Positions 1 to 64,000 of a DNA stretch of 64,000 nt are shown piece after piece. Numbering within the stretch: position 1 is the stretch's first letter; every line of letters begins with the position of its first letter. The stretch comes from an uncultured Spartobacteria bacterium (lineage in GTDB: Bacteria; Verrucomicrobiota; Verrucomicrobiia; Chthoniobacterales; Chthoniobacteraceae). Where the stretch lies: positions 1-64,000 of the forward strand of contig CAIZLD010000017.1 in the NCBI GenBank assembly GCA_903933715.1. Direction: 5' to 3'. A program made the position numbers and the translations under genes. The notes beneath the pieces are model-generated. The model saw only the letters and a list, made by a program, of their open reading frames with translations. It was not told the DNA's origin and searched no databases.

Positions 1-104
1 CGCTCCGTTCCTTACCCTCAGCCCTGCGGGCTAAACAGGAACGAGATTGGGAACGAGGCTGGGCTTGTCTCTTTACCCATCGCTTAACGTGTGACAGCCC
101 ACTA

Positions 105-366
105 GCTGAATCGACATTCAAAAGCCGCCGCAACCCGCAGGGTTGCCAGCGAATAGCCGGTGGTTGAGCGTTAGCGACACCACCGGTCAATGCAAAACCG
201 CGCCTCACCCCTAAAGGGGTGGCAGAAAACTAGGCGATGGCTCTGCCACCCCTTTGGGGGTGAATTCTTCCAACACCTCATCCGGTGGTGTCGCTAACGC
301 TCAACCACCGGCTATGGGCTTCAAACCCTTTGGGTTTGGCTCGATCTGAATGTCGATTCAGCCTAA
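105..366. repeat. Nested palindromic intergenic repeat, copy 1 (arms + 33-bp perfect inverted repeats 154-186/282-314 + core)
   Basis: TAGCCGGTGGTTGAGCGTTAGCGACACCACCGG at 154-186 is exactly reverse-complementary to 282-314; the core holds GGGGTGGCAGA...TCTGCCACCCC; arms carry small hairpins (CAACCC-gca-GGGTTG; AAACCC-tttGGGTTT). Second copy at 46719-46980. Confidence 0.9.
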
Positions 367-947
367 TCCTTAAGGGTGAGTTTGCGGGCCAGCTTCATGT
401 CCGTTTTGAGGACGTTATCATGGACCACGACGACCACGGTGTATTCACCCAGCGGGTCGATGGCCTCGAAACTGATCACGCCGCGATCTTTGGCCAGATA
501 GACCAACTCTGGCGCGGGCGGAGTTCCTTTCCAGGCCACGCGCTGCTTGTCAGCCAGACAGACATTGGCGCCCGGGGTGATGAGAAACAAATCAAAGGTG
601 ACATCGCTGGAGCATTTTGGCTTGAGCGAGTTTGCTGTCACGACCCGCCGGATTCCCGGGTTGGCCAAAAACAATGCGAAATAAACCGGCGTATTCCGTT
701 TGATTTCGGTGATCGGTTTCAGGTTGCGAAGCATACCGGTTTTCATCCAGCCGGCAAAGATCTGCTCGTCGGCAGTCAACCAAAATTGGGCCGAAACCCC
801 GTTCTTGGTTTCCATTGAGCGAATCTGGGTAACCGTTTGGTCTGACTCCATGTTCTTCGAAAGAATATCTGCCCACCCCCCTTGGAAAGGGAGAATACAA
901 AGCCCTGCAACGGCCAGTAACTTGAGCATCGGTTTTCGAATCAACAT
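363..947 (-). CDS. Hypothetical secreted protein
   Basis: ORF 363..1019; likely start at MLIRKPMLKLLAVAGLCILPFQGGWA, a signal-peptide-like N-terminus. No family recognised. Confidence 0.6.
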   Translation of the reverse strand: MLIRKPMLKLLAVAGLCILPFQGGWADILSKNMESDQTVTQIRSMETKNGVSAQFWLTADEQIFAGWMKTGMLRNLKPITEIKRNTPVYFALFLANPGIRRVVTANSLKPKCSSDVTFDLFLITPGANVCLADKQRVAWKGTPPAPELVYLAKDRGVISFEAIDPLGEYTVVVVVHDNVLKTDMKLARKLTLKD

Positions 948-964
948 GGGCAGGCAGTCCCGTC

Positions 965-3601
965 CTAAGCTCCCAGAGTTTGCTCCATTTTTTGGAGTTG
1001 CGCCAGCTTTTCGCTCCAATCAATTTCGCGTTTGCGATGTTCATCGACCACGGCGGCGGGGGCGTTCTGGACAAAATTGGAGTTGGAAAGCTTTTTGCGG
1101 ACGGTGACCAGCTCGGCCTCCACTTTGGCAATCTCTTTCTTGATCCGTTCCAGTTCCGCAGAAGCATCGACCAATCCTTCGAGCGGCAGATACAGCTCGC
1201 CCAGGGGGGTCAACACCCCGGGTTCGCCTCGCGCGGGCTCGTAATCGGGTTGCAGCCCGACGGATTCCGCATTGATGAGCCGTGCAAACGTTTCGCTTTC
1301 CTGGGCGACCCATTCCGGCTGCGGTTTGAGATGGAAACGGGCTTTCTTGTTGGAAGGAATCCGCACTTCGGCCCGCAGATTGCGCGCCAGTCGCACCGCC
1401 TGGTAAACCGAGGCCGCCCGTTCGCTGCCAGAGGCAAGCCGCTGAGGGGCGATCCCGGCCAGCAAGTCGGCGTTGGGCCATGCGGCATACATCAGGTGTT
1501 CCCTCCCGTGTTGAGGCGCTTGGAACCCGAAAGTGGCCCAGAGTTCCGCCGCTAAATGAGGCATAAACGGTTGCAACAAACGGAGAAAATGCGAGAGCAC
1601 AAAATCCATCACCGCGAGCGCCGAGGCTTTGGCCGACGGGTCTTCGCTGAAGATTTCGGTTTTGGCGGCTTCCACGTAATTATCGCAATACTCGCTCCAG
1701 AAGAAGTCATAGAGCGACTGCGCGACTTCGTTGAAGCGGTATTCGTCGTAAGCGGCATTGACGTTGACAATCAACGCCTGGAGTTTGCTTAAAATATCAA
1801 GCGAGTAGCTCGAGAGCGGCAATCCCTCGAGATTGACCTCCGGCGCGCTCGGCCCGTGCATCTGGCGGAACCGGGCGGCGTTCCACAGTTTGTTGGCAAA
1901 GTTGCGGCCTTCCTCGACTTGTTTTTCGTCGAAACGGATGTCCTGACCTTGCGGCGCGATGCGCAGCAGGCCAAACCGGATACCGTCCGCCCCGTATTTG
2001 GCGATCAAATCGAGCGGATCGGGCGAGTTGCCCAGCGACTTGGACATTTTGCGGCCCGACATGTCGCGGATCAACCCGGTGAAAAAGACGTTGGCAAACG
2101 GCTCCTGGCCGGTGAACTCGTACCCCGCCATGATCATCCGGGCGACCCAGAAGAAAATGATATCCGGGCCGGTCACCAGGTCGGCAGTTGGGTAAAACTT
2201 GGCGCGCGTTTCGGCGTCCATCGTGGCAAACGGCCAGAGCCAGGAGGAGAACCAGGTGTCAAGCACGTCTTCCTCCTGGGTCCAGTTTTCCGGATCGGCC
2301 GGAGCCGTGGTGTCCACATGCACACAGGCGGGGTTATCGTTGCGGTACCAGACCGGGATGCGGTGCCCCCACCAAAGCTGGCGGCTGATGCACCAATCCT
2401 GAATGTTCTGCATCCAATGGTCGTAGACGTGCGCCCAACGTTCCGGGCGGAATTTCACGATCCCGCTGTTGACGGCTTCGAGCGATTTGTCCACCTGCGG
2501 GTATTTGAGGAACCACTGTTCGCTTAAGCGCGGCTCGATCGGCACATCGGCCCGCTCGGAATAGCCGACGTTGTTCTGATACGGCTCTTCTCTGACCATC
2601 AACCCCATCTCGCGAAGCTTCTCGACCGCCGCTTTGCGTGCGGCAAACCGGTCCATCCCCGCAAATTCCGGCCCCGCCAGCTCGTTCAGCGTGGCGTTGG
2701 GGTGGAAAACGTCGATCACTTCGAGCCCGTGGCGCTGGCCGATCTCAAAGTCGGCCTTGTCGTGGGCTGGCGTCACCTTGAGCACGCCGGTTCCAAAAGT
2801 CGGGTCAATATGTTCGTCGCCGATGATCGGGATGGCCGCCTTCGGGAACGGGCGCCAGACGTGGCTCCCGATCAAATGCTTGTAACGTTCGTCGTGGGGG
2901 TGAACCGCAACGGCGGTATCGCCCATCAGCGTCTCGGGCCTCGTGGTGGCGATCTCCAGGAATTGCCCCGGATGTTCCACCAGCTCGTACTTCATGTGGT
3001 AGAGCGAGCCGTTTTGCGGCTTCATGATCACCTCTTCGTCCGAAAGCGCCGTGAGCGAAACCGGGCACCAGTTGACCATCCGTTTGCCGCGGTAAATAAG
3101 CCCCTTGTTGTAGAGCTTGACGAAAACCTCCTGCACCTGCCGGGAATAATCGGCATCCATCGTGAACCGTTCGCGAGCCCAATCGCAGGTGCATCCGAGC
3201 TTTTTGAGCTGCGCGATGATGATCCCGCCATGCTTCTCTTTCCATTCCAGAACACGCTCCAGGAACGCCTCGCGACCGAGATCCCGGCGCGTTTTGCCTT
3301 CCTCCTTGCGCAGTTTACGTTCCACCACCGTCTGGGTGGCGATCCCGGCGTGGTCAGTCCCCGGCAGCCAGAGCACTTCGCGACCCAGCATCCTGGCGCG
3401 GCGCGCCAGGATATCCTGGATCGTGTTGTTGAGCACATGGCCCAGCGTCAACATCCCGGTGACGTTGGGCGGCGGGATGACAATACTGTAGGCAGGCTTG
3501 GGCGAGGCAGGATCGGCCGCAAAGCAACGGTCTTCCAGCCAACGCGCGTACCATTTTTCTTCAACTGCTTGAGGTTCGTAAGCTTTCGAAATTTCTGACA
3601 T
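965..3601 (-). CDS. valS: Valyl-tRNA synthetase
   Basis: PPPNVTGMLTLGHVLNN (HIGH region), GRKMSKSLGNSPDPL (KMSKS), C-terminal coiled coil; 878 aa. Confidence 0.97.
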   Translation of the reverse strand: MSEISKAYEPQAVEEKWYARWLEDRCFAADPASPKPAYSIVIPPPNVTGMLTLGHVLNNTIQDILARRARMLGREVLWLPGTDHAGIATQTVVERKLRKEEGKTRRDLGREAFLERVLEWKEKHGGIIIAQLKKLGCTCDWARERFTMDADYSRQVQEVFVKLYNKGLIYRGKRMVNWCPVSLTALSDEEVIMKPQNGSLYHMKYELVEHPGQFLEIATTRPETLMGDTAVAVHPHDERYKHLIGSHVWRPFPKAAIPIIGDEHIDPTFGTGVLKVTPAHDKADFEIGQRHGLEVIDVFHPNATLNELAGPEFAGMDRFAARKAAVEKLREMGLMVREEPYQNNVGYSERADVPIEPRLSEQWFLKYPQVDKSLEAVNSGIVKFRPERWAHVYDHWMQNIQDWCISRQLWWGHRIPVWYRNDNPACVHVDTTAPADPENWTQEEDVLDTWFSSWLWPFATMDAETRAKFYPTADLVTGPDIIFFWVARMIMAGYEFTGQEPFANVFFTGLIRDMSGRKMSKSLGNSPDPLDLIAKYGADGIRFGLLRIAPQGQDIRFDEKQVEEGRNFANKLWNAARFRQMHGPSAPEVNLEGLPLSSYSLDILSKLQALIVNVNAAYDEYRFNEVAQSLYDFFWSEYCDNYVEAAKTEIFSEDPSAKASALAVMDFVLSHFLRLLQPFMPHLAAELWATFGFQAPQHGREHLMYAAWPNADLLAGIAPQRLASGSERAASVYQAVRLARNLRAEVRIPSNKKARFHLKPQPEWVAQESETFARLINAESVGLQPDYEPARGEPGVLTPLGELYLPLEGLVDASAELERIKKEIAKVEAELVTVRKKLSNSNFVQNAPAAVVDEHRKREIDWSEKLAQLQKMEQTLGA

Positions 3602-3666
3602 GGATCGCCAGATTTTCGGCGAAACTTCGCACTTGGCAATCCTGGACTTGCAAACCGCTACGCTTT

Positions 3667-3963
3667 TTAGCGATGACTGCGGTCAAACATCATCTTGGCG
3701 ATGAGCAAGCCGATAATCGCCAGCGCTCCGCCCAGGTAAAGCATCGGATGGTCACGGATGGAGTCTTCCAACTGCTCCTCCCAGTCTGAAACCGCCTTTT
3801 GGCCACGCTCCCAGCTTTCTTTGGTTTGCTCTGCAAGGGCGCTGGCCTGGTCGGCGATGGCGCTGGCCTGGTCCTTTACCGTTTCCTGCAACTGCCCGGC
3901 CGTATCTTGCAAACCGTGCATTCTACGACTAAAACGTCCGCGAAAAGTTTTTTCTCGATTCAT
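3667..3963 (-). CDS. DUF883/ElaB-like small membrane-anchored protein
   Basis: 98 aa; heptad-like DQASAIADQASALAEQ, C-terminal TM LYLGGALAIIGLLIAKMMF preceded by DHPM. Confidence 0.55.
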   Translation of the reverse strand: MNREKTFRGRFSRRMHGLQDTAGQLQETVKDQASAIADQASALAEQTKESWERGQKAVSDWEEQLEDSIRDHPMLYLGGALAIIGLLIAKMMFDRSHR

Positions 3964-4089
3964 TTGGACCCCCTTTTTTCTCTAAAAATAAATCGGGGCG
4001 AAGATTCAAATTGGCTGGCAGGCGCGATATTGGGATCAAAAGCCGTTGTCAACGGATCAAAGTTCACCTAATCTGAATAAACTCCTCCC

Positions 4090-4740
4090 ATGAAAATCCT
4101 TCGTTTGCATTCCCCGAAGCTGGCCACCCCGGCTTTTACCCTGATCGAGTTACTGGTGGTCATCTCGATTATCGCCGTCCTCGCCAGCCTTTCCATCCCC
4201 GCCGTCACCGGTGTGATGGTGAACGCGCGCAAAGCCCAAGCGAGAAATGACATGGCGCAAATTGCCAGCGCGATCAAATTATATTATGCGGAATACGGGC
4301 GTTACCCGATTGATCCGGCGCTCAACGAAACCACGGATGTGGCCTATGGCGGCGTAGATACAGCGAAAGGGAACCAACAAATCGTATCCGCTCTGCGTTA
4401 CAAGCCGATTGGAGTCACACAAACCACGCTGGATTCCATCAACCCGCGTCAGATCAAATTCATCGAACCCAAAGTGGCAGAGTCAACCAAAGGCTGCGTC
4501 AACATTTCGAGCGGGAAATGGTATGATCCTTGGGGGACGCAGTACATCATCTTTATCGACTCGAATTATGAGGATGACATCAAGGCATCCCTTGCGTTCT
4601 CGAACATGCCCGATCCGTCGGCGAGTGTCGGAGTAGCTTCCGTGGGTTATTATTACGTGAAGAATAAAACAAAACCGGCCGATTCCCTGGCAACCGCGAG
4701 AGCATACGACTCAAAAACCGACTTGCTTTCCTGGCAATAA
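4090..4740 (+). CDS. Type IV pilin/pseudopilin-like (GspG-type) protein
   Basis: Prepilin motif TPAFTLIELLVVISIIAVLASLSIPAV followed by AQARNDMAQIASAIKLYYAEYGRYP. Confidence 0.85.
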   Translation: MKILRLHSPKLATPAFTLIELLVVISIIAVLASLSIPAVTGVMVNARKAQARNDMAQIASAIKLYYAEYGRYPIDPALNETTDVAYGGVDTAKGNQQIVSALRYKPIGVTQTTLDSINPRQIKFIEPKVAESTKGCVNISSGKWYDPWGTQYIIFIDSNYEDDIKASLAFSNMPDPSASVGVASVGYYYVKNKTKPADSLATARAYDSKTDLLSWQ

Positions 4741-4846
4741 CCTGCGCATTCTTTGCGCTCGCTTTTTAGCAGGTTGGGAGTCGGGATTAAAATACCGGGC
4801 CGGGAAATGGAAATTTAGGGACTGCTGGAAAGAAAAGATTTTTAAA

Positions 4847-4920
4847 GCGGGTGTAGTTCAATGGTAGAACGGCAGCTTCCCAAGCTGCATACGAGGGTTC
4901 GATTCCCTTCACCCGCTCCA
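4847..4920 (+). tRNA. tRNA-Gly (anticodon CCC), CCA encoded
   Basis: Acceptor GCGGGTG/CACCCGC, anticodon stem GCAGC-TTCCCAA-GCTGC, GGTTCGATTCC T-arm, 3' TCCA. Confidence 0.95.
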
Positions 4921-4987
4921 CTCTTAAATACTGTCTATATCAAAGTTTGGGGACAGATTTGGGGTTTAAGGTGGGACTGATGCCGGA

Positions 4988-5818
4988 TCAAGGAGCTTTT
5001 TTCTTCCGGAATCTGATAGGAGACACTCCTGATAACCGCCGAAACCAATTGCAGAAATACTGGGGGGATAACCCGCACAGGTCCGCAATTTCCTTGATCG
5101 AGAATGCCGGATCGGAAAGCAGATCGCACGCGCGATCGTAGAGGATTTTATCCAGATACTCGCTTGGAGTGCAGCCAACGTGCTCACGAAAGAGACGGTA
5201 AAGAGTAACTCGGCTAACCCCCAGTTTTTGGGCCAGTTCGCTCACATTCGGCAGCTTGGGTGTCGTATTTTCTATAAAGCTACGAGCTTGGTCAATCAGC
5301 GGTATGGATACTCCTAAAGAGGAATTGTCGTTCCTGGTCATGTGGATGCTGGAGAGCAACTCCCAACCAGAGGCATAGGGCACGAAAGGTTCCTCAGGAT
5401 AACTTTGAAGGTTACGAAAGATCTTGCGGATCCGCATTTCGAGCGAATCTATATCGCTGATATGGATTAAAGGGTGTTTCACGGAGACCCCCATCAGCTT
5501 CAAACTGGTATCAACGGCAGTCCCGCAGATTTTTCCCCAGAAATATTCCCACGGCTGCTCTCCCTTATTGTAGTAATGGACGCGCTGGCCAGGAAAGAAA
5601 AACATGGCCGTTCCGCGACCCGCGTCAAATTTCTTACCATCTACACAGAATATTCCTTCGCCTTTCGTTATGAAATGCATGAAGACAAAAGAACAGAACA
5701 GGTATGAACCGTCGTTGGGGCCGCACTTGGTCATTCCAAATTTTTCAAGGTGGAGACTGTCGGCGCCCAGCAGAAAGCTATCGCGATGCCAGAAATTGTA
5801 ATCGGAAGTGGGGAGCAT
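4988..5818 (-). CDS. AraC-family transcriptional regulator with N-terminal cupin-like sensor
   Basis: C-terminal double HTH (LAQKLGVSRVTLYRLFREHVGCTPSEYL...IADLCGLSPQYFCNWFRRLSGVSPIRFR). Confidence 0.9.
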   Translation of the reverse strand: MLPTSDYNFWHRDSFLLGADSLHLEKFGMTKCGPNDGSYLFCSFVFMHFITKGEGIFCVDGKKFDAGRGTAMFFFPGQRVHYYNKGEQPWEYFWGKICGTAVDTSLKLMGVSVKHPLIHISDIDSLEMRIRKIFRNLQSYPEEPFVPYASGWELLSSIHMTRNDNSSLGVSIPLIDQARSFIENTTPKLPNVSELAQKLGVSRVTLYRLFREHVGCTPSEYLDKILYDRACDLLSDPAFSIKEIADLCGLSPQYFCNWFRRLSGVSPIRFRKKKAP

Positions 5819-5904
5819 AGGGGGGCGGTAGCTTAAAGAAGTTTTCCGAACAAAATGATGCCGTTCATTATACTGTCAAGCTGGCGATTGAATGGCGATT
5901 CTGC

Positions 5905-8900
5905 TTAATTCAGGAATTGCAATAGGGCTTTGGCATTAAACTGCTCCGCAAAAGTGCGCAATTTTTGCGCTCGGAGGGGATCCAGAGAGGCGATTTCGTC
6001 GATCAGTTTTTCCACATTTTCGAAGTCCGCGAGCAAGACAGCATTTCTCAATTCCGCAAGCCATTGCTCGGACAGCCCTTGCTTTGAGAGGATATTCTCT
6101 TCGGGCTGCAGACCCAGTTCCGCGATCGGCTCTGCTTTTTCGAATCTAAATTCTGCGACGAACAGGTTTTGGAGTACGTCGATGAGTTCCTGGTATTTTA
6201 TTGGTTTTTGCAGGAAAAAGTCGGCTCCAGCAGCCAGCGCCGCTCGCTGATCATCTTCAAACGTGCTGGCAGAATTGACCACGATTTTCACCGCCCCCCC
6301 GTTTGCGCTTTTACGGATGTGCCGGATCGCTTCACAACCGTCCATTCCAGGCATGCGCATATCCATGAGAATAAGGTGGGGATTCCATGCCTTGAACTTG
6401 TTGATCGCTTCGCCTCCGGTTGCAGCTTCCCTGAGTTCAAAGCCAGCAGGGGTAAGCATGTGCATCAACAACACCCGGTTTTCTTCCTTATCATCCACGA
6501 TCAGGATGCGGCACGGTTTTTGCCCCGGATGCAAGCGCAGGCATAAGCCCGACACGCGGCTCCGTTCAGAGTCAGGAGCGGCATCGGCCCGATTTAATTT
6601 GATATGGAAGCGGAATAAGCTGCCTTTCTCCGGCTGGCTTCGCATGGTGATGTCGCCGCCCATCATCCGGATAAACTCGTGGGTGATCGCCAGGCCGAGA
6701 CCAGTGCCTCCCCCCTTTTTGCGTCCGCTTTGGGTTTGTGAAAAACGCCGGAAAAGAATCGATTGTTCCTCTTCGGAAATGCCGACGCCGGTATCTTCTA
6801 TTTCCACAATCAAACGCAACTCGTCGGGATCGCCGTCGTCCATATAAGCACGCACCGCGACCAAGCCTTCGTTGGTAAATTTCACCGCATTGCCAAGCAA
6901 ATTGAAGAGCACTTGACGCAGCTTTTGCTCATCCCCGACAACCCATCGTGGAATATGCGCGAGTTTTTCCACGGAGAGCCGCAAACGTTTGGCGGTCGTT
7001 TGCACAACAAATATTCTCTCCAAGTCCTTGAAGAGTTCATGGAGATCAAAAGTAACAGGTTTTAACGTTACCCGACCTGCTTCGATCTTTGCCATTTCCA
7101 GAATGTCATTGATCAGGGAGAGCAAAAACTTGCCACTGCGATTGATGATTTCCAAATGCTTCTGCTGCTGGGGCGTTGTGGAGGATTCGCCTTGCATCAA
7201 TTGGGTAAAACCAAGGATCGCATTCATTGGCGTGCGGATCTCATGCGACATGTTCGCAAGGAAGGCGCTCTTGGCGCGGTTTGCGGATTCTGCGGCGTCC
7301 TTGGCCTGGCGCAGTTCGATTTCTGCGGCCTTGAGTTTCCCGATGTCAACCAGCCAGCAAAGAATCCCTTTCTGGCCCTCAAACTCTGTGTTGAGAAAGG
7401 TTCCCATCGTATCCCGGATTTCCCCATGAGGCCCGGGCATTTTGAATTCCATATCCTGAACGATCCCGTTCAGGTTCAGAATCTCGAGCATCCGTGCGCG
7501 GTCTTCGAGATCGTTATAAATGCGGCGAACCGAGTCGCCCACCTTCAGATCGACAAGTTCCGCCATGCGGGGGTTGGCGAATCGGATGACGTTATCGACT
7601 GAAATGCCTACTCCCACCGGGGCGGTATCCAGCAAATGCTGGAGTTGCTCGTGCTGTTTGGCGAGCGCCTGCTCGGTCCGCTTGCGCTCGGTAATGTCTT
7701 CTTTGATTGCGGCGTAATAGGCCACCTTCCCATCAGCGTCCTTGATCGGTGTGATGACCGTCCATTCCACATAAAGATCGCCGTTCTTCTTGCGGTTGGT
7801 GTTTTCCGCCTTCCATATCTCGCCACTGCCGATGGTTTTCCAGAGGGCAACATAGACTTCCGGCGGGGTTAAACCCGATTTGAGAATCCGGGGGGTTTTA
7901 TGAAATACCTCCTCAAACGAATAACCAGTCAACTGCGTGAAAAAGGGGTTCACATACTCAATCTCCCCATTCAAATTGGTGATGAAGATGGACATCGGGG
8001 CATTCTCAATGACGCTGGAGAGCTTGCGCATTTCCAGCTCCGCGCGTTTGCGTTCGGTGATGTCGCGGCTGATCCCGATCACGCCGATCGTTTTTCCATT
8101 CGCCTCCCGGTATGGAGTTTTGATGGTGTCCACGAGTTGCCTCCGGCCATCGGCATAGGTTATCCATTCTTCATTATGCTGTGGCTGGCCGCTCTCCAGC
8201 ATGCTCCGGTCGTATTTCCTGAAGGAATCCCCGATTTCCTCGCCAAAAAGATCCCTGTCGCTTTTTCCAATGATTTCCTCCGTGGGGCGTCCCACAAATT
8301 CGGAAAAAGGCGGGTTGCAGCCCAGGTATTTGCCATCCATGTCCTTAAAGAAAATAAGGTCGGGGACGGAATCGATCAGCAGCTTTACAAAGGCGGCCTG
8401 CTGCTTGCGTTCGGCAACTTCCGCCTCCAATTCAGCCGTGCGTTCAATAACCCGCTGTTCCAATTCCTCGTTGGCTTGAACCAGCGCCTGCGCAGCCCGT
8501 TTGCGGTTGGTAATGTCATGAAGAAAAGTCACGAAAGAGTGGTCGGAGGCCCGGTATTGAACACTGACTTCGACATCAAAAAGAGACCCATCCTTGCGCC
8601 GTTGGACTGACTCAAAACGGTCGCTGCCCTGGAGCATGATTTTCTGAATGCGAGCCCCGGTTTCCTCAATGCTTTCGATGGCTTCCAAATCGGAAATACG
8701 CATCGTGAGCAGTTCCGGAGCGGCATACCCGACCATGCGGCAGTACGCCTCGTTGACTTCCAGCATGCGCCCTTCCTCGTCCACCAGAACGAAGCCGTCC
8801 ATGGCCGTATGGAGAATGGCTTTCATTCGTGATTCGCTCTCACGCAACGCTCGCTCGGCCTGCTTGCGCTCGTCTTCGCGCAGGAGACTTTCCAGGGCAA

Positions 8901-10581
8901 AGCTGATGTCGTTTGCCATTCCATCCAAGAGCTTGCGCACTTCGCCGTCGAATGCCTGAACCACATTGCTGTAGATATTAAAAGCACCGACCGGTTTTCC
9001 CCTCACACATAACGGAAGTGAAGCCACGGAGGCCCAGCCGAAACGCTTGCCGGCCTCTTGCCAGGGAGCCGTGCGTGGGTCGTTTTGGAAATCCTGACAC
9101 CAGAACGGCCGGTTTTCCCGAATCGCAGTCCCTGTCGGCCCGCGTCCTGAGGGATCATCCTGATTCACCGAAATATTGATTTTTTCCAGATACTCGACTC
9201 CTTTGCCAAAAGATGCCTCCGGACGAACCATCCCGGTTGCCTCGTCAACAAAGCCGATCCAAGCCATTTTCATTCCGCCGAGCTGGACGATGCCACGACA
9301 GATTTTCGGCAATAATTCATCCGCATTGGCCGAATACACGATGTCCTGATTGCATTGGCTTAACGCGGTATAAAGCTGGGTCAGGCGCGAAATTCTGGCT
9401 TCGGAAGCGCTGCGCTCGGTGATGTCCCGGACAACACTCAAAAGCAATTCCCGGCCTTCGACAGTGACCTTGTGCGAGTTCACCTCCACCGGCACGGCGG
9501 ATCCGTCTTTGCAACGATGCGTGGCTTCAAAAAGAATGCCTTGAGCCCTCGCCTGCTGCATCTGGCTCTTCACCGTTTCGGGCGATTCATTTGTGCGCAA
9601 TTGTTCAATATGCAACTGCAACAACTCTGCCCGGCTGTAACCGTACAGTTTTTCTGCGGCGGCATTTGCCTCAACAATCCGCCCATCCAGAGTCACCAGA
9701 AGCAGCGGGTCACGAGCTTCCAGTGCGATCAATTGGAACTTTGACATCTCCGATTGGGCCTGTTTTCGCTCGATCACTTCCGATTCCAATTCGCCGATTT
9801 TCTGGCGAATCGCATTTTTCATCGAATCGAGACTTTTTTCGAGTGAGACCAGTTCCATGGGGCCGCCCGCCACATCCGATTCCGGGTTATTCATCTCTCC
9901 CTGGGCGATATGGTCTGCCATCCCGGCCAGGCGAATAATCGGGTCGGCGAGAGTTCTGGAAACCCGAAGGGCCACCAGCAACCCGATTGCAAGAAATCCG
10001 ATCCCGATGGCGAGCGAGTAGGCCAATGTTTTTCTCAACGCAGCCTCGATGGCGTCGAAGCTAACGCTTGCGCCAAAGCAATATTTCCTGCCCTGGTGAT
10101 CTTTGTAAGGCAATAAAACCATCCTCCCATGGCCCCATTGGTTTTGGAACGAACTGAAAACCGGCCGCATGGTTTTAAAAACTTCATCGAACGCATGAGG
10201 GTCGCGGTGGACCTCCAGGAAGGAAGCATAATCCTTTTTGCGCAGATCTTTTCCGGGAGAGGTGGCGGTGGTGAACACGATCCGGCCCCCGAGTTCCATG
10301 CAACTCCAAAGGTATTGCAGCCCGAGTTGGAGGCACAGTTTGTCATGGTTTTTCACAATGCCGGTGAACTCCTCCGGGGAGACGGACTGCTGATCTACGA
10401 TGCGGTCGTGGTAATCCTCGGATATGCTTTCCTTGGCAAGCTGCGCCGAAACCAGAATCTTTTCATCAAGCGCATTCAATAACTGATGCCTCTGCACGAA
10501 GTAACTGGCCGTTGCGGAGGCGATGGAGAGGGCAATCACAATCAACCCAATTGCCGTAAAAAGTTTCTTCCTGATAGTCAT
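5905..10581 (-). CDS. Hybrid histidine kinase (TM sensor-HAMP-multiple PAS-GAF-HisKA-HATPase-REC)
   Basis: H-box FLANMSHEIRTPMNAILGF; ATPase motifs DTGVGISEE, GGTGLGLAI; REC LILMDMRMPGMDG; several PAS 'DITERKRAE' linkers. Start placed at MTIRKKLFTAIGL rather than the upstream ORF Met (10692). Confidence 0.93.
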   Translation of the reverse strand: MTIRKKLFTAIGLIVIALSIASATASYFVQRHQLLNALDEKILVSAQLAKESISEDYHDRIVDQQSVSPEEFTGIVKNHDKLCLQLGLQYLWSCMELGGRIVFTTATSPGKDLRKKDYASFLEVHRDPHAFDEVFKTMRPVFSSFQNQWGHGRMVLLPYKDHQGRKYCFGASVSFDAIEAALRKTLAYSLAIGIGFLAIGLLVALRVSRTLADPIIRLAGMADHIAQGEMNNPESDVAGGPMELVSLEKSLDSMKNAIRQKIGELESEVIERKQAQSEMSKFQLIALEARDPLLLVTLDGRIVEANAAAEKLYGYSRAELLQLHIEQLRTNESPETVKSQMQQARAQGILFEATHRCKDGSAVPVEVNSHKVTVEGRELLLSVVRDITERSASEARISRLTQLYTALSQCNQDIVYSANADELLPKICRGIVQLGGMKMAWIGFVDEATGMVRPEASFGKGVEYLEKINISVNQDDPSGRGPTGTAIRENRPFWCQDFQNDPRTAPWQEAGKRFGWASVASLPLCVRGKPVGAFNIYSNVVQAFDGEVRKLLDGMANDISFALESLLREDERKQAERALRESESRMKAILHTAMDGFVLVDEEGRMLEVNEAYCRMVGYAAPELLTMRISDLEAIESIEETGARIQKIMLQGSDRFESVQRRKDGSLFDVEVSVQYRASDHSFVTFLHDITNRKRAAQALVQANEELEQRVIERTAELEAEVAERKQQAAFVKLLIDSVPDLIFFKDMDGKYLGCNPPFSEFVGRPTEEIIGKSDRDLFGEEIGDSFRKYDRSMLESGQPQHNEEWITYADGRRQLVDTIKTPYREANGKTIGVIGISRDITERKRAELEMRKLSSVIENAPMSIFITNLNGEIEYVNPFFTQLTGYSFEEVFHKTPRILKSGLTPPEVYVALWKTIGSGEIWKAENTNRKKNGDLYVEWTVITPIKDADGKVAYYAAIKEDITERKRTEQALAKQHEQLQHLLDTAPVGVGISVDNVIRFANPRMAELVDLKVGDSVRRIYNDLEDRARMLEILNLNGIVQDMEFKMPGPHGEIRDTMGTFLNTEFEGQKGILCWLVDIGKLKAAEIELRQAKDAAESANRAKSAFLANMSHEIRTPMNAILGFTQLMQGESSTTPQQQKHLEIINRSGKFLLSLINDILEMAKIEAGRVTLKPVTFDLHELFKDLERIFVVQTTAKRLRLSVEKLAHIPRWVVGDEQKLRQVLFNLLGNAVKFTNEGLVAVRAYMDDGDPDELRLIVEIEDTGVGISEEEQSILFRRFSQTQSGRKKGGGTGLGLAITHEFIRMMGGDITMRSQPEKGSLFRFHIKLNRADAAPDSERSRVSGLCLRLHPGQKPCRILIVDDKEENRVLLMHMLTPAGFELREAATGGEAINKFKAWNPHLILMDMRMPGMDGCEAIRHIRKSANGGAVKIVVNSASTFEDDQRAALAAGADFFLQKPIKYQELIDVLQNLFVAEFRFEKAEPIAELGLQPEENILSKQGLSEQWLAELRNAVLLADFENVEKLIDEIASLDPLRAQKLRTFAEQFNAKALLQFLN

Positions 10582-10726
10582 ACTCAAGGGGGATTGGAAG
10601 TTTTGAAAAAGGGTGCCTGCGCCGAGTATCGCACAAGCAATGAAGCAAGAAAGGCTAAACAAGCATTTGCGACGCCGCTTTGCGTTTCGCACTCAGAAAC
10701 TTGCGTAAGTCTCTATCGGGAGGAAC

Positions 10727-10800
10727 TGCGCCCGTCAGGAGTCGAACCTGAAACCTTCTGATTCGTAGTCAGATGCTCTATCCAATTGAGCTACGAGCGC
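10727..10800 (-). tRNA. tRNA-Arg (anticodon ACG)
   Basis: Reverse complement GCGCTCGTAGCTCAATTGGATAGAGCATCTGACTACGAATCAGAAGGTTTCAGGTTCGACTCCTGACGGGCGCA; acceptor stem closes. Confidence 0.95.
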
Positions 10801-10902
10801 TTTGTTCCACGGACGGCTTTTCGCCGTCAAGGGACGGAAAATAAAGCATCTTGCCGCGAGAGTTGCAAAACCTTTCTTCTTTTTTTTCGCGCTACCGGCC
10901 GA

Positions 10903-11274
10903 TCACTTCCACTCGAGAATGCCTTTGGCCCATGCCCAGACCAGACTTTCAACCAAGAGCAGTAAAAAAAGCATGATCGAGAGGAATCCCACGACCGGGA
11001 TGTTCACAAACCCCATCGCGGCAAATGGAAGCAGGAAAACGGTTTCCACGTCGAAGACAAGAAAGACGAGCGCGTAAAGGTAATAGTGCGCCTGAAATTG
11101 GATCTGCACCGGCTTTTCCGATTCGAGCCCGCATTCGTAGGTGGCTTGCTTGTCGTGACCGGGCTTGGCGGGCGAAAGGGTGCGTGCCCAAAGCCATGCG
11201 AGTCCCAGCGGGACGAGCGGAAAGATGAGGGCGATCGCCAGAAAAATGGTCAGGAGCAGGTAGTCGTAAGACAT
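10903..11274 (-). CDS. nuoA: NADH-quinone oxidoreductase subunit A
   Basis: KQATYECGLESEKPVQIQFQAHYYLYALVFLVFDVETVFLLPFA; start at MSYDYLLLTIF. Confidence 0.93.
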   Translation of the reverse strand: MSYDYLLLTIFLAIALIFPLVPLGLAWLWARTLSPAKPGHDKQATYECGLESEKPVQIQFQAHYYLYALVFLVFDVETVFLLPFAAMGFVNIPVVGFLSIMLFLLLLVESLVWAWAKGILEWK

Positions 11275-11284
11275 GGCAAAATCG

Positions 11285-12802
11285 TTATTTAGGTTGGACG
11301 GGGGCAGCCGTAACCGGTTTGCGGTTTGCCGCTTGGGCAGCGGCTCGGAGCGGGTCCAATAGCACGCCGGGGTAGAGGCCGATGGCAAAGACACTCACCG
11401 CGAGCAGACCGGTCACGAAGGTCGCGGCGTTGCGACGGGTCACAGGCTCGGCCGGATGCGTGGCCGGGGTGACAAAGACGTGCTTGAGGACAATGAGATA
11501 GTAGTAAAGGGAGACGGCATTAAAGGTGATCGCGATGGCCACGACCCACAAAAGCCCGAGATTACCGCCTTGCGAAGCCGACCCGAGCGCCCCGGCAAAA
11601 AGATAGAATTTGCCAAAAAATCCGGCCAGGGGCGGGATACCGGCCAGCGAGATCATAAAAACCCCCATGCAGAGGGCGAGGCCGGGCGCGCTTTGGTGAA
11701 GCCCTTCAAAATGATGCAGTTGTGAGCCGCCGCGCCGTTGCTCGACGTGCAGGACGACCCCAAACGCGCCGAGGGCGGTGAGGGCGTAGACGACCACGTA
11801 GAAGAGTACGGAGATGAGGGCGGTTCCGCCGGTGGCGCTGAGCCCCAAAAGCATGTAGCCCGACTGCGCGATGGCGGAGTAGGCGAGAATGCGTTTGACG
11901 TTCGATTGGCTCAATGCGGCGAGATTCCCCACGACGATGGAGATGGCGGCGATAACGGCCAGGAGCGGCAGCCAACCGGGTTGCAGTTGGCTCGATGCCG
12001 CGCTGCCGGCCGCGCCCGCAAGTCCGATGGCGAGGAATTTGGCGAGAATCAGGAATCCGGCGACTTTGGAACCGGAGGCGATGAGGGCGGCCGAGGAGGT
12101 CGGCGCGCCTTCGTAGACGTCCGGCGCCCAGAGATGGAACGGGACGGCGGCGACTTTGAACCCGAACCCGACGATCGCCATCACAAGGCCCGCGAGGAAA
12201 AGGGGATCGCGGGTGACGGCGGGGGCGCTCTGGGCGAGATCGCGCAGGGAGGTGGCGCCCGTGGTGCCGTAAATAAGGCTGATACCGAAGAGCAGGAATG
12301 CCGCGGAGACGCCTCCCACAAGGAAATATTTTAACGACGCTTCCGCAGAGGCGCTGCTTTGTTTCAGGAATCCGGCAAGCAGGTAGAGCGGGATGCTGAC
12401 CATCTCCAGGGCGATGAAAATCATGAGCAGATTTTCGGTCCCGGCCAGCAACATCATCCCGATGGCCGTGAAGAGGATGAGCGCGAGGTATTCGGCGAAA
12501 TGCTGCCGGATGTTGGACTGCACGGCGTAAACGGCGGTGATGAGGCTCAGGCCAAGGACGACGACTTTGATAAAGCGCGTGAGCGGGTCGAGCACGGCCA
12601 TTCCGTTGGCGATGTTGCCGTAATGCGGCTGGAAGATGAGCATCGCTCCGGCCGTCACCCCCCCGATGAGCGTGAGGCTTAGGAGCATGTTGCGCTTTTG
12701 GGCGGTGGCTTTAAAAAGCCCGGCAATCAGGACGACGAGAATGGTCTCGACCAGGATCGATTCCGGCGTGAGGAGGTGAAGCAGGTTGAGGGCGGTGTTC
12801 AT
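11285..12802 (-). CDS. nuoN: NADH-quinone oxidoreductase subunit N
   Basis: Antiporter-like polytopic protein; APDVYEGAPTSSAALIASGSKVAGF; position between nuoM and nuoA. Confidence 0.93.
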   Translation of the reverse strand: MNTALNLLHLLTPESILVETILVVLIAGLFKATAQKRNMLLSLTLIGGVTAGAMLIFQPHYGNIANGMAVLDPLTRFIKVVVLGLSLITAVYAVQSNIRQHFAEYLALILFTAIGMMLLAGTENLLMIFIALEMVSIPLYLLAGFLKQSSASAEASLKYFLVGGVSAAFLLFGISLIYGTTGATSLRDLAQSAPAVTRDPLFLAGLVMAIVGFGFKVAAVPFHLWAPDVYEGAPTSSAALIASGSKVAGFLILAKFLAIGLAGAAGSAASSQLQPGWLPLLAVIAAISIVVGNLAALSQSNVKRILAYSAIAQSGYMLLGLSATGGTALISVLFYVVVYALTALGAFGVVLHVEQRRGGSQLHHFEGLHQSAPGLALCMGVFMISLAGIPPLAGFFGKFYLFAGALGSASQGGNLGLLWVVAIAITFNAVSLYYYLIVLKHVFVTPATHPAEPVTRRNAATFVTGLLAVSVFAIGLYPGVLLDPLRAAAQAANRKPVTAAPVQPK

Positions 12803-14298
12803 TTCGTCACCTCCCGGATGAGATGGTGCATGAGGGATTGCGGGCTTTCAAAGCTGCGCAGGATGGGGTCCATGAGGATTTTCGGGAAAAGACCGACACC
12901 CAAGGTCGCCGCCATGAGGATCGCTCCCCCGAGCCGTTCGGGGAGGGAGATCGGCGCGTACGGGTGCGGTTCGATTTCGATTGCGCTTTCGTGCGCCGGG
13001 AAAAAGCTCCGTTGCAGGGCACGCAGGGTAAAGGCGACGGTGATGATGGCTCCGATGGCCGCAAAGATCAGGAGCATTGGGAACGCTTTCCAAGCCCCCA
13101 GCAGGATCGAGATTTCAGCGATAAATCCGCTGAACCCGGGCATGCCCATGGAGGCGGCGGAAGCGATGACAAAGGTGAATGCGGCGAACGGGAGCGCCTT
13201 GGCCAGCCCCATTTGGCCCAACGCGCCGAGGTCGCGGGTGTGGGTCCGGTCATAGATCATCCGGCCGACGACGGCGAAGAGCAGCCCGCCGATAATCCCG
13301 TGGGAGAACATCTGCAACACGGCACCGCTCAGGCCGATGGTGTTGAGCGTGACCAACCCGAGCAGGACGAATCCCATATGGTTGATACTGGAATAACCAA
13401 CGACAAATTTGAGATCGCGCTGGGCCAGTGCGACGAGAGCGCCGTAGAGCAGCCCGACCGTGGCGAGGATGGCGATCGCCATGCGCCATTGTTCCAGGCC
13501 GTAGGGGAAGAGGGTCATGGCGACGCGCAACGCGCCATAGGAACCGAGCTTCATCACAATGCCCGCGAGCAGCATGGAGACGGCGGTGGGAGCGGCGACA
13601 TGGCCGGTGGGAGCCCATGTGTGGAACGGCCACAGGCCCGCCAAAATGCCGAACCCGAGGAACATCACCGGGAACGCCCAGAGCTGGAATCCGTGCGGGA
13701 ATTTGTATTTCGCAAGCGCGATAAGATTAAGTGAGACATCCGGGTTGACAACGTAAATGCCCAGCAGGACCAGCAAAATCAACGCGCTTCCGGCAACCGA
13801 GTAGATCGTCAGTTTCATCGCGCCGTATTCGCGATTGGTGGAGCCCCAGTTCGAAATGAGAAAATATTTCGGGATGATGACGATCTCGTAAAATACGAAG
13901 AGCAGGAACAGGTCCAGGCTTTGAAAGACGCCGTAGACGCCGCCGATGATCGTGAGGAAAAGCGCGAAAAAGGCTCGCGGTTGTTGGGTCACGTTCCAGG
14001 AGAAGAGGACGCCGGCCAGAGCAATGATCCCAGTGAGCAGAATCAGGACGAGGCTGATGCCGTCTGCGCCGGTGATGAATCCGATGCCGAGCCGCTCAAC
14101 CCACGGCAGGTTGATCATCGACTGGATCGGATACGCTTGGGGCGTCATGTCGTAGCCGCGGAACGCCGCAACGCCGAACCCGAAACCGAGCAGGGCCGAG
14201 AGGAGCGCAATCCATTTGGCGGCTTGGCCCCATCGCACCGGGAGGAGCAAAATGAGGGCGACGCCCAGGAACGAGGATAGGAGGGTGGCGGTCAGCAT
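12799..14298 (-). CDS. nuoM: NADH-quinone oxidoreductase subunit M (copy 1, distal)
   Basis: GIGFITGADGISLVLILLTGIIAL, FYEIVIIPKYFLI, WAPTGHVAAPTAVSMLLAGIVMKLGSYG; overlaps nuoN by 4 bp. Confidence 0.92.
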   Translation of the reverse strand: MLTATLLSSFLGVALILLLPVRWGQAAKWIALLSALLGFGFGVAAFRGYDMTPQAYPIQSMINLPWVERLGIGFITGADGISLVLILLTGIIALAGVLFSWNVTQQPRAFFALFLTIIGGVYGVFQSLDLFLLFVFYEIVIIPKYFLISNWGSTNREYGAMKLTIYSVAGSALILLVLLGIYVVNPDVSLNLIALAKYKFPHGFQLWAFPVMFLGFGILAGLWPFHTWAPTGHVAAPTAVSMLLAGIVMKLGSYGALRVAMTLFPYGLEQWRMAIAILATVGLLYGALVALAQRDLKFVVGYSSINHMGFVLLGLVTLNTIGLSGAVLQMFSHGIIGGLLFAVVGRMIYDRTHTRDLGALGQMGLAKALPFAAFTFVIASAASMGMPGFSGFIAEISILLGAWKAFPMLLIFAAIGAIITVAFTLRALQRSFFPAHESAIEIEPHPYAPISLPERLGGAILMAATLGVGLFPKILMDPILRSFESPQSLMHHLIREVTK

Positions 14299-15812
14299 TA
14301 TGGCAAAAGATTGAGGACCGTTTGGTTAAACAGGGTGATGAGAAGTTGCGGGCAGATGCCCACCGCAAACATGAGCGCAATGGCGGGCGCGACGGTGGCG
14401 CGCTCGGCAAGGCTCAAATCCGGGAAGCTGGCCCAGCGTGGATTGAGCGGGCCGGTGAAGACGCGCTGGATCATCGTGAGCAGGAAAAGCGCGGTGATGA
14501 ACAGCCCGATGGCGGCGAGGGCGGCGGCACCGGGGGTCAGCGCAAAGGAGCCTTTGAAAATGAGAAATTCGCCCACAAAACCGTTCAGCCCGGGCAGGCC
14601 GAGCGAAGAGAAAAGGCTGATTCCCATGAGACCCGTCAGGACCGGGGCCAGCGTTCGCAATCCGCCAAAATCGTTCAGGCCTCGCAAGCCGCCGCTGCGG
14701 GTTTCGATGAAGCCGATAAAGCAGAAGATCGCAGCGGCGGTGAGACCGTGGTTGAAGATTTGGAGCAGGACGCCGTTCATGGCGGCGGCGCGATCGCCCA
14801 GCGTCACCGAGGCATGCCCGGCGGCGGCGATGGCGAAGATCCCCAGCAAGCAGTAGCCCAAGTGGTTGATGGAAGAATAGGCGACGATGCGCTTGAGATC
14901 GCGTTGGCCCAGCGCGGCAAAGGCTCCAAAGATGATCGTGACCAGCGCGAAAGCGAGCAGCGGCTTTTGGAGGTGGAACATCAACCCCGGGAAGAGCGGC
15001 AGCAGCAACCGGAGCAAGCCGTAGACGCCCATTTTGGAAAGCAGCCCGGTGAGCAGCATCGAGACCGGGGCCGGAGCCTCGGTGTAAGCGTCGGGAAGCC
15101 AGGTATGGAACGGGACCACCGGCACTTTGACGGCGAGCCCCAGGAAGATCCCGCCAAAGACCAGCAAGCTGATCCATTTCCAATGAAACGCGGCGGAGAG
15201 GGCGTGGCCGAGCTTGTTTTCGTGCGCGAGTTTGGCGAGGTCGATCAGGTTAAACGTGCCGGTCGCTTGATGGATTGCCAGGAAACCAAGCAGCATCGCG
15301 AACCCGCCCAGCAGCGTGTAAATAAACATCTGCGTCGCGGCGGCAGTGGCCTTGGCGCTTCCGCCCATGCGGATCAGGAAGAACGCGGGGACGAGGCTCA
15401 GTTCGTAGTAAAGGAACCAGTGGATGAAATTGAGCGCGGTGAACGTCCCGAGGAGCGTCGTTTGCAGAAGCAGGATGAGAGTGACGTTAAATTTCGTGGA
15501 GCGTTCGCCCAAGGCCAAAAGCGCAAACGGCGTGACGATGCAGGTCAGGAGCAGGAGTAGCAAACTCAGGCCGTCCGCCCCGAGGAAATATTGAATGTGC
15601 AACGCCGGAATCCAGTCACGTTGCTCTATAAATTGCAAACCGCCCGCGGCGCGGTCGTATTGCAACGCCAGCGCAACGGTCGCGGCGAGGGTTGCGAAGG
15701 CGAATCCGAGCCCGCCCGCGCGAATGAGGGCGCGTTTGTCGGGAAGGAGCGCCACCAAAAGTGCGCCCGCCAGCGGAATGAACGTGAGGAGTGTGAGGTA
15801 AAAATTGCTCAT
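14298..15812 (-). CDS. NADH-quinone oxidoreductase subunit M-like (copy 2, proximal)
   Basis: HIQYFLGADGLSLLLLLLTCI, YYELSLVPAFFLIRMGG, TWLPDAYTEAPAPVSMLLTGLLSKMGVYG; a second, divergent NuoM next to copy 1. Confidence 0.9.
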   Translation of the reverse strand: MSNFYLTLLTFIPLAGALLVALLPDKRALIRAGGLGFAFATLAATVALALQYDRAAGGLQFIEQRDWIPALHIQYFLGADGLSLLLLLLTCIVTPFALLALGERSTKFNVTLILLLQTTLLGTFTALNFIHWFLYYELSLVPAFFLIRMGGSAKATAAATQMFIYTLLGGFAMLLGFLAIHQATGTFNLIDLAKLAHENKLGHALSAAFHWKWISLLVFGGIFLGLAVKVPVVPFHTWLPDAYTEAPAPVSMLLTGLLSKMGVYGLLRLLLPLFPGLMFHLQKPLLAFALVTIIFGAFAALGQRDLKRIVAYSSINHLGYCLLGIFAIAAAGHASVTLGDRAAAMNGVLLQIFNHGLTAAAIFCFIGFIETRSGGLRGLNDFGGLRTLAPVLTGLMGISLFSSLGLPGLNGFVGEFLIFKGSFALTPGAAALAAIGLFITALFLLTMIQRVFTGPLNPRWASFPDLSLAERATVAPAIALMFAVGICPQLLITLFNQTVLNLLP

Positions 15813-15819
15813 GCTTTGT

Positions 15820-17820
15820 CTACACTAAAAGCCATCCAAGAAAGGCGAGGAGAACGACCATCCCGACACCGAGGACGCGCAAATATCCTTGCACGCGCCC
15901 TCCTTCGCATCCGGCAATGCCGCTCCCGTATTCGCGCAAGGCGTTGCAACTATGGTCGAAGCCGAAGTTAATGAGAAAACGGTCGATCCCGTCGCTCAGG
16001 TAAGAAATCAGGAACGAGAAGCCTGCCGTGGCGTTCACCGCGCCTTGGAGAATCGTGCGATCGATCCACGCGGAGATTTCACCGGTGAGCGCGACCAAGC
16101 GGATGATCGTGGCATCGTAAAGTTCGTCGATGTAGCAGCGGTTCGCCAAAGTGTTGTAAGCCGAGGCGGAAGCGGCTTCGATCGGATCGACGCCGGAAAG
16201 CGGGCGGCGTCCGTAGATGAACCAGCCGAGGAGCAAGCCGGAAAAGACGATGGCGGTGGAGGTCAGGGCGACGTGGAGGAAACCCGGTTCACGCAGCGCG
16301 GCGAGTTCAAACCCAGCATTGTGCCCCGCGAGGAAATCTTCAAACCACGGCCAAGCGGGAGTGGCGACCAGCGAGAAAAGCACGGCGGCGGCGGCGAGGA
16401 TCACGAGCGGCAGCGTCATGACGACCGGGCTTTCATGCGGATGGGTATGGCCCCGGTAGCTGCCGAAGAAGACATAGAACATCTGGCGCGTCATGTAGAA
16501 AGCCGTCAAGAACGCGGCGGCGGCGGCCATCTTAAACGGGAGCTGCGAGACAGGCCACAGATTCGCGGCATGCAGGACGGCGTCTTTGCTCCAGAACCCG
16601 GAGAATGCAAGCGGGAACCCGGCCAACGCGAGCATGCCGATGGCATAGGTGGCAAAGGTGAGCGGCATTTTGTTCCATAAGCCCCCCATGGCCCGGATAT
16701 CCTGTTCCTCGTGGACGCCGTGGATCACGGAGCCCGCGCCCATGAAGAGGAGCGCTTTGAAAAAGGCGTGGGCAATCAAGTGGAGCATGGCGGCTCCAAC
16801 GCTGCCGACGCCCAGAGCCAGCATCATAAAGCCGAGTTGCGAGACAGTGGAGTAAGCGAGGATGCGCTTGATGTCGGTTTGCGCGACGGCGATCAACGCG
16901 GCGAAAAGGGCCGTGAACGCGCCGATGCACGCAACGACCGTCAGGGAAACCGACGGCGCACCGGTGGCGGTGAAGATCGGGAAAACGCGTGCGACGAGGT
17001 AGACACCCGCCGCGACCATCGTGGCGGCGTGGATCAAGGCACTGACCGGGGTCGGGCCTTCCATCGCGTCCGGCAACCAGACGTGCAGCGGGAATTGCCC
17101 CGATTTGCCCGCCGCGCCGCAGAAGATCAAGAGCGCGATGATGTTGGAAACGGCGAGGCCGCCGACCATCGTCTTGGCCATCGTGGCGAGGGCGGCTTGT
17201 TCGAGACATCCCGCGCCATTGTCATAAAAAAGAAGCGTCCCGGCGGCTTTATAGAGCCAGAACATGCCAATAAGAAATCCCATGTCGCCGACCCGGGTCG
17301 TGATGAACGCTTTTTTGGCAGCGGCGGCGGCGGACGGCTTGTGGAACCAGAACCCGATGAGCAGATACGAGGCGAGCCCGACCAGTTCCCAGCAGATGAA
17401 CGTCAAGAGGAGGCTGTTGGAATAAACCACCCCGAGCATCGCGCCCGAGAAGAGGCTTAAAAAAGTGAAGAACCGGGTGAAATTCCGATCCTCTTTCATG
17501 TAACCGACGCTGTAGATGAAAATGAGCAGGGTGACAAACGAGACCATCGCGCCCATGCCTGCGCTGAGCGGATCGAGGAGCAAACCGAGGCGAAGGGTGT
17601 CATTGCCGAAGGTGAGCCACGGGAAATTGTGAACGATGGCTCCGCTTTTGGCGGTGATGGCTCCCGCGAACAAAAAAAGACTGATCGCACAGGCAACGGT
17701 TTGCGCGCCAATGACCAGCGTGGCCGAAAGCCCCCGCTGTTCGCGTTTTAAAAGCGCGGTGATTCCCGCCGCCAGAAACGGCAGCAACGGAACGAGCGCG
17801 AGTAGCAAAAAAGTATTCAT
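15820..17820 (-). CDS. nuoL: NADH-quinone oxidoreductase subunit L
   Basis: FICWELVGLASYLLIGFWFHKPSAAAAAKKAFITTRVGDMGF, VWLPDAMEGPTPVSALIHAATMVAAGVYL. Start at MNTFLLLALVP; the ORF extension to 17856 lies in a repeat. Confidence 0.95.
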   Translation of the reverse strand: MNTFLLLALVPLLPFLAAGITALLKREQRGLSATLVIGAQTVACAISLFLFAGAITAKSGAIVHNFPWLTFGNDTLRLGLLLDPLSAGMGAMVSFVTLLIFIYSVGYMKEDRNFTRFFTFLSLFSGAMLGVVYSNSLLLTFICWELVGLASYLLIGFWFHKPSAAAAAKKAFITTRVGDMGFLIGMFWLYKAAGTLLFYDNGAGCLEQAALATMAKTMVGGLAVSNIIALLIFCGAAGKSGQFPLHVWLPDAMEGPTPVSALIHAATMVAAGVYLVARVFPIFTATGAPSVSLTVVACIGAFTALFAALIAVAQTDIKRILAYSTVSQLGFMMLALGVGSVGAAMLHLIAHAFFKALLFMGAGSVIHGVHEEQDIRAMGGLWNKMPLTFATYAIGMLALAGFPLAFSGFWSKDAVLHAANLWPVSQLPFKMAAAAAFLTAFYMTRQMFYVFFGSYRGHTHPHESPVVMTLPLVILAAAAVLFSLVATPAWPWFEDFLAGHNAGFELAALREPGFLHVALTSTAIVFSGLLLGWFIYGRRPLSGVDPIEAASASAYNTLANRCYIDELYDATIIRLVALTGEISAWIDRTILQGAVNATAGFSFLISYLSDGIDRFLINFGFDHSCNALREYGSGIAGCEGGRVQGYLRVLGVGMVVLLAFLGWLLV

Positions 17821-17840
17821 AACAGGGAAAGGAAATATTC

Positions 17841-17919
17841 TCTCGCAAAGACGCAAAGGCGCAAAGGGGGGAGGAATCCACCCTTTGTCTTTTCTTTGCG
17901 TCTTTGCGTCTTTGCGAGA
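17841..17919. repeat. Intergenic inverted repeat, 'CGCAAAGACGCAAAGG' family, copy 1
   Basis: TCTCGCAAAGACGCAAAGGCGCAAAG (17841-17866) vs reverse complement of 17894-17919, 25/26 identical. Confidence 0.9.
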
Positions 17920-17945
17920 AACATAAAAATAGAAGGCGTGGGCGT

Positions 17946-18254
17946 TTACCCTTTCAATTGAGTGGCGCGGTTGACGTTAACACTGCGCAAGCGGCGGTGG
18001 ACCTGGATCACGATGGCCAGCCCGACGGCGGCTTCGGCGGCGGCAAGCGCGATGGAAAAGATGGCGAACATGATCCCGGTGAGCAGTTCCGGGTGCGTGC
18101 TGAATTTCCAGAACGCGATGAAATTCAGGTTCCCTGCGCCAAGCATCAATTCGATGCCGATCAAGACCATGATGGCGTTGCTGCGGGTCAGCGTGGCAAG
18201 CAGACCAAAGCAAAAGAGCACGGCGGAAATGGCGAGAATGACTTGAAGCATCAT
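17946..18254 (-). CDS. nuoK: NADH-quinone oxidoreductase subunit K
   Basis: LTRSNAIMVLIGIELMLGAGNLNFIAF; AAAEAAVGLAIVI. Confidence 0.95.
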   Translation of the reverse strand: MMLQVILAISAVLFCFGLLATLTRSNAIMVLIGIELMLGAGNLNFIAFWKFSTHPELLTGIMFAIFSIALAAAEAAVGLAIVIQVHRRLRSVNVNRATQLKG

Positions 18255-18823
18255 GATTTTTTCTCCTCCTTTGCGAGCAAGGCGGCTCCAATGAGCGCGG
18301 CGGTGAGCAGGATGGCGGTGGCCTGAAGCGGCAGCAGGGTGTGATTTAGCAAATTCTCGCCAATCGCTTTGACCGGCGCGATGGCGGCTTGCGCTGGCGG
18401 CACAACGGCGCGGGCGTGAGGGCTAAAGAAAATCGCGCCCAAGAGCGAGACGAGCACCAGGAGTGCTACAGTGGCTCCTCCCGCAGCAGCAAAGGCGCGG
18501 GAGAACTTGAAATTGCGCAACGGATTGTTGCTGGCGGCGACTTCGCCCGCCGGGGTGAGCAGGATGGCGAAGAGGATCAGCATGGCAACCGCGCCGACGT
18601 AGACGAGCAGTTGGACAAATCCCACGAACTCCGCGCCTAGTGCCATGAACAGAACGCCCAATGCAATAAAGCTCAGCGTGAGGCAGAGCGCGCAGTGAAT
18701 CAGGTTGCGCAGCATGACGGCGGCGGCGGCTCCCATCAGCATGACAAATGCCGGGATCAGGAAAAGCCATTGCGGGGCTTGATCCCAGGGGAGAGCGATA
18801 ATTTTTTGGAAGAGCTCGTGCAT
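18251..18823 (-). CDS. nuoJ: NADH-quinone oxidoreductase subunit J
   Basis: LIHCALCLTLSFIALGVLFMALGAEFVGFVQLLVYVGAVAMLILFAILL; start at MHELFQKII. Confidence 0.92.
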   Translation of the reverse strand: MHELFQKIIALPWDQAPQWLFLIPAFVMLMGAAAAVMLRNLIHCALCLTLSFIALGVLFMALGAEFVGFVQLLVYVGAVAMLILFAILLTPAGEVAASNNPLRNFKFSRAFAAAGGATVALLVLVSLLGAIFFSPHARAVVPPAQAAIAPVKAIGENLLNHTLLPLQATAILLTAALIGAALLAKEEKKS

Positions 18824-18824
18824 G

Positions 18825-20075
18825 TTACTCGGAGAATAGGTAACGGCGGTTATCGGCGGAGTGATGCCGGGTGAAACAGAAATAGCCCAGCGCGAAATAA
18901 GGAATCGCGACGAGAACGGCTGAAATCCCCCATCCAAGAAGCCCCCGTCCGGCATAGTGCCAGGCGGCGGCGGAGAAGAGGGCGGCGAAGCTCATCGGGA
19001 GCATGAATTTCCAGGCGAACTGCATCATCTGGTCGATGCGGAACCGGGGCATCGTGGCGCGGACCCAGACCAAGCTGAACGCCAGGAACGCGAGCTTGAT
19101 AAAGAACCAGCACCAGGACGGAATGAAGGTGAGGAACGGCAGAGGCGCTTGATAGCCACCCAAAAAGAGCGTCACCAGAAGTCCGTTGATCGCAAACATG
19201 CCGACGTATTCCGCCATGAAAAAGAGGGCGTATTTGAACCCGGAGTATTCGGTCAAATGCCCCGCGACGAGTTCGGATTCCCCTTCGGGAAGATCAAACG
19301 GGCTGCGGTTGGACTCGGCGAGGGCGCTGAAATAAAACAGCACGCAAGCGACAAAACCCCATGGGGTAAAGACGAACCAGTTGGGGAAAAATCCGAACTG
19401 ATAACCGCCTTGCGCCTCGACGATGCCCGTGGGCGAGAGCGTTCCGGCAACCAGCGCGACGATCACCGCCGACATCACCAGCGGCAATTCATAGCTGATC
19501 ATCTGGGCGATGGCGCGCATCGCTCCGAGGATCGAATATTTATTGCGGCTCGACCATCCGGCCAGGAAAATCGCCACTTCGCTCCCCGCGCCCACGGCGA
19601 AGAAAAACAGGATGCCAACGGAAAGATCAATGGCAACCATCCCGCGTCCGTAAGGCAGGAGAACGGGCAGAATCAAAGCCGGGACGAGCATCACGATCGG
19701 GGCGATAAAATGGACCACCTTGTCGGCATTGCGCGGCACAATATCTTCCTTGGTCAGCATTTTGATCCCGTCGGCGACTGGCTGGAAAAGTCCCCACGGT
19801 CCCACGCGATTGGGGCCGTACCGGTTCTGCGCGCGGGCCAGGATTTTGCGTTCCCACACCGACATCAGCGCAAACATAATCAGGAAAACGGCAATGATTG
19901 CGACGATCACGACGAGGATATTGACGAGCGTCAAAACCCAGGGCGGGACCGCGATTCCGACGAGCGAGCCGAGCCAGGTCACGAAATCGAGGATCAGCTT
20001 TTTGCCTTCGAGCGGCAAGGTTTCCGGGGTTTTGCAGATTTCCGGGATGCGTTTTAAGAGATCGATAAAATTCAC
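18825..20075 (-). CDS. nuoH: NADH-quinone oxidoreductase subunit H
   Basis: VWERKILARAQNRYGPNRVGPWGLFQPVADGIKMLTKEDI; ESNRSPFDLPEGESELVAG. Confidence 0.96.
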   Translation of the reverse strand: MNFIDLLKRIPEICKTPETLPLEGKKLILDFVTWLGSLVGIAVPPWVLTLVNILVVIVAIIAVFLIMFALMSVWERKILARAQNRYGPNRVGPWGLFQPVADGIKMLTKEDIVPRNADKVVHFIAPIVMLVPALILPVLLPYGRGMVAIDLSVGILFFFAVGAGSEVAIFLAGWSSRNKYSILGAMRAIAQMISYELPLVMSAVIVALVAGTLSPTGIVEAQGGYQFGFFPNWFVFTPWGFVACVLFYFSALAESNRSPFDLPEGESELVAGHLTEYSGFKYALFFMAEYVGMFAINGLLVTLFLGGYQAPLPFLTFIPSWCWFFIKLAFLAFSLVWVRATMPRFRIDQMMQFAWKFMLPMSFAALFSAAAWHYAGRGLLGWGISAVLVAIPYFALGYFCFTRHHSADNRRYLFSE

Positions 20076-20701
20076 GCTTGAGACTCCGGTTGAGAGGATT
20101 GTTCCGCGGCGGCTTTGGCTTCTGCGGCAGCTTTGGCTGCGGCCATTTTTTGCGCGGCGGCCTTGGCTGCGGCTTCTTTCTTAAGGCGGGCGGCTTCGAT
20201 CCGGGCATCGGTTTCCGCGGCTTCGGTCGGGTGAATACTGTGGTAGTATTCGTTTGATTTAAGGAGCTTCTCTTTCGGGAGCACCAGCGAGTCAAACCGG
20301 TCGTACGAACTCACCTCGTAAATGTTATCCATGCGGATCGACTCGAACGGGCAAGACTCGACACAGATCTGGCATCCCATGCAGACGGAAATATCGATGT
20401 TGAACACCTTGGGCCGCCGGAGCAATTTGCCGTTCTCATCCCGGTCTTGCTCAATCAAAATGCACTGCGGCGGGCATTCTTTTTCGCAAATCTTGCAGGC
20501 CACACAGCGGATGCCTTTTTCCGGGTCGCCATCGAACACAAGGAACGGGAAGCTGCGCGAAGCCTCGGGGAGCGTGGGGCGCTCCTCGGGATATTGTTCC
20601 GTGATGAGGCGCTTGGCGTGGGCGCGGTCGAAATAGCTGCCAAACAGGTTGATCGCGCTGACCACCATGCCTTTGAAAATGCCTGAGCCGGGAAAGTTCA
20701 T
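20072..20701 (-). CDS. nuoI: NADH-quinone oxidoreductase subunit I (two [4Fe-4S]) with Ala/Lys-rich C-terminal extension
   Basis: CVACKICEKECP and CMGCQICVESCP; C-terminus KKEAAAKAAAQKMAAAKAAAEAKAAAEQSSQPESQA. Confidence 0.94.
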   Translation of the reverse strand: MNFPGSGIFKGMVVSAINLFGSYFDRAHAKRLITEQYPEERPTLPEASRSFPFLVFDGDPEKGIRCVACKICEKECPPQCILIEQDRDENGKLLRRPKVFNIDISVCMGCQICVESCPFESIRMDNIYEVSSYDRFDSLVLPKEKLLKSNEYYHSIHPTEAAETDARIEAARLKKEAAAKAAAQKMAAAKAAAEAKAAAEQSSQPESQA

Positions 20702-20728
20702 TCTGTAAAAAGGGAGGCCGGAAAAATT

Positions 20729-20800
20729 TCACGCAAAGACGCAAAGGCGCAAAGGGGCGGAATGCCTTGCCTTTCTTTGCGTCTTTGCGTCTTTGCGTGA
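20729..20800. repeat. Intergenic inverted repeat, 'CGCAAAGACGCAAAGG' family, copy 2
   Basis: TCACGCAAAGACGCAAAGGCGCAAAG (20729-20754) vs reverse complement of 20775-20800, 25/26 identical; same family as 17841-17919. Confidence 0.9.
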
Positions 20801-20825
20801 GTCATATTTCAAAGCGTGTTTCGGG

Positions 20826-21974
20826 TTAACGGTCGACTTCGCCCAGAACGATGTCGATGGAACCGAGGATCACCATGACATCGGCGATTTTGGTTCCCAC
20901 GCACATCTCTTCGAGCAGGGTGAGGTTGATCAGGCTCGGGGGCCGGATGTGGTAACGATATGGTTTTTCACCGCCGTCGCTGACGAGGTGAAAACCGAGT
21001 TCCCCCTTGGGCCCCTCGATCCGCCCATAGGCTTCGCCGACGGGGGGCTTGAAGCCGCGTGTCTTGACGGCGGGGTTGAGGATCGGGCCTTGCGGGATTT
21101 GCGCGAACGCCTGTTGGAGAATCTGGATCGACTCCCGGATTTCCAGGATGCGGAGCATGAACCGGTCAAAGCAATCGCCGACGGTTCCGCGCGGGACGCG
21201 GAATTTGAGCCGGGGATAGACGCCGTAGCCGTCCACCTTGCGGATATCGTAATCGACCCCCGAGGCACGCAGGACGGGGCCGGAGAGGCCGCCGTTAATG
21301 GCCCGTTCGGCGCTCATAACGCCAACTCCTTGGAGTCGCGAAAGCAGAATTTCGTTACCGGTGAGGAATTTTTCCATTTCATCGAGGAACGCCGGATAGG
21401 TCTCGATGTAGGCGCGGGCTTTTTCGAGCCAGCCCGCCGGGAGATCGCAACGGACCCCGCCAAAACGCATGTAATTGGCCATCATCCGGGCACCGGTAAG
21501 CCCTTCGAAGAGATCGAGGATTTTTTCCCGCTCCCGGAACGCATACATCAGCGCCGAACCCCACGCCCCCATGTCTCCCAGGATGAACCCAAGGAACGCC
21601 GTGTGGTTTTGAATACGGGTCATTTCGCCGACGATGACGCGGATGTATTCCGCCCGGTCGGGCACTTCGATCCCGGCAAGTTTTTCCACCGCCAAGGCGT
21701 ATCCCCAGTTGTTGGTGATCGGGCAAATATAATCGAGCCGATCGGTGAAAGGCATGGAGCCCAGCCAGCTTTTGCCTTCGGCCAGCTTTTCATGGTTCCG
21801 GTGCAGGTAGCCAAAGACCGGCTGCAATTTGACCACAGTCTCCCCATCCATCCGAACGTTCATGCGGAAGACGCCGTGGGTGGAAGGGTGTTGCGGCCCG
21901 AGCGAGACATCCAGGGTCTGAGCCCCGGCTCCGTCAGCTTCGGTCATGGAGGAAGTGTGCGATAGGAAACTCAT
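20826..21974 (-). CDS. nuoD: NADH-quinone oxidoreductase subunit D
   Basis: SLGPQHPSTHGVFRMNVRMDGE; GYLHRNHEKLAEGKSW; YRHHIRPPS-type C-terminal region (YRYHIRPPSLINL). Confidence 0.96.
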   Translation of the reverse strand: MSFLSHTSSMTEADGAGAQTLDVSLGPQHPSTHGVFRMNVRMDGETVVKLQPVFGYLHRNHEKLAEGKSWLGSMPFTDRLDYICPITNNWGYALAVEKLAGIEVPDRAEYIRVIVGEMTRIQNHTAFLGFILGDMGAWGSALMYAFREREKILDLFEGLTGARMMANYMRFGGVRCDLPAGWLEKARAYIETYPAFLDEMEKFLTGNEILLSRLQGVGVMSAERAINGGLSGPVLRASGVDYDIRKVDGYGVYPRLKFRVPRGTVGDCFDRFMLRILEIRESIQILQQAFAQIPQGPILNPAVKTRGFKPPVGEAYGRIEGPKGELGFHLVSDGGEKPYRYHIRPPSLINLTLLEEMCVGTKIADVMVILGSIDIVLGEVDR

Positions 21975-22510
21975 GCTTGGGAAGCGGGGGCGCTAATTTT
22001 GGCAAGGATCTCGCCATGGGGCGTCGGCTCGTATTCGTAATCTTCTGGGGCGACGTAATCTTTGCGCAGCGGGTGATCGACAAACTCGTCCCACATCAAC
22101 AAACGTCGCAGATCGGGATGCCCTTCAAAACGGATGCCCAGGAGGTCGAATGCTTCCCGTTCCTGGAAATCGGCGCTTTTCCAGACGGGCGTGAGGGAGG
22201 GGAGGCATGCATCGCCCGAGCGGTCGCCGGTGCGAGTGCGGAGAACGATCGGCCCCTGTTTTTGGGCGATTGAAAAGAGGTGGTAAACGGCTTCCAGATG
22301 GTCCGGGTAATCGACGCCGCTCACGTTGGAAGCGTAATCCAGGAGCAGTTCCGGGTCATTTTTGAGAAACTGCGCCACTTCGAGCGCATCGTCGCGATGC
22401 ACGAGCAGCGAATGTTGGCCCGAAGGGCTCGGGTTATTGAGAAGTTCGATGCGGGCCTGGGGCAGCGCCGCATGGACCCGGTCGAGGACGGTTTGCGGAG
22501 TCAAAGTCAT
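21971..22510 (-). CDS. nuoC: NADH-quinone oxidoreductase subunit C
   Basis: [48 protein letters not shown]. Confidence 0.94.
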
Positions 22511-23127
22511 TCGGCGGAAGAGGCGTTGCGTTTGGGACAAAAAACGTCCGGGTTAAGCGGAGGAATCAAATCATGGGGGCCGTAAGCGGGAACAGGGTAT
22601 TCAGCGGGCGCCTGAGGATCGGCATGACGGGGGAGCTGTTTCCCAAAAAGGCGCTGTTTCTCGATTTTTTTCTGCAATGTGATGAGCCCTTCGAGCAGCG
22701 CTTCGGGACGGGGCGGGCATCCGGGAACGTAGACGTCCACCGGAATATACCGGTCGATCCCCTTGAGCACGTTGTACCCTTCCTTGAACGGCCCGCCGGA
22801 AATGGCGCAAGCCCCCATGGCGAGGACATATTTGGGCTCGGGCATCTGGTTGTAAAGCCGGACGACCAGCGGGGCCATCTTCTTGGTCACGGTCCCCGCG
22901 ATGATCATCAAATCGGCTTGCCGGGGGGAGGGCCGGAAAACTTCCGCGCCAAACCGGGCCATGTCAAAGCGGGCGGCGGCGGCGGCGATCATCTCGATGG
23001 CGCAGCACGCCAGGCCAAATTGGAGCGGCCAGAGGGAGTTTTTGCGGCCCCAATTGTACAGGTCTTCGAACGAGGTGACAAAAATCCCCCGCTTTTGTAA
23101 TTCCGATCTGAGCGCATCGTCAGTCAT
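22507..23127 (-). CDS. nuoB: NADH-quinone oxidoreductase subunit B
   Basis: [77 protein letters not shown]. Confidence 0.97.
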
Positions 23128-23304
23128 GAGCCGATTAGTTTGGCTTGAAATTGCCGGTCGGGCAAGACCCGCTTTTGCCGGGTCTGGCCCACAAATTGTT
23201 CAAGGTTTGCAACTTAAATCGGGCAGTTTTGGAGAGATTTGGCGGCAACTTCTGCTGGATTTTTCCCCGGTTTGGCCTTTTGCTGATCCCCGGAGCCATT
23301 TTCG

Positions 23305-24120
23305 ATGTCTAATTTTCTATTCATTTTTGCCGGGGTGTTGATGAGCATGGGATTGCGCAGTTTTGCCAATCCCGTGCTCTTTAAACTTGGCTCCCTGGGT
23401 ATCCTGGGGACTTCCTTTTTGGCGGGTTATTTATTGACAGGCCGCTGGGAAATCGGAGCGGCGTGCGGCTTGGCATGGCTTTTGTTGCCGTGGCTGGAAA
23501 TTTTAACCCGCGTGCGCGAGACCCGCCTGCCAAGGGTTAAACCGTTACGCCATCAGGTTCCGCCGTCAAACGATATTTTCCCCGATCTTGCCTCGCTCAC
23601 AGAGGAATTGGAGGAGGAAGGCTTTAACCAAGTCGAGGATGCCGGGTGGAACTGGGAGGATGACCGGCAGTTTTTCCGGCTCTTTTACAAAAGCGACGAA
23701 CGGTTGCAGGCTTCCATCTGCCTGGTCGATCAGAACGATTTTGCCTTTTATTATTTGAGCTTCTCTTCCCGCAGCCACGACGGAACGGCATGGACCACCT
23801 GGAATTATCCGTTTTCGTATTCCATGAAGTTCTCGCCGCAGTTTCGCACTAACCGTCTGCGCGGGGATTTAGGGGTGCTGGAATTGATCGAAGGGCACCG
23901 GAAATTTTTGGCGAAATCAGGTGTGAGCGCCGAGAGCGTGCTGCCCGCCAAGCCGGAGGAGATGCAGATCGATTTGCAAAAGGATATGGAAAAGCAGATC
24001 GACCACAATCTCGCGGTGGGGCTGCTTTTGCCGGAGGAGGAGGGAATGGTGCGCTATTCCTGGCGCGGCATGTTTTTCATCTGGGGACAGTTTTTGCGGG
24101 ATTTCCTGCGCTTTTCCTGA
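23305..24120 (+). CDS. Conserved hypothetical membrane-anchored protein
   Basis: 271 aa, two N-terminal hydrophobic segments, soluble C-terminal domain; no family recognised. Confidence 0.7.
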   Translation: MSNFLFIFAGVLMSMGLRSFANPVLFKLGSLGILGTSFLAGYLLTGRWEIGAACGLAWLLLPWLEILTRVRETRLPRVKPLRHQVPPSNDIFPDLASLTEELEEEGFNQVEDAGWNWEDDRQFFRLFYKSDERLQASICLVDQNDFAFYYLSFSSRSHDGTAWTTWNYPFSYSMKFSPQFRTNRLRGDLGVLELIEGHRKFLAKSGVSAESVLPAKPEEMQIDLQKDMEKQIDHNLAVGLLLPEEEGMVRYSWRGMFFIWGQFLRDFLRFS

Positions 24121-24130
24121 GCCGGTACGC

Positions 24131-24300
24131 CGTGTTCACGAAATCCAAACAGAGGAGTCCGCAGATTGCGCAGATTACCGCAGATTTTCAAAAACTGTTT
24201 CAAGGGACATCAATGGAGTCTCACCGCTCATTCCTATTGAAATAATCTGCGTTCATCTGCGCAATCTGCGGATAAAACCTCTGGATTCCTGGCTTCTTAA
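24131..24300. repeat. Intergenic palindromic repeat, 'ATCTGCGCAATCTGCGGA' family, copy 1, with outer GGATTCCTGGCTTCT module
   Basis: TCCGCAGATTGCGCAGATT... (24158 on) inverted at 24241-24272 (...ATCTGCGCAATCTGCGGA). Confidence 0.85.
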
Positions 24301-24364
24301 TTCATTTCTAAAATTCGCGGCGATTGTTCCCCGGTTGGCACGGAAGCTTCTTTTGTGAAGACCC

Positions 24365-24736
24365 GTGAGATTGCTGATTGCAGATGATGATCGCGAACTG
24401 GCCAGCGCCATGGCCTCTTACCTCCGCCATTGCAACGAGGCGGTGGTTTCGACTGTAACGACGGGGGGGGTTGACGTTTTGCGCAACGTCGAACGATTCC
24501 ACCCCGACGTGATCCTTATGGATGTCATGATGCCGCGTCTTAATGGGTTGACGATTTGCCATCACATCCTTTCCTGCCATGCCGAGACGCGGATCATTCT
24601 CCTTTCGGGGATTTTGGACGCAATGCACCCGTTGGTGGTAAAATCCGGAGCCACGGCATTTTTGCCCAAACCGGTGAAACTGGCCGACTTACGGCGGGTC
24701 GTTGAAAAAGTTGTGGACCGCGTCAACCCTGTGTAG
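24365..24736 (+). CDS. Stand-alone response-regulator receiver domain protein (GTG start)
   Basis: MRLLIADDDRELA...VILMDVMMPRLNG...LPKPVKLADL. Confidence 0.88.
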   Translation: MRLLIADDDRELASAMASYLRHCNEAVVSTVTTGGVDVLRNVERFHPDVILMDVMMPRLNGLTICHHILSCHAETRIILLSGILDAMHPLVVKSGATAFLPKPVKLADLRRVVEKVVDRVNPV

Positions 24737-25007
24737 CCTGGCGCACCCGTTCCTTTTTGGCCTCGGCTTCGTCCCGGATGCGGCGGCGTTCGCTGGCGAG
24801 TTGTTTCTCCAACGCTTCGATCTCGCCCAGATCTCCGCAAGCCCGGGCTTTGTGGATTTGTTCGCCCAGGAATAGCTCTTTTTCTGCGACGCGTGCTTTG
24901 GCCAGGCTTTCGATTTCGGCAATTTCGGATTTTTGGGCATCGGAAAGGCTGATCGAGGGGGCTTTCTTTTCGAGCCGTTCCATCGCAAGTTCGTAAGCGG
25001 ATTTCAT
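24723..25007 (-). CDS. Small coiled-coil hypothetical protein
   Basis: MKSAYELAMERLEKKAPSISLSDAQKSEIAEIESLAKARVAEKELFLG...; tail-to-tail with the receiver gene (14-bp overlap). Confidence 0.6.
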   Translation of the reverse strand: MKSAYELAMERLEKKAPSISLSDAQKSEIAEIESLAKARVAEKELFLGEQIHKARACGDLGEIEALEKQLASERRRIRDEAEAKKERVRQATQG

Positions 25008-25073
25008 AAATTTGAGATTACCCGAGGCTGGCTGCTTGTCCAACCGCGTTTGCCGGGTAGAATCTCCTATTCC

Positions 25074-25871
25074 ATGATTCGCCTTTTAAGCACCGATTTT
25101 GACGGAACGTTGGTTGACCATTACGCGTCGCCTCCGGTTGCCCCTGCCCTCTTTGAACTGCTGGCCGAGCTGCGTCGGTGCGGCGTGCTTTGGGCGCTCA
25201 ACACCGGGCGGGATCTGGCGTTTGCGCAAGACGGTCTGCGGCAATTCGAGTTTCCACTGGAGCCGGATTACATCCTGACCAACGAACGGGAGATCTTTCA
25301 CCGCAATGCGCAGGGGCAATGGCAGGATTATGGGGATTGGAACCGCCAATGTCTTTTGGCTCACGACCTTTTGTTCGAGCAAGAGGCCTGTTTTCTGGAG
25401 GAGATGCTCCGGTTTATCCGCGAAGAGACCGGGGCCGAACCGATTTACGAAAACAGCAAACCGGTGGGGCTTGTGGCCCAAAGTGATGCGGAAATGGATC
25501 GGGTGATCGAGTATCTGCACACCTCGCGCAGCCCGGAATCGCTTTTTCATTACCAGCGCAACACCATTTATCTGCGCTTCTGCCATGCCCATTATTCCAA
25601 GGGGGCGGCATTGGGAGAGCTTTGCCGGTTGACGGAGGTTTCCATTCACGAAACGTTCACGGCCGGGGATCATCACAACGACATCTCGATGCTTGACGGC
25701 ACGTTTGCCCGTTGGGCCGCCGCGCCGGGTAATGCGATTGAGGAAGTCAAAGGGGCGGTGCAAAAAGCGGGCGGTTACGTGGCCCAGGCCCGTTGCAGCG
25801 ACGGGGTGGTCGAAGCTCTGCGCTATTTTCTGGAAACCGAACGCCTCGCGCCACCGGGATTCCGGTTTTAA
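25074..25871 (+). CDS. HAD-superfamily (Cof-like) hydrolase
   Basis: MIRLLSTDFDGTLVDHY; AGDHHNDISMLDGTFARWAAAPGNAIEEVK. Confidence 0.85.
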   Translation: MIRLLSTDFDGTLVDHYASPPVAPALFELLAELRRCGVLWALNTGRDLAFAQDGLRQFEFPLEPDYILTNEREIFHRNAQGQWQDYGDWNRQCLLAHDLLFEQEACFLEEMLRFIREETGAEPIYENSKPVGLVAQSDAEMDRVIEYLHTSRSPESLFHYQRNTIYLRFCHAHYSKGAALGELCRLTEVSIHETFTAGDHHNDISMLDGTFARWAAAPGNAIEEVKGAVQKAGGYVAQARCSDGVVEALRYFLETERLAPPGFRF

Positions 25872-25957
25872 GGTGGATCGCGATCTCCGAGCGCGATGGG
25901 AGTGCGCCTGCCATTCCAAGGCGCCGTCCCGAATCGCCCGCGGAGCGGTCGATCCAC
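25872..25957. repeat. REP-like element 'GGTGGATCG...GATCCACT', copy 1
   Basis: GGTGGATCGCGATCTCCGAGCGCGATGGGAGTGCGC...CGCGGAGCGGTCGATCCAC; starts 1 nt after the TAA of the HAD gene. Confidence 0.8.
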
Positions 25958-25968
25958 TGAACAGCCTG

Positions 25969-27006
25969 CTAAAACACCGGCACTTCGCGCCAGCCGGCCG
26001 TGTCGAGAAAGACGTTCCGGCGATCCAGTTTCACGAACAGCCGCGAGAGCGGTTGGAACAGGGAAAGCGGTATTTTGATCTGCATGAATTTTCCCGTAAT
26101 TCGCACGGTCGCGTAACGCAACAGCTCTCCGGTGGAGGCGTCACGCAGGCGGACTTTTTGTGAGGCGGCGGGGAGTTTTAATTGCCACCGCAGGCTGCCC
26201 CCTTCAGGCGACTCTCCCGCAATGAGAATGGAACCTCGGGAACGCCACGGGGCGGGTATCACCCCGTGAAGATTGAGGGCTCCAGCCGCGACCCACGCTT
26301 CGCCCAGTGGATGATGCTCCAGAACCGGTTCCACCAAAACGGGCCCGTAATAATTCTCCACCGTGCGGGCGTAGGAGAGGAATCGTTTGCGGCTCAAGAC
26401 CATCTGGGTGGCATGGCAGCGGATCGCCAGCCGCTTGGTAAGGCGCTCGGGCTCGGTGAGCAGAAGCTCTCGCAAATGCGGGACCCAATCGGGCCTGCGG
26501 CAATGAACAAGAAACTGGATCTGCCTGAGATCGGTCCGGCCCATTCGCTCCAAGGCAATCTGGATCAGCACATACAGGGCGTTGTGATCCGGGTGTTGAT
26601 CGTTGGGGGAAGGGATCACCAGGCAGGTCGGCTGCCACTCCTCAATTTCGCGGCAAAGCCGTTCGACCGGCTCCGGGAGAGCTTCCAGCAGTTTACCGGT
26701 GATCCCCTGGTCGGGCAGATTTAAAAAACACGGTTTTTCCGCCAGTCCGAGTTGTTGGAGCGCTTTGCGCGCTTCCCGGCGACGAAGCGCTCCCCAGCGG
26801 CGGCGCTCGTTTGCGCCGATCTGCCAGCGTTTTTCGACCCAGCGCTGGGGCCAGGGATTGTTGTCCCCGTTGGTTGCAAAAATAACGCGCACTCGCGCCC
26901 CGACTTCCTTGGCGCGTTGGATCAGCCCCCCGGTGGCCAGCGATTCGTCGTCCGGATGCGGCGCAAGGACGAGCAATCGATCACTGACTTTGAAGGTGAG
27001 GATCAT
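25969..27006 (-). CDS. PIG-L/LmbE-family deacetylase
   Basis: LLVLAPHPDDESLATGGLI; SPNDQHPDHNALYVLI. Confidence 0.88.
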   Translation of the reverse strand: MILTFKVSDRLLVLAPHPDDESLATGGLIQRAKEVGARVRVIFATNGDNNPWPQRWVEKRWQIGANERRRWGALRRREARKALQQLGLAEKPCFLNLPDQGITGKLLEALPEPVERLCREIEEWQPTCLVIPSPNDQHPDHNALYVLIQIALERMGRTDLRQIQFLVHCRRPDWVPHLRELLLTEPERLTKRLAIRCHATQMVLSRKRFLSYARTVENYYGPVLVEPVLEHHPLGEAWVAAGALNLHGVIPAPWRSRGSILIAGESPEGGSLRWQLKLPAASQKVRLRDASTGELLRYATVRITGKFMQIKIPLSLFQPLSRLFVKLDRRNVFLDTAGWREVPVF

Positions 27007-27022
27007 TGCGGCTCCTCAGCGG

Positions 27023-28099
27023 TTAACCAAGGTTGGCTTCGCGGAGCCGCTCGGCGACATCCTCGGCCTGGAGCGCGCCGACCATTTCGCCGATTTCCCC
27101 CTCCACAAACCGGTCCAGATTATAGAGCGTCAGGCCGATGCGGTGGTCGGTGACGCGATTTTGCGGGTAATTGTAGGTGCGCACTTTTTCCTCGCGTCCG
27201 CCGCCTCCGATGAGGCTCTTGCGGTGGGCGGAATATTTCTCCGCCTCTTCGAGCTGCTTCTTTTCCAGGAGCCGGGAACGCAGGATGCCGATCGCTTTTT
27301 CCTTGTTCTTTTGCTGGCTTCGGCCGTCCTGGCACCGGACGATCGTTCCGGTGGGGATGTGCATGACTTGCACTGCGGAGTCGGTGGTGTTGACCCCCTG
27401 GCCGCCGGGTCCGCCCGCACGGCAGACTTCGATGCGGAGGTCTTCGGGCTTGAGTTCAAAATCGACTTCCTCGGCTTCCGGTAACACGGCGACCGTCGCG
27501 GTGCTAGTATGGATGCGCCCCTGGGCTTCGGTGGCGGGGACGCGCTGGACCCGGTGAACGCCGCTTTCATAGCGCAGCTTGCGGAAAACGGAATCGCCGG
27601 ACGTGCGGAAAATCACTTCGCGGAAGCCGCCCAACTCGGAGGGGCTCGATTCCATCATCTCGATCTTGAGTCCCGTCGCTTCGGCATAGCGCGAATACAT
27701 CCGGAACAGGTCGGCAGCAAAAAGCGCGGCCTCGGCTCCGCCGGTTCCGGCACGGATTTCCACAATGGCGTCGCGGTCCTCTCCCGGCTCGGGCGGCAGG
27801 AGCGAAATCTGGATTTGGCGCTCCAGCTCGACCAGCCGTTGTTCCAGGGCGGGGAGTTCCTCGGCGGCCATTTCGGCCATCTCGCGGTCTTCCCCCTTGG
27901 CCAGTTCCTGGCTGTCGGCCAGTTCGGTTTGGGTTTTGCCAAACGCTTCCCAGGCGGTGAGCAACGCTTTGAGCCGGGAATGCTCCTGCATCACTTCGCG
28001 GGCGTGTTGCGGGTTGCCAAAAACGCTACCCTCGGCGATCTCGGCTTCGAGTTCGCTGAAACGTTCCGTTTTTTTCTGAATGAGCGGGGCAAAGTCCAT
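27023..28099 (-). CDS. prfA: Peptide chain release factor 1
   Basis: RAGGPGGQGVNTTDSAVQVMHIPTGTIVRCQDGRSQQKNKEKA; 358 aa. Confidence 0.96.
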   Translation of the reverse strand: MDFAPLIQKKTERFSELEAEIAEGSVFGNPQHAREVMQEHSRLKALLTAWEAFGKTQTELADSQELAKGEDREMAEMAAEELPALEQRLVELERQIQISLLPPEPGEDRDAIVEIRAGTGGAEAALFAADLFRMYSRYAEATGLKIEMMESSPSELGGFREVIFRTSGDSVFRKLRYESGVHRVQRVPATEAQGRIHTSTATVAVLPEAEEVDFELKPEDLRIEVCRAGGPGGQGVNTTDSAVQVMHIPTGTIVRCQDGRSQQKNKEKAIGILRSRLLEKKQLEEAEKYSAHRKSLIGGGGREEKVRTYNYPQNRVTDHRIGLTLYNLDRFVEGEIGEMVGALQAEDVAERLREANLG

Positions 28100-28120
28100 A
28101 AGGCGTCAATATACCAAATC

Positions 28121-28163
28121 CCAAAAAAGAAACGGTGACGCGCATCTTTTGGCGCGTCACCGT
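28121..28163 (-). terminator. Rho-independent terminator downstream of rpmE
   Basis: Perfect 12-bp stem ACGGTGACGCGC/GCGCGTCACCGT followed (minus strand) by TTCTTTTTTGG. Confidence 0.85.
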
Positions 28164-28185
28164 CTTAAAATGGTCCGAAATGTCG

Positions 28186-28395
28186 CTACTGGCGAGCAGC
28201 CTTGCCGTAACGGCGGGTGAATTTCTCGATGCGGCCTGCCGTATCGACGAATTTCTGCTCCCCGGTAAAGAACGGATGGCATGCTGCGCAAATGCCGACG
28301 CGGATCTCGCGGCGGGTGGAACGGGTGTGATAGACCTTGCCACACGCGCAGGTGATGGTGGTCTCGTTGTAAGTAGGATGAATGTCTGCTTTCAT
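28186..28395 (-). CDS. rpmE: 50S ribosomal protein L31 (Cys-containing form)
   Basis: [59 protein letters not shown]. Confidence 0.95.
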
Positions 28396-28489
28396 GGCCG
28401 GAAAAGGGACAGTGAACATACCGGCTCCCGTCCATAGCGCAACCTAAAAGTTCGGTTTTGTTGAGAGCGGCGGGTTTTTAAGGAGAGCA

Positions 28490-28585
28490 GGTGGATCGAG
28501 ACCTCCGGGCGCGATCGAGAATGCGCGCCCCATGTCCGGATGGAAAGCCCCTTCCCCACCTTGCCCGCGGGGCGGTCGATCCACC
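28490..28585. repeat. REP-like element 'GGTGGATCG...GATCCACC', copy 2
   Basis: GGTGGATCGAGACCTCCGGGCGCGATCGAGAATGCGC...CGCGGGGCGGTCGATCCACC; same family as 25872-25957. Confidence 0.8.
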
Positions 28586-28672
28586 TTGCCCAATCTTTGA
28601 GGGTGAGTTTTGAATTGGGAGAGGCAAGGTGCGGGCTGAAGTCTATTGCCTCCAAATTTTTATTCCAACTCC

Positions 28673-29188
28673 TCAGAATTTACCGCCGCTCTTGACATAT
28701 TGCAGTATCCGTTTCTCGTCCCCGCCCGCGGCCCAGACTTGCCGCAGGAAATCGGCAGGGTGGATATCGTGTTCCTGGAAAAACCGGCGGTCGCCTCCGC
28801 AGCAATACATCAGCTCGTTGGGCATTTCCCCCCGCAACCGGGCTTGTGCCTTCTGGATGATCCGCGGCAGCCACACGATGCCATCGAGTTCGGCAGTTTT
28901 GGCGGGAAGATCGGCCATGACGATCCGGTGGCTCGACGGGCGCCCCTGTTGCATGACCACGAAGTAGTCGCGCCGCACCGCCATGATGAGCAGAGCGGTT
29001 TCCCAATCGAGCGACTCGGCGTCTTCCGCATAATCGAACAGTTCCATCGGCGTCGCCCCGATAGAGGCAAGTTCTTCCTGTTCGGAGGCGGTAAACCAGG
29101 TTTTTAAATCCCGATCCCCGGCCTGATAACGCTGCAATGCCCGCTGATAGAGCGGTTTCAGTCGGCTGGTCCAATCACAGTTTTTCAT
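28673..29188 (-). CDS. DUF5069-like protein
   Basis: LDGIVWLPRIIQKAQARLRGEMPNELMYCCGGDRRFFQEHDIHPADFLRQVW; family assigned from memory. Confidence 0.55.
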   Translation of the reverse strand: MKNCDWTSRLKPLYQRALQRYQAGDRDLKTWFTASEQEELASIGATPMELFDYAEDAESLDWETALLIMAVRRDYFVVMQQGRPSSHRIVMADLPAKTAELDGIVWLPRIIQKAQARLRGEMPNELMYCCGGDRRFFQEHDIHPADFLRQVWAAGGDEKRILQYVKSGGKF

Positions 29189-29463
29189 CCCGCCAGCTTA
29201 CACCCGCCTTGCCGGGTTGTCACACTCAACGTGACCCTGTCTTGCGCCTGCGTTTCCCCCCGGTGCCATTCGATTTGTGCAAAAAAAACAAATCAACTTG
29301 CCGACATCGCCGGATTCTGATTGGATAGCGAATCTAGTGCGGGCTCTTAGCCGCCATCCGGGATGTTGAATCGTTTGACGCAACTTTTTTCGCGCAAACA
29401 CAAGAAACAATTGACAGGGGTGGGTCAGACCAATACTTTGCTCGCCCTTTCGACAGCCGTTTT

Positions 29464-29895
29464 ATGAAGACATTTTCAGCCAAAGCCAACGAGGTGAAGC
29501 GCAACTGGTGGATCATCGACGCCAAGGACCAAGTCCTTGGACGTGTAGCCGTGAAAGCGGCCAACCTGATGCGCGGCAAGGAGAAGGCAGTATTTACACC
29601 CCACGTTGACACGGGCGATTTCGTCATTGTCATTAACGCCGATAAAGTCCGTGTTACCGGCAAAAAAGAAGAAGCCAAAACTTTTATGAGCTTCTCGGGA
29701 TACGTCGGTGGACATCACACCGAAAATCTCAAACAACGCCGTGCGCGTCATCCCGAGCTTCTCGTGGAACACGCCGTGAAGGGCATGATCCCGCACAACC
29801 GCCTCGGCCGCCACGTATTCACCAAACTGAAAGTCTACGCCGGTGCCGAACATCCGCATGCTTCCCAGCAGCCGACCCCGGTCACCTCGCTCTAG
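29464..29895 (+). CDS. rplM: 50S ribosomal protein L13
   Basis: WWIIDAKDQVLGRVAVKAANLMRGKEKAVFTPHVDTGDFVIVINADKVRVTGKK; GMIPHNRLGR. Confidence 0.97.
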   Translation: MKTFSAKANEVKRNWWIIDAKDQVLGRVAVKAANLMRGKEKAVFTPHVDTGDFVIVINADKVRVTGKKEEAKTFMSFSGYVGGHHTENLKQRRARHPELLVEHAVKGMIPHNRLGRHVFTKLKVYAGAEHPHASQQPTPVTSL

Positions 29896-29921
29896 TTCTC
29901 TTCTAAAGATCCCAAGCATCT

Positions 29922-30317
29922 ATGGCAACTACTCCAGCTAACAACGCCACCGGCCGCCGCAAAACGGCAGTCGCCCGTGTCCGCCTCATCGCCGGTACCG
30001 GCAAAGTCGAAGTCAACGGCCGGCCTTTTGAAGAATATTTCCCGACGGCCTCCTTGCAGAACACGGTTCTCGCGCCCCTCACGCTCACCAAGCTCGTCAA
30101 CACCTACGACGTCTCGGTCAACACCAGCGGCGGCGGTGCAACCAGCCAGGCCGGAGCCGCCCGTCTCGGCGTCGCCCGCGCCCTGCTCGAAGTGGACGCC
30201 ACGCTTCGCCCGCTGCTCAAAGCGGAAGGCTACCTCACCCGTGATCCCCGAATGAAGGAACGCAAAAAGTCCGGTCAACCCGGCGCCCGCAAGCGGTTCC
30301 AATTCTCCAAGCGTTAA
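29922..30317 (+). CDS. rpsI: 30S ribosomal protein S9
   Basis: ATGRRKTAVARVRLIAGTGKVEVNGRPFEEYFP...TRDPRMKERKKSGQPGARKRFQFSKR. Confidence 0.98.
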   Translation: MATTPANNATGRRKTAVARVRLIAGTGKVEVNGRPFEEYFPTASLQNTVLAPLTLTKLVNTYDVSVNTSGGGATSQAGAARLGVARALLEVDATLRPLLKAEGYLTRDPRMKERKKSGQPGARKRFQFSKR

Positions 30318-30337
30318 TCCGACGCCGATTGTTTTTC

Positions 30338-30372
30338 AAAACAGCGATGCTTCCAAAGAGCATCGCTGTTTT
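30338..30372 (+). terminator. Rho-independent terminator after rpsI (possibly bidirectional)
   Basis: 14-bp perfect stem AAAACAGCGATGCT/AGCATCGCTGTTTT with T-rich end. Confidence 0.85.
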
Positions 30373-30429
30373 GCATTTTACGGGGCTGATCATTCCGATT
30401 ACTCCCATAAATCCAAGAGGGGGAGTTAT

Positions 30430-30502
30430 CCTCAGATTGCGCAGATGAACGCAGATTTATACTGAAATAATCGGCGAAAATCTGCGCAATCTGCGGATTC
30501 TC
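30430..30502. repeat. Palindromic repeat, 'CAGATTGCGCAGAT' family, copy 2
   Basis: CTCAGATTGCGCAGATGAACGCAGATTTA...AATCTGCGCAATCTGCGGATTCTC; same family as 24131-24300. Confidence 0.85.
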
Positions 30503-30532
30503 TTCTTCCGAAAAAAACCGAGATAGAAGTTA

Positions 30533-31231
30533 TTAGCCGAGATACAGAATCCGGCCGCACTGCTCGCAATGCGTGATTTGCTGCCCGCCTTTGACCCGGA
30601 CGAGCGTTTGCGTGGTCAGCTTCATGTGGCACCCGGTGCAAACCTCGTGTTCCAAAGGCACCACCGGATTGCCTCCTTTTGAGGCAAAGAGGCGATTGTA
30701 TTGATCGAGCAAATCTTCATCAATTCCCTCGGTGAGCGTGGCCCGTTCGGCTTCCGCCGCCTTGAGCTTATCGGTGATGATCACGATCTTGGCTTCCAGA
30801 TCGGCGATCTGACCGGCTACACGGCTCCGCGCCTCGGCCACATTCCGTTCGGCCTCGGCGAGAAGAGGCGTCAAGCGTTCGATCTCCTCCATGATTTCCA
30901 ACTCGCGATCCTCGATTTTGCCGACCTCCTGCTCGAAATGGTTGATTTCGTTTCCAAGCGCCTGAAACTCCTCGTTTTTGCGAGTCTGCATCTGCTGGGT
31001 CTTGAAACGGGCGATCTGCTCCCGTTTGCCTTGGGCCAGCAACTCCAGACGTTTCTTTTCCAGCTCCTGGTCGCGCACCCTGGCCTTGGCTTGTTCCGCG
31101 CCCAGAGAGGCGGCTTGCAGGCGGGCCTCCAGCTCCTTGCGTTCGAGAGGGGCGTTTTTGAGTTCTGTTTTAAAAGTGCGAATCCGTTGGTCGCGATCTT
31201 GCAGGAGAAGGAGTTTTTGGATTTCGGGGAG
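30533..31231 (-). CDS. Coiled-coil protein with C-terminal C4 zinc ribbon (zf-RING_7-like)
   Basis: Long coiled coil then EVCTGCHMKLTTQTLVRVKGGQQITHCEQCGRILYL. Confidence 0.85.
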   Translation of the reverse strand, partial: LPEIQKLLLLQDRDQRIRTFKTELKNAPLERKELEARLQAASLGAEQAKARVRDQELEKKRLELLAQGKREQIARFKTQQMQTRKNEEFQALGNEINHFEQEVGKIEDRELEIMEEIERLTPLLAEAERNVAEARSRVAGQIADLEAKIVIITDKLKAAEAERATLTEGIDEDLLDQYNRLFASKGGNPVVPLEHEVCTGCHMKLTTQTLVRVKGGQQITHCEQCGRILYLG

Positions 31232-31328
31232 CATGGGTGCCACGGTAGTCACGTCTCGCATCCCGCGTCAACGCTGGTGAGATGGAGGGAGTCGAGTTTA
31301 TCGGCACCGCCGGTAAACCGTGTCCCGA

Positions 31329-32117
31329 TCAGCCAAGCGCAATCCGCCGCACCACTTCCGCCGCCGCCGCAAATCCAAACGCGCCGGTCACAAAAGATGC
31401 CGAGCCGTAGCCGCTCGCGCAATCCATCCGCAAATTTTCATCGCCCCCCGGCTTGACGGCGCAAACGGTCCCGTCGTGTTGCGGAAACATTTGCGGTTCG
31501 GCGGAATAAACCGCTGCGACCCCATACTCATGGCCTGCGCCATTCGCCCAACCGTAGGTTTTGCGTAATTCCCGGCGCACCTGCCGCAAAAGAACGTCGC
31601 TCACGGTACTCCCCAGATCGCAGCAGCGCACTTGGGTGGGATCGCGCCTCCCTCCCGCGCCGCCGACAGTCAACACCTCGATCCCCCGCTCCCGGGCTTT
31701 CACGATAAGAAGGGTCTTGATGGCGGCCCGGTCCACGGCGTCCACCACCCAATCGTAACGGTGCTCGGGCGAAAGCAGCCGGTCCGCGGTGCTATCCAGG
31801 AAAAATTCGCTCACCGGGTTGATGATGCAGCCGGGATGAATCCGGCCGACCCGTTCCGCCAAAACTTCCACTTTGGGCCGTCCGATTTCCCCCTCCAATG
31901 CCGGGAGCTGCCGATTGGTATTGGTGATGCACACGTCATCCATGTCGATCAACGTCAACCGGCCCACGCCCGAGCGCGCCAGCGCCTCGACGGTCCAGGA
32001 GCCGACCCCGCCCACGCCGACCACAGCCACATGCGCCTGCGCCAGGCGTTCCAGCGCACAGCTTCCATAAAGACGGCCCATGCCGCCAAACCGTTGAGAA
32101 TCGATCGAGACATTCAT
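31329..32117 (-). CDS. tcdA: ThiF-family tRNA threonylcarbamoyladenosine dehydratase (TcdA/YgdL-like)
   Basis: RFGGMGRLYGSCALERLAQAHVAVVGVGGVGSWTVEALARSGVGRLTLIDMDDVCITNTNRQLPA; start moved to MNVSIDSQRF. Confidence 0.88.
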   Translation of the reverse strand: MNVSIDSQRFGGMGRLYGSCALERLAQAHVAVVGVGGVGSWTVEALARSGVGRLTLIDMDDVCITNTNRQLPALEGEIGRPKVEVLAERVGRIHPGCIINPVSEFFLDSTADRLLSPEHRYDWVVDAVDRAAIKTLLIVKARERGIEVLTVGGAGGRRDPTQVRCCDLGSTVSDVLLRQVRRELRKTYGWANGAGHEYGVAAVYSAEPQMFPQHDGTVCAVKPGGDENLRMDCASGYGSASFVTGAFGFAAAAEVVRRIALG

Positions 32118-32256
32118 GAAAAAAGAGAGGCGAAATCCAAGGATTTGAAGATGACTTGGATTTCCGGCTCGGGCAAGGCCCAAGCGACACCCTTTTACCT
32201 CGTTTTTTCGTAACCCCGGATGCGGTCGAGGCCAGTTCCATGCCCCATCCCCCCCG

Positions 32257-32322
32257 GGGAACCCGCCCGAAGAACCCACCGAAATATAGACGTTCCCAAG
32301 TGCAACTTGGGAACGAGGTTAA
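32257..32322. repeat. 66-bp direct repeat containing the palindrome CGTTCCCAAGTGCAACTTGGGAACG, copy 1
   Basis: Identical 66 bp at 32443-32508. Confidence 0.92.
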
Positions 32323-32335
32323 TCCGCACCAGCCC

Positions 32336-32364
32336 TCGTTCCCAAGTTGCACTTGGGAACGCAT
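32336..32364. repeat. Isolated palindrome CGTTCCCAAGTTGCACTTGGGAACG, opposite orientation of the same family
   Basis: Inverted version of the palindromic part of the 66-bp repeat, between the two copies. Confidence 0.8.
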
Positions 32365-32442
32365 CTTCCGGCGAAGTTGCACTTCGCAAGCCGTGTCAGC
32401 AGAATCAAGCACATTGGAAGCACAACAGCCGATCATCCCCCA

Positions 32443-32508
32443 GGGAACCCGCCCGAAGAACCCACCGAAATATAGACGTTCCCAAGTGCAACTTGGGAAC
32501 GAGGTTAA
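32443..32508. repeat. 66-bp direct repeat containing the palindrome CGTTCCCAAGTGCAACTTGGGAACG, copy 2
   Basis: GGGAACCCGCCCGAAGAACCCACCGAAATATAGACGTTCCCAAGTGCAACTTGGGAACGAGGTTAA identical to copy 1. Confidence 0.92.
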
Positions 32509-32710
32509 AGATGATCTTGTGATTTTTTTCACATGCCCTAATCTAGATGTCAAATGACCAGACCAAGCACGGCCAACCTCCATCCCTTTACCTCTCAAGA
32601 CAGGCTGCCCGTGTTGGACTGACAAACAAGAATTGGCGTGCCCTGGACAACAAATGCGCAGCCGCGCCAAATGACCTTCTACTATTTTTACTTCTAATAG
32701 CAGCTCCACA

Positions 32711-34180
32711 ATGCCTTCCATGAAACCGGTTACCATCACCAACACCGTCCTTCGCGACGGCCACCAGTCGCTGGCCGCGACGAGAATGAGCACTGAACAA
32801 ATGGCCCCGATCGCTCCGTTGCTGGACGAAATCGGGTTCCAATCGCTCGAAACCTGGGGGGGAGCCACCATCGACTCCTGCCTCCGTTTCCTGGGCGAAA
32901 ATCCGTTTGACCGCCTCGATACTCTGAAAAAGCTGGCTCCAAAAACCCCGCACCAGATGCTCCTGCGCGGGCAGAACATCGTGCAATACACCAGCTTCCC
33001 CGACGACGTGGTGGAAGCGTTCGTGGCCTGTTCCGCAAAGCACGGCATGAATATTTTCCGTATCTTTGACGCGCTCAACGATACCCGCAACCTGGTCACC
33101 TGCATTAAAGCTGTCAAAAAGGCGGGCCAGCACGCCCAAGGCACCATTTGCTACACCATCAGCCCGGTCCACACGCTCGAATCGTTCGTCAAGCTCGGGG
33201 TTGAACTCGAAAAACTGGGCTGCGACTCCATCTGTATTAAAGACATGGCGGGCTTGATCTCCCCCTCCGTGGTGGGCGCCCTCGTCAAGTCGCTTAAGGA
33301 GAAGGTCAAAATCCCGATTATCCTCCACACCCACAGCACCGTCGGCTACGGGCCCGCCGCCTACTACGCCGCCATTGAAAACGGCATCGACACCGTCGAT
33401 TGCTCCATGGTTCCGTTCGCCAACGGCACCGGCCAGCCGGATATCCTCCTCACCCTGGCGATGCTCGACAACAGCGAACGCCGTCCGGATTACGATACCA
33501 GCAAGTTCCCGCAAATCCGCGAGCACCTGGAAAAAGTTTACGCTGAACTCGGCGCTTTCACGAGCCCGCAGAACGAGAAAACCGACGCCGACATCCTCCA
33601 ATACCAGGTTCCCGGCGGCATGCTTTCCAACTTCCGCAACCAGCTCAAGGAACAAGGAATGGCCGACCGTCTCGACGACGTGCTCAAGGAAATCCCTTAC
33701 GTCCGCGAATGCCTCGGTTGGATTCCGCTCGTCACGCCGACCTCGCAAATCGTCGGCACCCAGGCGATGCTGAACGTCAAGTTTGGCCGCTGGAAGATGT
33801 TCTCCCAGCCCGCCATGGACATTGCCCTCAGCAAATATGGCAAGACCCCGGGACCGATCGACCCCGAAGTCCTCAAGCTCGCCATCGAAAAAACCGGCCA
33901 GCAGCCGGTCGAATGCCGTCCCGCCGACTTGCTTGAGCCCCGCATGCCCAAGATCAAAGCCGAACTCAAGGCCAAGGGCTACGATGACAGCGACGAAAAC
34001 GCCGTCCTCTGGGCCATGTTCCCGGCTGAGCTCGAGAAAGTTCTCAAAGGCGAAAAACCGGCCCCCATCAAGAAACCGGCTGCCCCTGTAAGCGAAGCCG
34101 CCAAAGCTGCCGTGGGCCGCAAATATGTCCTCAACGTGGACGGAGCCCGTCACGAAGTCGTCGTCGAAGAAGCCAAATAA
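32711..34180 (+). CDS. Carboxyltransferase: transcarboxylase 5S / oxaloacetate decarboxylase alpha / pyruvate carboxylase B family, no biotinyl domain
   Basis: ITNTVLRDGHQSLAATRM; FDALNDTRNL; IKDMAGLISPSVVGALVKSLKEKVKIPIILHTHST; conserved C-terminal PYC_OADA region. Confidence 0.92.
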   Translation: MPSMKPVTITNTVLRDGHQSLAATRMSTEQMAPIAPLLDEIGFQSLETWGGATIDSCLRFLGENPFDRLDTLKKLAPKTPHQMLLRGQNIVQYTSFPDDVVEAFVACSAKHGMNIFRIFDALNDTRNLVTCIKAVKKAGQHAQGTICYTISPVHTLESFVKLGVELEKLGCDSICIKDMAGLISPSVVGALVKSLKEKVKIPIILHTHSTVGYGPAAYYAAIENGIDTVDCSMVPFANGTGQPDILLTLAMLDNSERRPDYDTSKFPQIREHLEKVYAELGAFTSPQNEKTDADILQYQVPGGMLSNFRNQLKEQGMADRLDDVLKEIPYVRECLGWIPLVTPTSQIVGTQAMLNVKFGRWKMFSQPAMDIALSKYGKTPGPIDPEVLKLAIEKTGQQPVECRPADLLEPRMPKIKAELKAKGYDDSDENAVLWAMFPAELEKVLKGEKPAPIKKPAAPVSEAAKAAVGRKYVLNVDGARHEVVVEEAK

Positions 34181-34184
34181 ATCC

Positions 34185-35795
34185 ATGAGCCAAAACAAAC
34201 CTCTCACCTTGGACGAGTTCCCCATCCCCTCCTACGAGGATTGGCGCAAAGCCGCGGAGGACACCCTCAAAGGGGCGCCTTTCGAGAAAAAACTCGTCAC
34301 CAAAACCCTGGAAGGGATCTCCATTCAGCCGATCTACCGCAAGGAAGACCTCGGCGCGTTGACTCACCTTGGCTCCCTGCCCGGTCAGCCTCCCTACGTT
34401 CGCGGGACCCGCACCACCGGAGCGTGGAAAGTCGCCCAGGAAAGCCCTTGCGCTCCCGGCGTCGATCCGTTGATCCGGCTCGTGCGCGGCGTGCTTGAAA
34501 AACCGCTCGACGCCGCCTTTGACGAACTCGCCAAAGCCGACCAAGTCGCCGTCAACACCCGCCTTTATAGCAACGCGGGCGGCAATGCCGTGCAGGAACT
34601 CGCCTTCGCGCTGGCCACCGGCGTCGAATATCTCCGCCAGGCCGAAAGCCGCGGCGTGAGCATCGACACCCTCGCCCCGAAGATCACCTTCGGGTTTGCC
34701 ATGGGGGCCGACTTCTTCATGGGGATCGCCAAATTGCGCGCTGCCCGCCTCCTCTGGGCCAAGATCGTCGCGGCCAGCGGTGGCAACGCCGAGTCACAAA
34801 AAATGCGCATCCACGCCAGCACGACGTTATGGAACAAGAGCAAACTTGATCCTTACGTGAACATGCTGCGCGGCACCACCGAAGCGTTCTCCGCCGTTGC
34901 AGGCGGGGCCGACAGCCTTTTTGTCGGGCCGTTTGACGAAGTCGTCCGCACCCCGGACGAATTCTCCAAGCGCATCGCCCGCAACACGCAGGTGATTTTG
35001 GCTGAAGAATGCCATTTCGACCACGTGGTCGATCCCGCGGGCGGCTCCTACTATGTCGAGACGCTCACCGCGCAAGTTGCCACTGCGGCTTGGGCCATCT
35101 TCCAGCAGATTGAAAAAGCGGGCGGCATGACCAAAGCGCTTGAAGCGGGCATCCCGCAGAAGCAGGTCAAGGCCGTCGCCGCTAAAACCGCCGAGCAGGT
35201 TGCCCAGCGCCGCATCTCGTTGATTGGCGTGAACGTTTACGCCAATGCCACCGAGAAACCGCTCGAAGGCGACCAAGCCGGTGCTTCCCGCAAACCGTGC
35301 GGATGCAGCTGCGCAGGCCACGGCCAACCCGCCCCTTCGGCCATCGAAACCCTCGCCCCCATCCGGGGTGCCGAGCCGTTCGAAAACCTGCGCGCCGCCG
35401 TCAGCGCCTCCGACAAAAAGAAAGTCTTTTTGGCCAACATGGGGCCGCTGCGCCAGCACAAGGCGCGCGCCGACTTCTCCACCGGCTTCTTCCAGGCAGG
35501 CGGTTACGAAGTATTGGAAAATCGCGGGTTCAAAACGCCGGAAGAAGCAGCCGAAGCCGCCAAAGCCTCGGGTGCATCGGTCGCCGTAATCTGTTCCACC
35601 GACGACACCTATCCTGAAATCGTCCCCGCCCTGGTCCCCGCGCTCAAAGCAGCCGGAATGACCGTCATCCTGGCGGGCTACCCCACCGAGCAAATCGAAG
35701 CCTTCAAACAAGCCGGCGTCGACGAGTTCATCCACATCCGCGCGAACTGCTACGAAGTTCTCAGCGGCATCGCAACCAAACTGGGAATTTTCTAG
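34185..35795 (+). CDS. mutA: Methylmalonyl-CoA mutase small subunit
   Basis: Mutase TIM-barrel plus degenerate C-terminal B12-binding-like domain; unusual linker [12 protein letters not shown]. Confidence 0.92.
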
Positions 35796-35797
35796 TA

Positions 35798-37942
35798 ATG
35801 AGCAAGATACCTGATTTTAGCACGCTCAACCTGACCGAAACCGACGTGACCCCCACGCCCGCTGCCGTTGAAAAAGCAGTCTGGCGCACGGTGGAACAAA
35901 TCGACGTCAACTCCGTCTACACCGCCGACGACCTTGCGGGCAACCAGCTCGTCAACTACACCGCCGGCATCGCCCCATTCCTGCGCGGGCCTTACGCCAC
36001 GATGTATGTCGCCCGGCCCTGGACGGTCCGTCAATACGCCGGATTCTCCACCGCCGCCGAGAGCAACGCCTTCTACCGCCGCAACCTCGCGGCCGGTCAG
36101 CGCGGCCTCTCCGTCGCGTTCGACTTGGCGACCCACCGCGGCTACGACTCCGATCATCCCCGCGTGGTCGGCGACGTCGGCAAAGCCGGTGTGGCCGTCG
36201 ATAGCGTCCTCGACATGAAGGCGCTCTTCGACCGCATCCCGCTCGACAAAATCTCCGTCTCCATGACGATGAACGGCGCGGTGCTTCCCGTGCTCGCCTT
36301 TTACATCGTTGCCGCCGAAGAACAAGGCGTCGCGCAGGAGCTGCTCACCGGGACCATTCAGAACGACATTCTGAAGGAATACATGGTGCGCAACACCTAC
36401 ATCTACCCGCCTGAGCCTTCCATGAAGATCATCGCGGACATCTTCGAGTTCACCTCGAAGAACATGCCCAAGTTCAACTCGATCTCCATCTCCGGCTACC
36501 ACATGCAGGAAGCGGGAGCCACGGCTGACCTCGAAATGGCCTACACCCTGGCCGACGGGTTGGAATACCTCCGCACCGGCGTCAAGGCAGGCATCGACAT
36601 CGACGCCTTCGCTCCCCGCCTCTCCTTCTTCTGGGCGCAAGGGAAAAACCTGTTCATGGAAATCGCCAAGATGCGCGCCGCTCGCGTGATCTGGGCAAAA
36701 CTCGTGAGCCAGTTCAACCCGAAGAACTCCAAATCGATGGCGCTGCGCACCCACTCGCAGACCAGCGGTTGGAGCCTCACCGAGCAAGACCCGTTCAACA
36801 ACGTCGTCCGCACCTGCGTCGAAGCGATGGCCGCCGCGTTTGGGCACACCCAATCGCTGCACACCAACTCGCTCGACGAAGCGATCGCCCTGCCGACCGA
36901 TTTCTCGGCCCGCATCGCCCGCAACACCCAACTTTATCTCCAGGAAGAGACCGGCATCTGCCGCGTCGTCGATCCGTGGGCCGGTTCCTACTATGTGGAA
37001 GCCCTCACCAAGGACCTCCTTGAAAAAGCGTGGGCCCACATCCAGGAAGTCGAAACCCTGGGCGGCATGACCAAGGCAATCAACGAGGGACTCCCGAAAA
37101 TGCGCATCGAAGAAGCCGCCGCCCGTCGGCAGGCCCAGATCGACAGCGGCCGCGAGACCATCGTCGGCGTCAACAAATACCGGCTCGAGAAGGAAGCGGT
37201 CATCGACACCCTCGAAGTCGATAACAGCGCCGTCCGCGAATCCCAGATCGCCCAGCTCAAGAAACTCAAGGCCGAGCGCAACCAGGCTGACGTCGATCAC
37301 GCCCTGGACGCCCTCGCCGATGCCGCCGCAACCGGCACCGGGAACCTCCTGGACCTCGCCGTCAAAGCCGCCCGCGTCCGTGCGACCCTCGGAGAAATCT
37401 CCGACGCGCTGGAGAAAACCTATGGCCGCCACCGCGCCGTCATCCGCTCCATTACGGGCGTCTACGGCAGCGAATTCGGAGAATCTATGGAAGTCACCCG
37501 CGTCCGCCAACTCACCGACGCCTTCGCCGAGAAAGAAGGCCGTCGCCCGCGCATCATGATCGCCAAAATGGGCCAGGATGGTCACGACCGTGGAGCCAAA
37601 GTGGTCTCCACCGCCTACGCCGACCTCGGCTTTGACGTCGATATCGGGCCGCTCTTCCAGACCCCGGAGGAAACCGCCAAGCAAGCCGTCGAAAACGACG
37701 TCCATTGCATCGGCGTCAGCTCCCTGGCCGCCGGTCACAAAACCCTCGTCCCGCAGTTGATCGCGGAACTGAAGAAGCTCGGCCGCGAAGATATCATGGT
37801 CGTCGTCGGAGGCGTCATCCCGGCGCAAGACTACGACTTCCTCTACGCCGCCGGAGCCGCCTTCATCTTTGGGCCCGGCACCGTCATCCCGACGGCAGCC
37901 GCTAAAATGCTCGAAGAAATGGTCAAGCGCGCGAATGCCTGA
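35798..37942 (+). CDS. mutB: Methylmalonyl-CoA mutase large subunit
   Basis: [77 protein letters not shown] (B12 DxHxxG). Confidence 0.98.
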
Positions 37943-37951
37943 GATTGATGC

Positions 37952-38998
37952 ATGATCGCCGCCACGTCTGCTCTCAACCCATCGCCCCGCAACGGCGAAC
38001 CCGACCCGTCGGTCGTGGCTCGTGCGCGGGAGATCGTCGAGAGCGTGCGCGGCGGCAGCCGGACCGCCCTGGGCCGGGCCATCACGCTCATCGAAAGCAA
38101 CGCCGCCAAGCACACGCCGCTGGCCGAAGAGGTCGTGCGGCAAGTGCTCCCCTACTCGGGCAACTCCATCCGCGTCGGCATCACCGGCGTCCCTGGAGCG
38201 GGCAAAAGCACCTTTATCGAAGCGCTGGGCTGCATGCTGTGCCGGGAAGGCAAACGGATGGCGGTCCTGGCCGTCGATCCGAGCAGCACCGTCTCGCGGG
38301 GTTCCGTCCTGGGGGACAAAACCCGGATGGAAATGCTCTGCCGGGAAGAGAACTGCTTTATCCGCCCCTCGCCTTCCAGTGGAACCCTGGGAGGCGTCAC
38401 CCGCAAAAGCCGGGAAACCATCCTGCTCTGCGAAGCGGCCGGGTACGATGTGATCCTGGTCGAAACCGTCGGAGTCGGCCAGAGCGAAACGACCGTACGC
38501 TCAATGGTCGATTTCTTCCTGGTTCTCCTGATTGCGGGAGCCGGGGACGAATTGCAGGGAATCAAAAAAGGGATCATCGAACTGGCGGACACGCTCCTCG
38601 TCACCAAAGCCGACGGCAGCAACAAACCGCGCACCGAAGCGGCGCGTGTGGAATTTGCCCGTGTACTCCATTACCTGACCTCCCCCACCCCCGGCTGGAA
38701 ACCGGAAGTGTTAACCTGTTCAAGCCTCGAACAGACCGGAATCCGGGAAGCCTGGGAAGTGGTCGAACGCTTTCACGAAATCACCCGGCAAAGCGGCTTT
38801 TTCGAAAACAACCGCAAACGGCAGACGCTCGACTGGATCGAGGACATGCTCAGCCAGCAACTTTGGCACGACTTCATCCACAATCCCGGTATTGTGGCCG
38901 AATGGCCCGACATTGAACGGGAAGTCCTCGCCGGAAATCTTTCAGCCTCCACCGCAGTCAAACAACTCTTTAACGCCTACACCATCCATCATGATTAA
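37952..38998 (+). CDS. meaB: MeaB/ArgK-type GTPase, methylmalonyl-CoA mutase chaperone
   Basis: ITGVPGAGKSTFIEALG; VDPSSTVSRGSVLGDKTRM; ETVGVGQSE. Confidence 0.95.
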   Translation: MIAATSALNPSPRNGEPDPSVVARAREIVESVRGGSRTALGRAITLIESNAAKHTPLAEEVVRQVLPYSGNSIRVGITGVPGAGKSTFIEALGCMLCREGKRMAVLAVDPSSTVSRGSVLGDKTRMEMLCREENCFIRPSPSSGTLGGVTRKSRETILLCEAAGYDVILVETVGVGQSETTVRSMVDFFLVLLIAGAGDELQGIKKGIIELADTLLVTKADGSNKPRTEAARVEFARVLHYLTSPTPGWKPEVLTCSSLEQTGIREAWEVVERFHEITRQSGFFENNRKRQTLDWIEDMLSQQLWHDFIHNPGIVAEWPDIEREVLAGNLSASTAVKQLFNAYTIHHD

Positions 38999-39398
38999 CA
39001 AGATCGACCACCTCGGCATCGCCGTTCAGTCTCTGGACGAAACGGTGAAATATTACGAAGAAGCCCTCGGGCTCAAATGCGAGCACCGCGAAGAAGTGGA
39101 ATCGCAGAAAGTGCGCACCGCCTTTTTCACCGTCGGCGGCACCCACATCGAGCTGCTCGAACCGACCAGCCCGGAAAGCCCCGTCGCCAAGTTCCTTGAA
39201 AAGAACCCAAATGGCGGCATTCATCACGTAGCCTACGCCACCGACGACATCGCGGGCCAGCTCGCCCAGGCCAAGAACGCGGGCGTCAAGCTCCTTCACG
39301 AAACCCCGATCCCCGGAGCCCACGGCAAGCAAGTCGCCTTCCTCCACCCCAAATCCACCTTCGGCGTGCTCACCGAGTTCTGCACCGACAACCACTAA
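38991..39398 (+). CDS. mce: Methylmalonyl-CoA epimerase
   Basis: INKIDHLGIAVQSLDETVKYYEEALGLKCEHREEVESQKVRTAFF; 8-bp overlap with meaB. Confidence 0.95.
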   Translation: MINKIDHLGIAVQSLDETVKYYEEALGLKCEHREEVESQKVRTAFFTVGGTHIELLEPTSPESPVAKFLEKNPNGGIHHVAYATDDIAGQLAQAKNAGVKLLHETPIPGAHGKQVAFLHPKSTFGVLTEFCTDNH

Positions 39399-39404
39399 AA
39401 AACC

Positions 39405-40967
39405 ATGCCAATCGAACAACACCTCATTGATGAGCTGAGAAAGCGGCGCGAAAAAGCGCTCAACCTCGGCGGCAAAGACAAAATCGCAAAACGTCATGAG
39501 AAGGGCCTCATGAGCGCCCGCGAACGCCTGGACAACCTTTTCAGCAAAGGCACCTTTCAGGAATTCGGCATGCACGCCCAACACCGCGCCATTCTCTTTG
39601 GCCTGCTCGGCAAAGACCTTCCCGCTGACGGCGTTGTCACCGGCGTGGGCGAGGTGGACGGACGTCCCGTCGCCGCCTTCAGCCAGGATTTCACCACCGC
39701 AGGCGGTTCTCTCGGCAACATGCACGCCGAGAAAATCTGCAACGCAATCGACTACGCCGTCACCCACGGCATGCCCGTCCTCTCCTTCAACGACTCGGGT
39801 GGCGCGCGCATTCAGGAAGGGATCGGCTCCCTCTCCGGCTACGGCAAAGTGTTCTACAAAAACGTCGAAGCCTCCGGCGTGGTGCCTCAGATCACCGTCA
39901 TTGCCGGGCCTTGCGCCGGCGGCGCGGCTTACTCCCCGGCGCTCACCGATTTCCAGATCATGGTCAACAAACAGGCGACCATGTTCATCTGCGGCCCGGA
40001 AGTCATCAAGGCGGCCACCGGTGAAGTCGTGACGATGGAGGAAGTCGGCAGCGCGGCGGCCAACGCCAGCGTCTCCGGGAACATCCACTTCGTCGCCAGC
40101 GACGACGCCCACGCGATCGCGCTCGCCAAGAAGCTCTTGAGCTTCCTGCCTTCCAACAACCTGATGGACCCGCCCCACCACCTGGGGACTCCGCTCGACC
40201 TCACCAGCGATCCCGGCATGGACGAACTCGTCCCCGCCGACGGCAAAATGCCGATCAACGTTCATGATGTGATCAAACGTCTCGTCGATGGCGGCGACTT
40301 CTTTGAAGTCCAGATGGACTGGGCCAAGAACCTCGTGATCGGCTTCGCCCGCATCCAGGGCATCGTCGTCGGGATCGTGGCCAACAACCCGATGGCCAAG
40401 GCCGGAACGCTCGACATCGACGCATCCGACAAAGGGGCGCGGTTCATCCGCTTCTGCAACATCTTCAACATCCCGCTCGTCACCCTCGTCGATACCGGCG
40501 GCTTCCTCCCCGGCAAGCAGCAGGAGCGCGGCGGCATCATCCGCCACGGGGCGAAGATGCTCTTCGCCTACGCCTCGACGACCGTGCCGAAGATCACCGT
40601 CATCATGCGCAAATCGTACGGCGGCGCCTATATCGCCATGTGCTCGAAGGAACTCGGCGCCGACGCCGTTTTCGCGTGGCCCACTGCGGAAATCGCCGTC
40701 ATGGGCGCGGAAGGCGCAAGCAACATCCTTTACAAGGGAGAACTGGACAAGATCACCGATCCGGAAGCCAAAGCGACCCGGCGCGCCGAGCTTCTGGCGG
40801 AATATCGCGAGAAATTCAGCAACCCGTACCAGGCTGCGGGCATCGGCAGCGTCACCGACGTGATCGAGCCGAGCGAAACCCGGGCCGTTGTCGCACGGGC
40901 GCTTCGCAATACCCTCACAAAACGCGAGGTGCGTCCGCCCAAGAAACACGGTAACATCCCGCTCTAA
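39405..40967 (+). CDS. mmdA: Methylmalonyl-CoA carboxyltransferase 12S / propionyl-CoA carboxylase beta / MmdA family
   Basis: FNDSGGARIQEGIGSLSGYGKVFY; DTGGFLPGKQQERGGIIRHGAKMLFAYASTTVPKITVIMRKSYGGAYIAM. Confidence 0.95.
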   Translation: MPIEQHLIDELRKRREKALNLGGKDKIAKRHEKGLMSARERLDNLFSKGTFQEFGMHAQHRAILFGLLGKDLPADGVVTGVGEVDGRPVAAFSQDFTTAGGSLGNMHAEKICNAIDYAVTHGMPVLSFNDSGGARIQEGIGSLSGYGKVFYKNVEASGVVPQITVIAGPCAGGAAYSPALTDFQIMVNKQATMFICGPEVIKAATGEVVTMEEVGSAAANASVSGNIHFVASDDAHAIALAKKLLSFLPSNNLMDPPHHLGTPLDLTSDPGMDELVPADGKMPINVHDVIKRLVDGGDFFEVQMDWAKNLVIGFARIQGIVVGIVANNPMAKAGTLDIDASDKGARFIRFCNIFNIPLVTLVDTGGFLPGKQQERGGIIRHGAKMLFAYASTTVPKITVIMRKSYGGAYIAMCSKELGADAVFAWPTAEIAVMGAEGASNILYKGELDKITDPEAKATRRAELLAEYREKFSNPYQAAGIGSVTDVIEPSETRAVVARALRNTLTKREVRPPKKHGNIPL

Positions 40968-40983
40968 AGCGCAGGAATTCAAT

Positions 40984-41012
40984 CCGGCCTCTTCCCAAAA
41001 CGGGAGAGGCCG
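40984..41012 (+). terminator. Hairpin between mmdA and the small subunit (processing/attenuation or weak terminator)
   Basis: CCGGCCTCTTCCC-aaaa-CGGGAGAGGCCGG then AATTT; strong stem, weak T-tract. Confidence 0.5.
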
Positions 41013-41039
41013 GAATTTCCCGAACCACCTCACATCATT

Positions 41040-41240
41040 ATGAGCCAAGCGTCACCCACAGCCTCCGAGAACACCGTCCTGGTGGCCGTCATCACGGCAG
41101 CCATCCACGCCGCCATCGAAGCGCCCGCCAAGATTCTCTCCATCCGCCAAGTCAACCAAGGTCAATCCCCCGAGGCAGCGCGTATGGCGTGGGCCTTGGA
41201 AGGTCGCCGCCACATCTTTTCATCCCACAAACTTCGCTAA
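41040..41240 (+). CDS. Small accessory subunit of acyl-CoA carboxylase/transcarboxylase (MmdD/E- or OadG-tail-like)
   Basis: 66 aa between mmdA and the biotin carrier; ends IRQVNQGQSPEAARMAWALEGRRHIFSSHKLR. Confidence 0.65.
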   Translation: MSQASPTASENTVLVAVITAAIHAAIEAPAKILSIRQVNQGQSPEAARMAWALEGRRHIFSSHKLR

Positions 41241-41243
41241 CCT

Positions 41244-41612
41244 ATGAAACGCTTACGCATCACCGTCGAAGGCAAAACCTACGAGGTCACCGTCGAACTG
41301 CCCAACGAAACCGCCTCGGCCGCCCCCGTCGCCTCGGCCGGAGTTTCCGCTCCCGCCTCCTCCCCGGTCTCCGCCAGCTCGGCGATCTCTCCCGCCGGTC
41401 CCGGCGTCATCACCAGCCCGCTCGGCGGCAACCTCGTCGGCATCAGCGTCAAGGTGGGCCAGGAAGTCAAGGCAGGCGATCAGCTTGCCACCCTTGAAGC
41501 GATGAAGATGAACACCTATATTAACGCGACCTCCGATGGGAAAGTCGCCGAGATTCTCGTCGAGGTCGGCACCGCCGTCCAAGAGGGGCAAGGTCTCATT
41601 CGCATCGAATAA
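41244..41612 (+). CDS. Biotin carboxyl carrier protein (transcarboxylase 1.3S-like)
   Basis: Ala/Pro/Ser-rich linker and biotinylation motif LEAMKMNTYINA. Confidence 0.95.
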   Translation: MKRLRITVEGKTYEVTVELPNETASAAPVASAGVSAPASSPVSASSAISPAGPGVITSPLGGNLVGISVKVGQEVKAGDQLATLEAMKMNTYINATSDGKVAEILVEVGTAVQEGQGLIRIE

Positions 41613-41698
41613 CGCGGTCCATTTAGCACATTTATTTTCCATCTACTTCCATGACCGGGTTGATCGCATTTCACTGAAACGCAATCCGCCCGTCGGTT

Positions 41699-41742
41699 CG
41701 GCACGGCAGGTAAACTCCTCCGTGCCGGTTTTGTTTTTTTTT
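41699..41742 (+). terminator. Intrinsic terminator/attenuator directly abutting the CoA-transferase start codon
   Basis: CGGCACGG (41699-41706) / CCGTGCCG (41720-41727), then GTTTTGTTTTTTTTT up to ATG at 41743. Confidence 0.75.
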
Positions 41743-43245
41743 ATGTCCACTCCACTGCCCAGACTCACAGCCGCAGAAGCGGCTTCCCTTATTAACGACG
41801 GCGACACCATCGCATTCAGCGGCTTCACCCCTGCGGGATCGCCCAAAGCCGTCCCGTTCGCCTTGGCCGAGCGCGCCAAAACGCTCCACGCCGAAGGCAA
41901 ACCGTTCAAAGTCGGCGTCGTCACCGGCGCTTCGACCGGAAAATCGCTCGACGGCGCCCTCGCGCTCGCCGAAGCAATCTCGTTCCGCACGCCCTACCAA
42001 TCCAACGCCGACCTGCGCAAAAGCATCAACGCGGGCAAGACGCGCTATTTCGACATGCACCTCTCCGTGGTGGCCCAAAACCTCCGTTACGGATTTTTGG
42101 GTAAAGTCAAATGGGCCGTTGTCGAAGCCTGCGATGTGACCCCGGAAGGCGAAATCGTCGTTACCTCGGGCGTCGGCATCGTGCCGACCGCCTGCCGCAT
42201 GGCCGACAAAATCATCATCGAACTCAACGCCAACCATCCCAAAGGGCTGCGCGGTTTCCATGATATTTACGAGCCGCTCGACCCGCCCCATCGCCGCGAG
42301 ATCCCGATCTACAAGCCTTCCGACCGGATCGGCAGCCCGGTGATCAAAGTCGATCCGTCCAAGATCGTCGGCGTGGTGGAGACTTGCCAGCCGGACGAAA
42401 CCGGCGGCTTTGACGAGGCGTCGGACGTCACCAAGCAAATCGGGCAGAACGTCGCCGACTTCCTGGCCTCCGAAATGAAAGCAAAGCGCATCCCGGCCGA
42501 ATTCCTGCCCATCCAATCGGGCGTCGGCAACATCGCCAATGCCGTTTTGGGCGCGATGGGGGTCCACCCCGGAATCCCGGCGTTCGAGATGTACACTGAA
42601 GTCATCCAAGACTCCGTCATCGGGCTCGTTCGCAGCGGCAAAGTCAAATTCGCCAGCGGTTCCTCGCTCACTTTGAGCAACGACATCCTCCAATCGATCT
42701 ACGACGACCTCGAGTTCTTCCGTTCCCGCATCGTTCTGCGGCCGCAGGAAATCTCCAATAACCCGGAAATCGTGCGCCGCTTGGGATTGATCACCATCAA
42801 CACTGCCATTGAAGCCGACGTCTTCGGCAACATCAACAGCACCCACATCATGGGCAAGCAAATGATGAACGGCATCGGCGGATCGGGCGACTTCACCCGC
42901 AACGCCTACATGTCGATCTTCACCTGCCCGTCGATCGCCAAAAACGGAGCCATCAGCGCCATCGTGCCGTTCGTGAGCCATCTGGATCACAGCGAACACT
43001 CCGTCTCCGCAGTGATCACCGAGCAAGGCATCGCCGATCTGCGAGGCAAATGCCCCGAGGAACGCGCCCGCCTCGTCATCGAGAACTGCGCCCACCCGGA
43101 ATACAAGGGCCAGCTCCTCGCCTACATCGACTGCTTCCCGAACAGCCATACGCCTCAGGCGTTGGGCGCGGCCTTCGCCATGCACCAGCAGTTCCGGAAG
43201 ACCGGGGATATGCGCGGGGTCGATTGGGCACAGTTCCTCCACTAG
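41743..43245 (+). CDS. Acetyl-CoA hydrolase/transferase family, probable succinyl-CoA:acetate (propionate) CoA-transferase
   Basis: GVGNIANAVLGAMG; NTAIEADVFGNINSTHIMGKQMMNGIGGSGDFTRNAYMSIF; context of the mut operon. Confidence 0.9.
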   Translation: MSTPLPRLTAAEAASLINDGDTIAFSGFTPAGSPKAVPFALAERAKTLHAEGKPFKVGVVTGASTGKSLDGALALAEAISFRTPYQSNADLRKSINAGKTRYFDMHLSVVAQNLRYGFLGKVKWAVVEACDVTPEGEIVVTSGVGIVPTACRMADKIIIELNANHPKGLRGFHDIYEPLDPPHRREIPIYKPSDRIGSPVIKVDPSKIVGVVETCQPDETGGFDEASDVTKQIGQNVADFLASEMKAKRIPAEFLPIQSGVGNIANAVLGAMGVHPGIPAFEMYTEVIQDSVIGLVRSGKVKFASGSSLTLSNDILQSIYDDLEFFRSRIVLRPQEISNNPEIVRRLGLITINTAIEADVFGNINSTHIMGKQMMNGIGGSGDFTRNAYMSIFTCPSIAKNGAISAIVPFVSHLDHSEHSVSAVITEQGIADLRGKCPEERARLVIENCAHPEYKGQLLAYIDCFPNSHTPQALGAAFAMHQQFRKTGDMRGVDWAQFLH

Positions 43246-43273
43246 GTGCAGGGAACCGAAGCCATCCACTTCA

Positions 43274-43306
43274 GGGCGCGGGGAGCCATCTCCGCGCCCT
43301 TTTTTG
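43274..43306 (+). terminator. Rho-independent terminator at the end of the propionate operon
   Basis: GGGCGCGGGGA-gcca-TCTCCGCGCCC then TTTTTT. Confidence 0.85.
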
Positions 43307-43361
43307 ATGCCCATTTTTCCGCATTGAAACCTGCGCCATTCCCCGCGACACTTCCCTACTT

Positions 43362-43976
43362 ATGACCGATGAAATGATCCTTGTGGTGCGGCGTTCCCTT
43401 TTTGAGCAATTGGGAGCTTTCCAGGGCTTGAACTTCGACGTGCAGCATTACCTCCCGGCCTTGCTGGCGCGCGAAAACAATTTTTTCACCCCAAGACCTG
43501 CTGCGGAGACCAACCCGGACCTCAAACAGATCATCCCCTACGCCCTGCTCGTCCACGAAGGCCGCGTGCTGCATTATGTTCGCGGTAAGAAAGCGGGGGA
43601 AACCCGCCTCGCCGCCAAAGGTTCCGTCGGGATCGGCGGCCATATGAATGACGGCGATGAACATCTTTTCGCCCTCGATATGGACGCTTATCTGGCAGGG
43701 GTTCAACGGGAAGTCACCGAGGAACTCAATATCCAGACCCGCTTTAGCAATCACATTGTCGCGCTGCTCAACGACGATTCCAACCCGGTCGGCCAGGTTC
43801 ACCTCGGGGTCGTCCATATCTTCAAGCTGGAAACCGACCAGGTCACCAAGCGCGAACAGATGATCACCCAATTGGAATTCCTGACCCGCGAAGAACTCGT
43901 CGCGCGTCGTGAAAACCTGGAAAGCTGGTCCCAGATCTGCGTGGACAATCTGGAACGCCTCCAGGCGAATCTTTAA
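43362..43976 (+). CDS. NUDIX-like domain protein
   Basis: KGSVGIGGHMN...AGVQREVTEELNI. Confidence 0.75.
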   Translation: MTDEMILVVRRSLFEQLGAFQGLNFDVQHYLPALLARENNFFTPRPAAETNPDLKQIIPYALLVHEGRVLHYVRGKKAGETRLAAKGSVGIGGHMNDGDEHLFALDMDAYLAGVQREVTEELNIQTRFSNHIVALLNDDSNPVGQVHLGVVHIFKLETDQVTKREQMITQLEFLTREELVARRENLESWSQICVDNLERLQANL

Positions 43977-44062
43977 AACAGAAAACCCGGCATCGGCCCG
44001 GTATTTACCTCCCCGCGCAACCGCCAATTCCAGCCCGATTCATTCTGTAGAACCTTGTAAAA

Positions 44063-44923
44063 TTGGAAACACATCGAATGGAGTTTGGACGTCCATCATA
44101 CCGATTTTTCCGCTCTGGATCGGCAGACCGGATGTCCATGGTGATGCTGCTCCTTCTGCTTAATGTAGGAGCCTTCCTGCTGCAATGGGGCAGCGAGTTG
44201 ATCGCGCCCGAATGGGCCGAAACCTATCTTGCGCTCAGCCGCGAGGGGATTGCCAATGGCTACTACTGGCAATTACTGAGCTACATGTTCCTGCACGGCG
44301 GGGTGCTCCATTTGCTCGTCAATTGCCTGGGGCTCTACTTTGCGGGGCGTGAGGTGGAGATCATCTGCGGCCCCCGGCACCTGCTGGGCATCTATTTCCT
44401 GGGCGGGCTGGCCGGGGGGATTCTGCAACTGCTCGCCGGCCCCGGTTCCATCCATTTGCTGGGAGCCTCGGCCGGGGTATGCGCGATCCTGCTCGCCTTC
44501 ACCACGCTTTTGCCGGAGCTAGAAATCACCGCGCTGATCTTCTTTGTCATCCCGATCCGGATGCGCGCCAAGTGGCTGGGCCGCGGCGTCGTGGGAACCT
44601 CCATTCTGTTTGCGCTCACCGGGATGGGCGGGGAGATCGGGCATGTGGCTCACCTCGGAGGGGCGCTCACCGGATGGTTTTACGCCCGGCGGCTTGGATT
44701 TGGGGGAGCCTTTTGGTTTCAGCGTTTTTTCCGGGACCGCCGCCGCCTTCGCGAACGCCAGGAGCATATGGATTCCAGCGAATTCATCAGCCAGGAGATT
44801 GACCCGATTTTGGACAAAATTGCCCGCGAAGGGATTCACAGCCTCACGCGCAGTGAACGGCGCATCCTGGAACTGGGCCGGGAAAAAATCGCCAAAAAGA
44901 CCACGCCGCCTTCGCGGGAGTAG
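44063..44923 (+). CDS. Rhomboid-family intramembrane serine protease
   Basis: LLSYMFLHGGVLHLLVNCLGLYFAG; GASAGVCAIL (GxSxG); HVAHLGGALTGW. True start may be ATG at 44078. Confidence 0.9.
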   Translation: METHRMEFGRPSYRFFRSGSADRMSMVMLLLLLNVGAFLLQWGSELIAPEWAETYLALSREGIANGYYWQLLSYMFLHGGVLHLLVNCLGLYFAGREVEIICGPRHLLGIYFLGGLAGGILQLLAGPGSIHLLGASAGVCAILLAFTTLLPELEITALIFFVIPIRMRAKWLGRGVVGTSILFALTGMGGEIGHVAHLGGALTGWFYARRLGFGGAFWFQRFFRDRRRLRERQEHMDSSEFISQEIDPILDKIAREGIHSLTRSERRILELGREKIAKKTTPPSRE

Positions 44924-44993
44924 GTCGTGCAGCCAAGCAATCGCCCGCAGTTTTACATAACCAATCCTTTTCAAGGCCCGGAGCAATGCTTTA

Positions 44994-45869
44994 ATGATAG
45001 GTGCAATGCAAAACGCACCCATTGGCATCATCGGCGGCAGCGGGCTTTATGAAATCGAAGGGCTCACCAACCCGACCGAAATCCAGGTCGAAACCCCTTG
45101 GGGTACTCCCAGCGATGCCATTATCCGGGGCGAACTCGCCGGTCGGACTCTCTATTTCCTCCCCCGGCACGGACGCGGCCATCGCCTCCTGCCCACCGAA
45201 ATCAATCACCGCGCCAATATCTACGCCCTCCGTTCCCTGGGCGTGCGCTGGATCATCTCGGTCTCGGCAGTCGGGAGTCTCCAGCCCCAATACGAGCCGT
45301 GCGATGTCGTCCTGCCGGACCAGTTTTTTGACCGGACGAGCCGCCGCAGCGAACACACCTTTTTTGGCAATGGCATCGTCGCCCATATTGCTTTTGCCGA
45401 CCCCACCTGCGCTCCGTTGCGGGAATTGATCGCCCAGGCCGCGAGCGAAGTCGGCGCAAGAGTCCATAACGGCGGCACTTACGTCAACATGGACGGCCCG
45501 GCGTTCTCGACCCGCGCGGAAAGTGAGGCCAACCGGCAACTCGGCTTCGATGTGATAGGGATGACCAATATTGGCGAAGCCAAACTGGCCCGGGAAGCCG
45601 AAATTGCCTTCGCAACCCTGGCCATGGTGACCGATTACGACTGCTGGCGGACCGAAGAAAAACCAGTCACGGCCCAAAGCGTCATCGACTGTCTGCACCA
45701 GAATGTCGCCACCGCCAAGGCGATCCTCGCCCGGGTCATCCCCCGGATGCCGACGATTCCCGACTGGCCCGAACACACCGCCCTCGACCACTCTCTTTCC
45801 ACCGACAAAGCGTATTGGCCTCAGCAAACCGTCCGGAAAATGGGGGTTCTGCTCGAACGGTTCGTTTAA
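44994..45869 (+). CDS. mtnP: S-methyl-5'-thioadenosine phosphorylase
   Basis: IGIIGGSGLYEIEGL; PRHGRGHRLLPTEINHRANIYALRSLGV; GMTNIGEAKLAREAEIAFATLAMVTDYDCW. Confidence 0.93.
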   Translation: MIGAMQNAPIGIIGGSGLYEIEGLTNPTEIQVETPWGTPSDAIIRGELAGRTLYFLPRHGRGHRLLPTEINHRANIYALRSLGVRWIISVSAVGSLQPQYEPCDVVLPDQFFDRTSRRSEHTFFGNGIVAHIAFADPTCAPLRELIAQAASEVGARVHNGGTYVNMDGPAFSTRAESEANRQLGFDVIGMTNIGEAKLAREAEIAFATLAMVTDYDCWRTEEKPVTAQSVIDCLHQNVATAKAILARVIPRMPTIPDWPEHTALDHSLSTDKAYWPQQTVRKMGVLLERFV

Positions 45870-45884
45870 CTCCAAATTCTCTCT

Positions 45885-46712
45885 ATGATCAAGTTTCGCT
45901 CCTTTCTGGCACTCCTCGCCTTTGCAATTCTCCCGATCGGCGCGGCGGCGCAATATTCCGAAATGACGCCGACCCCGGCTCCGGTGGCTGCCCCGAATGC
46001 CCATAACGGGCCGCGCATTTCCTACAGTGCGGCGAATGTAGACGGGCCTTACATTGCGCTGACCTTCGACGACGGCCCGAGCAAAACCACCACCCCGCGG
46101 CTGCTCGATCTCCTGGCGAAACGGGGCGTCAAGGTCACTTTTTTCGTCCAAGGGGTCAACGCTCACGAATTCCCCGAGATCATTAAGCGGGAAGTGGCCG
46201 AAGGGCATGAGATCGGCAACCACTCCTGGGATCATCCCAATTTGGCGAAGATGTCCGAATCCGCCGTCCGCAGCCAGCTTGAGCGGACTCAGGATGTGAT
46301 TTTCCAGATCACCGGCCAAAAACCCAAGGTCTTCCGCCCCCCTTTTGGCTCGTTTAGTGAGAAACAGCGGAAATGGGCGAACGAACAGTTTGGGTTCAAA
46401 ATCATATTGTGGGAAGTGGACCCTCTTGATTGGAAGCGGCCCGGTTCTGCGGTCGTCGCCCAACGAATCCTGACCAACACCAAGGCGGGGTACATCGTTC
46501 TGGCCCACGACATCCATGCCCCGACGGTTGATGCCATGGCCGAAACCGTCGACGGTCTGCTGGCCAAAGGGTTCAAATTCGTCACCGTGAGCGAACTCAT
46601 TGCGATGGATCACCCGAAGCCGAAACCGGCAACTCCGGCCCCGTCCACGACCGGAAGCTCTTCCGTAACGCCTGCCGCATCCGCCGCGCCGACGGCAGCC
46701 GCAGTCCCTTAA
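45885..46712 (+). CDS. Secreted polysaccharide deacetylase (NodB-like)
   Basis: Signal peptide; YIALTFDDGPSKTTTPRLLDLL; EIGNHSWDHPNLAKM; FRPPFGSF. Confidence 0.93.
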   Translation: MIKFRSFLALLAFAILPIGAAAQYSEMTPTPAPVAAPNAHNGPRISYSAANVDGPYIALTFDDGPSKTTTPRLLDLLAKRGVKVTFFVQGVNAHEFPEIIKREVAEGHEIGNHSWDHPNLAKMSESAVRSQLERTQDVIFQITGQKPKVFRPPFGSFSEKQRKWANEQFGFKIILWEVDPLDWKRPGSAVVAQRILTNTKAGYIVLAHDIHAPTVDAMAETVDGLLAKGFKFVTVSELIAMDHPKPKPATPAPSTTGSSSVTPAASAAPTAAAVP

Positions 46713-46718
46713 CCCGGG

Positions 46719-46980
46719 GTTAGGCTGAATCGACATTCAGATCGAGCCAAACCCAAAGGGTTTGAAGCCCATAGCCGGTGGTTGAGCGAAGCGACACCAC
46801 CGGTCAATGCAAAACCGCGCCTCACCCCAAAGGGGTGGCAGAAAACGAGGCGACGGCTCTGCCACCCCGTTGGGGTGAATTCTTTCAAACACCTCATCCG
46901 GTGGTGTCGCTAACGCTCAACCACCGGCTATTCGCTGGCAACCCTCCGGGTTGCGGCGGGTTTTGAATATCGACAGCCCG
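46719..46980. repeat. Nested palindromic intergenic repeat, copy 2
   Basis: Inverted repeats 46772-46803 / 46898-46930; same family as 105-366, arms exchanged relative to the core. Confidence 0.9.
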
Positions 46981-46983
46981 GGC

Positions 46984-47187
46984 CTATCCCCAAAGGCACT
47001 GGAAAATGATCGCCCCGGTCATCCCCAACAGCCATCCCAAAAGCGCCACGCGCATCAGATTGGGCTGGGTGATTCTTCGGCGGGGGCTCGTCTTATTTTT
47101 GTGAAACGTGGAAGCTCTGGTTTCCATTTCTTTGAACAAAAAAAGCTGGCCAAAGGAGAGACCGGTGTAGAGGGCTCGGGAGTTCAT
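46984..47187 (-). CDS. Possible small membrane protein
   Basis: 67 aa ending MRVALLGWLLGMTGAIIFQCLWG (one TM); its stop adjoins the repeat edge. Confidence 0.35.
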   Translation of the reverse strand: MNSRALYTGLSFGQLFLFKEMETRASTFHKNKTSPRRRITQPNLMRVALLGWLLGMTGAIIFQCLWG

Positions 47188-47285
47188 CGGAACAGCGGGG
47201 TGACTGAAAAGAGTTCGCAGCCGCGCAACCTTAAAGATGCCCTGAATGCTCGATCAGGAATTCCCTGCCTCGCCCCGGCTAGGAA

Positions 47286-47422
47286 GTGTTCACGAACGCA
47301 AAAGGAAGTAAAATTAGGAAGCCAGGAAAGGAGAATGGATCAGAGGTTTTGCTTCGGAACGGTCGAGGAAAATCCATCTACTCAAGCTTCCTCCTCTGTC
47401 TTTTCCAGGATTCCTGGCTTCC
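47286..47422. repeat. Palindromic repeat sharing TGTTCACGAA and GGATTCCTGGCTTCCT end modules with 24131-24300
   Basis: AGGAAGCCAGGAAAGG...CCAGGATTCCTGGCTTCCT inverted pair; CAGAGG/CCTCTG. Confidence 0.7.
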
Positions 47423-47588
47423 TAGGTAGTGTCGTCACGAGAGTCGCATGACAGGCACAAAGGATTTTTGATGCCATTTTTCGCCAATTTTTTGGGCAAT
47501 ATTGGTGAATATTGACCGCAAAAATTGACAGAAAATGGCGCAAAAAGCCGAAGTGGATGGCGTGCAGATCTCGTGACCACACTACCTA
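47423..47588. mobile_element. MITE-like element 1: TA-flanked, imperfect ~18-bp terminal inverted repeats
   Basis: TA-GGTAGTGTCGTCACGAGA (47425-47442) and TCTCGTGACCACACTACC-TA (47569-47586), 17/18 complementary; no transposase ORF inside. Confidence 0.7.
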
Positions 47589-47679
47589 ATTCAAAAATTC
47601 TCTTTTCCTAGAATTTCGATGTCCGGGGGAGATTTTCCAGTTTTCAAAGAAACCGCGCAGGCGTAGGCTCGACCCCCTC

Positions 47680-48717
47680 ATGAATCTCGTCAAAGTCGCT
47701 GTCGTTGGAGCTTCCGGGTATTCCGGCCAGGAATTGATCCGCATTTTAATGCGGCATCCCGGGGTGGACCTTGTCTGCGTGACCTCCCGGCAGCTCGCCG
47801 GAAAGTCGATCGCCGAAGTCTATCCCCGGTTCCAGCATCACCGGTTTGCCGAGGTGCAATTCACGGCTTCCGATGCGGCGGCCGTGATCGGGTCCGGGGC
47901 GCAGGTCGCGTTCCTCGCCCTGCCTCACGGGCTGGCGCACGAGTATGCCAGGCCGCTGATCGAAGGAGGGCTCAAGGTGATCGACCTGAGCGCCGACTTC
48001 CGCATTCATGATCCCGCTGTATTCCAGGAGTTTTATGGCGAGGCTCATCGCGCCCCGGAACTGCTTTCCCAGAGCGTCTACGGGTTGCCGGAGGTGTACC
48101 GGGAGCAGATTCGCGGAACGAACCTCGTCGCCTCAGCCGGATGTTACCCGACCAGCATTTTGCTGCCGCTGATCCCGCTCTTGCGGGCGAAGTTGCTCGA
48201 CCCAGCCAGCATCGCCGTCGCCAGCATGAGCGGCGTAAGCGGCGCGGGCAAAAAGGTCGCGCCCGAATACCTGTACTGCGAATGCAACGAAAGCGCGCGC
48301 GCGTATGGCGTTCCGAAACACCGGCACCTTTCCGAGATTGAGCAGGAGCTTTCCCTCGCGGCGGGCATGCCCGTGGTCATCAGCTTCACGCCGCATTTGA
48401 TCCCCGTAAACCGGGGGATTGTGAGCACCATTTACGCGAGCCTCCTCCCCGGCATTGGCGAGGCGGAAATCACCACCGCATTGGAAGCCGCCTACCGGGG
48501 CGAACCGTTCGTCCGCTTGCAAGGCGCGGCCGGGTCCGCCGACATCAAAAACGTGGCGGGCACCAACTACATCGATATCGCCTGGCGGCACGATCCCCGC
48601 ACCCGCCGGGTCGTCCTGATGAGCGCCGAAGACAACGTCGTCAAAGGGGCTTCCGGCCAGGCCGTCCAAAGTCTAAACCTCATGTGCGGCCTGCCAGAAA
48701 CCGAAGGGCTCCTTTAA
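47680..48717 (+). CDS. argC: N-acetyl-gamma-glutamyl-phosphate reductase
   Basis: VAVVGASGYSGQELIRILMRHPGV; GCYPTSILLPLIPLL; PVNRGIVSTIYA. Confidence 0.97.
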   Translation: MNLVKVAVVGASGYSGQELIRILMRHPGVDLVCVTSRQLAGKSIAEVYPRFQHHRFAEVQFTASDAAAVIGSGAQVAFLALPHGLAHEYARPLIEGGLKVIDLSADFRIHDPAVFQEFYGEAHRAPELLSQSVYGLPEVYREQIRGTNLVASAGCYPTSILLPLIPLLRAKLLDPASIAVASMSGVSGAGKKVAPEYLYCECNESARAYGVPKHRHLSEIEQELSLAAGMPVVISFTPHLIPVNRGIVSTIYASLLPGIGEAEITTALEAAYRGEPFVRLQGAAGSADIKNVAGTNYIDIAWRHDPRTRRVVLMSAEDNVVKGASGQAVQSLNLMCGLPETEGLL

Positions 48718-48744
48718 TCCGCATTCCTTAGTTCCGCAATTCCT

Positions 48745-49956
48745 ATGAATAGTTCGATCGAGATCCCCGGGGGCGTTACCGCGCCGCAATCGTTCACCGC
48801 CGGCAGCGTTTATGCGGGCATTAAAGCCGCGAACACCTCCAAGCCGGACATTGCGTTTGTCTACTCGGAAATCCCTGCCGTTGCGGCGGGAACCTTCACC
48901 ACCAACAAGGTCAAAGCCGCGCCGGTTCGCGTTTCACAAACCAACATTCGCGCCTCGGAAACGCGGGCCATTGTCGCCAACAGCGGCAACGCCAACGCCT
49001 GCACCGGGGTCGTCGGCATCGAACACGCCAAACGGATGACCAAGGCGGCGGCCAAGGCGCTCGGCCTTAAGGAAAAACAACTGCTCGTCTGCTCCACCGG
49101 CCGCATTGGAGTCGCCCTGCCGATCGAAAAAATGGAAGCCGCCATCGCCCAGGCTCCCCAGGTTCTCGCCCATGATGGAAGCCTGCGGGCCGCGCAAGCG
49201 ATCATGACCAGCGACACCAAGCCAAAGGAAATCGCGGTCGAAATCACGCTCCACGGCAAAAAAGTCCGCATCGGCGGCATTGCCAAGGGGGCCGGGATGA
49301 TCGACCCGAACATGGCGACGATGCTCTGCTTCATCACGACCGACGCCGCGATCAGTAAAAAGCTGCTCCAGCAGGCGACCTCGGACGCCGTCGAGCAATC
49401 GTTCAACCGGATCACCATCGACGGCGACATGAGCACCAACGACACCGTGCTGGTTCTGGCCAACGGAGCCGCCGGGAACCTCCCGTTGCAGGACGGCCAG
49501 CGCGAGTTCGACCGTTTTCAGAATGCGCTTAACCACGTCTGCTGCGCCCTGGCCCGGATGATCGTTGAAGATGGCGAAGGGGTCAGCAAATACGTGACGA
49601 TTCAAATCCGCGGAGCCAAGACCCGGCAGGATGCCCGCAAAGCCGCCGAAGCGATTGCCAACTCCACGCTCACCAAATGCTGCTGGTTTGGCGGCGACCC
49701 CAACTGGGGGCGCGTGATGGACGCTATCGGCTACTCCATGGCCCGAATCCGGGAGGAAAATGTCGATATTTACTATGACGGCTTGATCGCCGTAAAAAAC
49801 GGCATGGCCGCGCCGACCCCTTTTTCCAAGCTCAAGGAAGTCGTCGCCAACCCGCGCTTCACGATCACGGTGGACCTCCACATGGGAGCGGCCGATTACA
49901 CCGTCTTCACCACCGACCTTACCACCGCCTACGTCGAGTTTAACATGGGCGAATGA
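48745..49956 (+). CDS. argJ: Bifunctional ornithine acetyltransferase/N-acetylglutamate synthase
   Basis: GGIAKGAGMIDPNMATMLCFITTDA (autoprocessing site); SGNANACTG. Confidence 0.97.
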   Translation: MNSSIEIPGGVTAPQSFTAGSVYAGIKAANTSKPDIAFVYSEIPAVAAGTFTTNKVKAAPVRVSQTNIRASETRAIVANSGNANACTGVVGIEHAKRMTKAAAKALGLKEKQLLVCSTGRIGVALPIEKMEAAIAQAPQVLAHDGSLRAAQAIMTSDTKPKEIAVEITLHGKKVRIGGIAKGAGMIDPNMATMLCFITTDAAISKKLLQQATSDAVEQSFNRITIDGDMSTNDTVLVLANGAAGNLPLQDGQREFDRFQNALNHVCCALARMIVEDGEGVSKYVTIQIRGAKTRQDARKAAEAIANSTLTKCCWFGGDPNWGRVMDAIGYSMARIREENVDIYYDGLIAVKNGMAAPTPFSKLKEVVANPRFTITVDLHMGAADYTVFTTDLTTAYVEFNMGE

Positions 49957-50038
49957 TTTTTTGGGTTGCGCAAACGGCGTTGGGGCTTTCCAATGGTCGT
50001 TTTTCCCAATCCCAAACGCCAATCCGAATCTTTTTTTA

Positions 50039-50917
50039 ATGTCCAAAGCATCGCATCTCGTCCGCGCGGAAGCCCTCATTGAGGCGCTCCCGTTTATTCA
50101 AAAATATCGCGGCCAGCTCTTCGTCATCAAATACGGCGGCAGCGCGATGGAAGACGAGCACACTGTCGAACGCCTGTTGCGCGATGTCGTGTTCCTGGAA
50201 GCGGTCGGCATCAACCCGGTTTTGATACACGGCGGCGGCAAGGCGATCACCTCGCAAATGCGGGAGGCGGGAATCAAACCCCGGTTTGTCAACGGCCTGC
50301 GCGTCACCTGCGCGGAGTCGATCCGCATCGTCGAGGACGTCCTCTCCCACAGCATCAACCCCAAAATCGTCGAGACGATCAACGAATTTGGCGGAAAGGC
50401 CATCGGCATCCCCGGCAATGAAGTGTTCCAGGTCAAAAAACTCCCTCTCCAGCGCGATGAAAAGGGGGAGGAAGTCGATTTGGGCTTTGTCGGCGAGGTC
50501 GTCGGCGTGGCCCTGGAGCAAATCCAGAAGGCGGTGGCGTCGGAAATCGTCCCGGTGATTTCACCCATTGGACGCGACGAAAACGGAGCCTCTTTTAACA
50601 TCAACGCCGACACTGCGGCGGGAGCCATCGCGGCGGCGCTGGGCGCGGCCAAGATGATCTACCTGAGCGATGTCCCCGGCATCATGCGCGATCCCAAACA
50701 GCCCGATTCGCTCATCTCCACCCTTTCCATTGAGGGAGTCGAAGGGTTGATCGAGGAAGAGATTATTGCCGGGGGGATGATCCCGAAGGTGAAATCGGCC
50801 GTCAGCGCCATCGAAAAAGGGGTCAAAAAGGTTCATTTCATCGACGGCCGCATCCAGCATTCGCTCTTGCTGGAAGTCTTTACCAACAACGGCGTCGGCA
50901 CCGAAATTGTCGCTTAG
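50039..50917 (+). CDS. argB: Acetylglutamate kinase
   Basis: FVIKYGGSAMED; LIHGGGKAITSQMREAGI; GGMIPKVKSAVSAI. Start at MSKASHLVR. Confidence 0.97.
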   Translation: MSKASHLVRAEALIEALPFIQKYRGQLFVIKYGGSAMEDEHTVERLLRDVVFLEAVGINPVLIHGGGKAITSQMREAGIKPRFVNGLRVTCAESIRIVEDVLSHSINPKIVETINEFGGKAIGIPGNEVFQVKKLPLQRDEKGEEVDLGFVGEVVGVALEQIQKAVASEIVPVISPIGRDENGASFNINADTAAGAIAAALGAAKMIYLSDVPGIMRDPKQPDSLISTLSIEGVEGLIEEEIIAGGMIPKVKSAVSAIEKGVKKVHFIDGRIQHSLLLEVFTNNGVGTEIVA

Positions 50918-50938
50918 CGCGACCCAGAGGAGACCCAA

Positions 50939-52231
50939 ATGGAAAGCACGCAGCAATTATTCGACCAATACGTCATCCCGACTTACGGGCGTTTCCCCCT
51001 GACCCTGGAGCGGGGCGAAGGCTGCCGTGTCTGGGACGAAGCGGGCAAGGAATATCTCGATTTCGGAGCCGGAATCGCCGTCTGTTCCCTCGGGCACAGC
51101 CACCCGCGCGTGGTCGATGCGATGACGCGCCAGGCACGCAAGCTCACCCATACCTCCAATCTTTACTACACGCGTCCTCAGGGGGAACTGGCGCAGCGGC
51201 TAGTCCGGCTGGTAGGTCACGCGGGCAAAGTTTTCCTTTGCAACTCCGGGGCGGAAGCCAATGAAGGGCTTTACAAGCTCGCCCGCAAATTTGGGAATGA
51301 AACCCGTTCTCCCCTGCCCCGCCACGCCGCCGGAGAGGAACTCGATTACGCCTCCAACCGGTTTGAGATCCTCACTTTCGATGGCTCTTTCCATGGGCGA
51401 ACCTTGGCTGGGATTGCCGCAACCGGGCAGGAAAAAGTGAAAAAAGGGTTCGACCCAATCACCCCCGGGTTCCGCCATGTGCCGTTTAACGACGCGCCGG
51501 AATTGTTCCGCTCCATCGGGCCGGATACGGTTGCGATTTTGATGGAACCGATCCAAGGGGAAATCGGGGTGCGGCCCGCGACAGTGCAATTCTTAAAGGC
51601 CGTGCGCCAAATGTGCGATGACCATGGCCTGCTCCTGATGTTCGATGAAATCCAGAGCGGCCTGGGCCGCACCGGCGACTGGTGTGGCTGGAAAACGCTG
51701 GCCGACGAAGGGGTGACCCCGGACGCGGTCAGTTGGGCCAAGGGGATCGCGGACGGTTATCCGATGGGTGCCTTCTGGGTGCGCGACCGGGAAATCGCCA
51801 TGAAAGACGGCTCGAAGATGAGCCTGGCCAACCTGCTCGGCCCCGGCTCTCATGGGACGACTTTTGGCGGCACGCCGCTCGGCTGCACCGTGGCGAACGA
51901 GGTGCTTTCCATTATCGAAGAGGAAAACCTTCTCGCCAACGCCCGCGAAATGGGGGCGTATGCCAAAGCGGCGATTGAAAACCTGCGCTCCCCTTTCATT
52001 AAAGAAGTGCGCGGCGTGGGACTGATGATGGCTTTTGAAATGGTCGCCGATTTCTCCGAGCGGATCGGCGATTCACGGACCCCCAGCATGGCGATGATCG
52101 CGCGCTTGCACGAGAACGGACTCTTGAGCGTCCCATCCGGAACCCACAGCGTCCGCTGGCTGCCGCCGTTGAACATCACCCGGGCCGATATCGACCGGGC
52201 CGTTGAAATTTTACGTTCTGTATTACCTTAA
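50939..52231 (+). CDS. argD: Acetylornithine aminotransferase
   Basis: FGAGIAVCSLGHSHPRVV; FDGSFHGRTLAGIAATGQ; FDEIQSGLGRTG. Confidence 0.95.
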   Translation: MESTQQLFDQYVIPTYGRFPLTLERGEGCRVWDEAGKEYLDFGAGIAVCSLGHSHPRVVDAMTRQARKLTHTSNLYYTRPQGELAQRLVRLVGHAGKVFLCNSGAEANEGLYKLARKFGNETRSPLPRHAAGEELDYASNRFEILTFDGSFHGRTLAGIAATGQEKVKKGFDPITPGFRHVPFNDAPELFRSIGPDTVAILMEPIQGEIGVRPATVQFLKAVRQMCDDHGLLLMFDEIQSGLGRTGDWCGWKTLADEGVTPDAVSWAKGIADGYPMGAFWVRDREIAMKDGSKMSLANLLGPGSHGTTFGGTPLGCTVANEVLSIIEEENLLANAREMGAYAKAAIENLRSPFIKEVRGVGLMMAFEMVADFSERIGDSRTPSMAMIARLHENGLLSVPSGTHSVRWLPPLNITRADIDRAVEILRSVLP

Positions 52232-52249
52232 ACTTGGATTGGTTCCCTT

Positions 52250-53146
52250 ATGAAGCACTTACTCTCCCTTGAGTCGCTCCCGGCCACGGACATGGCCGAA
52301 ATTTTGGCCCTCACCCAAACGCTCAAAGCGACCCGGGGCCACCACACCGAGCACCCGTTGCGGCATCAGTGTTGGGGGCTGATCTTTAGCAAATCTTCGA
52401 CCCGAACACGCGTCAGCTTTGAAGTGGGTATCCGGGAACTCGGCGGCGACGTCCTCTTCCTTAGCACCAACGACATCCAGCTCGGACGCGGCGAACCGAT
52501 CAAAGACACCGCCCGCGTGATGGGCCGGATGTTGCACGGGGCGGTGATCCGCACCTTCGCACAGAGCGATGTGGAAGATTTCGCCCGCTACAGCAATATT
52601 CCCACCATCAACGCCCTCACCGACGACGAGCATCCGTGCCAGATTTTGGCTGACCTGTTCACGATTCAGGAAAAGCTCGGCACCTACGAAGGCAAAACCA
52701 TCACCTTTATCGGGGACGGCGCCTGCAACGTACCGGCTTCGTGGATCTGGGCCGCCTCCAAGCTCAATTTCAACCTGCGCATCGCCGCTCCCAAGGCGTT
52801 CCAGCCCGCGCCCGAACTGATCGCGCGTGCCGGGGGCAACCTGGTCGTCACCGACGATATCCGGGCCGCCGCCGAAGGAGCCGACGTGCTTTATACCGAC
52901 GTTTGGGTGAGCATGGGGATGGAAAAAGAGACCGAATACCGCCTTGCGCAATTGGGCGGTTACCAGATCAACTCCGACCTCCTCAAGCTCGCCGCGCCGG
53001 GAGCCTTGGCGATGCACTGCCTGCCGGCCTACCGGGGCAAGGAAATCACCGACGAAGTGATGGAAAGCCAAGCCGAAACGATTTTCGCCGAAGCCGAAAA
53101 CCGGCTCCATGTGCAAAAAGCGGTCCTCACCTGGCTCTCGAAATAA
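52250..53146 (+). CDS. argF: Ornithine carbamoyltransferase
   Basis: SKSSTRTRVSFEVGIRELGG; DDEHPCQILADL; MHCLPAYRGKEITDEV. Confidence 0.97.
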   Translation: MKHLLSLESLPATDMAEILALTQTLKATRGHHTEHPLRHQCWGLIFSKSSTRTRVSFEVGIRELGGDVLFLSTNDIQLGRGEPIKDTARVMGRMLHGAVIRTFAQSDVEDFARYSNIPTINALTDDEHPCQILADLFTIQEKLGTYEGKTITFIGDGACNVPASWIWAASKLNFNLRIAAPKAFQPAPELIARAGGNLVVTDDIRAAAEGADVLYTDVWVSMGMEKETEYRLAQLGGYQINSDLLKLAAPGALAMHCLPAYRGKEITDEVMESQAETIFAEAENRLHVQKAVLTWLSK

Positions 53147-53159
53147 AGTTCTTTTTCTC

Positions 53160-53840
53160 ATGAAAACCCCCATTCCAGGCGGTCTGCTGGTCGCGATCGA
53201 AGGAATTGATGGAACGGGCAAATCGACCGTCGCCGCCACTCTCGCCCAATGGTGCGGAGAACGCGGCCTGGCCTGTGTCTTTTCCAAGGAGCCGACCAGC
53301 CTTTCCTACGGGCAAAAACTCCGGGAATCGATGAACACCGGGCGGCTTTCGATTGAGGAGGAGTTGGAACTCTTCCGACTCGACCGCAAGGAACATGTGG
53401 AACGGAGCATCGGCCCGGCCCTGAAAGAAAACGCGATTGTTATCCTGGACCGCTATTACTGGAGCAATGCCGCCTACCAAGGGGCGCGGGGCGTCGATTA
53501 CGAGCAAATCATCGCCAGCAATGAGGCGATCGCCCCCGTGCCGGATCTGATCCTCTTCATGGATATTGACGTGAAGGAAAGCATCGGGCGCATTCACGGA
53601 CGGGGCGATGCGCCGAACGATTTCGAGGGGCTCGATTCCCTCCAAAAAGCGCAGGCCATTTTCCTGGCCTTGCATGAGCGCCAGGACCGTCCCTCGGTGC
53701 GCATCGATGCCAGCGCAGGCCTCCGCAGCGTCTGCGCCGAATCGCTGCGTGTTTTTAAAGACGCGGCGTTCAAGAAAATCGCGGCGTCGTATGGGGAACT
53801 GCTTGCGAAAACCGGGGACCCGGCTCTTTTTGCCGATTGA
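53160..53840 (+). CDS. tmk: Thymidylate kinase-like P-loop kinase
   Basis: LLVAIEGIDGTGKSTVAATLAQW; ILDRYYWSNAAYQG. Confidence 0.88.
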   Translation: MKTPIPGGLLVAIEGIDGTGKSTVAATLAQWCGERGLACVFSKEPTSLSYGQKLRESMNTGRLSIEEELELFRLDRKEHVERSIGPALKENAIVILDRYYWSNAAYQGARGVDYEQIIASNEAIAPVPDLILFMDIDVKESIGRIHGRGDAPNDFEGLDSLQKAQAIFLALHERQDRPSVRIDASAGLRSVCAESLRVFKDAAFKKIAASYGELLAKTGDPALFAD

Positions 53841-53854
53841 TCAAGTCGGGGTGG

Positions 53855-54021
53855 TAGAGCATTTTCTGGTTAGTTTGGCGCAATGATCTGAGAGCGCCGT
53901 GGGTTGATGCGGGGCTTTTTGAGCGCAGTGGCTGTATTTTTAATACTGCCCAAGCTCGAAATGACACGCAACAGCCCGCGCCGCCGAAGAGCATGCGACA
54001 AAATAAACGGAAACTGCTCTA
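53855..54021. mobile_element. MITE-like element 2: TA-flanked, ~60-nt imperfect terminal inverted repeats
   Basis: TAGAGCATTTTCTGGTTAGTTTGGCGCA... vs reverse complement of right end TAGAGCAGTTTCCGTTTATTTTGTCGCA...; complementarity continues through GCGCCGTGGGTTGATGCG/GCGGCGCGGGCTGTTGCG; no transposase. Confidence 0.65.
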
Positions 54022-54111
54022 GGTTTTCTCGTGCAACCTGTGGCGGGGGATGGCGCGTTTAAACTGAGTGCCGCCTTCATTCTTACATCACCTCAAAACG
54101 CTGGAGAGCCC

Positions 54112-55170
54112 ATGTTTTTGACCGGCATTGCCACTGCCGTTCCGCCCCGTCGTTTCACCCAGGCGGAATGCTGGGCGGCCCTTCAAAAAGCGCCCCAGTT
54201 TCCGCAGCTCCAGCGAAGCTCCCAGGCGTTGCTCAAAAAGGTGTTGTGCGGCGAGAACGGCATCGCGACCCGTCATTTGGCGCTTTCGGATCTGGCCGAG
54301 GCATTTACGCTGACGCCCGATGCGTTGCACGCCCGGTTTGAGAAACACGCCCCCGATCTGGCCGCTCAAGCCGCCAAACGGGCTCTCGCAACGGCTCACC
54401 TCCCGTTCGAGCAAGTCGATGCCATAATCGTGAGCAGTTGCACCGGCTACCTTTGCCCGGGGATTACCAGTTATGTGAGCGAACGCCTGGGGCTTCGCCG
54501 CGATGTGCAGTCGCTGGACCTGGTCGGCCAGGGATGCGGCGCGGCGCTCCCCAACCTGCGCACCGCCAAGGCGTTGCTGGCCGCCGGAGGGGCGCGGCAG
54601 ATTCTCTCCATTTGCGTCGAAGTATGCAGCGCCGCGTTTTTCCTGGACGACGATCCCGGCGTTTTGGTGAGCAATTGTCTTTTTGGGGACGGAGCCGCCG
54701 CCGTGGTGCTGTCGGATCGCCCCGTGACGCACTCGCGGCGGGTGGAGTGGAAAGCCGGGGCAAGCCATCACAGCCCGGCGGAGCGGGATCTTTTGCGTTT
54801 CGAACAACGCGGCGGGATGTTGCGCAATGTTCTCAGCCGCGAGGTGCCCGAACGGGTGGCGGCCGATGTCCGAACGGTTCGGACCGAAATGTTGCTCGAA
54901 GCCGGATTGACCCCTGCCGATTTGAGCGCAACGATTTTGCATGCAGGCGGACGTCAAGTTCTCGGCGCGTTACAAAGAGAGCTTTGCTTGAGCGAAACCG
55001 ACCTGCGGTTCAGCTCCGGGATTTTGCGCGATTTTGGGAACCTGAGCAGCCCGTTTGTGCTCTTTGCCTTGGAACGGGCGTTGGCGCAATCCGCCCCCGG
55101 CGGTTGGTGGTGGATGTCGTCGTTTGGGGCCGGGTTGAGCTGTCACGGAGCCCTCTTCAAAATCGATTAA
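54112..55170 (+). CDS. Type III polyketide synthase (chalcone/stilbene synthase superfamily)
   Basis: Cys in IIVSSCTGYLCPG; His in ILHAGGRQVLGAL; FGNLSSPFVLFAL. Start at MFLTGIATAVPPRRFTQ. Confidence 0.92.
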   Translation: MFLTGIATAVPPRRFTQAECWAALQKAPQFPQLQRSSQALLKKVLCGENGIATRHLALSDLAEAFTLTPDALHARFEKHAPDLAAQAAKRALATAHLPFEQVDAIIVSSCTGYLCPGITSYVSERLGLRRDVQSLDLVGQGCGAALPNLRTAKALLAAGGARQILSICVEVCSAAFFLDDDPGVLVSNCLFGDGAAAVVLSDRPVTHSRRVEWKAGASHHSPAERDLLRFEQRGGMLRNVLSREVPERVAADVRTVRTEMLLEAGLTPADLSATILHAGGRQVLGALQRELCLSETDLRFSSGILRDFGNLSSPFVLFALERALAQSAPGGWWWMSSFGAGLSCHGALFKID

Positions 55171-55175
55171 ACCGT

Positions 55176-55880
55176 ATGCGCCGCGTTGTCCGACCCGAAC
55201 TGCTCGATCACCTGCCCGCCTCGGCTCCCTGGGCCATGCGTTCGCGGGCAGATCTCCGGCGGCTCAACCGCGTGATGGGGCACGCCCGGATCATCAATGA
55301 GGCGTTTTACGAACATCTGGATATGGAAACCGCCCGGGTCCGTTCGCTCCGAGTCTGCGAGCTGGGGGCGGGCGACGGTGCCTTGTTGCTGGAGCTGGCC
55401 CGTTCCTGGGCGGCGCTGGGCGTCACCGCCGAGGCGGAGTTGATCGATCTCCATTACCTCATGACCGAGGAGACGCGCGGCGCATTTATGGAACTGGGTT
55501 GGCATGCCACGCCGGTCGCGCTTGACGTCATGACTTGGCTTAATCGCTCATCCGAACGGGTGGACGTGATGCTGGCCAACCTCTTTTTGCATCATTTTGA
55601 GGACGCGCCTTTGCGGGCGTTGTTCCAACGGATTGCGGCAAGAACCTGTCTCTTCATCGCCTGCGAACCGCGGCGCTCCGCCTTTGCCTGGACCGCGTCC
55701 CACTTCGTGGGGGCGATCGGCTGCAACCCGGTGACCCGGCACGATGCCCCGGTAAGTGTAAGAGCGGGTTTTGCAAACCGGGAGCTCTCGTCGTTATGGC
55801 CCGAACCGGAAGCGTGGCAAATCAGCGAAGCCTCGGCGGGGTTGTTCAGTCACTGCTTTATCGCCAGACGGTATGCCTAA
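55176..55880 (+). CDS. SAM-dependent methyltransferase
   Basis: SLRVCELGAGDGALLLELA (motif I), VDVMLANLFLHHFEDAPLRALF. Start corrected to ATG at 55176. Confidence 0.87.
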   Translation: MRRVVRPELLDHLPASAPWAMRSRADLRRLNRVMGHARIINEAFYEHLDMETARVRSLRVCELGAGDGALLLELARSWAALGVTAEAELIDLHYLMTEETRGAFMELGWHATPVALDVMTWLNRSSERVDVMLANLFLHHFEDAPLRALFQRIAARTCLFIACEPRRSAFAWTASHFVGAIGCNPVTRHDAPVSVRAGFANRELSSLWPEPEAWQISEASAGLFSHCFIARRYA

Positions 55881-56907
55881 ACCGATGGTCATTGTGGGAG
55901 GCGGCATTGCCGGGCTGACCCTGGGGATCGGGTTGCGGCAACACGGGGTGCCGGTCACGCTTTGGGAAGCAGGGCATTATCCAAGGCACCGTGTCTGCGG
56001 CGAATTCATCTCCGGACGCGGGCAGGAGGTGCTTGCGCGCATCGGCTTGCTCGGCCTTCTTGGAAACGCCGGGATCTGTCTCGCCCGCACCGCCGCTTTC
56101 TTCGAACGCTCCACCAGCATCCCGCCGCGACCCCTTCCCCAACCGGGTTTGTGCATCTCCCGATTCGTTTTGGACCGGGTGCTGGCGGGCGAGTTTCAGC
56201 GCATCGGCGGAGAACTCGAAGCCGGGGAGCGATGGCACGGCCATGAAGCGCCGGGGGTCGTTCACGCCAGCGGGCGGCGCATCGAGCCGAAGGTGGACGG
56301 CTATCGCTGGATCGGGTTGAAAGCCCACGCGAGCAACGTCTTCCCGCTGGCAGATATGGAGCTCCATTTCCTCTCTTCCGGTTACGTCGGCGTGTGCCGG
56401 TTGCCTGGAAACATTTTTAACGTTTGCGGACTGTTCCGCAGCGAAACCAGCATTCCCGATTTGGCAACGCACTGGCAGCAATGGCTACGCGGCAGCGAAG
56501 GTTCACCCCTGCATGACCGGCTCGTTCACGCCCGTTTTGAGGAAAGTAGTTTTTGCACGGTCGCCGGGCTCGACACCCGGGGGCGAAAACCGGAAGCGCA
56601 GGGCGAATGCCGCATCGGCGATGCGCTCACGATGATTCCGCCCATGACCGGCAACGGGATGTCAATGGCGCTGGAATCTGCCGAGTTGGCCCTGGGGCCG
56701 CTTGTGAAATACAGCCGGGGCGAGCTGGAGTGGCCCCAAGCCTGCCGGAAAATCGCCCGGGCCTGCAACGGAAGATTCAGCCGCCGTTTGCTATGGGCGC
56801 GTTGGCTTCAGCAGATCGCTTTCCAGCCGCTCCCGCGCCGCTCTTTGATGCGGCTTGCCGGGCGATTCGAGCCGTTAAGCCGCGCACTCTTCGCTTGGAC
56901 GAGGTGA
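55873..56907 (+). CDS. FAD-dependent oxidoreductase (geranylgeranyl reductase/hydroxylase-like)
   Basis: MVIVGGGIAGLTLGIGLRQHGVPVTLWEAGHYPRHRVCGEFISGRG; GDALTMIPPMTGNGMSMALESA; 8-bp overlap with the methyltransferase. Confidence 0.9.
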   Translation: MPKPMVIVGGGIAGLTLGIGLRQHGVPVTLWEAGHYPRHRVCGEFISGRGQEVLARIGLLGLLGNAGICLARTAAFFERSTSIPPRPLPQPGLCISRFVLDRVLAGEFQRIGGELEAGERWHGHEAPGVVHASGRRIEPKVDGYRWIGLKAHASNVFPLADMELHFLSSGYVGVCRLPGNIFNVCGLFRSETSIPDLATHWQQWLRGSEGSPLHDRLVHARFEESSFCTVAGLDTRGRKPEAQGECRIGDALTMIPPMTGNGMSMALESAELALGPLVKYSRGELEWPQACRKIARACNGRFSRRLLWARWLQQIAFQPLPRRSLMRLAGRFEPLSRALFAWTR

Positions 56908-57016
56908 ATAGATTACAAGGCGTTGAGCGCCCCGGCCGCCTTCAGAATTCCTTCGAGATCGCCGTCCGGCAACGGCTGCTCCGGTCGATGCAGGCCACAA
57001 TGCTCTCGCGGCTCTT

Positions 57017-60000
57017 TTAGGGAGCAATGACAACCTTTAGCCTGATAAAAAGAGAGGCTTGACCGCTGGGCACGACATACCTGACGAACGCAGGATTGCT
57101 CAAATCCAGAGAAGTTGCGGGCACATCGGTCCAATCCTTCAGATTAGCGGAGGTTTGCACCGTATACGAACCGCTAAAGGTTAGGCTCTTTGGCCAGGAG
57201 ATCGCCCCGTTGGCGATCGCGGGCACAGGGGTAAATACGTTTTGGCTCGCGCCCATGAAATATTCGATCCCGTTGGCGATCCGATTATGGTTGTAATCTT
57301 CAGAAGGGCTTTGACCAGGGGCATGAAGCGTCGCCCAGTAAGCATACGAGTTGTCGGTGACCTTCAGGATCACATTGCCGTTGCTGATGGCAATCGCGCC
57401 GTTCTTGCCGGCAACAGCCGTTCCGGCAACCGGCGGATAGCTGCCGCCGTCGAGGGTTATGCCATTGGAACCATCGCCCACCTGGATCAGGCGATACGTG
57501 CCCACGTCCAACGGCGTAGGGGCATTGACGGTAAACGCATTTTTTCCCAAAGAAAGGCTTCCCTGCGAAATATAGAGAGCCGGGTGGGTTGTGTCATCTC
57601 CAGTGAGGCTGGCGGGAAGGTTGAACGTCACTGGACGCGAGCCAAGAATGATGGTTCCGCTGACTCCCGCGCGTAGAGCCGCGGCAGTTGTGCCGATGCC
57701 CGTCCCCTCGCCGCTTGCGGTGAAGGGAACGTTCGAATCAAGAACGCACGCTGCCGAGTCCCCGAGGCCAGAGCAGTCCAGCGTGGCCCCTGCGGCCAGG
57801 TTCAAACTTGAACTGGCGCTTAAAGAACCGGCTTGAGGCGTCGCCGTCGTGGTGTAAAACCCGATCTCGGAAATGCCGGAATAATAGCTGTCGCCGTAGT
57901 TCTTGGTGACATAAATCTGCAAGTAACGGGTAGTCACCGGAGCAGAGAAGAAGTAATCTTCTCCAATATAGGACGGCTGGTCCGACCCGGGTTTCAGGGT
58001 CATGTTCTGGACCAAACTGCCCCAGGCAGGCCCATTGGAGGCGTAACTGCTGTTGTTGGCTGGCATCGACGTTCCCGAATAGATCCCGCAGGTGGCGACC
58101 CCCCGCACCGTCCGAGTTTGTTCGTTGTAGTTCCAAAGGTGGAATCCCGAAATGGTCCGCACGGCTCCCAAATCGAACGTGATCCAAGTCTGCACTTTGC
58201 CCTGGGCAGACATCCACATTTTGCCAACTACTAAGACGTTTCCGGTCGCCGAAAAGGAGTTGGTGCCGCTCATGCCCGAGCCATCAATCGCGTGGATTGG
58301 AGAGCGATCGTCAGGCGTATACCAGCTTTCGGCGGTGACGGCCACAGGAACGATATATCCGATTGTGGTGGCCGTTCCCGTGGCAAGGGCCAGAGTCCCT
58401 TTGCTGATTTGGGTGCTGCCTGTATAGGTATTGCTGGCGGTTAAAACCAAGGTTCCCGTCCCGGTTTTTGTCAGGCCGGCGAAATTTCCCATAATCGGGC
58501 CATTGATGATCAGATCGCCCCGGGTATTGCTTCCATCGACACTGATGGCGGTGTTCACCGGGGCTGAATCTGGGGTGCTTAGTTGCAAACCAGCCCCTAT
58601 GATCGCCTGTTGGGACCCGGAGGTGGAAACATAAGACAACGAACCGCTGGCAAGACCGAGGAAATGGTCCGCAGAACCGACAATTGCACTGTTCCCCTTC
58701 AAGCTCAGGTCACTTACGAATTGGTCCTGGCCAAAGGTGTTCATGGTGGCCCCGCTATTGAGGGTCACTTTAGCCAAAGTGCCGCTCCAGCCAAACTGGT
58801 GCGGGAGATAGGTTGAAAGCGCTGCCCCGGAACTTACGACAACACTGGTACCGGCTTGCGATCCTTTTAAAGCGGAACCTGCCGGCCCGGCCAGGATCAG
58901 AGTGCCGGAATTCAACAAGGTGGTTCCGGTGAATTTTCCGGTGCCCGAAAGCGCGAACAACCCTGTGCCATCTTTTACGAAGACACCCGAACCGGTGAGA
59001 GCCGCGTTGCATGAATTTTGGGGAAGGCTGTTGATCACAACATCAAGCGTCCCTGAACCGAGGTTGATCGTCCCCCCGCTGGCTGCAACCAATCCGCTGA
59101 GGGTTTGATTATAATCGTTGAGATCGAACCCTGCGGTGGAGGCATTCACAAAGAGCGTGCCTGAGGAAAGGAGGCGTTCATTGCCGCCGAGCCTCAAGGT
59201 TCCGCCGTTAACGACGGTTCCATTGGTGTACGAAGTCGTCCCATTCAGGGTCAAAATCCCCGAACCGGCTTTGGTGAGTTTGTAGGTTCCGCTAACGACT
59301 CCGCCAAACGCAAGATTGCCCATCGCTTGAGTGGTCACAGTACGGTCGGCGCTCAGTGCCATGTCCCAGTTGATGGTCTGAGTGATCGCGGAGGAAGGAT
59401 TGGCGCTGAACCCGATGTTGCCGTCCAAGGTTATCGCGTTGCCGGAAAGGGTGAATGCCCCCGCCGTACTGGTGAAGGTAATCCCTTTGCACGCAAACCC
59501 GCTCAGGTCGTTGACTGGGTTAAGTCGGCTGGATCCGTCAAAAGTCATCGAACTGTACACGACTGGCGTGGGGCCGCCGTCCGGGTTCCAATTTGCAGCC
59601 GTGGACAAGTTGTCATCACCCCCTGCCCCATCCCACTTGTAATCGATAACCGGGGAATAGTCCCATTCGTCGTGCAGGCCGTTAAAAACCGGATCGGTTG
59701 ACTGCGTATCAAACCCGATGACAATCCGGCTCGTCGGACGCGGATTGACCAGCTTGACCGAGAAGGTTTGGGCCGTTCCGGAATTGGCCGGAGAAAAAGT
59801 CAACGTAGATGGAGATATTTGAACATCTCCCGACACATTGGCCGTGGCCGTAACGACGATATTGGCATTGGGCGGGTAAATGAATTTAACGGTTAGTTTC
59901 TCCGTGCCGTTCAATGAAAGGGTGGTGGCTGTGGTTGCGCTGGGCAGCACAACAAATCCGGGAGCCCGGGAATTGAGAGTCGCATGTTGCCAGGCAACCT

Positions 60001-61387
60001 CGTAACCCACTTTTCGGCCAAACCAGTTTTGCCAGGTCGCGGAAGTCGGATCACTGGGCTCATCTCCGACAGGGCAGCGTCCGCTCAAAAGCGTGTACAT
60101 CATGGAAGCGATTCCGCTCAGGACGGGATCTGTCATGTGATGGCCATCACTTTGGAAAGCAATCTCCGGGTGGAGCTCCTGCATGCGAGCCCAGAGAACG
60201 CGAATCGGAACAAAAAACGCACCGCGATTGATATAGCCGGGCACATAGGCAGCCCCCGTTTCCTGCTCCGGTTTGGGGACAGGGAAAATCACGCGGTCCA
60301 TGCCGGTCACCATGCTCAGGCTGCCATTGTCATCCTGGTAATCGAAACAGGCGTAATTCTGCCATTTTGCCAAAGAAGCCATGTAATAAAAACGCGATTG
60401 GCAGAAATCGATCTGACGCCCCAGTGCGGGAAAACTCTGGTAAGAGGAAGTGTATTCTTTATAGGAAACTCGCGCTTGGGAGAGAACGCCGGTGAGCAGC
60501 CTGGTGATTCCATCCTCGGTGCTGGAATTGAAATCGGCATACTCAAAGGAGCGTTTGCGGTTGATCGGGTTGGCGAAGTGAGTGGGGCGCAGGAGAGTGC
60601 CAGTATAATGGGTCCGCCCCGCTTCGGTCTGGACGGAAGCCAACGCCGTGTCAGCCAGAGTGTCCCGATCGGCTGTCGCCATCGCGTCAGGAATGTAACT
60701 GGAATCTTTCGCGCTGCGGCCGAAGATTTTACTAAAGAGAGTGGCCGCTGTCAGATAAGCCGCATTGGAGGTGGGGCGTGTTCCCGAATCGATGAGCTGG
60801 CTGGGCACATTGTTCCAGGCGTAACCAGCAGGCGCAACTTGCACTCCGAGGCTGTCGGCCACCCGATAAGCCATTTCTCCAAAGACATCGACCGATTCCC
60901 CCCCGCTTGACCAAGTCATAACTGAAACCGGGGTTCCTCCGCGTTTCCAAACCTCCTCGCTGATTCGCTTGACCCCCTCAAAATGATACTCCGGATTTTG
61001 AGAGGCGAAATAGGGATCGTCAATCATGACAACGTAATCCCAAGAACCGCTCAAAAGCGCCAGATTAGCCGCATGATTGGGCGGCCAATAGTACCAACTC
61101 ATCAAGCTGCGCGATTCAAAGCCGGTGGCAGCATCGCTTTGATACGTGTCATTGCTTTGGACTGTAACGGGGGCGGAAACCGCGCTATCGCCGGAGAGAA
61201 TCCCTTGAAGATGGGAGGCGACCGCCGCAGGAGGAAACGCCGCCTCGGAATAATAAGCTTTAGACCCGCCCAGCACCAAAATGCGGGTGGCGGCAAGCGA
61301 GCTTGTGGAAAGCAAAGGGATGCCCAAAAAAAGAAAAGTCAGGCCGAACAGACGGCGGAGGAAGGATTGAGAGTTATTCGGGGACAT
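57017..61387 (-). CDS. Large secreted protein: N-terminal SGNH-like domain, autotransporter-associated beta-strand repeats, F5/8 type C-like domain
   Basis: Signal peptide FLRRLFGLTFLFLGIPLLSTSSLAATRILVLGGSKAYYSE; repeated LTKAGSGILTLNGTTSYTNGTVVNGGTLRLG / LTKTGTGTLVLTASNTYTGSTQISKGTLAL; WITFDLGAVRTISGFHLWNYNEQ. Confidence 0.85.
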   Translation of the reverse strand: MSPNNSQSFLRRLFGLTFLFLGIPLLSTSSLAATRILVLGGSKAYYSEAAFPPAAVASHLQGILSGDSAVSAPVTVQSNDTYQSDAATGFESRSLMSWYYWPPNHAANLALLSGSWDYVVMIDDPYFASQNPEYHFEGVKRISEEVWKRGGTPVSVMTWSSGGESVDVFGEMAYRVADSLGVQVAPAGYAWNNVPSQLIDSGTRPTSNAAYLTAATLFSKIFGRSAKDSSYIPDAMATADRDTLADTALASVQTEAGRTHYTGTLLRPTHFANPINRKRSFEYADFNSSTEDGITRLLTGVLSQARVSYKEYTSSYQSFPALGRQIDFCQSRFYYMASLAKWQNYACFDYQDDNGSLSMVTGMDRVIFPVPKPEQETGAAYVPGYINRGAFFVPIRVLWARMQELHPEIAFQSDGHHMTDPVLSGIASMMYTLLSGRCPVGDEPSDPTSATWQNWFGRKVGYEVAWQHATLNSRAPGFVVLPSATTATTLSLNGTEKLTVKFIYPPNANIVVTATANVSGDVQISPSTLTFSPANSGTAQTFSVKLVNPRPTSRIVIGFDTQSTDPVFNGLHDEWDYSPVIDYKWDGAGGDDNLSTAANWNPDGGPTPVVYSSMTFDGSSRLNPVNDLSGFACKGITFTSTAGAFTLSGNAITLDGNIGFSANPSSAITQTINWDMALSADRTVTTQAMGNLAFGGVVSGTYKLTKAGSGILTLNGTTSYTNGTVVNGGTLRLGGNERLLSSGTLFVNASTAGFDLNDYNQTLSGLVAASGGTINLGSGTLDVVINSLPQNSCNAALTGSGVFVKDGTGLFALSGTGKFTGTTLLNSGTLILAGPAGSALKGSQAGTSVVVSSGAALSTYLPHQFGWSGTLAKVTLNSGATMNTFGQDQFVSDLSLKGNSAIVGSADHFLGLASGSLSYVSTSGSQQAIIGAGLQLSTPDSAPVNTAISVDGSNTRGDLIINGPIMGNFAGLTKTGTGTLVLTASNTYTGSTQISKGTLALATGTATTIGYIVPVAVTAESWYTPDDRSPIHAIDGSGMSGTNSFSATGNVLVVGKMWMSAQGKVQTWITFDLGAVRTISGFHLWNYNEQTRTVRGVATCGIYSGTSMPANNSSYASNGPAWGSLVQNMTLKPGSDQPSYIGEDYFFSAPVTTRYLQIYVTKNYGDSYYSGISEIGFYTTTATPQAGSLSASSSLNLAAGATLDCSGLGDSAACVLDSNVPFTASGEGTGIGTTAAALRAGVSGTIILGSRPVTFNLPASLTGDDTTHPALYISQGSLSLGKNAFTVNAPTPLDVGTYRLIQVGDGSNGITLDGGSYPPVAGTAVAGKNGAIAISNGNVILKVTDNSYAYWATLHAPGQSPSEDYNHNRIANGIEYFMGASQNVFTPVPAIANGAISWPKSLTFSGSYTVQTSANLKDWTDVPATSLDLSNPAFVRYVVPSGQASLFIRLKVVIAP

Positions 61388-61598
61388 TGGGGAGCGGTTT
61401 CGAAAAAGAGCTGCTCGGGTTTCCTGGTCTCGTGATCAGGGCCAATCGGCCAAAAGTTTAGCCGGGTTGCAACCAGCCGTAAAGCGTAAAGGGTCACCGG
61501 GAAAGCGTAAAAAGCTGTCGGGAAAACCGGTAGCCGCGACATCGCCAAATCGCTGATCCGCGTAGCCGAAGCGCTTAGAAATAGCCTCCCTGCCGGGC

Positions 61599-64000
61599 TC
61601 AGGTCCAGGCGCAGATCGAGTCAACGTACGCCGCGGAGCCATCGCGCAACCAGCCGTCGAGTTGTGCCTGATCCTTCAACTGCTGGCCGCGTTGGCGGGG
61701 CACCACGATGAAGCGGCAGTCCACCTCGGGTAGCGCGCTCATGTCGCCCCAGAGTTTTTCAAATTGCGCGACGGGGAAAATATCTTCCTGGCCGTGGCCC
61801 CACCGTTTTTTCACTTCTTTTAGCGTGATGTAGGTGGGCATGCGCGCTGCGAGAGCGCGCACAGCGGCGGCGACTTTCTCTTCCTCGCCCAGTTCGGCGC
61901 GGGTGAGGTGGAAAATGGCGAGCAGTTTATCGATATCGATCCAGGTCGTGAGCGTGTTGTAATAGGAGAGGTCGAACTCGGCCTCTTCACGCGGCATGGC
62001 GAGCCCTTCGACCAATCGCACTTGGCCGTTGACGCGGGCGAGACCGCCGCCGCGATCTTCAATGCGCCGGGGGATCACCTCAAACCCAAGGGCCGCGCCC
62101 TCCAGAATGTGGCGGCCCAGCAGGGCGGGGTCCACGTCCGCGCCGAGCGTGTCGATGTTGTGCAACATGAGCACCCTTAATTGCGGTTGGCGGGCGAGCA
62201 GGTCGCGCAACGAGCCGTTGCGGAGCAGGTTGGCGATTTCATACCAATGCCCCACCGGGTGCATGCATTGGAGGGGGAGATTGTCTGTGTAATCGGTGGC
62301 TTCACCGGTTTCTCTGGCCCAGCCGATGAGCGCTCCATGCAGGCTCTCGCGCATTTTTTGCTTTTGCTCGTCGAGGATCTGCTGCGGCTGTTCTTCCCAC
62401 GCGAACATCAGGTCGCGCACCATCGGCACCATTCTTAGCCCGACGGAACGGCCTTGGGACAGGAGCGTCGGCCCCTCGTACCCGTAATTATTCTGCCTGG
62501 CGAGGTAATCGGCGATCGGCTGATGGGTGAGATAGCTGGTTGTAAACAGATGCGGCAGCCATTGTCCGGCGAGCTGGCTGATGCGGCGGCTCTTGGCGAG
62601 GTGCACCTCCATGAACGTCCGGTGAGTTCCCGCAAACTTGCAAAACGGATGAAGAGCCTTCACGACGCCCGCACCCTGGGTCCAGCGGCTGCCAGCCCCG
62701 GCGGCAAGCGTGATGACGCCGACTTCCCCGGCAGCGAGCGCGGCCATTCCCGCTGCCCGGCAGGAAGCGGCGAGCCCGTTGGTGGCGTCGCAAACATCTT
62801 CGGGACGCACATCCTCAAGCGTGGTGGTGGCGGGGAGGCGGTTCTGCGCCAGCCCGGTGCGGCCGGATTTCAAGTCGGCGCGGATCTGCTCGTGCGCTTC
62901 GCGGTCAAACCCGTTCGCTTCGAGCAGTTCGCCGAGCGAACCCGCCCGGTCGGTTCCGGTTTTTGCGCGCGGCAGCAGTTGATCAAAAAGGGTCTGGACC
63001 ATGCCGCCCAGTTCAGGCCGGGTGCGGCAAGCCGAGCCAAAGCGGTCGAGTTCAGCGCGGCGCGCCGGGCCGAGTTTGCGCGGATCGGTGCGCAGGAGCT
63101 GCGGGATTTGCAGGGCGTAATAGCCGCCGGGCAGGAGTGCGTCGCCCCCGGTGAGCAGCGTGGCAAAGGTGCCGTGCGGGTTGATTGCAAAATCGTACAC
63201 CACAGGCTCCATTGCAAACGGCAGCGCATGCTCCAGTTCGCGCTTGGTGGCGCTCATGATTTCCTGGAGGCGCCGCTGCGCTTCCGCCTTGCGGGCTGGC
63301 GCAAACATGAACCCCATGCCGCCACCGGACATCCCTCCCAGCATCCAAAAACCCCAGAAGTCGGAGCCAAATTCGGTCTCAACGCGCTTGATAAGCGTTT
63401 CGGTGTAAAAAGTGCTGGCCCACGGGATGATCGTCTGGATCGGGCCGGAGAAATTTCGCGTCGTGGCGGCCCCCAAAGCCCGGATGTCGCCGGTGCGCAG
63501 GCTGGCGAGTATCTCGTCGAGCACCCCCAGCGCCTCCTGGCGGCCGGTCCATTCCTTTTCGCAGCGCAGGAGGTATTTTTCGGTCACCATTTCCAATATG
63601 GGACCGACGTTCTGGGCCATGCCGCCGTGAACGAGAACGAGGCTGTTTTGCAATGCCTGCCGGGTCGATTCCGGCGCATCGATTTCGCCCAGGATGCGGT
63701 GGCGGGGCATAAGACGGCCCCGGCTGATGCCGTATTCGGGATCTCCTTCCTGCGCGTGCGTCCCTTCGATCAGTTTAATGCCGGGCCAGATGCCGCCGGA
63801 ATCTTGCCAGCCGCCGCCCGAGCCGCCGATCCATTCGCCCAGGATGGCGCGCGCCGCGACGAGGCGGCGTTCGGATTCCTCCAAAGGCCCGGTCAAGGAG
63901 CGGGCCTGGCCGGTGGCTCTCATGCAAAGAGAGATCAACGCCGCAAGCAGGTTCGTGGAGACCGCAAGCCGCGACCCTTTGGGGATGTTGTTGACGCTGC
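61599..64000 (-). CDS. GHMP-type sugar kinase fused to UDPGP-type sugar-1-phosphate nucleotidyltransferase (5'-truncated by window end)
   Basis: Frame stays open to 64000 ([26 protein letters not shown] motif); [57 protein letters not shown]. Confidence 0.8.

Follow-up and report, generated by a model that had tools for sequence, protein, structure and literature searches.

A dispersed REPIN-like palindrome in a Spartobacteria genome with recurrent inversion at two nested levels

The window, a stretch of 64,000 nt comprising bases 1-64000 of contig C17 in a 77-contig, 2.80-Mb draft genome, contains two copies of a dispersed palindromic element. Comparison of copies at different loci indicates that segments of this element have been inverted recurrently at two nested levels. 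We interpret the element as a non-autonomous REPIN/BIME-like repeat that derives from a Y1 transposase unit and whose long-stem spacers have been repeatedly inverted by template switching, and assign this reading a probability of roughly 0.6.

Anatomy of the element

Read from the outside, a TA is followed by the outer end RGCTGAATCGACATTCA and then by arm A or arm B, each of which holds a small AACCC..GGGTT hairpin. Inside the arms lie a REP hairpin (TAGCCGGTGGTTGAGCG..AGCGACACCACCGG) and a 17-nt inner stretch, followed by the level-1 stem (TCACCCCAAAGGGGTGGCAGA) and a loop of 15-17 nt, after which the same parts run outward in mirror image. Its REP hairpins are paired head-to-head within TA-bounded outer arms, and the two window copies are made up as follows.

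105-363, plus strand: copy 1, whole element (259 nt), B-core-A, loop orientation 'f'
105-120, plus strand: outer end, GCTGAATCGACATTCA, a small hairpin
121-153, plus strand: arm B, with the CAACCCGCAGGGTTG hairpin
154-186, plus strand: left REP hairpin TAGCCGGTGGTTGAGCGTTAGCGACACCACCGG, the left arm of the level-2 stem
205-226, plus strand: left arm of the level-1 (inner) stem
227-241, no strand: innermost loop, flipped independently between copies
242-263, minus strand: right arm of the level-1 stem
282-314, minus strand: right REP hairpin (inverted)
315-346, minus strand: arm A, with the AAACCCAAAGGGTTT hairpin
347-363, minus strand: outer end
46723-46978, plus strand: copy 2, whole element, A-core-B, loop orientation 'f'
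46723-46771, plus strand: outer end and arm A
46772-46803, plus strand: left REP hairpin
46822-46842, plus strand: left arm of the level-1 stem
46843-46857, no strand: innermost loop
46858-46878, minus strand: right arm of the level-1 stem
46898-46930, minus strand: right REP hairpin
46931-46978, minus strand: arm B and decayed outer end

Copy 1 is flanked by TA at 103-104 and 364-365, while copy 2 has a TA at 46721-46722 on its left and a decayed right end. The first-pass annotation had placed the copies at 105-366 and 46719-46980; both proved real, and their exact ends were refined to the positions listed. Its description of two cores (154-314 and 46772-46930) in the same plus orientation between swapped arms was confirmed, with arm A to the right of the core in copy 1 and to its left in copy 2, and arm B the opposite way. 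As inverted repeats the arms were 96% identical between 111-186 and 46898-46973 and 99% identical between 298-369 and 46717-46788. The 33-bp inverted repeat 154-186/282-314 is indeed perfect in copy 1, and through it the two inverted REPs form one hairpin. A second, inner inversion, that of the loop at 227-241, was absent from the annotation.

The ends of the element are sharp, with T and A on either side of the element, each position being matched in 40-46 of the 49 copies with clear ends, and an end consensus of YTA|R...Y|TAR in the same set. A single strand of the element was predicted to fold into one long nested hairpin, the energy as DNA being -103.6 kcal/mol compared to -39.9 for shuffles (z = -16.7), and the RNA fold gave z = -13.1. 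No Rfam family matched at copy 1 or copy 2. The REP foot is ATAG (TTAG in relatives), which has the TAG of the GTAG tag and lacks its G.

Genomic distribution and gene context

A genome-wide search with CCGGTGGTTGAGCG at up to 1 mismatch returned 86+90 matches compared to 1+3 for the reversed control, and the core motif GGGGTGAATTCTTTC at up to 2 mismatches returned 48+44 compared to 2+0. The suggestion of a mobile-type dispersed repeat was borne out by a family of about 80 copies in the 2.8-Mb draft. Eighty-one core-bearing places were gathered, of which a few were uncertain or truncated at a contig end, and 60 complete copies, all spanned within contigs, were typed by BLAST and alignment. 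About 25-30 contig ends fall in or beside copies, where orientation is less certain. An exact-flank search for two copies sharing one insertion site found none. Two copies, L057 (C56:26-286) and L111 (C24:12578-12839), have the same 25-nt left flank and different right flanks, and their arms differ (A-A and A-B, respectively), a pattern that may reflect recombination between copies, duplication or a misjoin.

The copies are extragenic and lie near gene 3' ends, the enrichment that the first-pass annotation had proposed checking: with gene ends called roughly by a simple codon-usage gene finder, 68 of the 97 flanks that were scored proved to be 3' ends (P=9e-5). In twenty cases the gene stops precisely at the junction and its TAA or TAG stop consists of TA and the first base of the element, which fits insertion at the TA of the stop codon. 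One example is the minus-strand ORF 363-1019 beside copy 1, whose TAG stop (CTA at 363-365) was created by the element/TA junction. At copy 2 the gene finder preferred an antisense ORF, and the plus-strand ORF 45885-46712 encodes a polysaccharide deacetylase. Arm A had been noted beside the stop codon at both window copies (363 and 46712); this was a coincidence of two, as across the whole typed set a gene 3' end had arm A within 20 nt in 14 cases and arm B in 21 (P=0.31). Core side was equally unlinked to the gene end (18 and 17). A regulatory role, which had been raised, is unsupported in the form of a phase-variation-like switch, since neither arm identity nor core side shows a link to the gene end and no locus in the draft displayed both orientations. 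Functions commonly suggested for REPs, for instance protection of transcript 3' ends, may apply to the element.

Other repeats were also observed. Several copies are directly adjoined, at the TA junction and on a single side, by another repeat that reads TAGTGGGCTGTCACGCGTTAAGCGATGAGTAAAGACA or its reverse complement; it was seen at 60-104 of the window and adjoins the elements at L002, L114 and L148. Three further palindromic families occur in the window: CGTTCCCAAGTGCAACTTGGGAACG at 32251-32508, CGCAAAGACGCAAAGGCGCAAAG at 17834-17933 with 20722-20806, and AATCTGCGTTCATCTGCGCAATCTGCGGAT at 24155-24275 with 30426-30500.

Two nested inversions

The proposal, made from the two window copies, that the core is inverted relative to the arms was upheld in the family at large, where a single fixed orientation did not occur. 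The arm configuration relative to the core was AB in 36 of the 60 typed copies, BA in 21 and AA in three, and no B-B copies were found among the sixty. The innermost loop reads AAAACGAGGCGATGG.. in 35 of these copies and is reverse-complemented in the other 25. Each of the four combinations of arm and loop orientation was common (21, 15, 11 and 10; Fisher P=0.78), and loop inversion is independent of arm/core inversion. Neither orientation ratio was clearly off 1:1 (P=0.06 and 0.25). The spacer is inverted while the arms are retained.

A maximum-likelihood tree of the cores, from which arm bases had been trimmed, required at least 15 changes of arm orientation (label-shuffle mean 17.2) and at least 12 of loop orientation (shuffle mean 19.6, with 14 as the lowest of 200 shuffles), as for a recurrent and reversible flip, on a tree that is weakly supported, with seven firmly supported branches. 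Pairwise evidence therefore carries more weight. After in-silico unflipping, some of the closest copy pairs in the genome stand in opposite states. The arms of L036 (AB) and L002 (BA) are identical (0 differences), with two rare variants common to both, and their cores are 6 bases apart in opposite orientation. L032 (AB, f) and L008 (BA, r) have 5 differences in about 260 bases once both flips are undone. Since these closest copies differ by flips and 5-6 bases, flipping is recurrent and recent, and the inversions are young relative to base changes. Arm and core distances were weakly correlated (Mantel r 0.24 for A-core and 0.03 for B-core), which suggests either that exchange between copies also occurs or that the signal is short.

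Flipping was seen for the 22-bp level-1 and 33-bp level-2 stems, whereas the loop of the 7-8-bp REP stem was reversed in 0 of 118 distinct REP contexts; flips depend on long, near-perfect arms. The REP variants (GTTA, GGA and GAA) travel with the core side and not with the arm, which places the level-2 exchange towards the outer half of the stem. Left/right linkage of the REP variants was not detected (P=0.19).

A sister species in the same genus (G003), with elements about 72% identical to those described here, provided a comparison. The two REPs of its element differ, one being long with a GC loop and the other CCCCC/GGGGG, so that the level-2 stem is mismatched, and in the copies that were read through no level-2 swap was seen. 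Its level-1 stem is perfect, and the loops AAACCCGCTCTC (L150) and GAGAGCGGGTTT (L158) are exact reverse complements.

A transposase-carrying relative

Three Y1_Tnp (PF01797) genes are present in this genome. One of them, at L118 (C67; 1409-1854, minus strand), lies between two inverted half-elements in the order arm-REP-inner-stem1, gene, stem1-inner-REP-arm, with REPs at 1332-1363 (+) and 1925-1956 (-) and the stop codon of the gene a few bases from the level-1 stem. The same layout was found at L297 in another species of the genus (G002), with REPs at 135-166 and 721-752, and in both genomes the transposase gene is bracketed by the same REPs. The gene occupies the position of the copy 1 loop (227-241). 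The transposase scored 83.7 bits against PF01797 (cut-off 23) and 71.8 bits against the IS200/IS605 model NF033573 (cut-off 55), and its 21.5 bits against the RAYT model NF047646 were below the cut-off of 80. TA-bounded outer ends are absent from the gene-carrying unit.

The position of the gene, at the loop between inverted half-elements, leads us to read the element as a putative gene-less, REPIN-like derivative of a Y1/HUH transposase unit. We infer that the copies were transposed by a transposase of the L118 type. The element works like the REPIN of a REPtron and departs from strict membership in the GTAG tag and in the RAYT model score. The other two Y1 transposase genes, L119 (C36:37247-37588) and L120 (C24:15013-15354), are without the REP, although weak, short inverted REP-like matches lie about 100 nt beyond both ends of L120. 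A shortened REP-bracketed version was observed in Planctomycetaceae bacterium D1_Bin_8 (L264), where the loop encodes the C-terminus of a Y1 transposase, its protein tail reading FREELKELLILAEIEFEERYLD* from the DNA. This locus is probably a deletion intermediate between the gene-carrying unit and the gene-less repeat.

A scan of one genome per species found the REP in at least 116 stretches, often as inverted pairs 125-175 nt apart, and the matches listed were mostly from Planctomycetes, Verrucomicrobia, Lentisphaerae, Hydrogenedentota and Sumerlaeota. A high REP density in Opitutus terrae, REPs of Rhodopirellula baltica and REP dimers nested within longer palindromes have been described (PMC3733652).

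Proposed mechanism and alternatives

In the proposed scheme the element would derive from a gene-carrying unit with a small IS200-like (Y1/HUH) transposase gene in its loop, and would insert at TA sites, mostly just 3' of genes. Owing to its nested near-perfect inverted repeats, whatever a long stem encloses is inverted again and again, REP-core-REP flipping relative to arms A and B at level 2 and the 15-17-nt loop flipping at level 1. The inversion would arise when hairpin-forming DNA is miscopied at replication by a template switch. In yeast, template switching between inverted-repeat arms inverts the spacer recurrently and only where the arms exceed 9 bp (PMC8604942), loop inversions have been described in rRNA and microRNA hairpins (PMC8794818), and hairpin-linked small inversions of 4-50 bp in plastid DNA have been reviewed (PMC12371153). 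Long stems that flip beside 7-8-bp stems that do not are consistent with spacer inversion by template switching, which fits both levels, the dependence on stem length and the contrast with the sister species. Homogenisation of the stem arms would be expected from such a process, but none was found when left-right likeness was compared within and between copies (level 1 P=0.64, REP P=0.49). For this reason, together with the weak arm-core correlation, confidence in template switching stays moderate.

Recombination across the inverted repeat, the explanation offered in the first-pass annotation, is possible for the outer flip, where an intramolecular homologous crossover could act. For the inner flip it meets a steric difficulty, as a 15-17-bp spacer between 22-bp arms is probably too short for a level-1 crossover given the stiffness of DNA.

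Exchange between loci is an unlikely but plausible source of the flips. Near-self-complementary copies could pair either way, and gene conversion or crossover would then swap in a core of opposite orientation. The near decoupling of arm and core distances gives the copies a mosaic look that such exchange would produce, and the three A-A copies and the shared left flank of L111 and L057 with their differing right flanks point the same way. The identical arms and near-identical opposite cores of L036 and L002 need no second copy, however, while a 15-17-nt loop that flips alone would demand very short tracts, and the typed copies include no B-B form.

Two further alternatives, both improbable, involve the transposase. 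A Y1/HUH enzyme might cut the REPs at their TAG feet while the DNA is single-stranded and rejoin REP-core-REP in the other strand. The level-2 boundaries coincide with the TAG feet, the REP variants go with the core and not with the arms, a transposase gene is bracketed by these very REPs, and TnpA-REP enzymes are known to cut beside REPs (PMC8266576). Such cutting is at odds with the inner loop, which flips without a REP at its borders, and with the sister species, which has both REPs, albeit mismatched, and in which no level-2 flip was seen. Inversion might instead be a part of multiplication, with every copying event passing through a hairpin intermediate on which the HUH transposase acts, and the inner segments re-emerging in random orientation at both levels. 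If this doubtful account were true, the element would be a bacterial 'flip/flop' like viral hairpin telomeres, and the near-even ratios would record rounds of replication.

Amplification of a few master copies in different configurations, with no recurrent flipping, is very improbable and already largely refuted: the core tree does group loop orientation in part (12 changes compared to 19.6 when shuffled), but arm orientation is nearly random on it (15 compared to 17.2), the least divergent pairs genome-wide have opposite configurations and loop flips occur in the sister species too. Arbitrary orientation of the core by short-read assembly across a near-palindrome is still less credible, for despite the 25-30 contig ends in or beside copies, usual reads are long compared with the 22- and 33-bp stems, flipped loops bear their own private substitutions and the same loop flips in the independent genome of the sister species. 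A dedicated invertase with phase variation, in which core orientation would control the neighbouring gene, can practically be dismissed, as the preference for gene 3' ends is set against the missing link of gene ends to arm or core side and against inversion at two nested levels whose borders differ, which is not what one recombination site would give.

Relation to known systems

TA-target MITEs such as Correia/NEMIS and RUP are short, present in many copies and carry terminal inverted repeats bounded by TA. The element is likewise short and multicopy with TA at both ends, but a parent of the IS630/Tc1-mariner type was rejected, as the only DDE_3 gene in the genome has no matching ends nearby. 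In the flip/flop of the AAV ITR, the inside of a nested palindrome occurs in two orientations; the likeness would extend to this architecture, and hairpin-primed terminal resolution is not in evidence here.

In layout the element resembles REPINs and BIMEs, which are REP doublets mobilised by RAYT, also called TnpA-REP (PMC3116915, PMC3733652, PMC8266576). Shared features are two REPs inverted around a structured spacer with their tails outward (head-to-head), an extragenic position beside gene 3' ends, a single-strand hairpin and, as in a REPtron, a related transposase gene that lies between copies of these REPs. The element differs in its ATAG/TTAG tag in place of GTAG, in its greater length (about 260 nt), its additional outer arms and its TA ends, in a transposase that scores as IS200/IS605 type and falls below the RAYT cut-off, and in a spacer and core that occur in both orientations. 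The GTAG-15 dimers of Anabaena variabilis also place a REP dimer within a longer palindrome beginning with TA, whereas their sequence differs and inversion polymorphism is not reported for them (PMC3733652).

Template-switch spacer inversion (PMC8604942, PMC8794818) has in common with the flips described here that they are recurrent and reversible, keep the arms and need long arms. In contrast to those cases, the present element is a multicopy bacterial repeat with two nested levels, its spacers measure 15-17 and about 95 nt compared to 2-8, and arm homogenisation was not detected. Chloroplast small inversions (PMC12371153) are similarly small and hairpin-linked, and represent single loci with one level.

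How REP-type repeats spread is still debated, and here a gene-less repeat is built to the same plan as its putative gene-carrying parent, in which the transposase gene takes the loop position. About 60 independent insertions with two nested stems, and short stems as internal controls, constitute a natural experiment on palindromes. They also carry a warning that orientation inside palindromic repeats serves poorly as a phylogenetic character. Repeats of this kind would offer a ready assay for strand-switching in bacterial replication, provided that template switching is the cause. REP doublets and spacer inversion are both already known, and it is the frequency and the nested depth of the inversions that are unusual in this genome.
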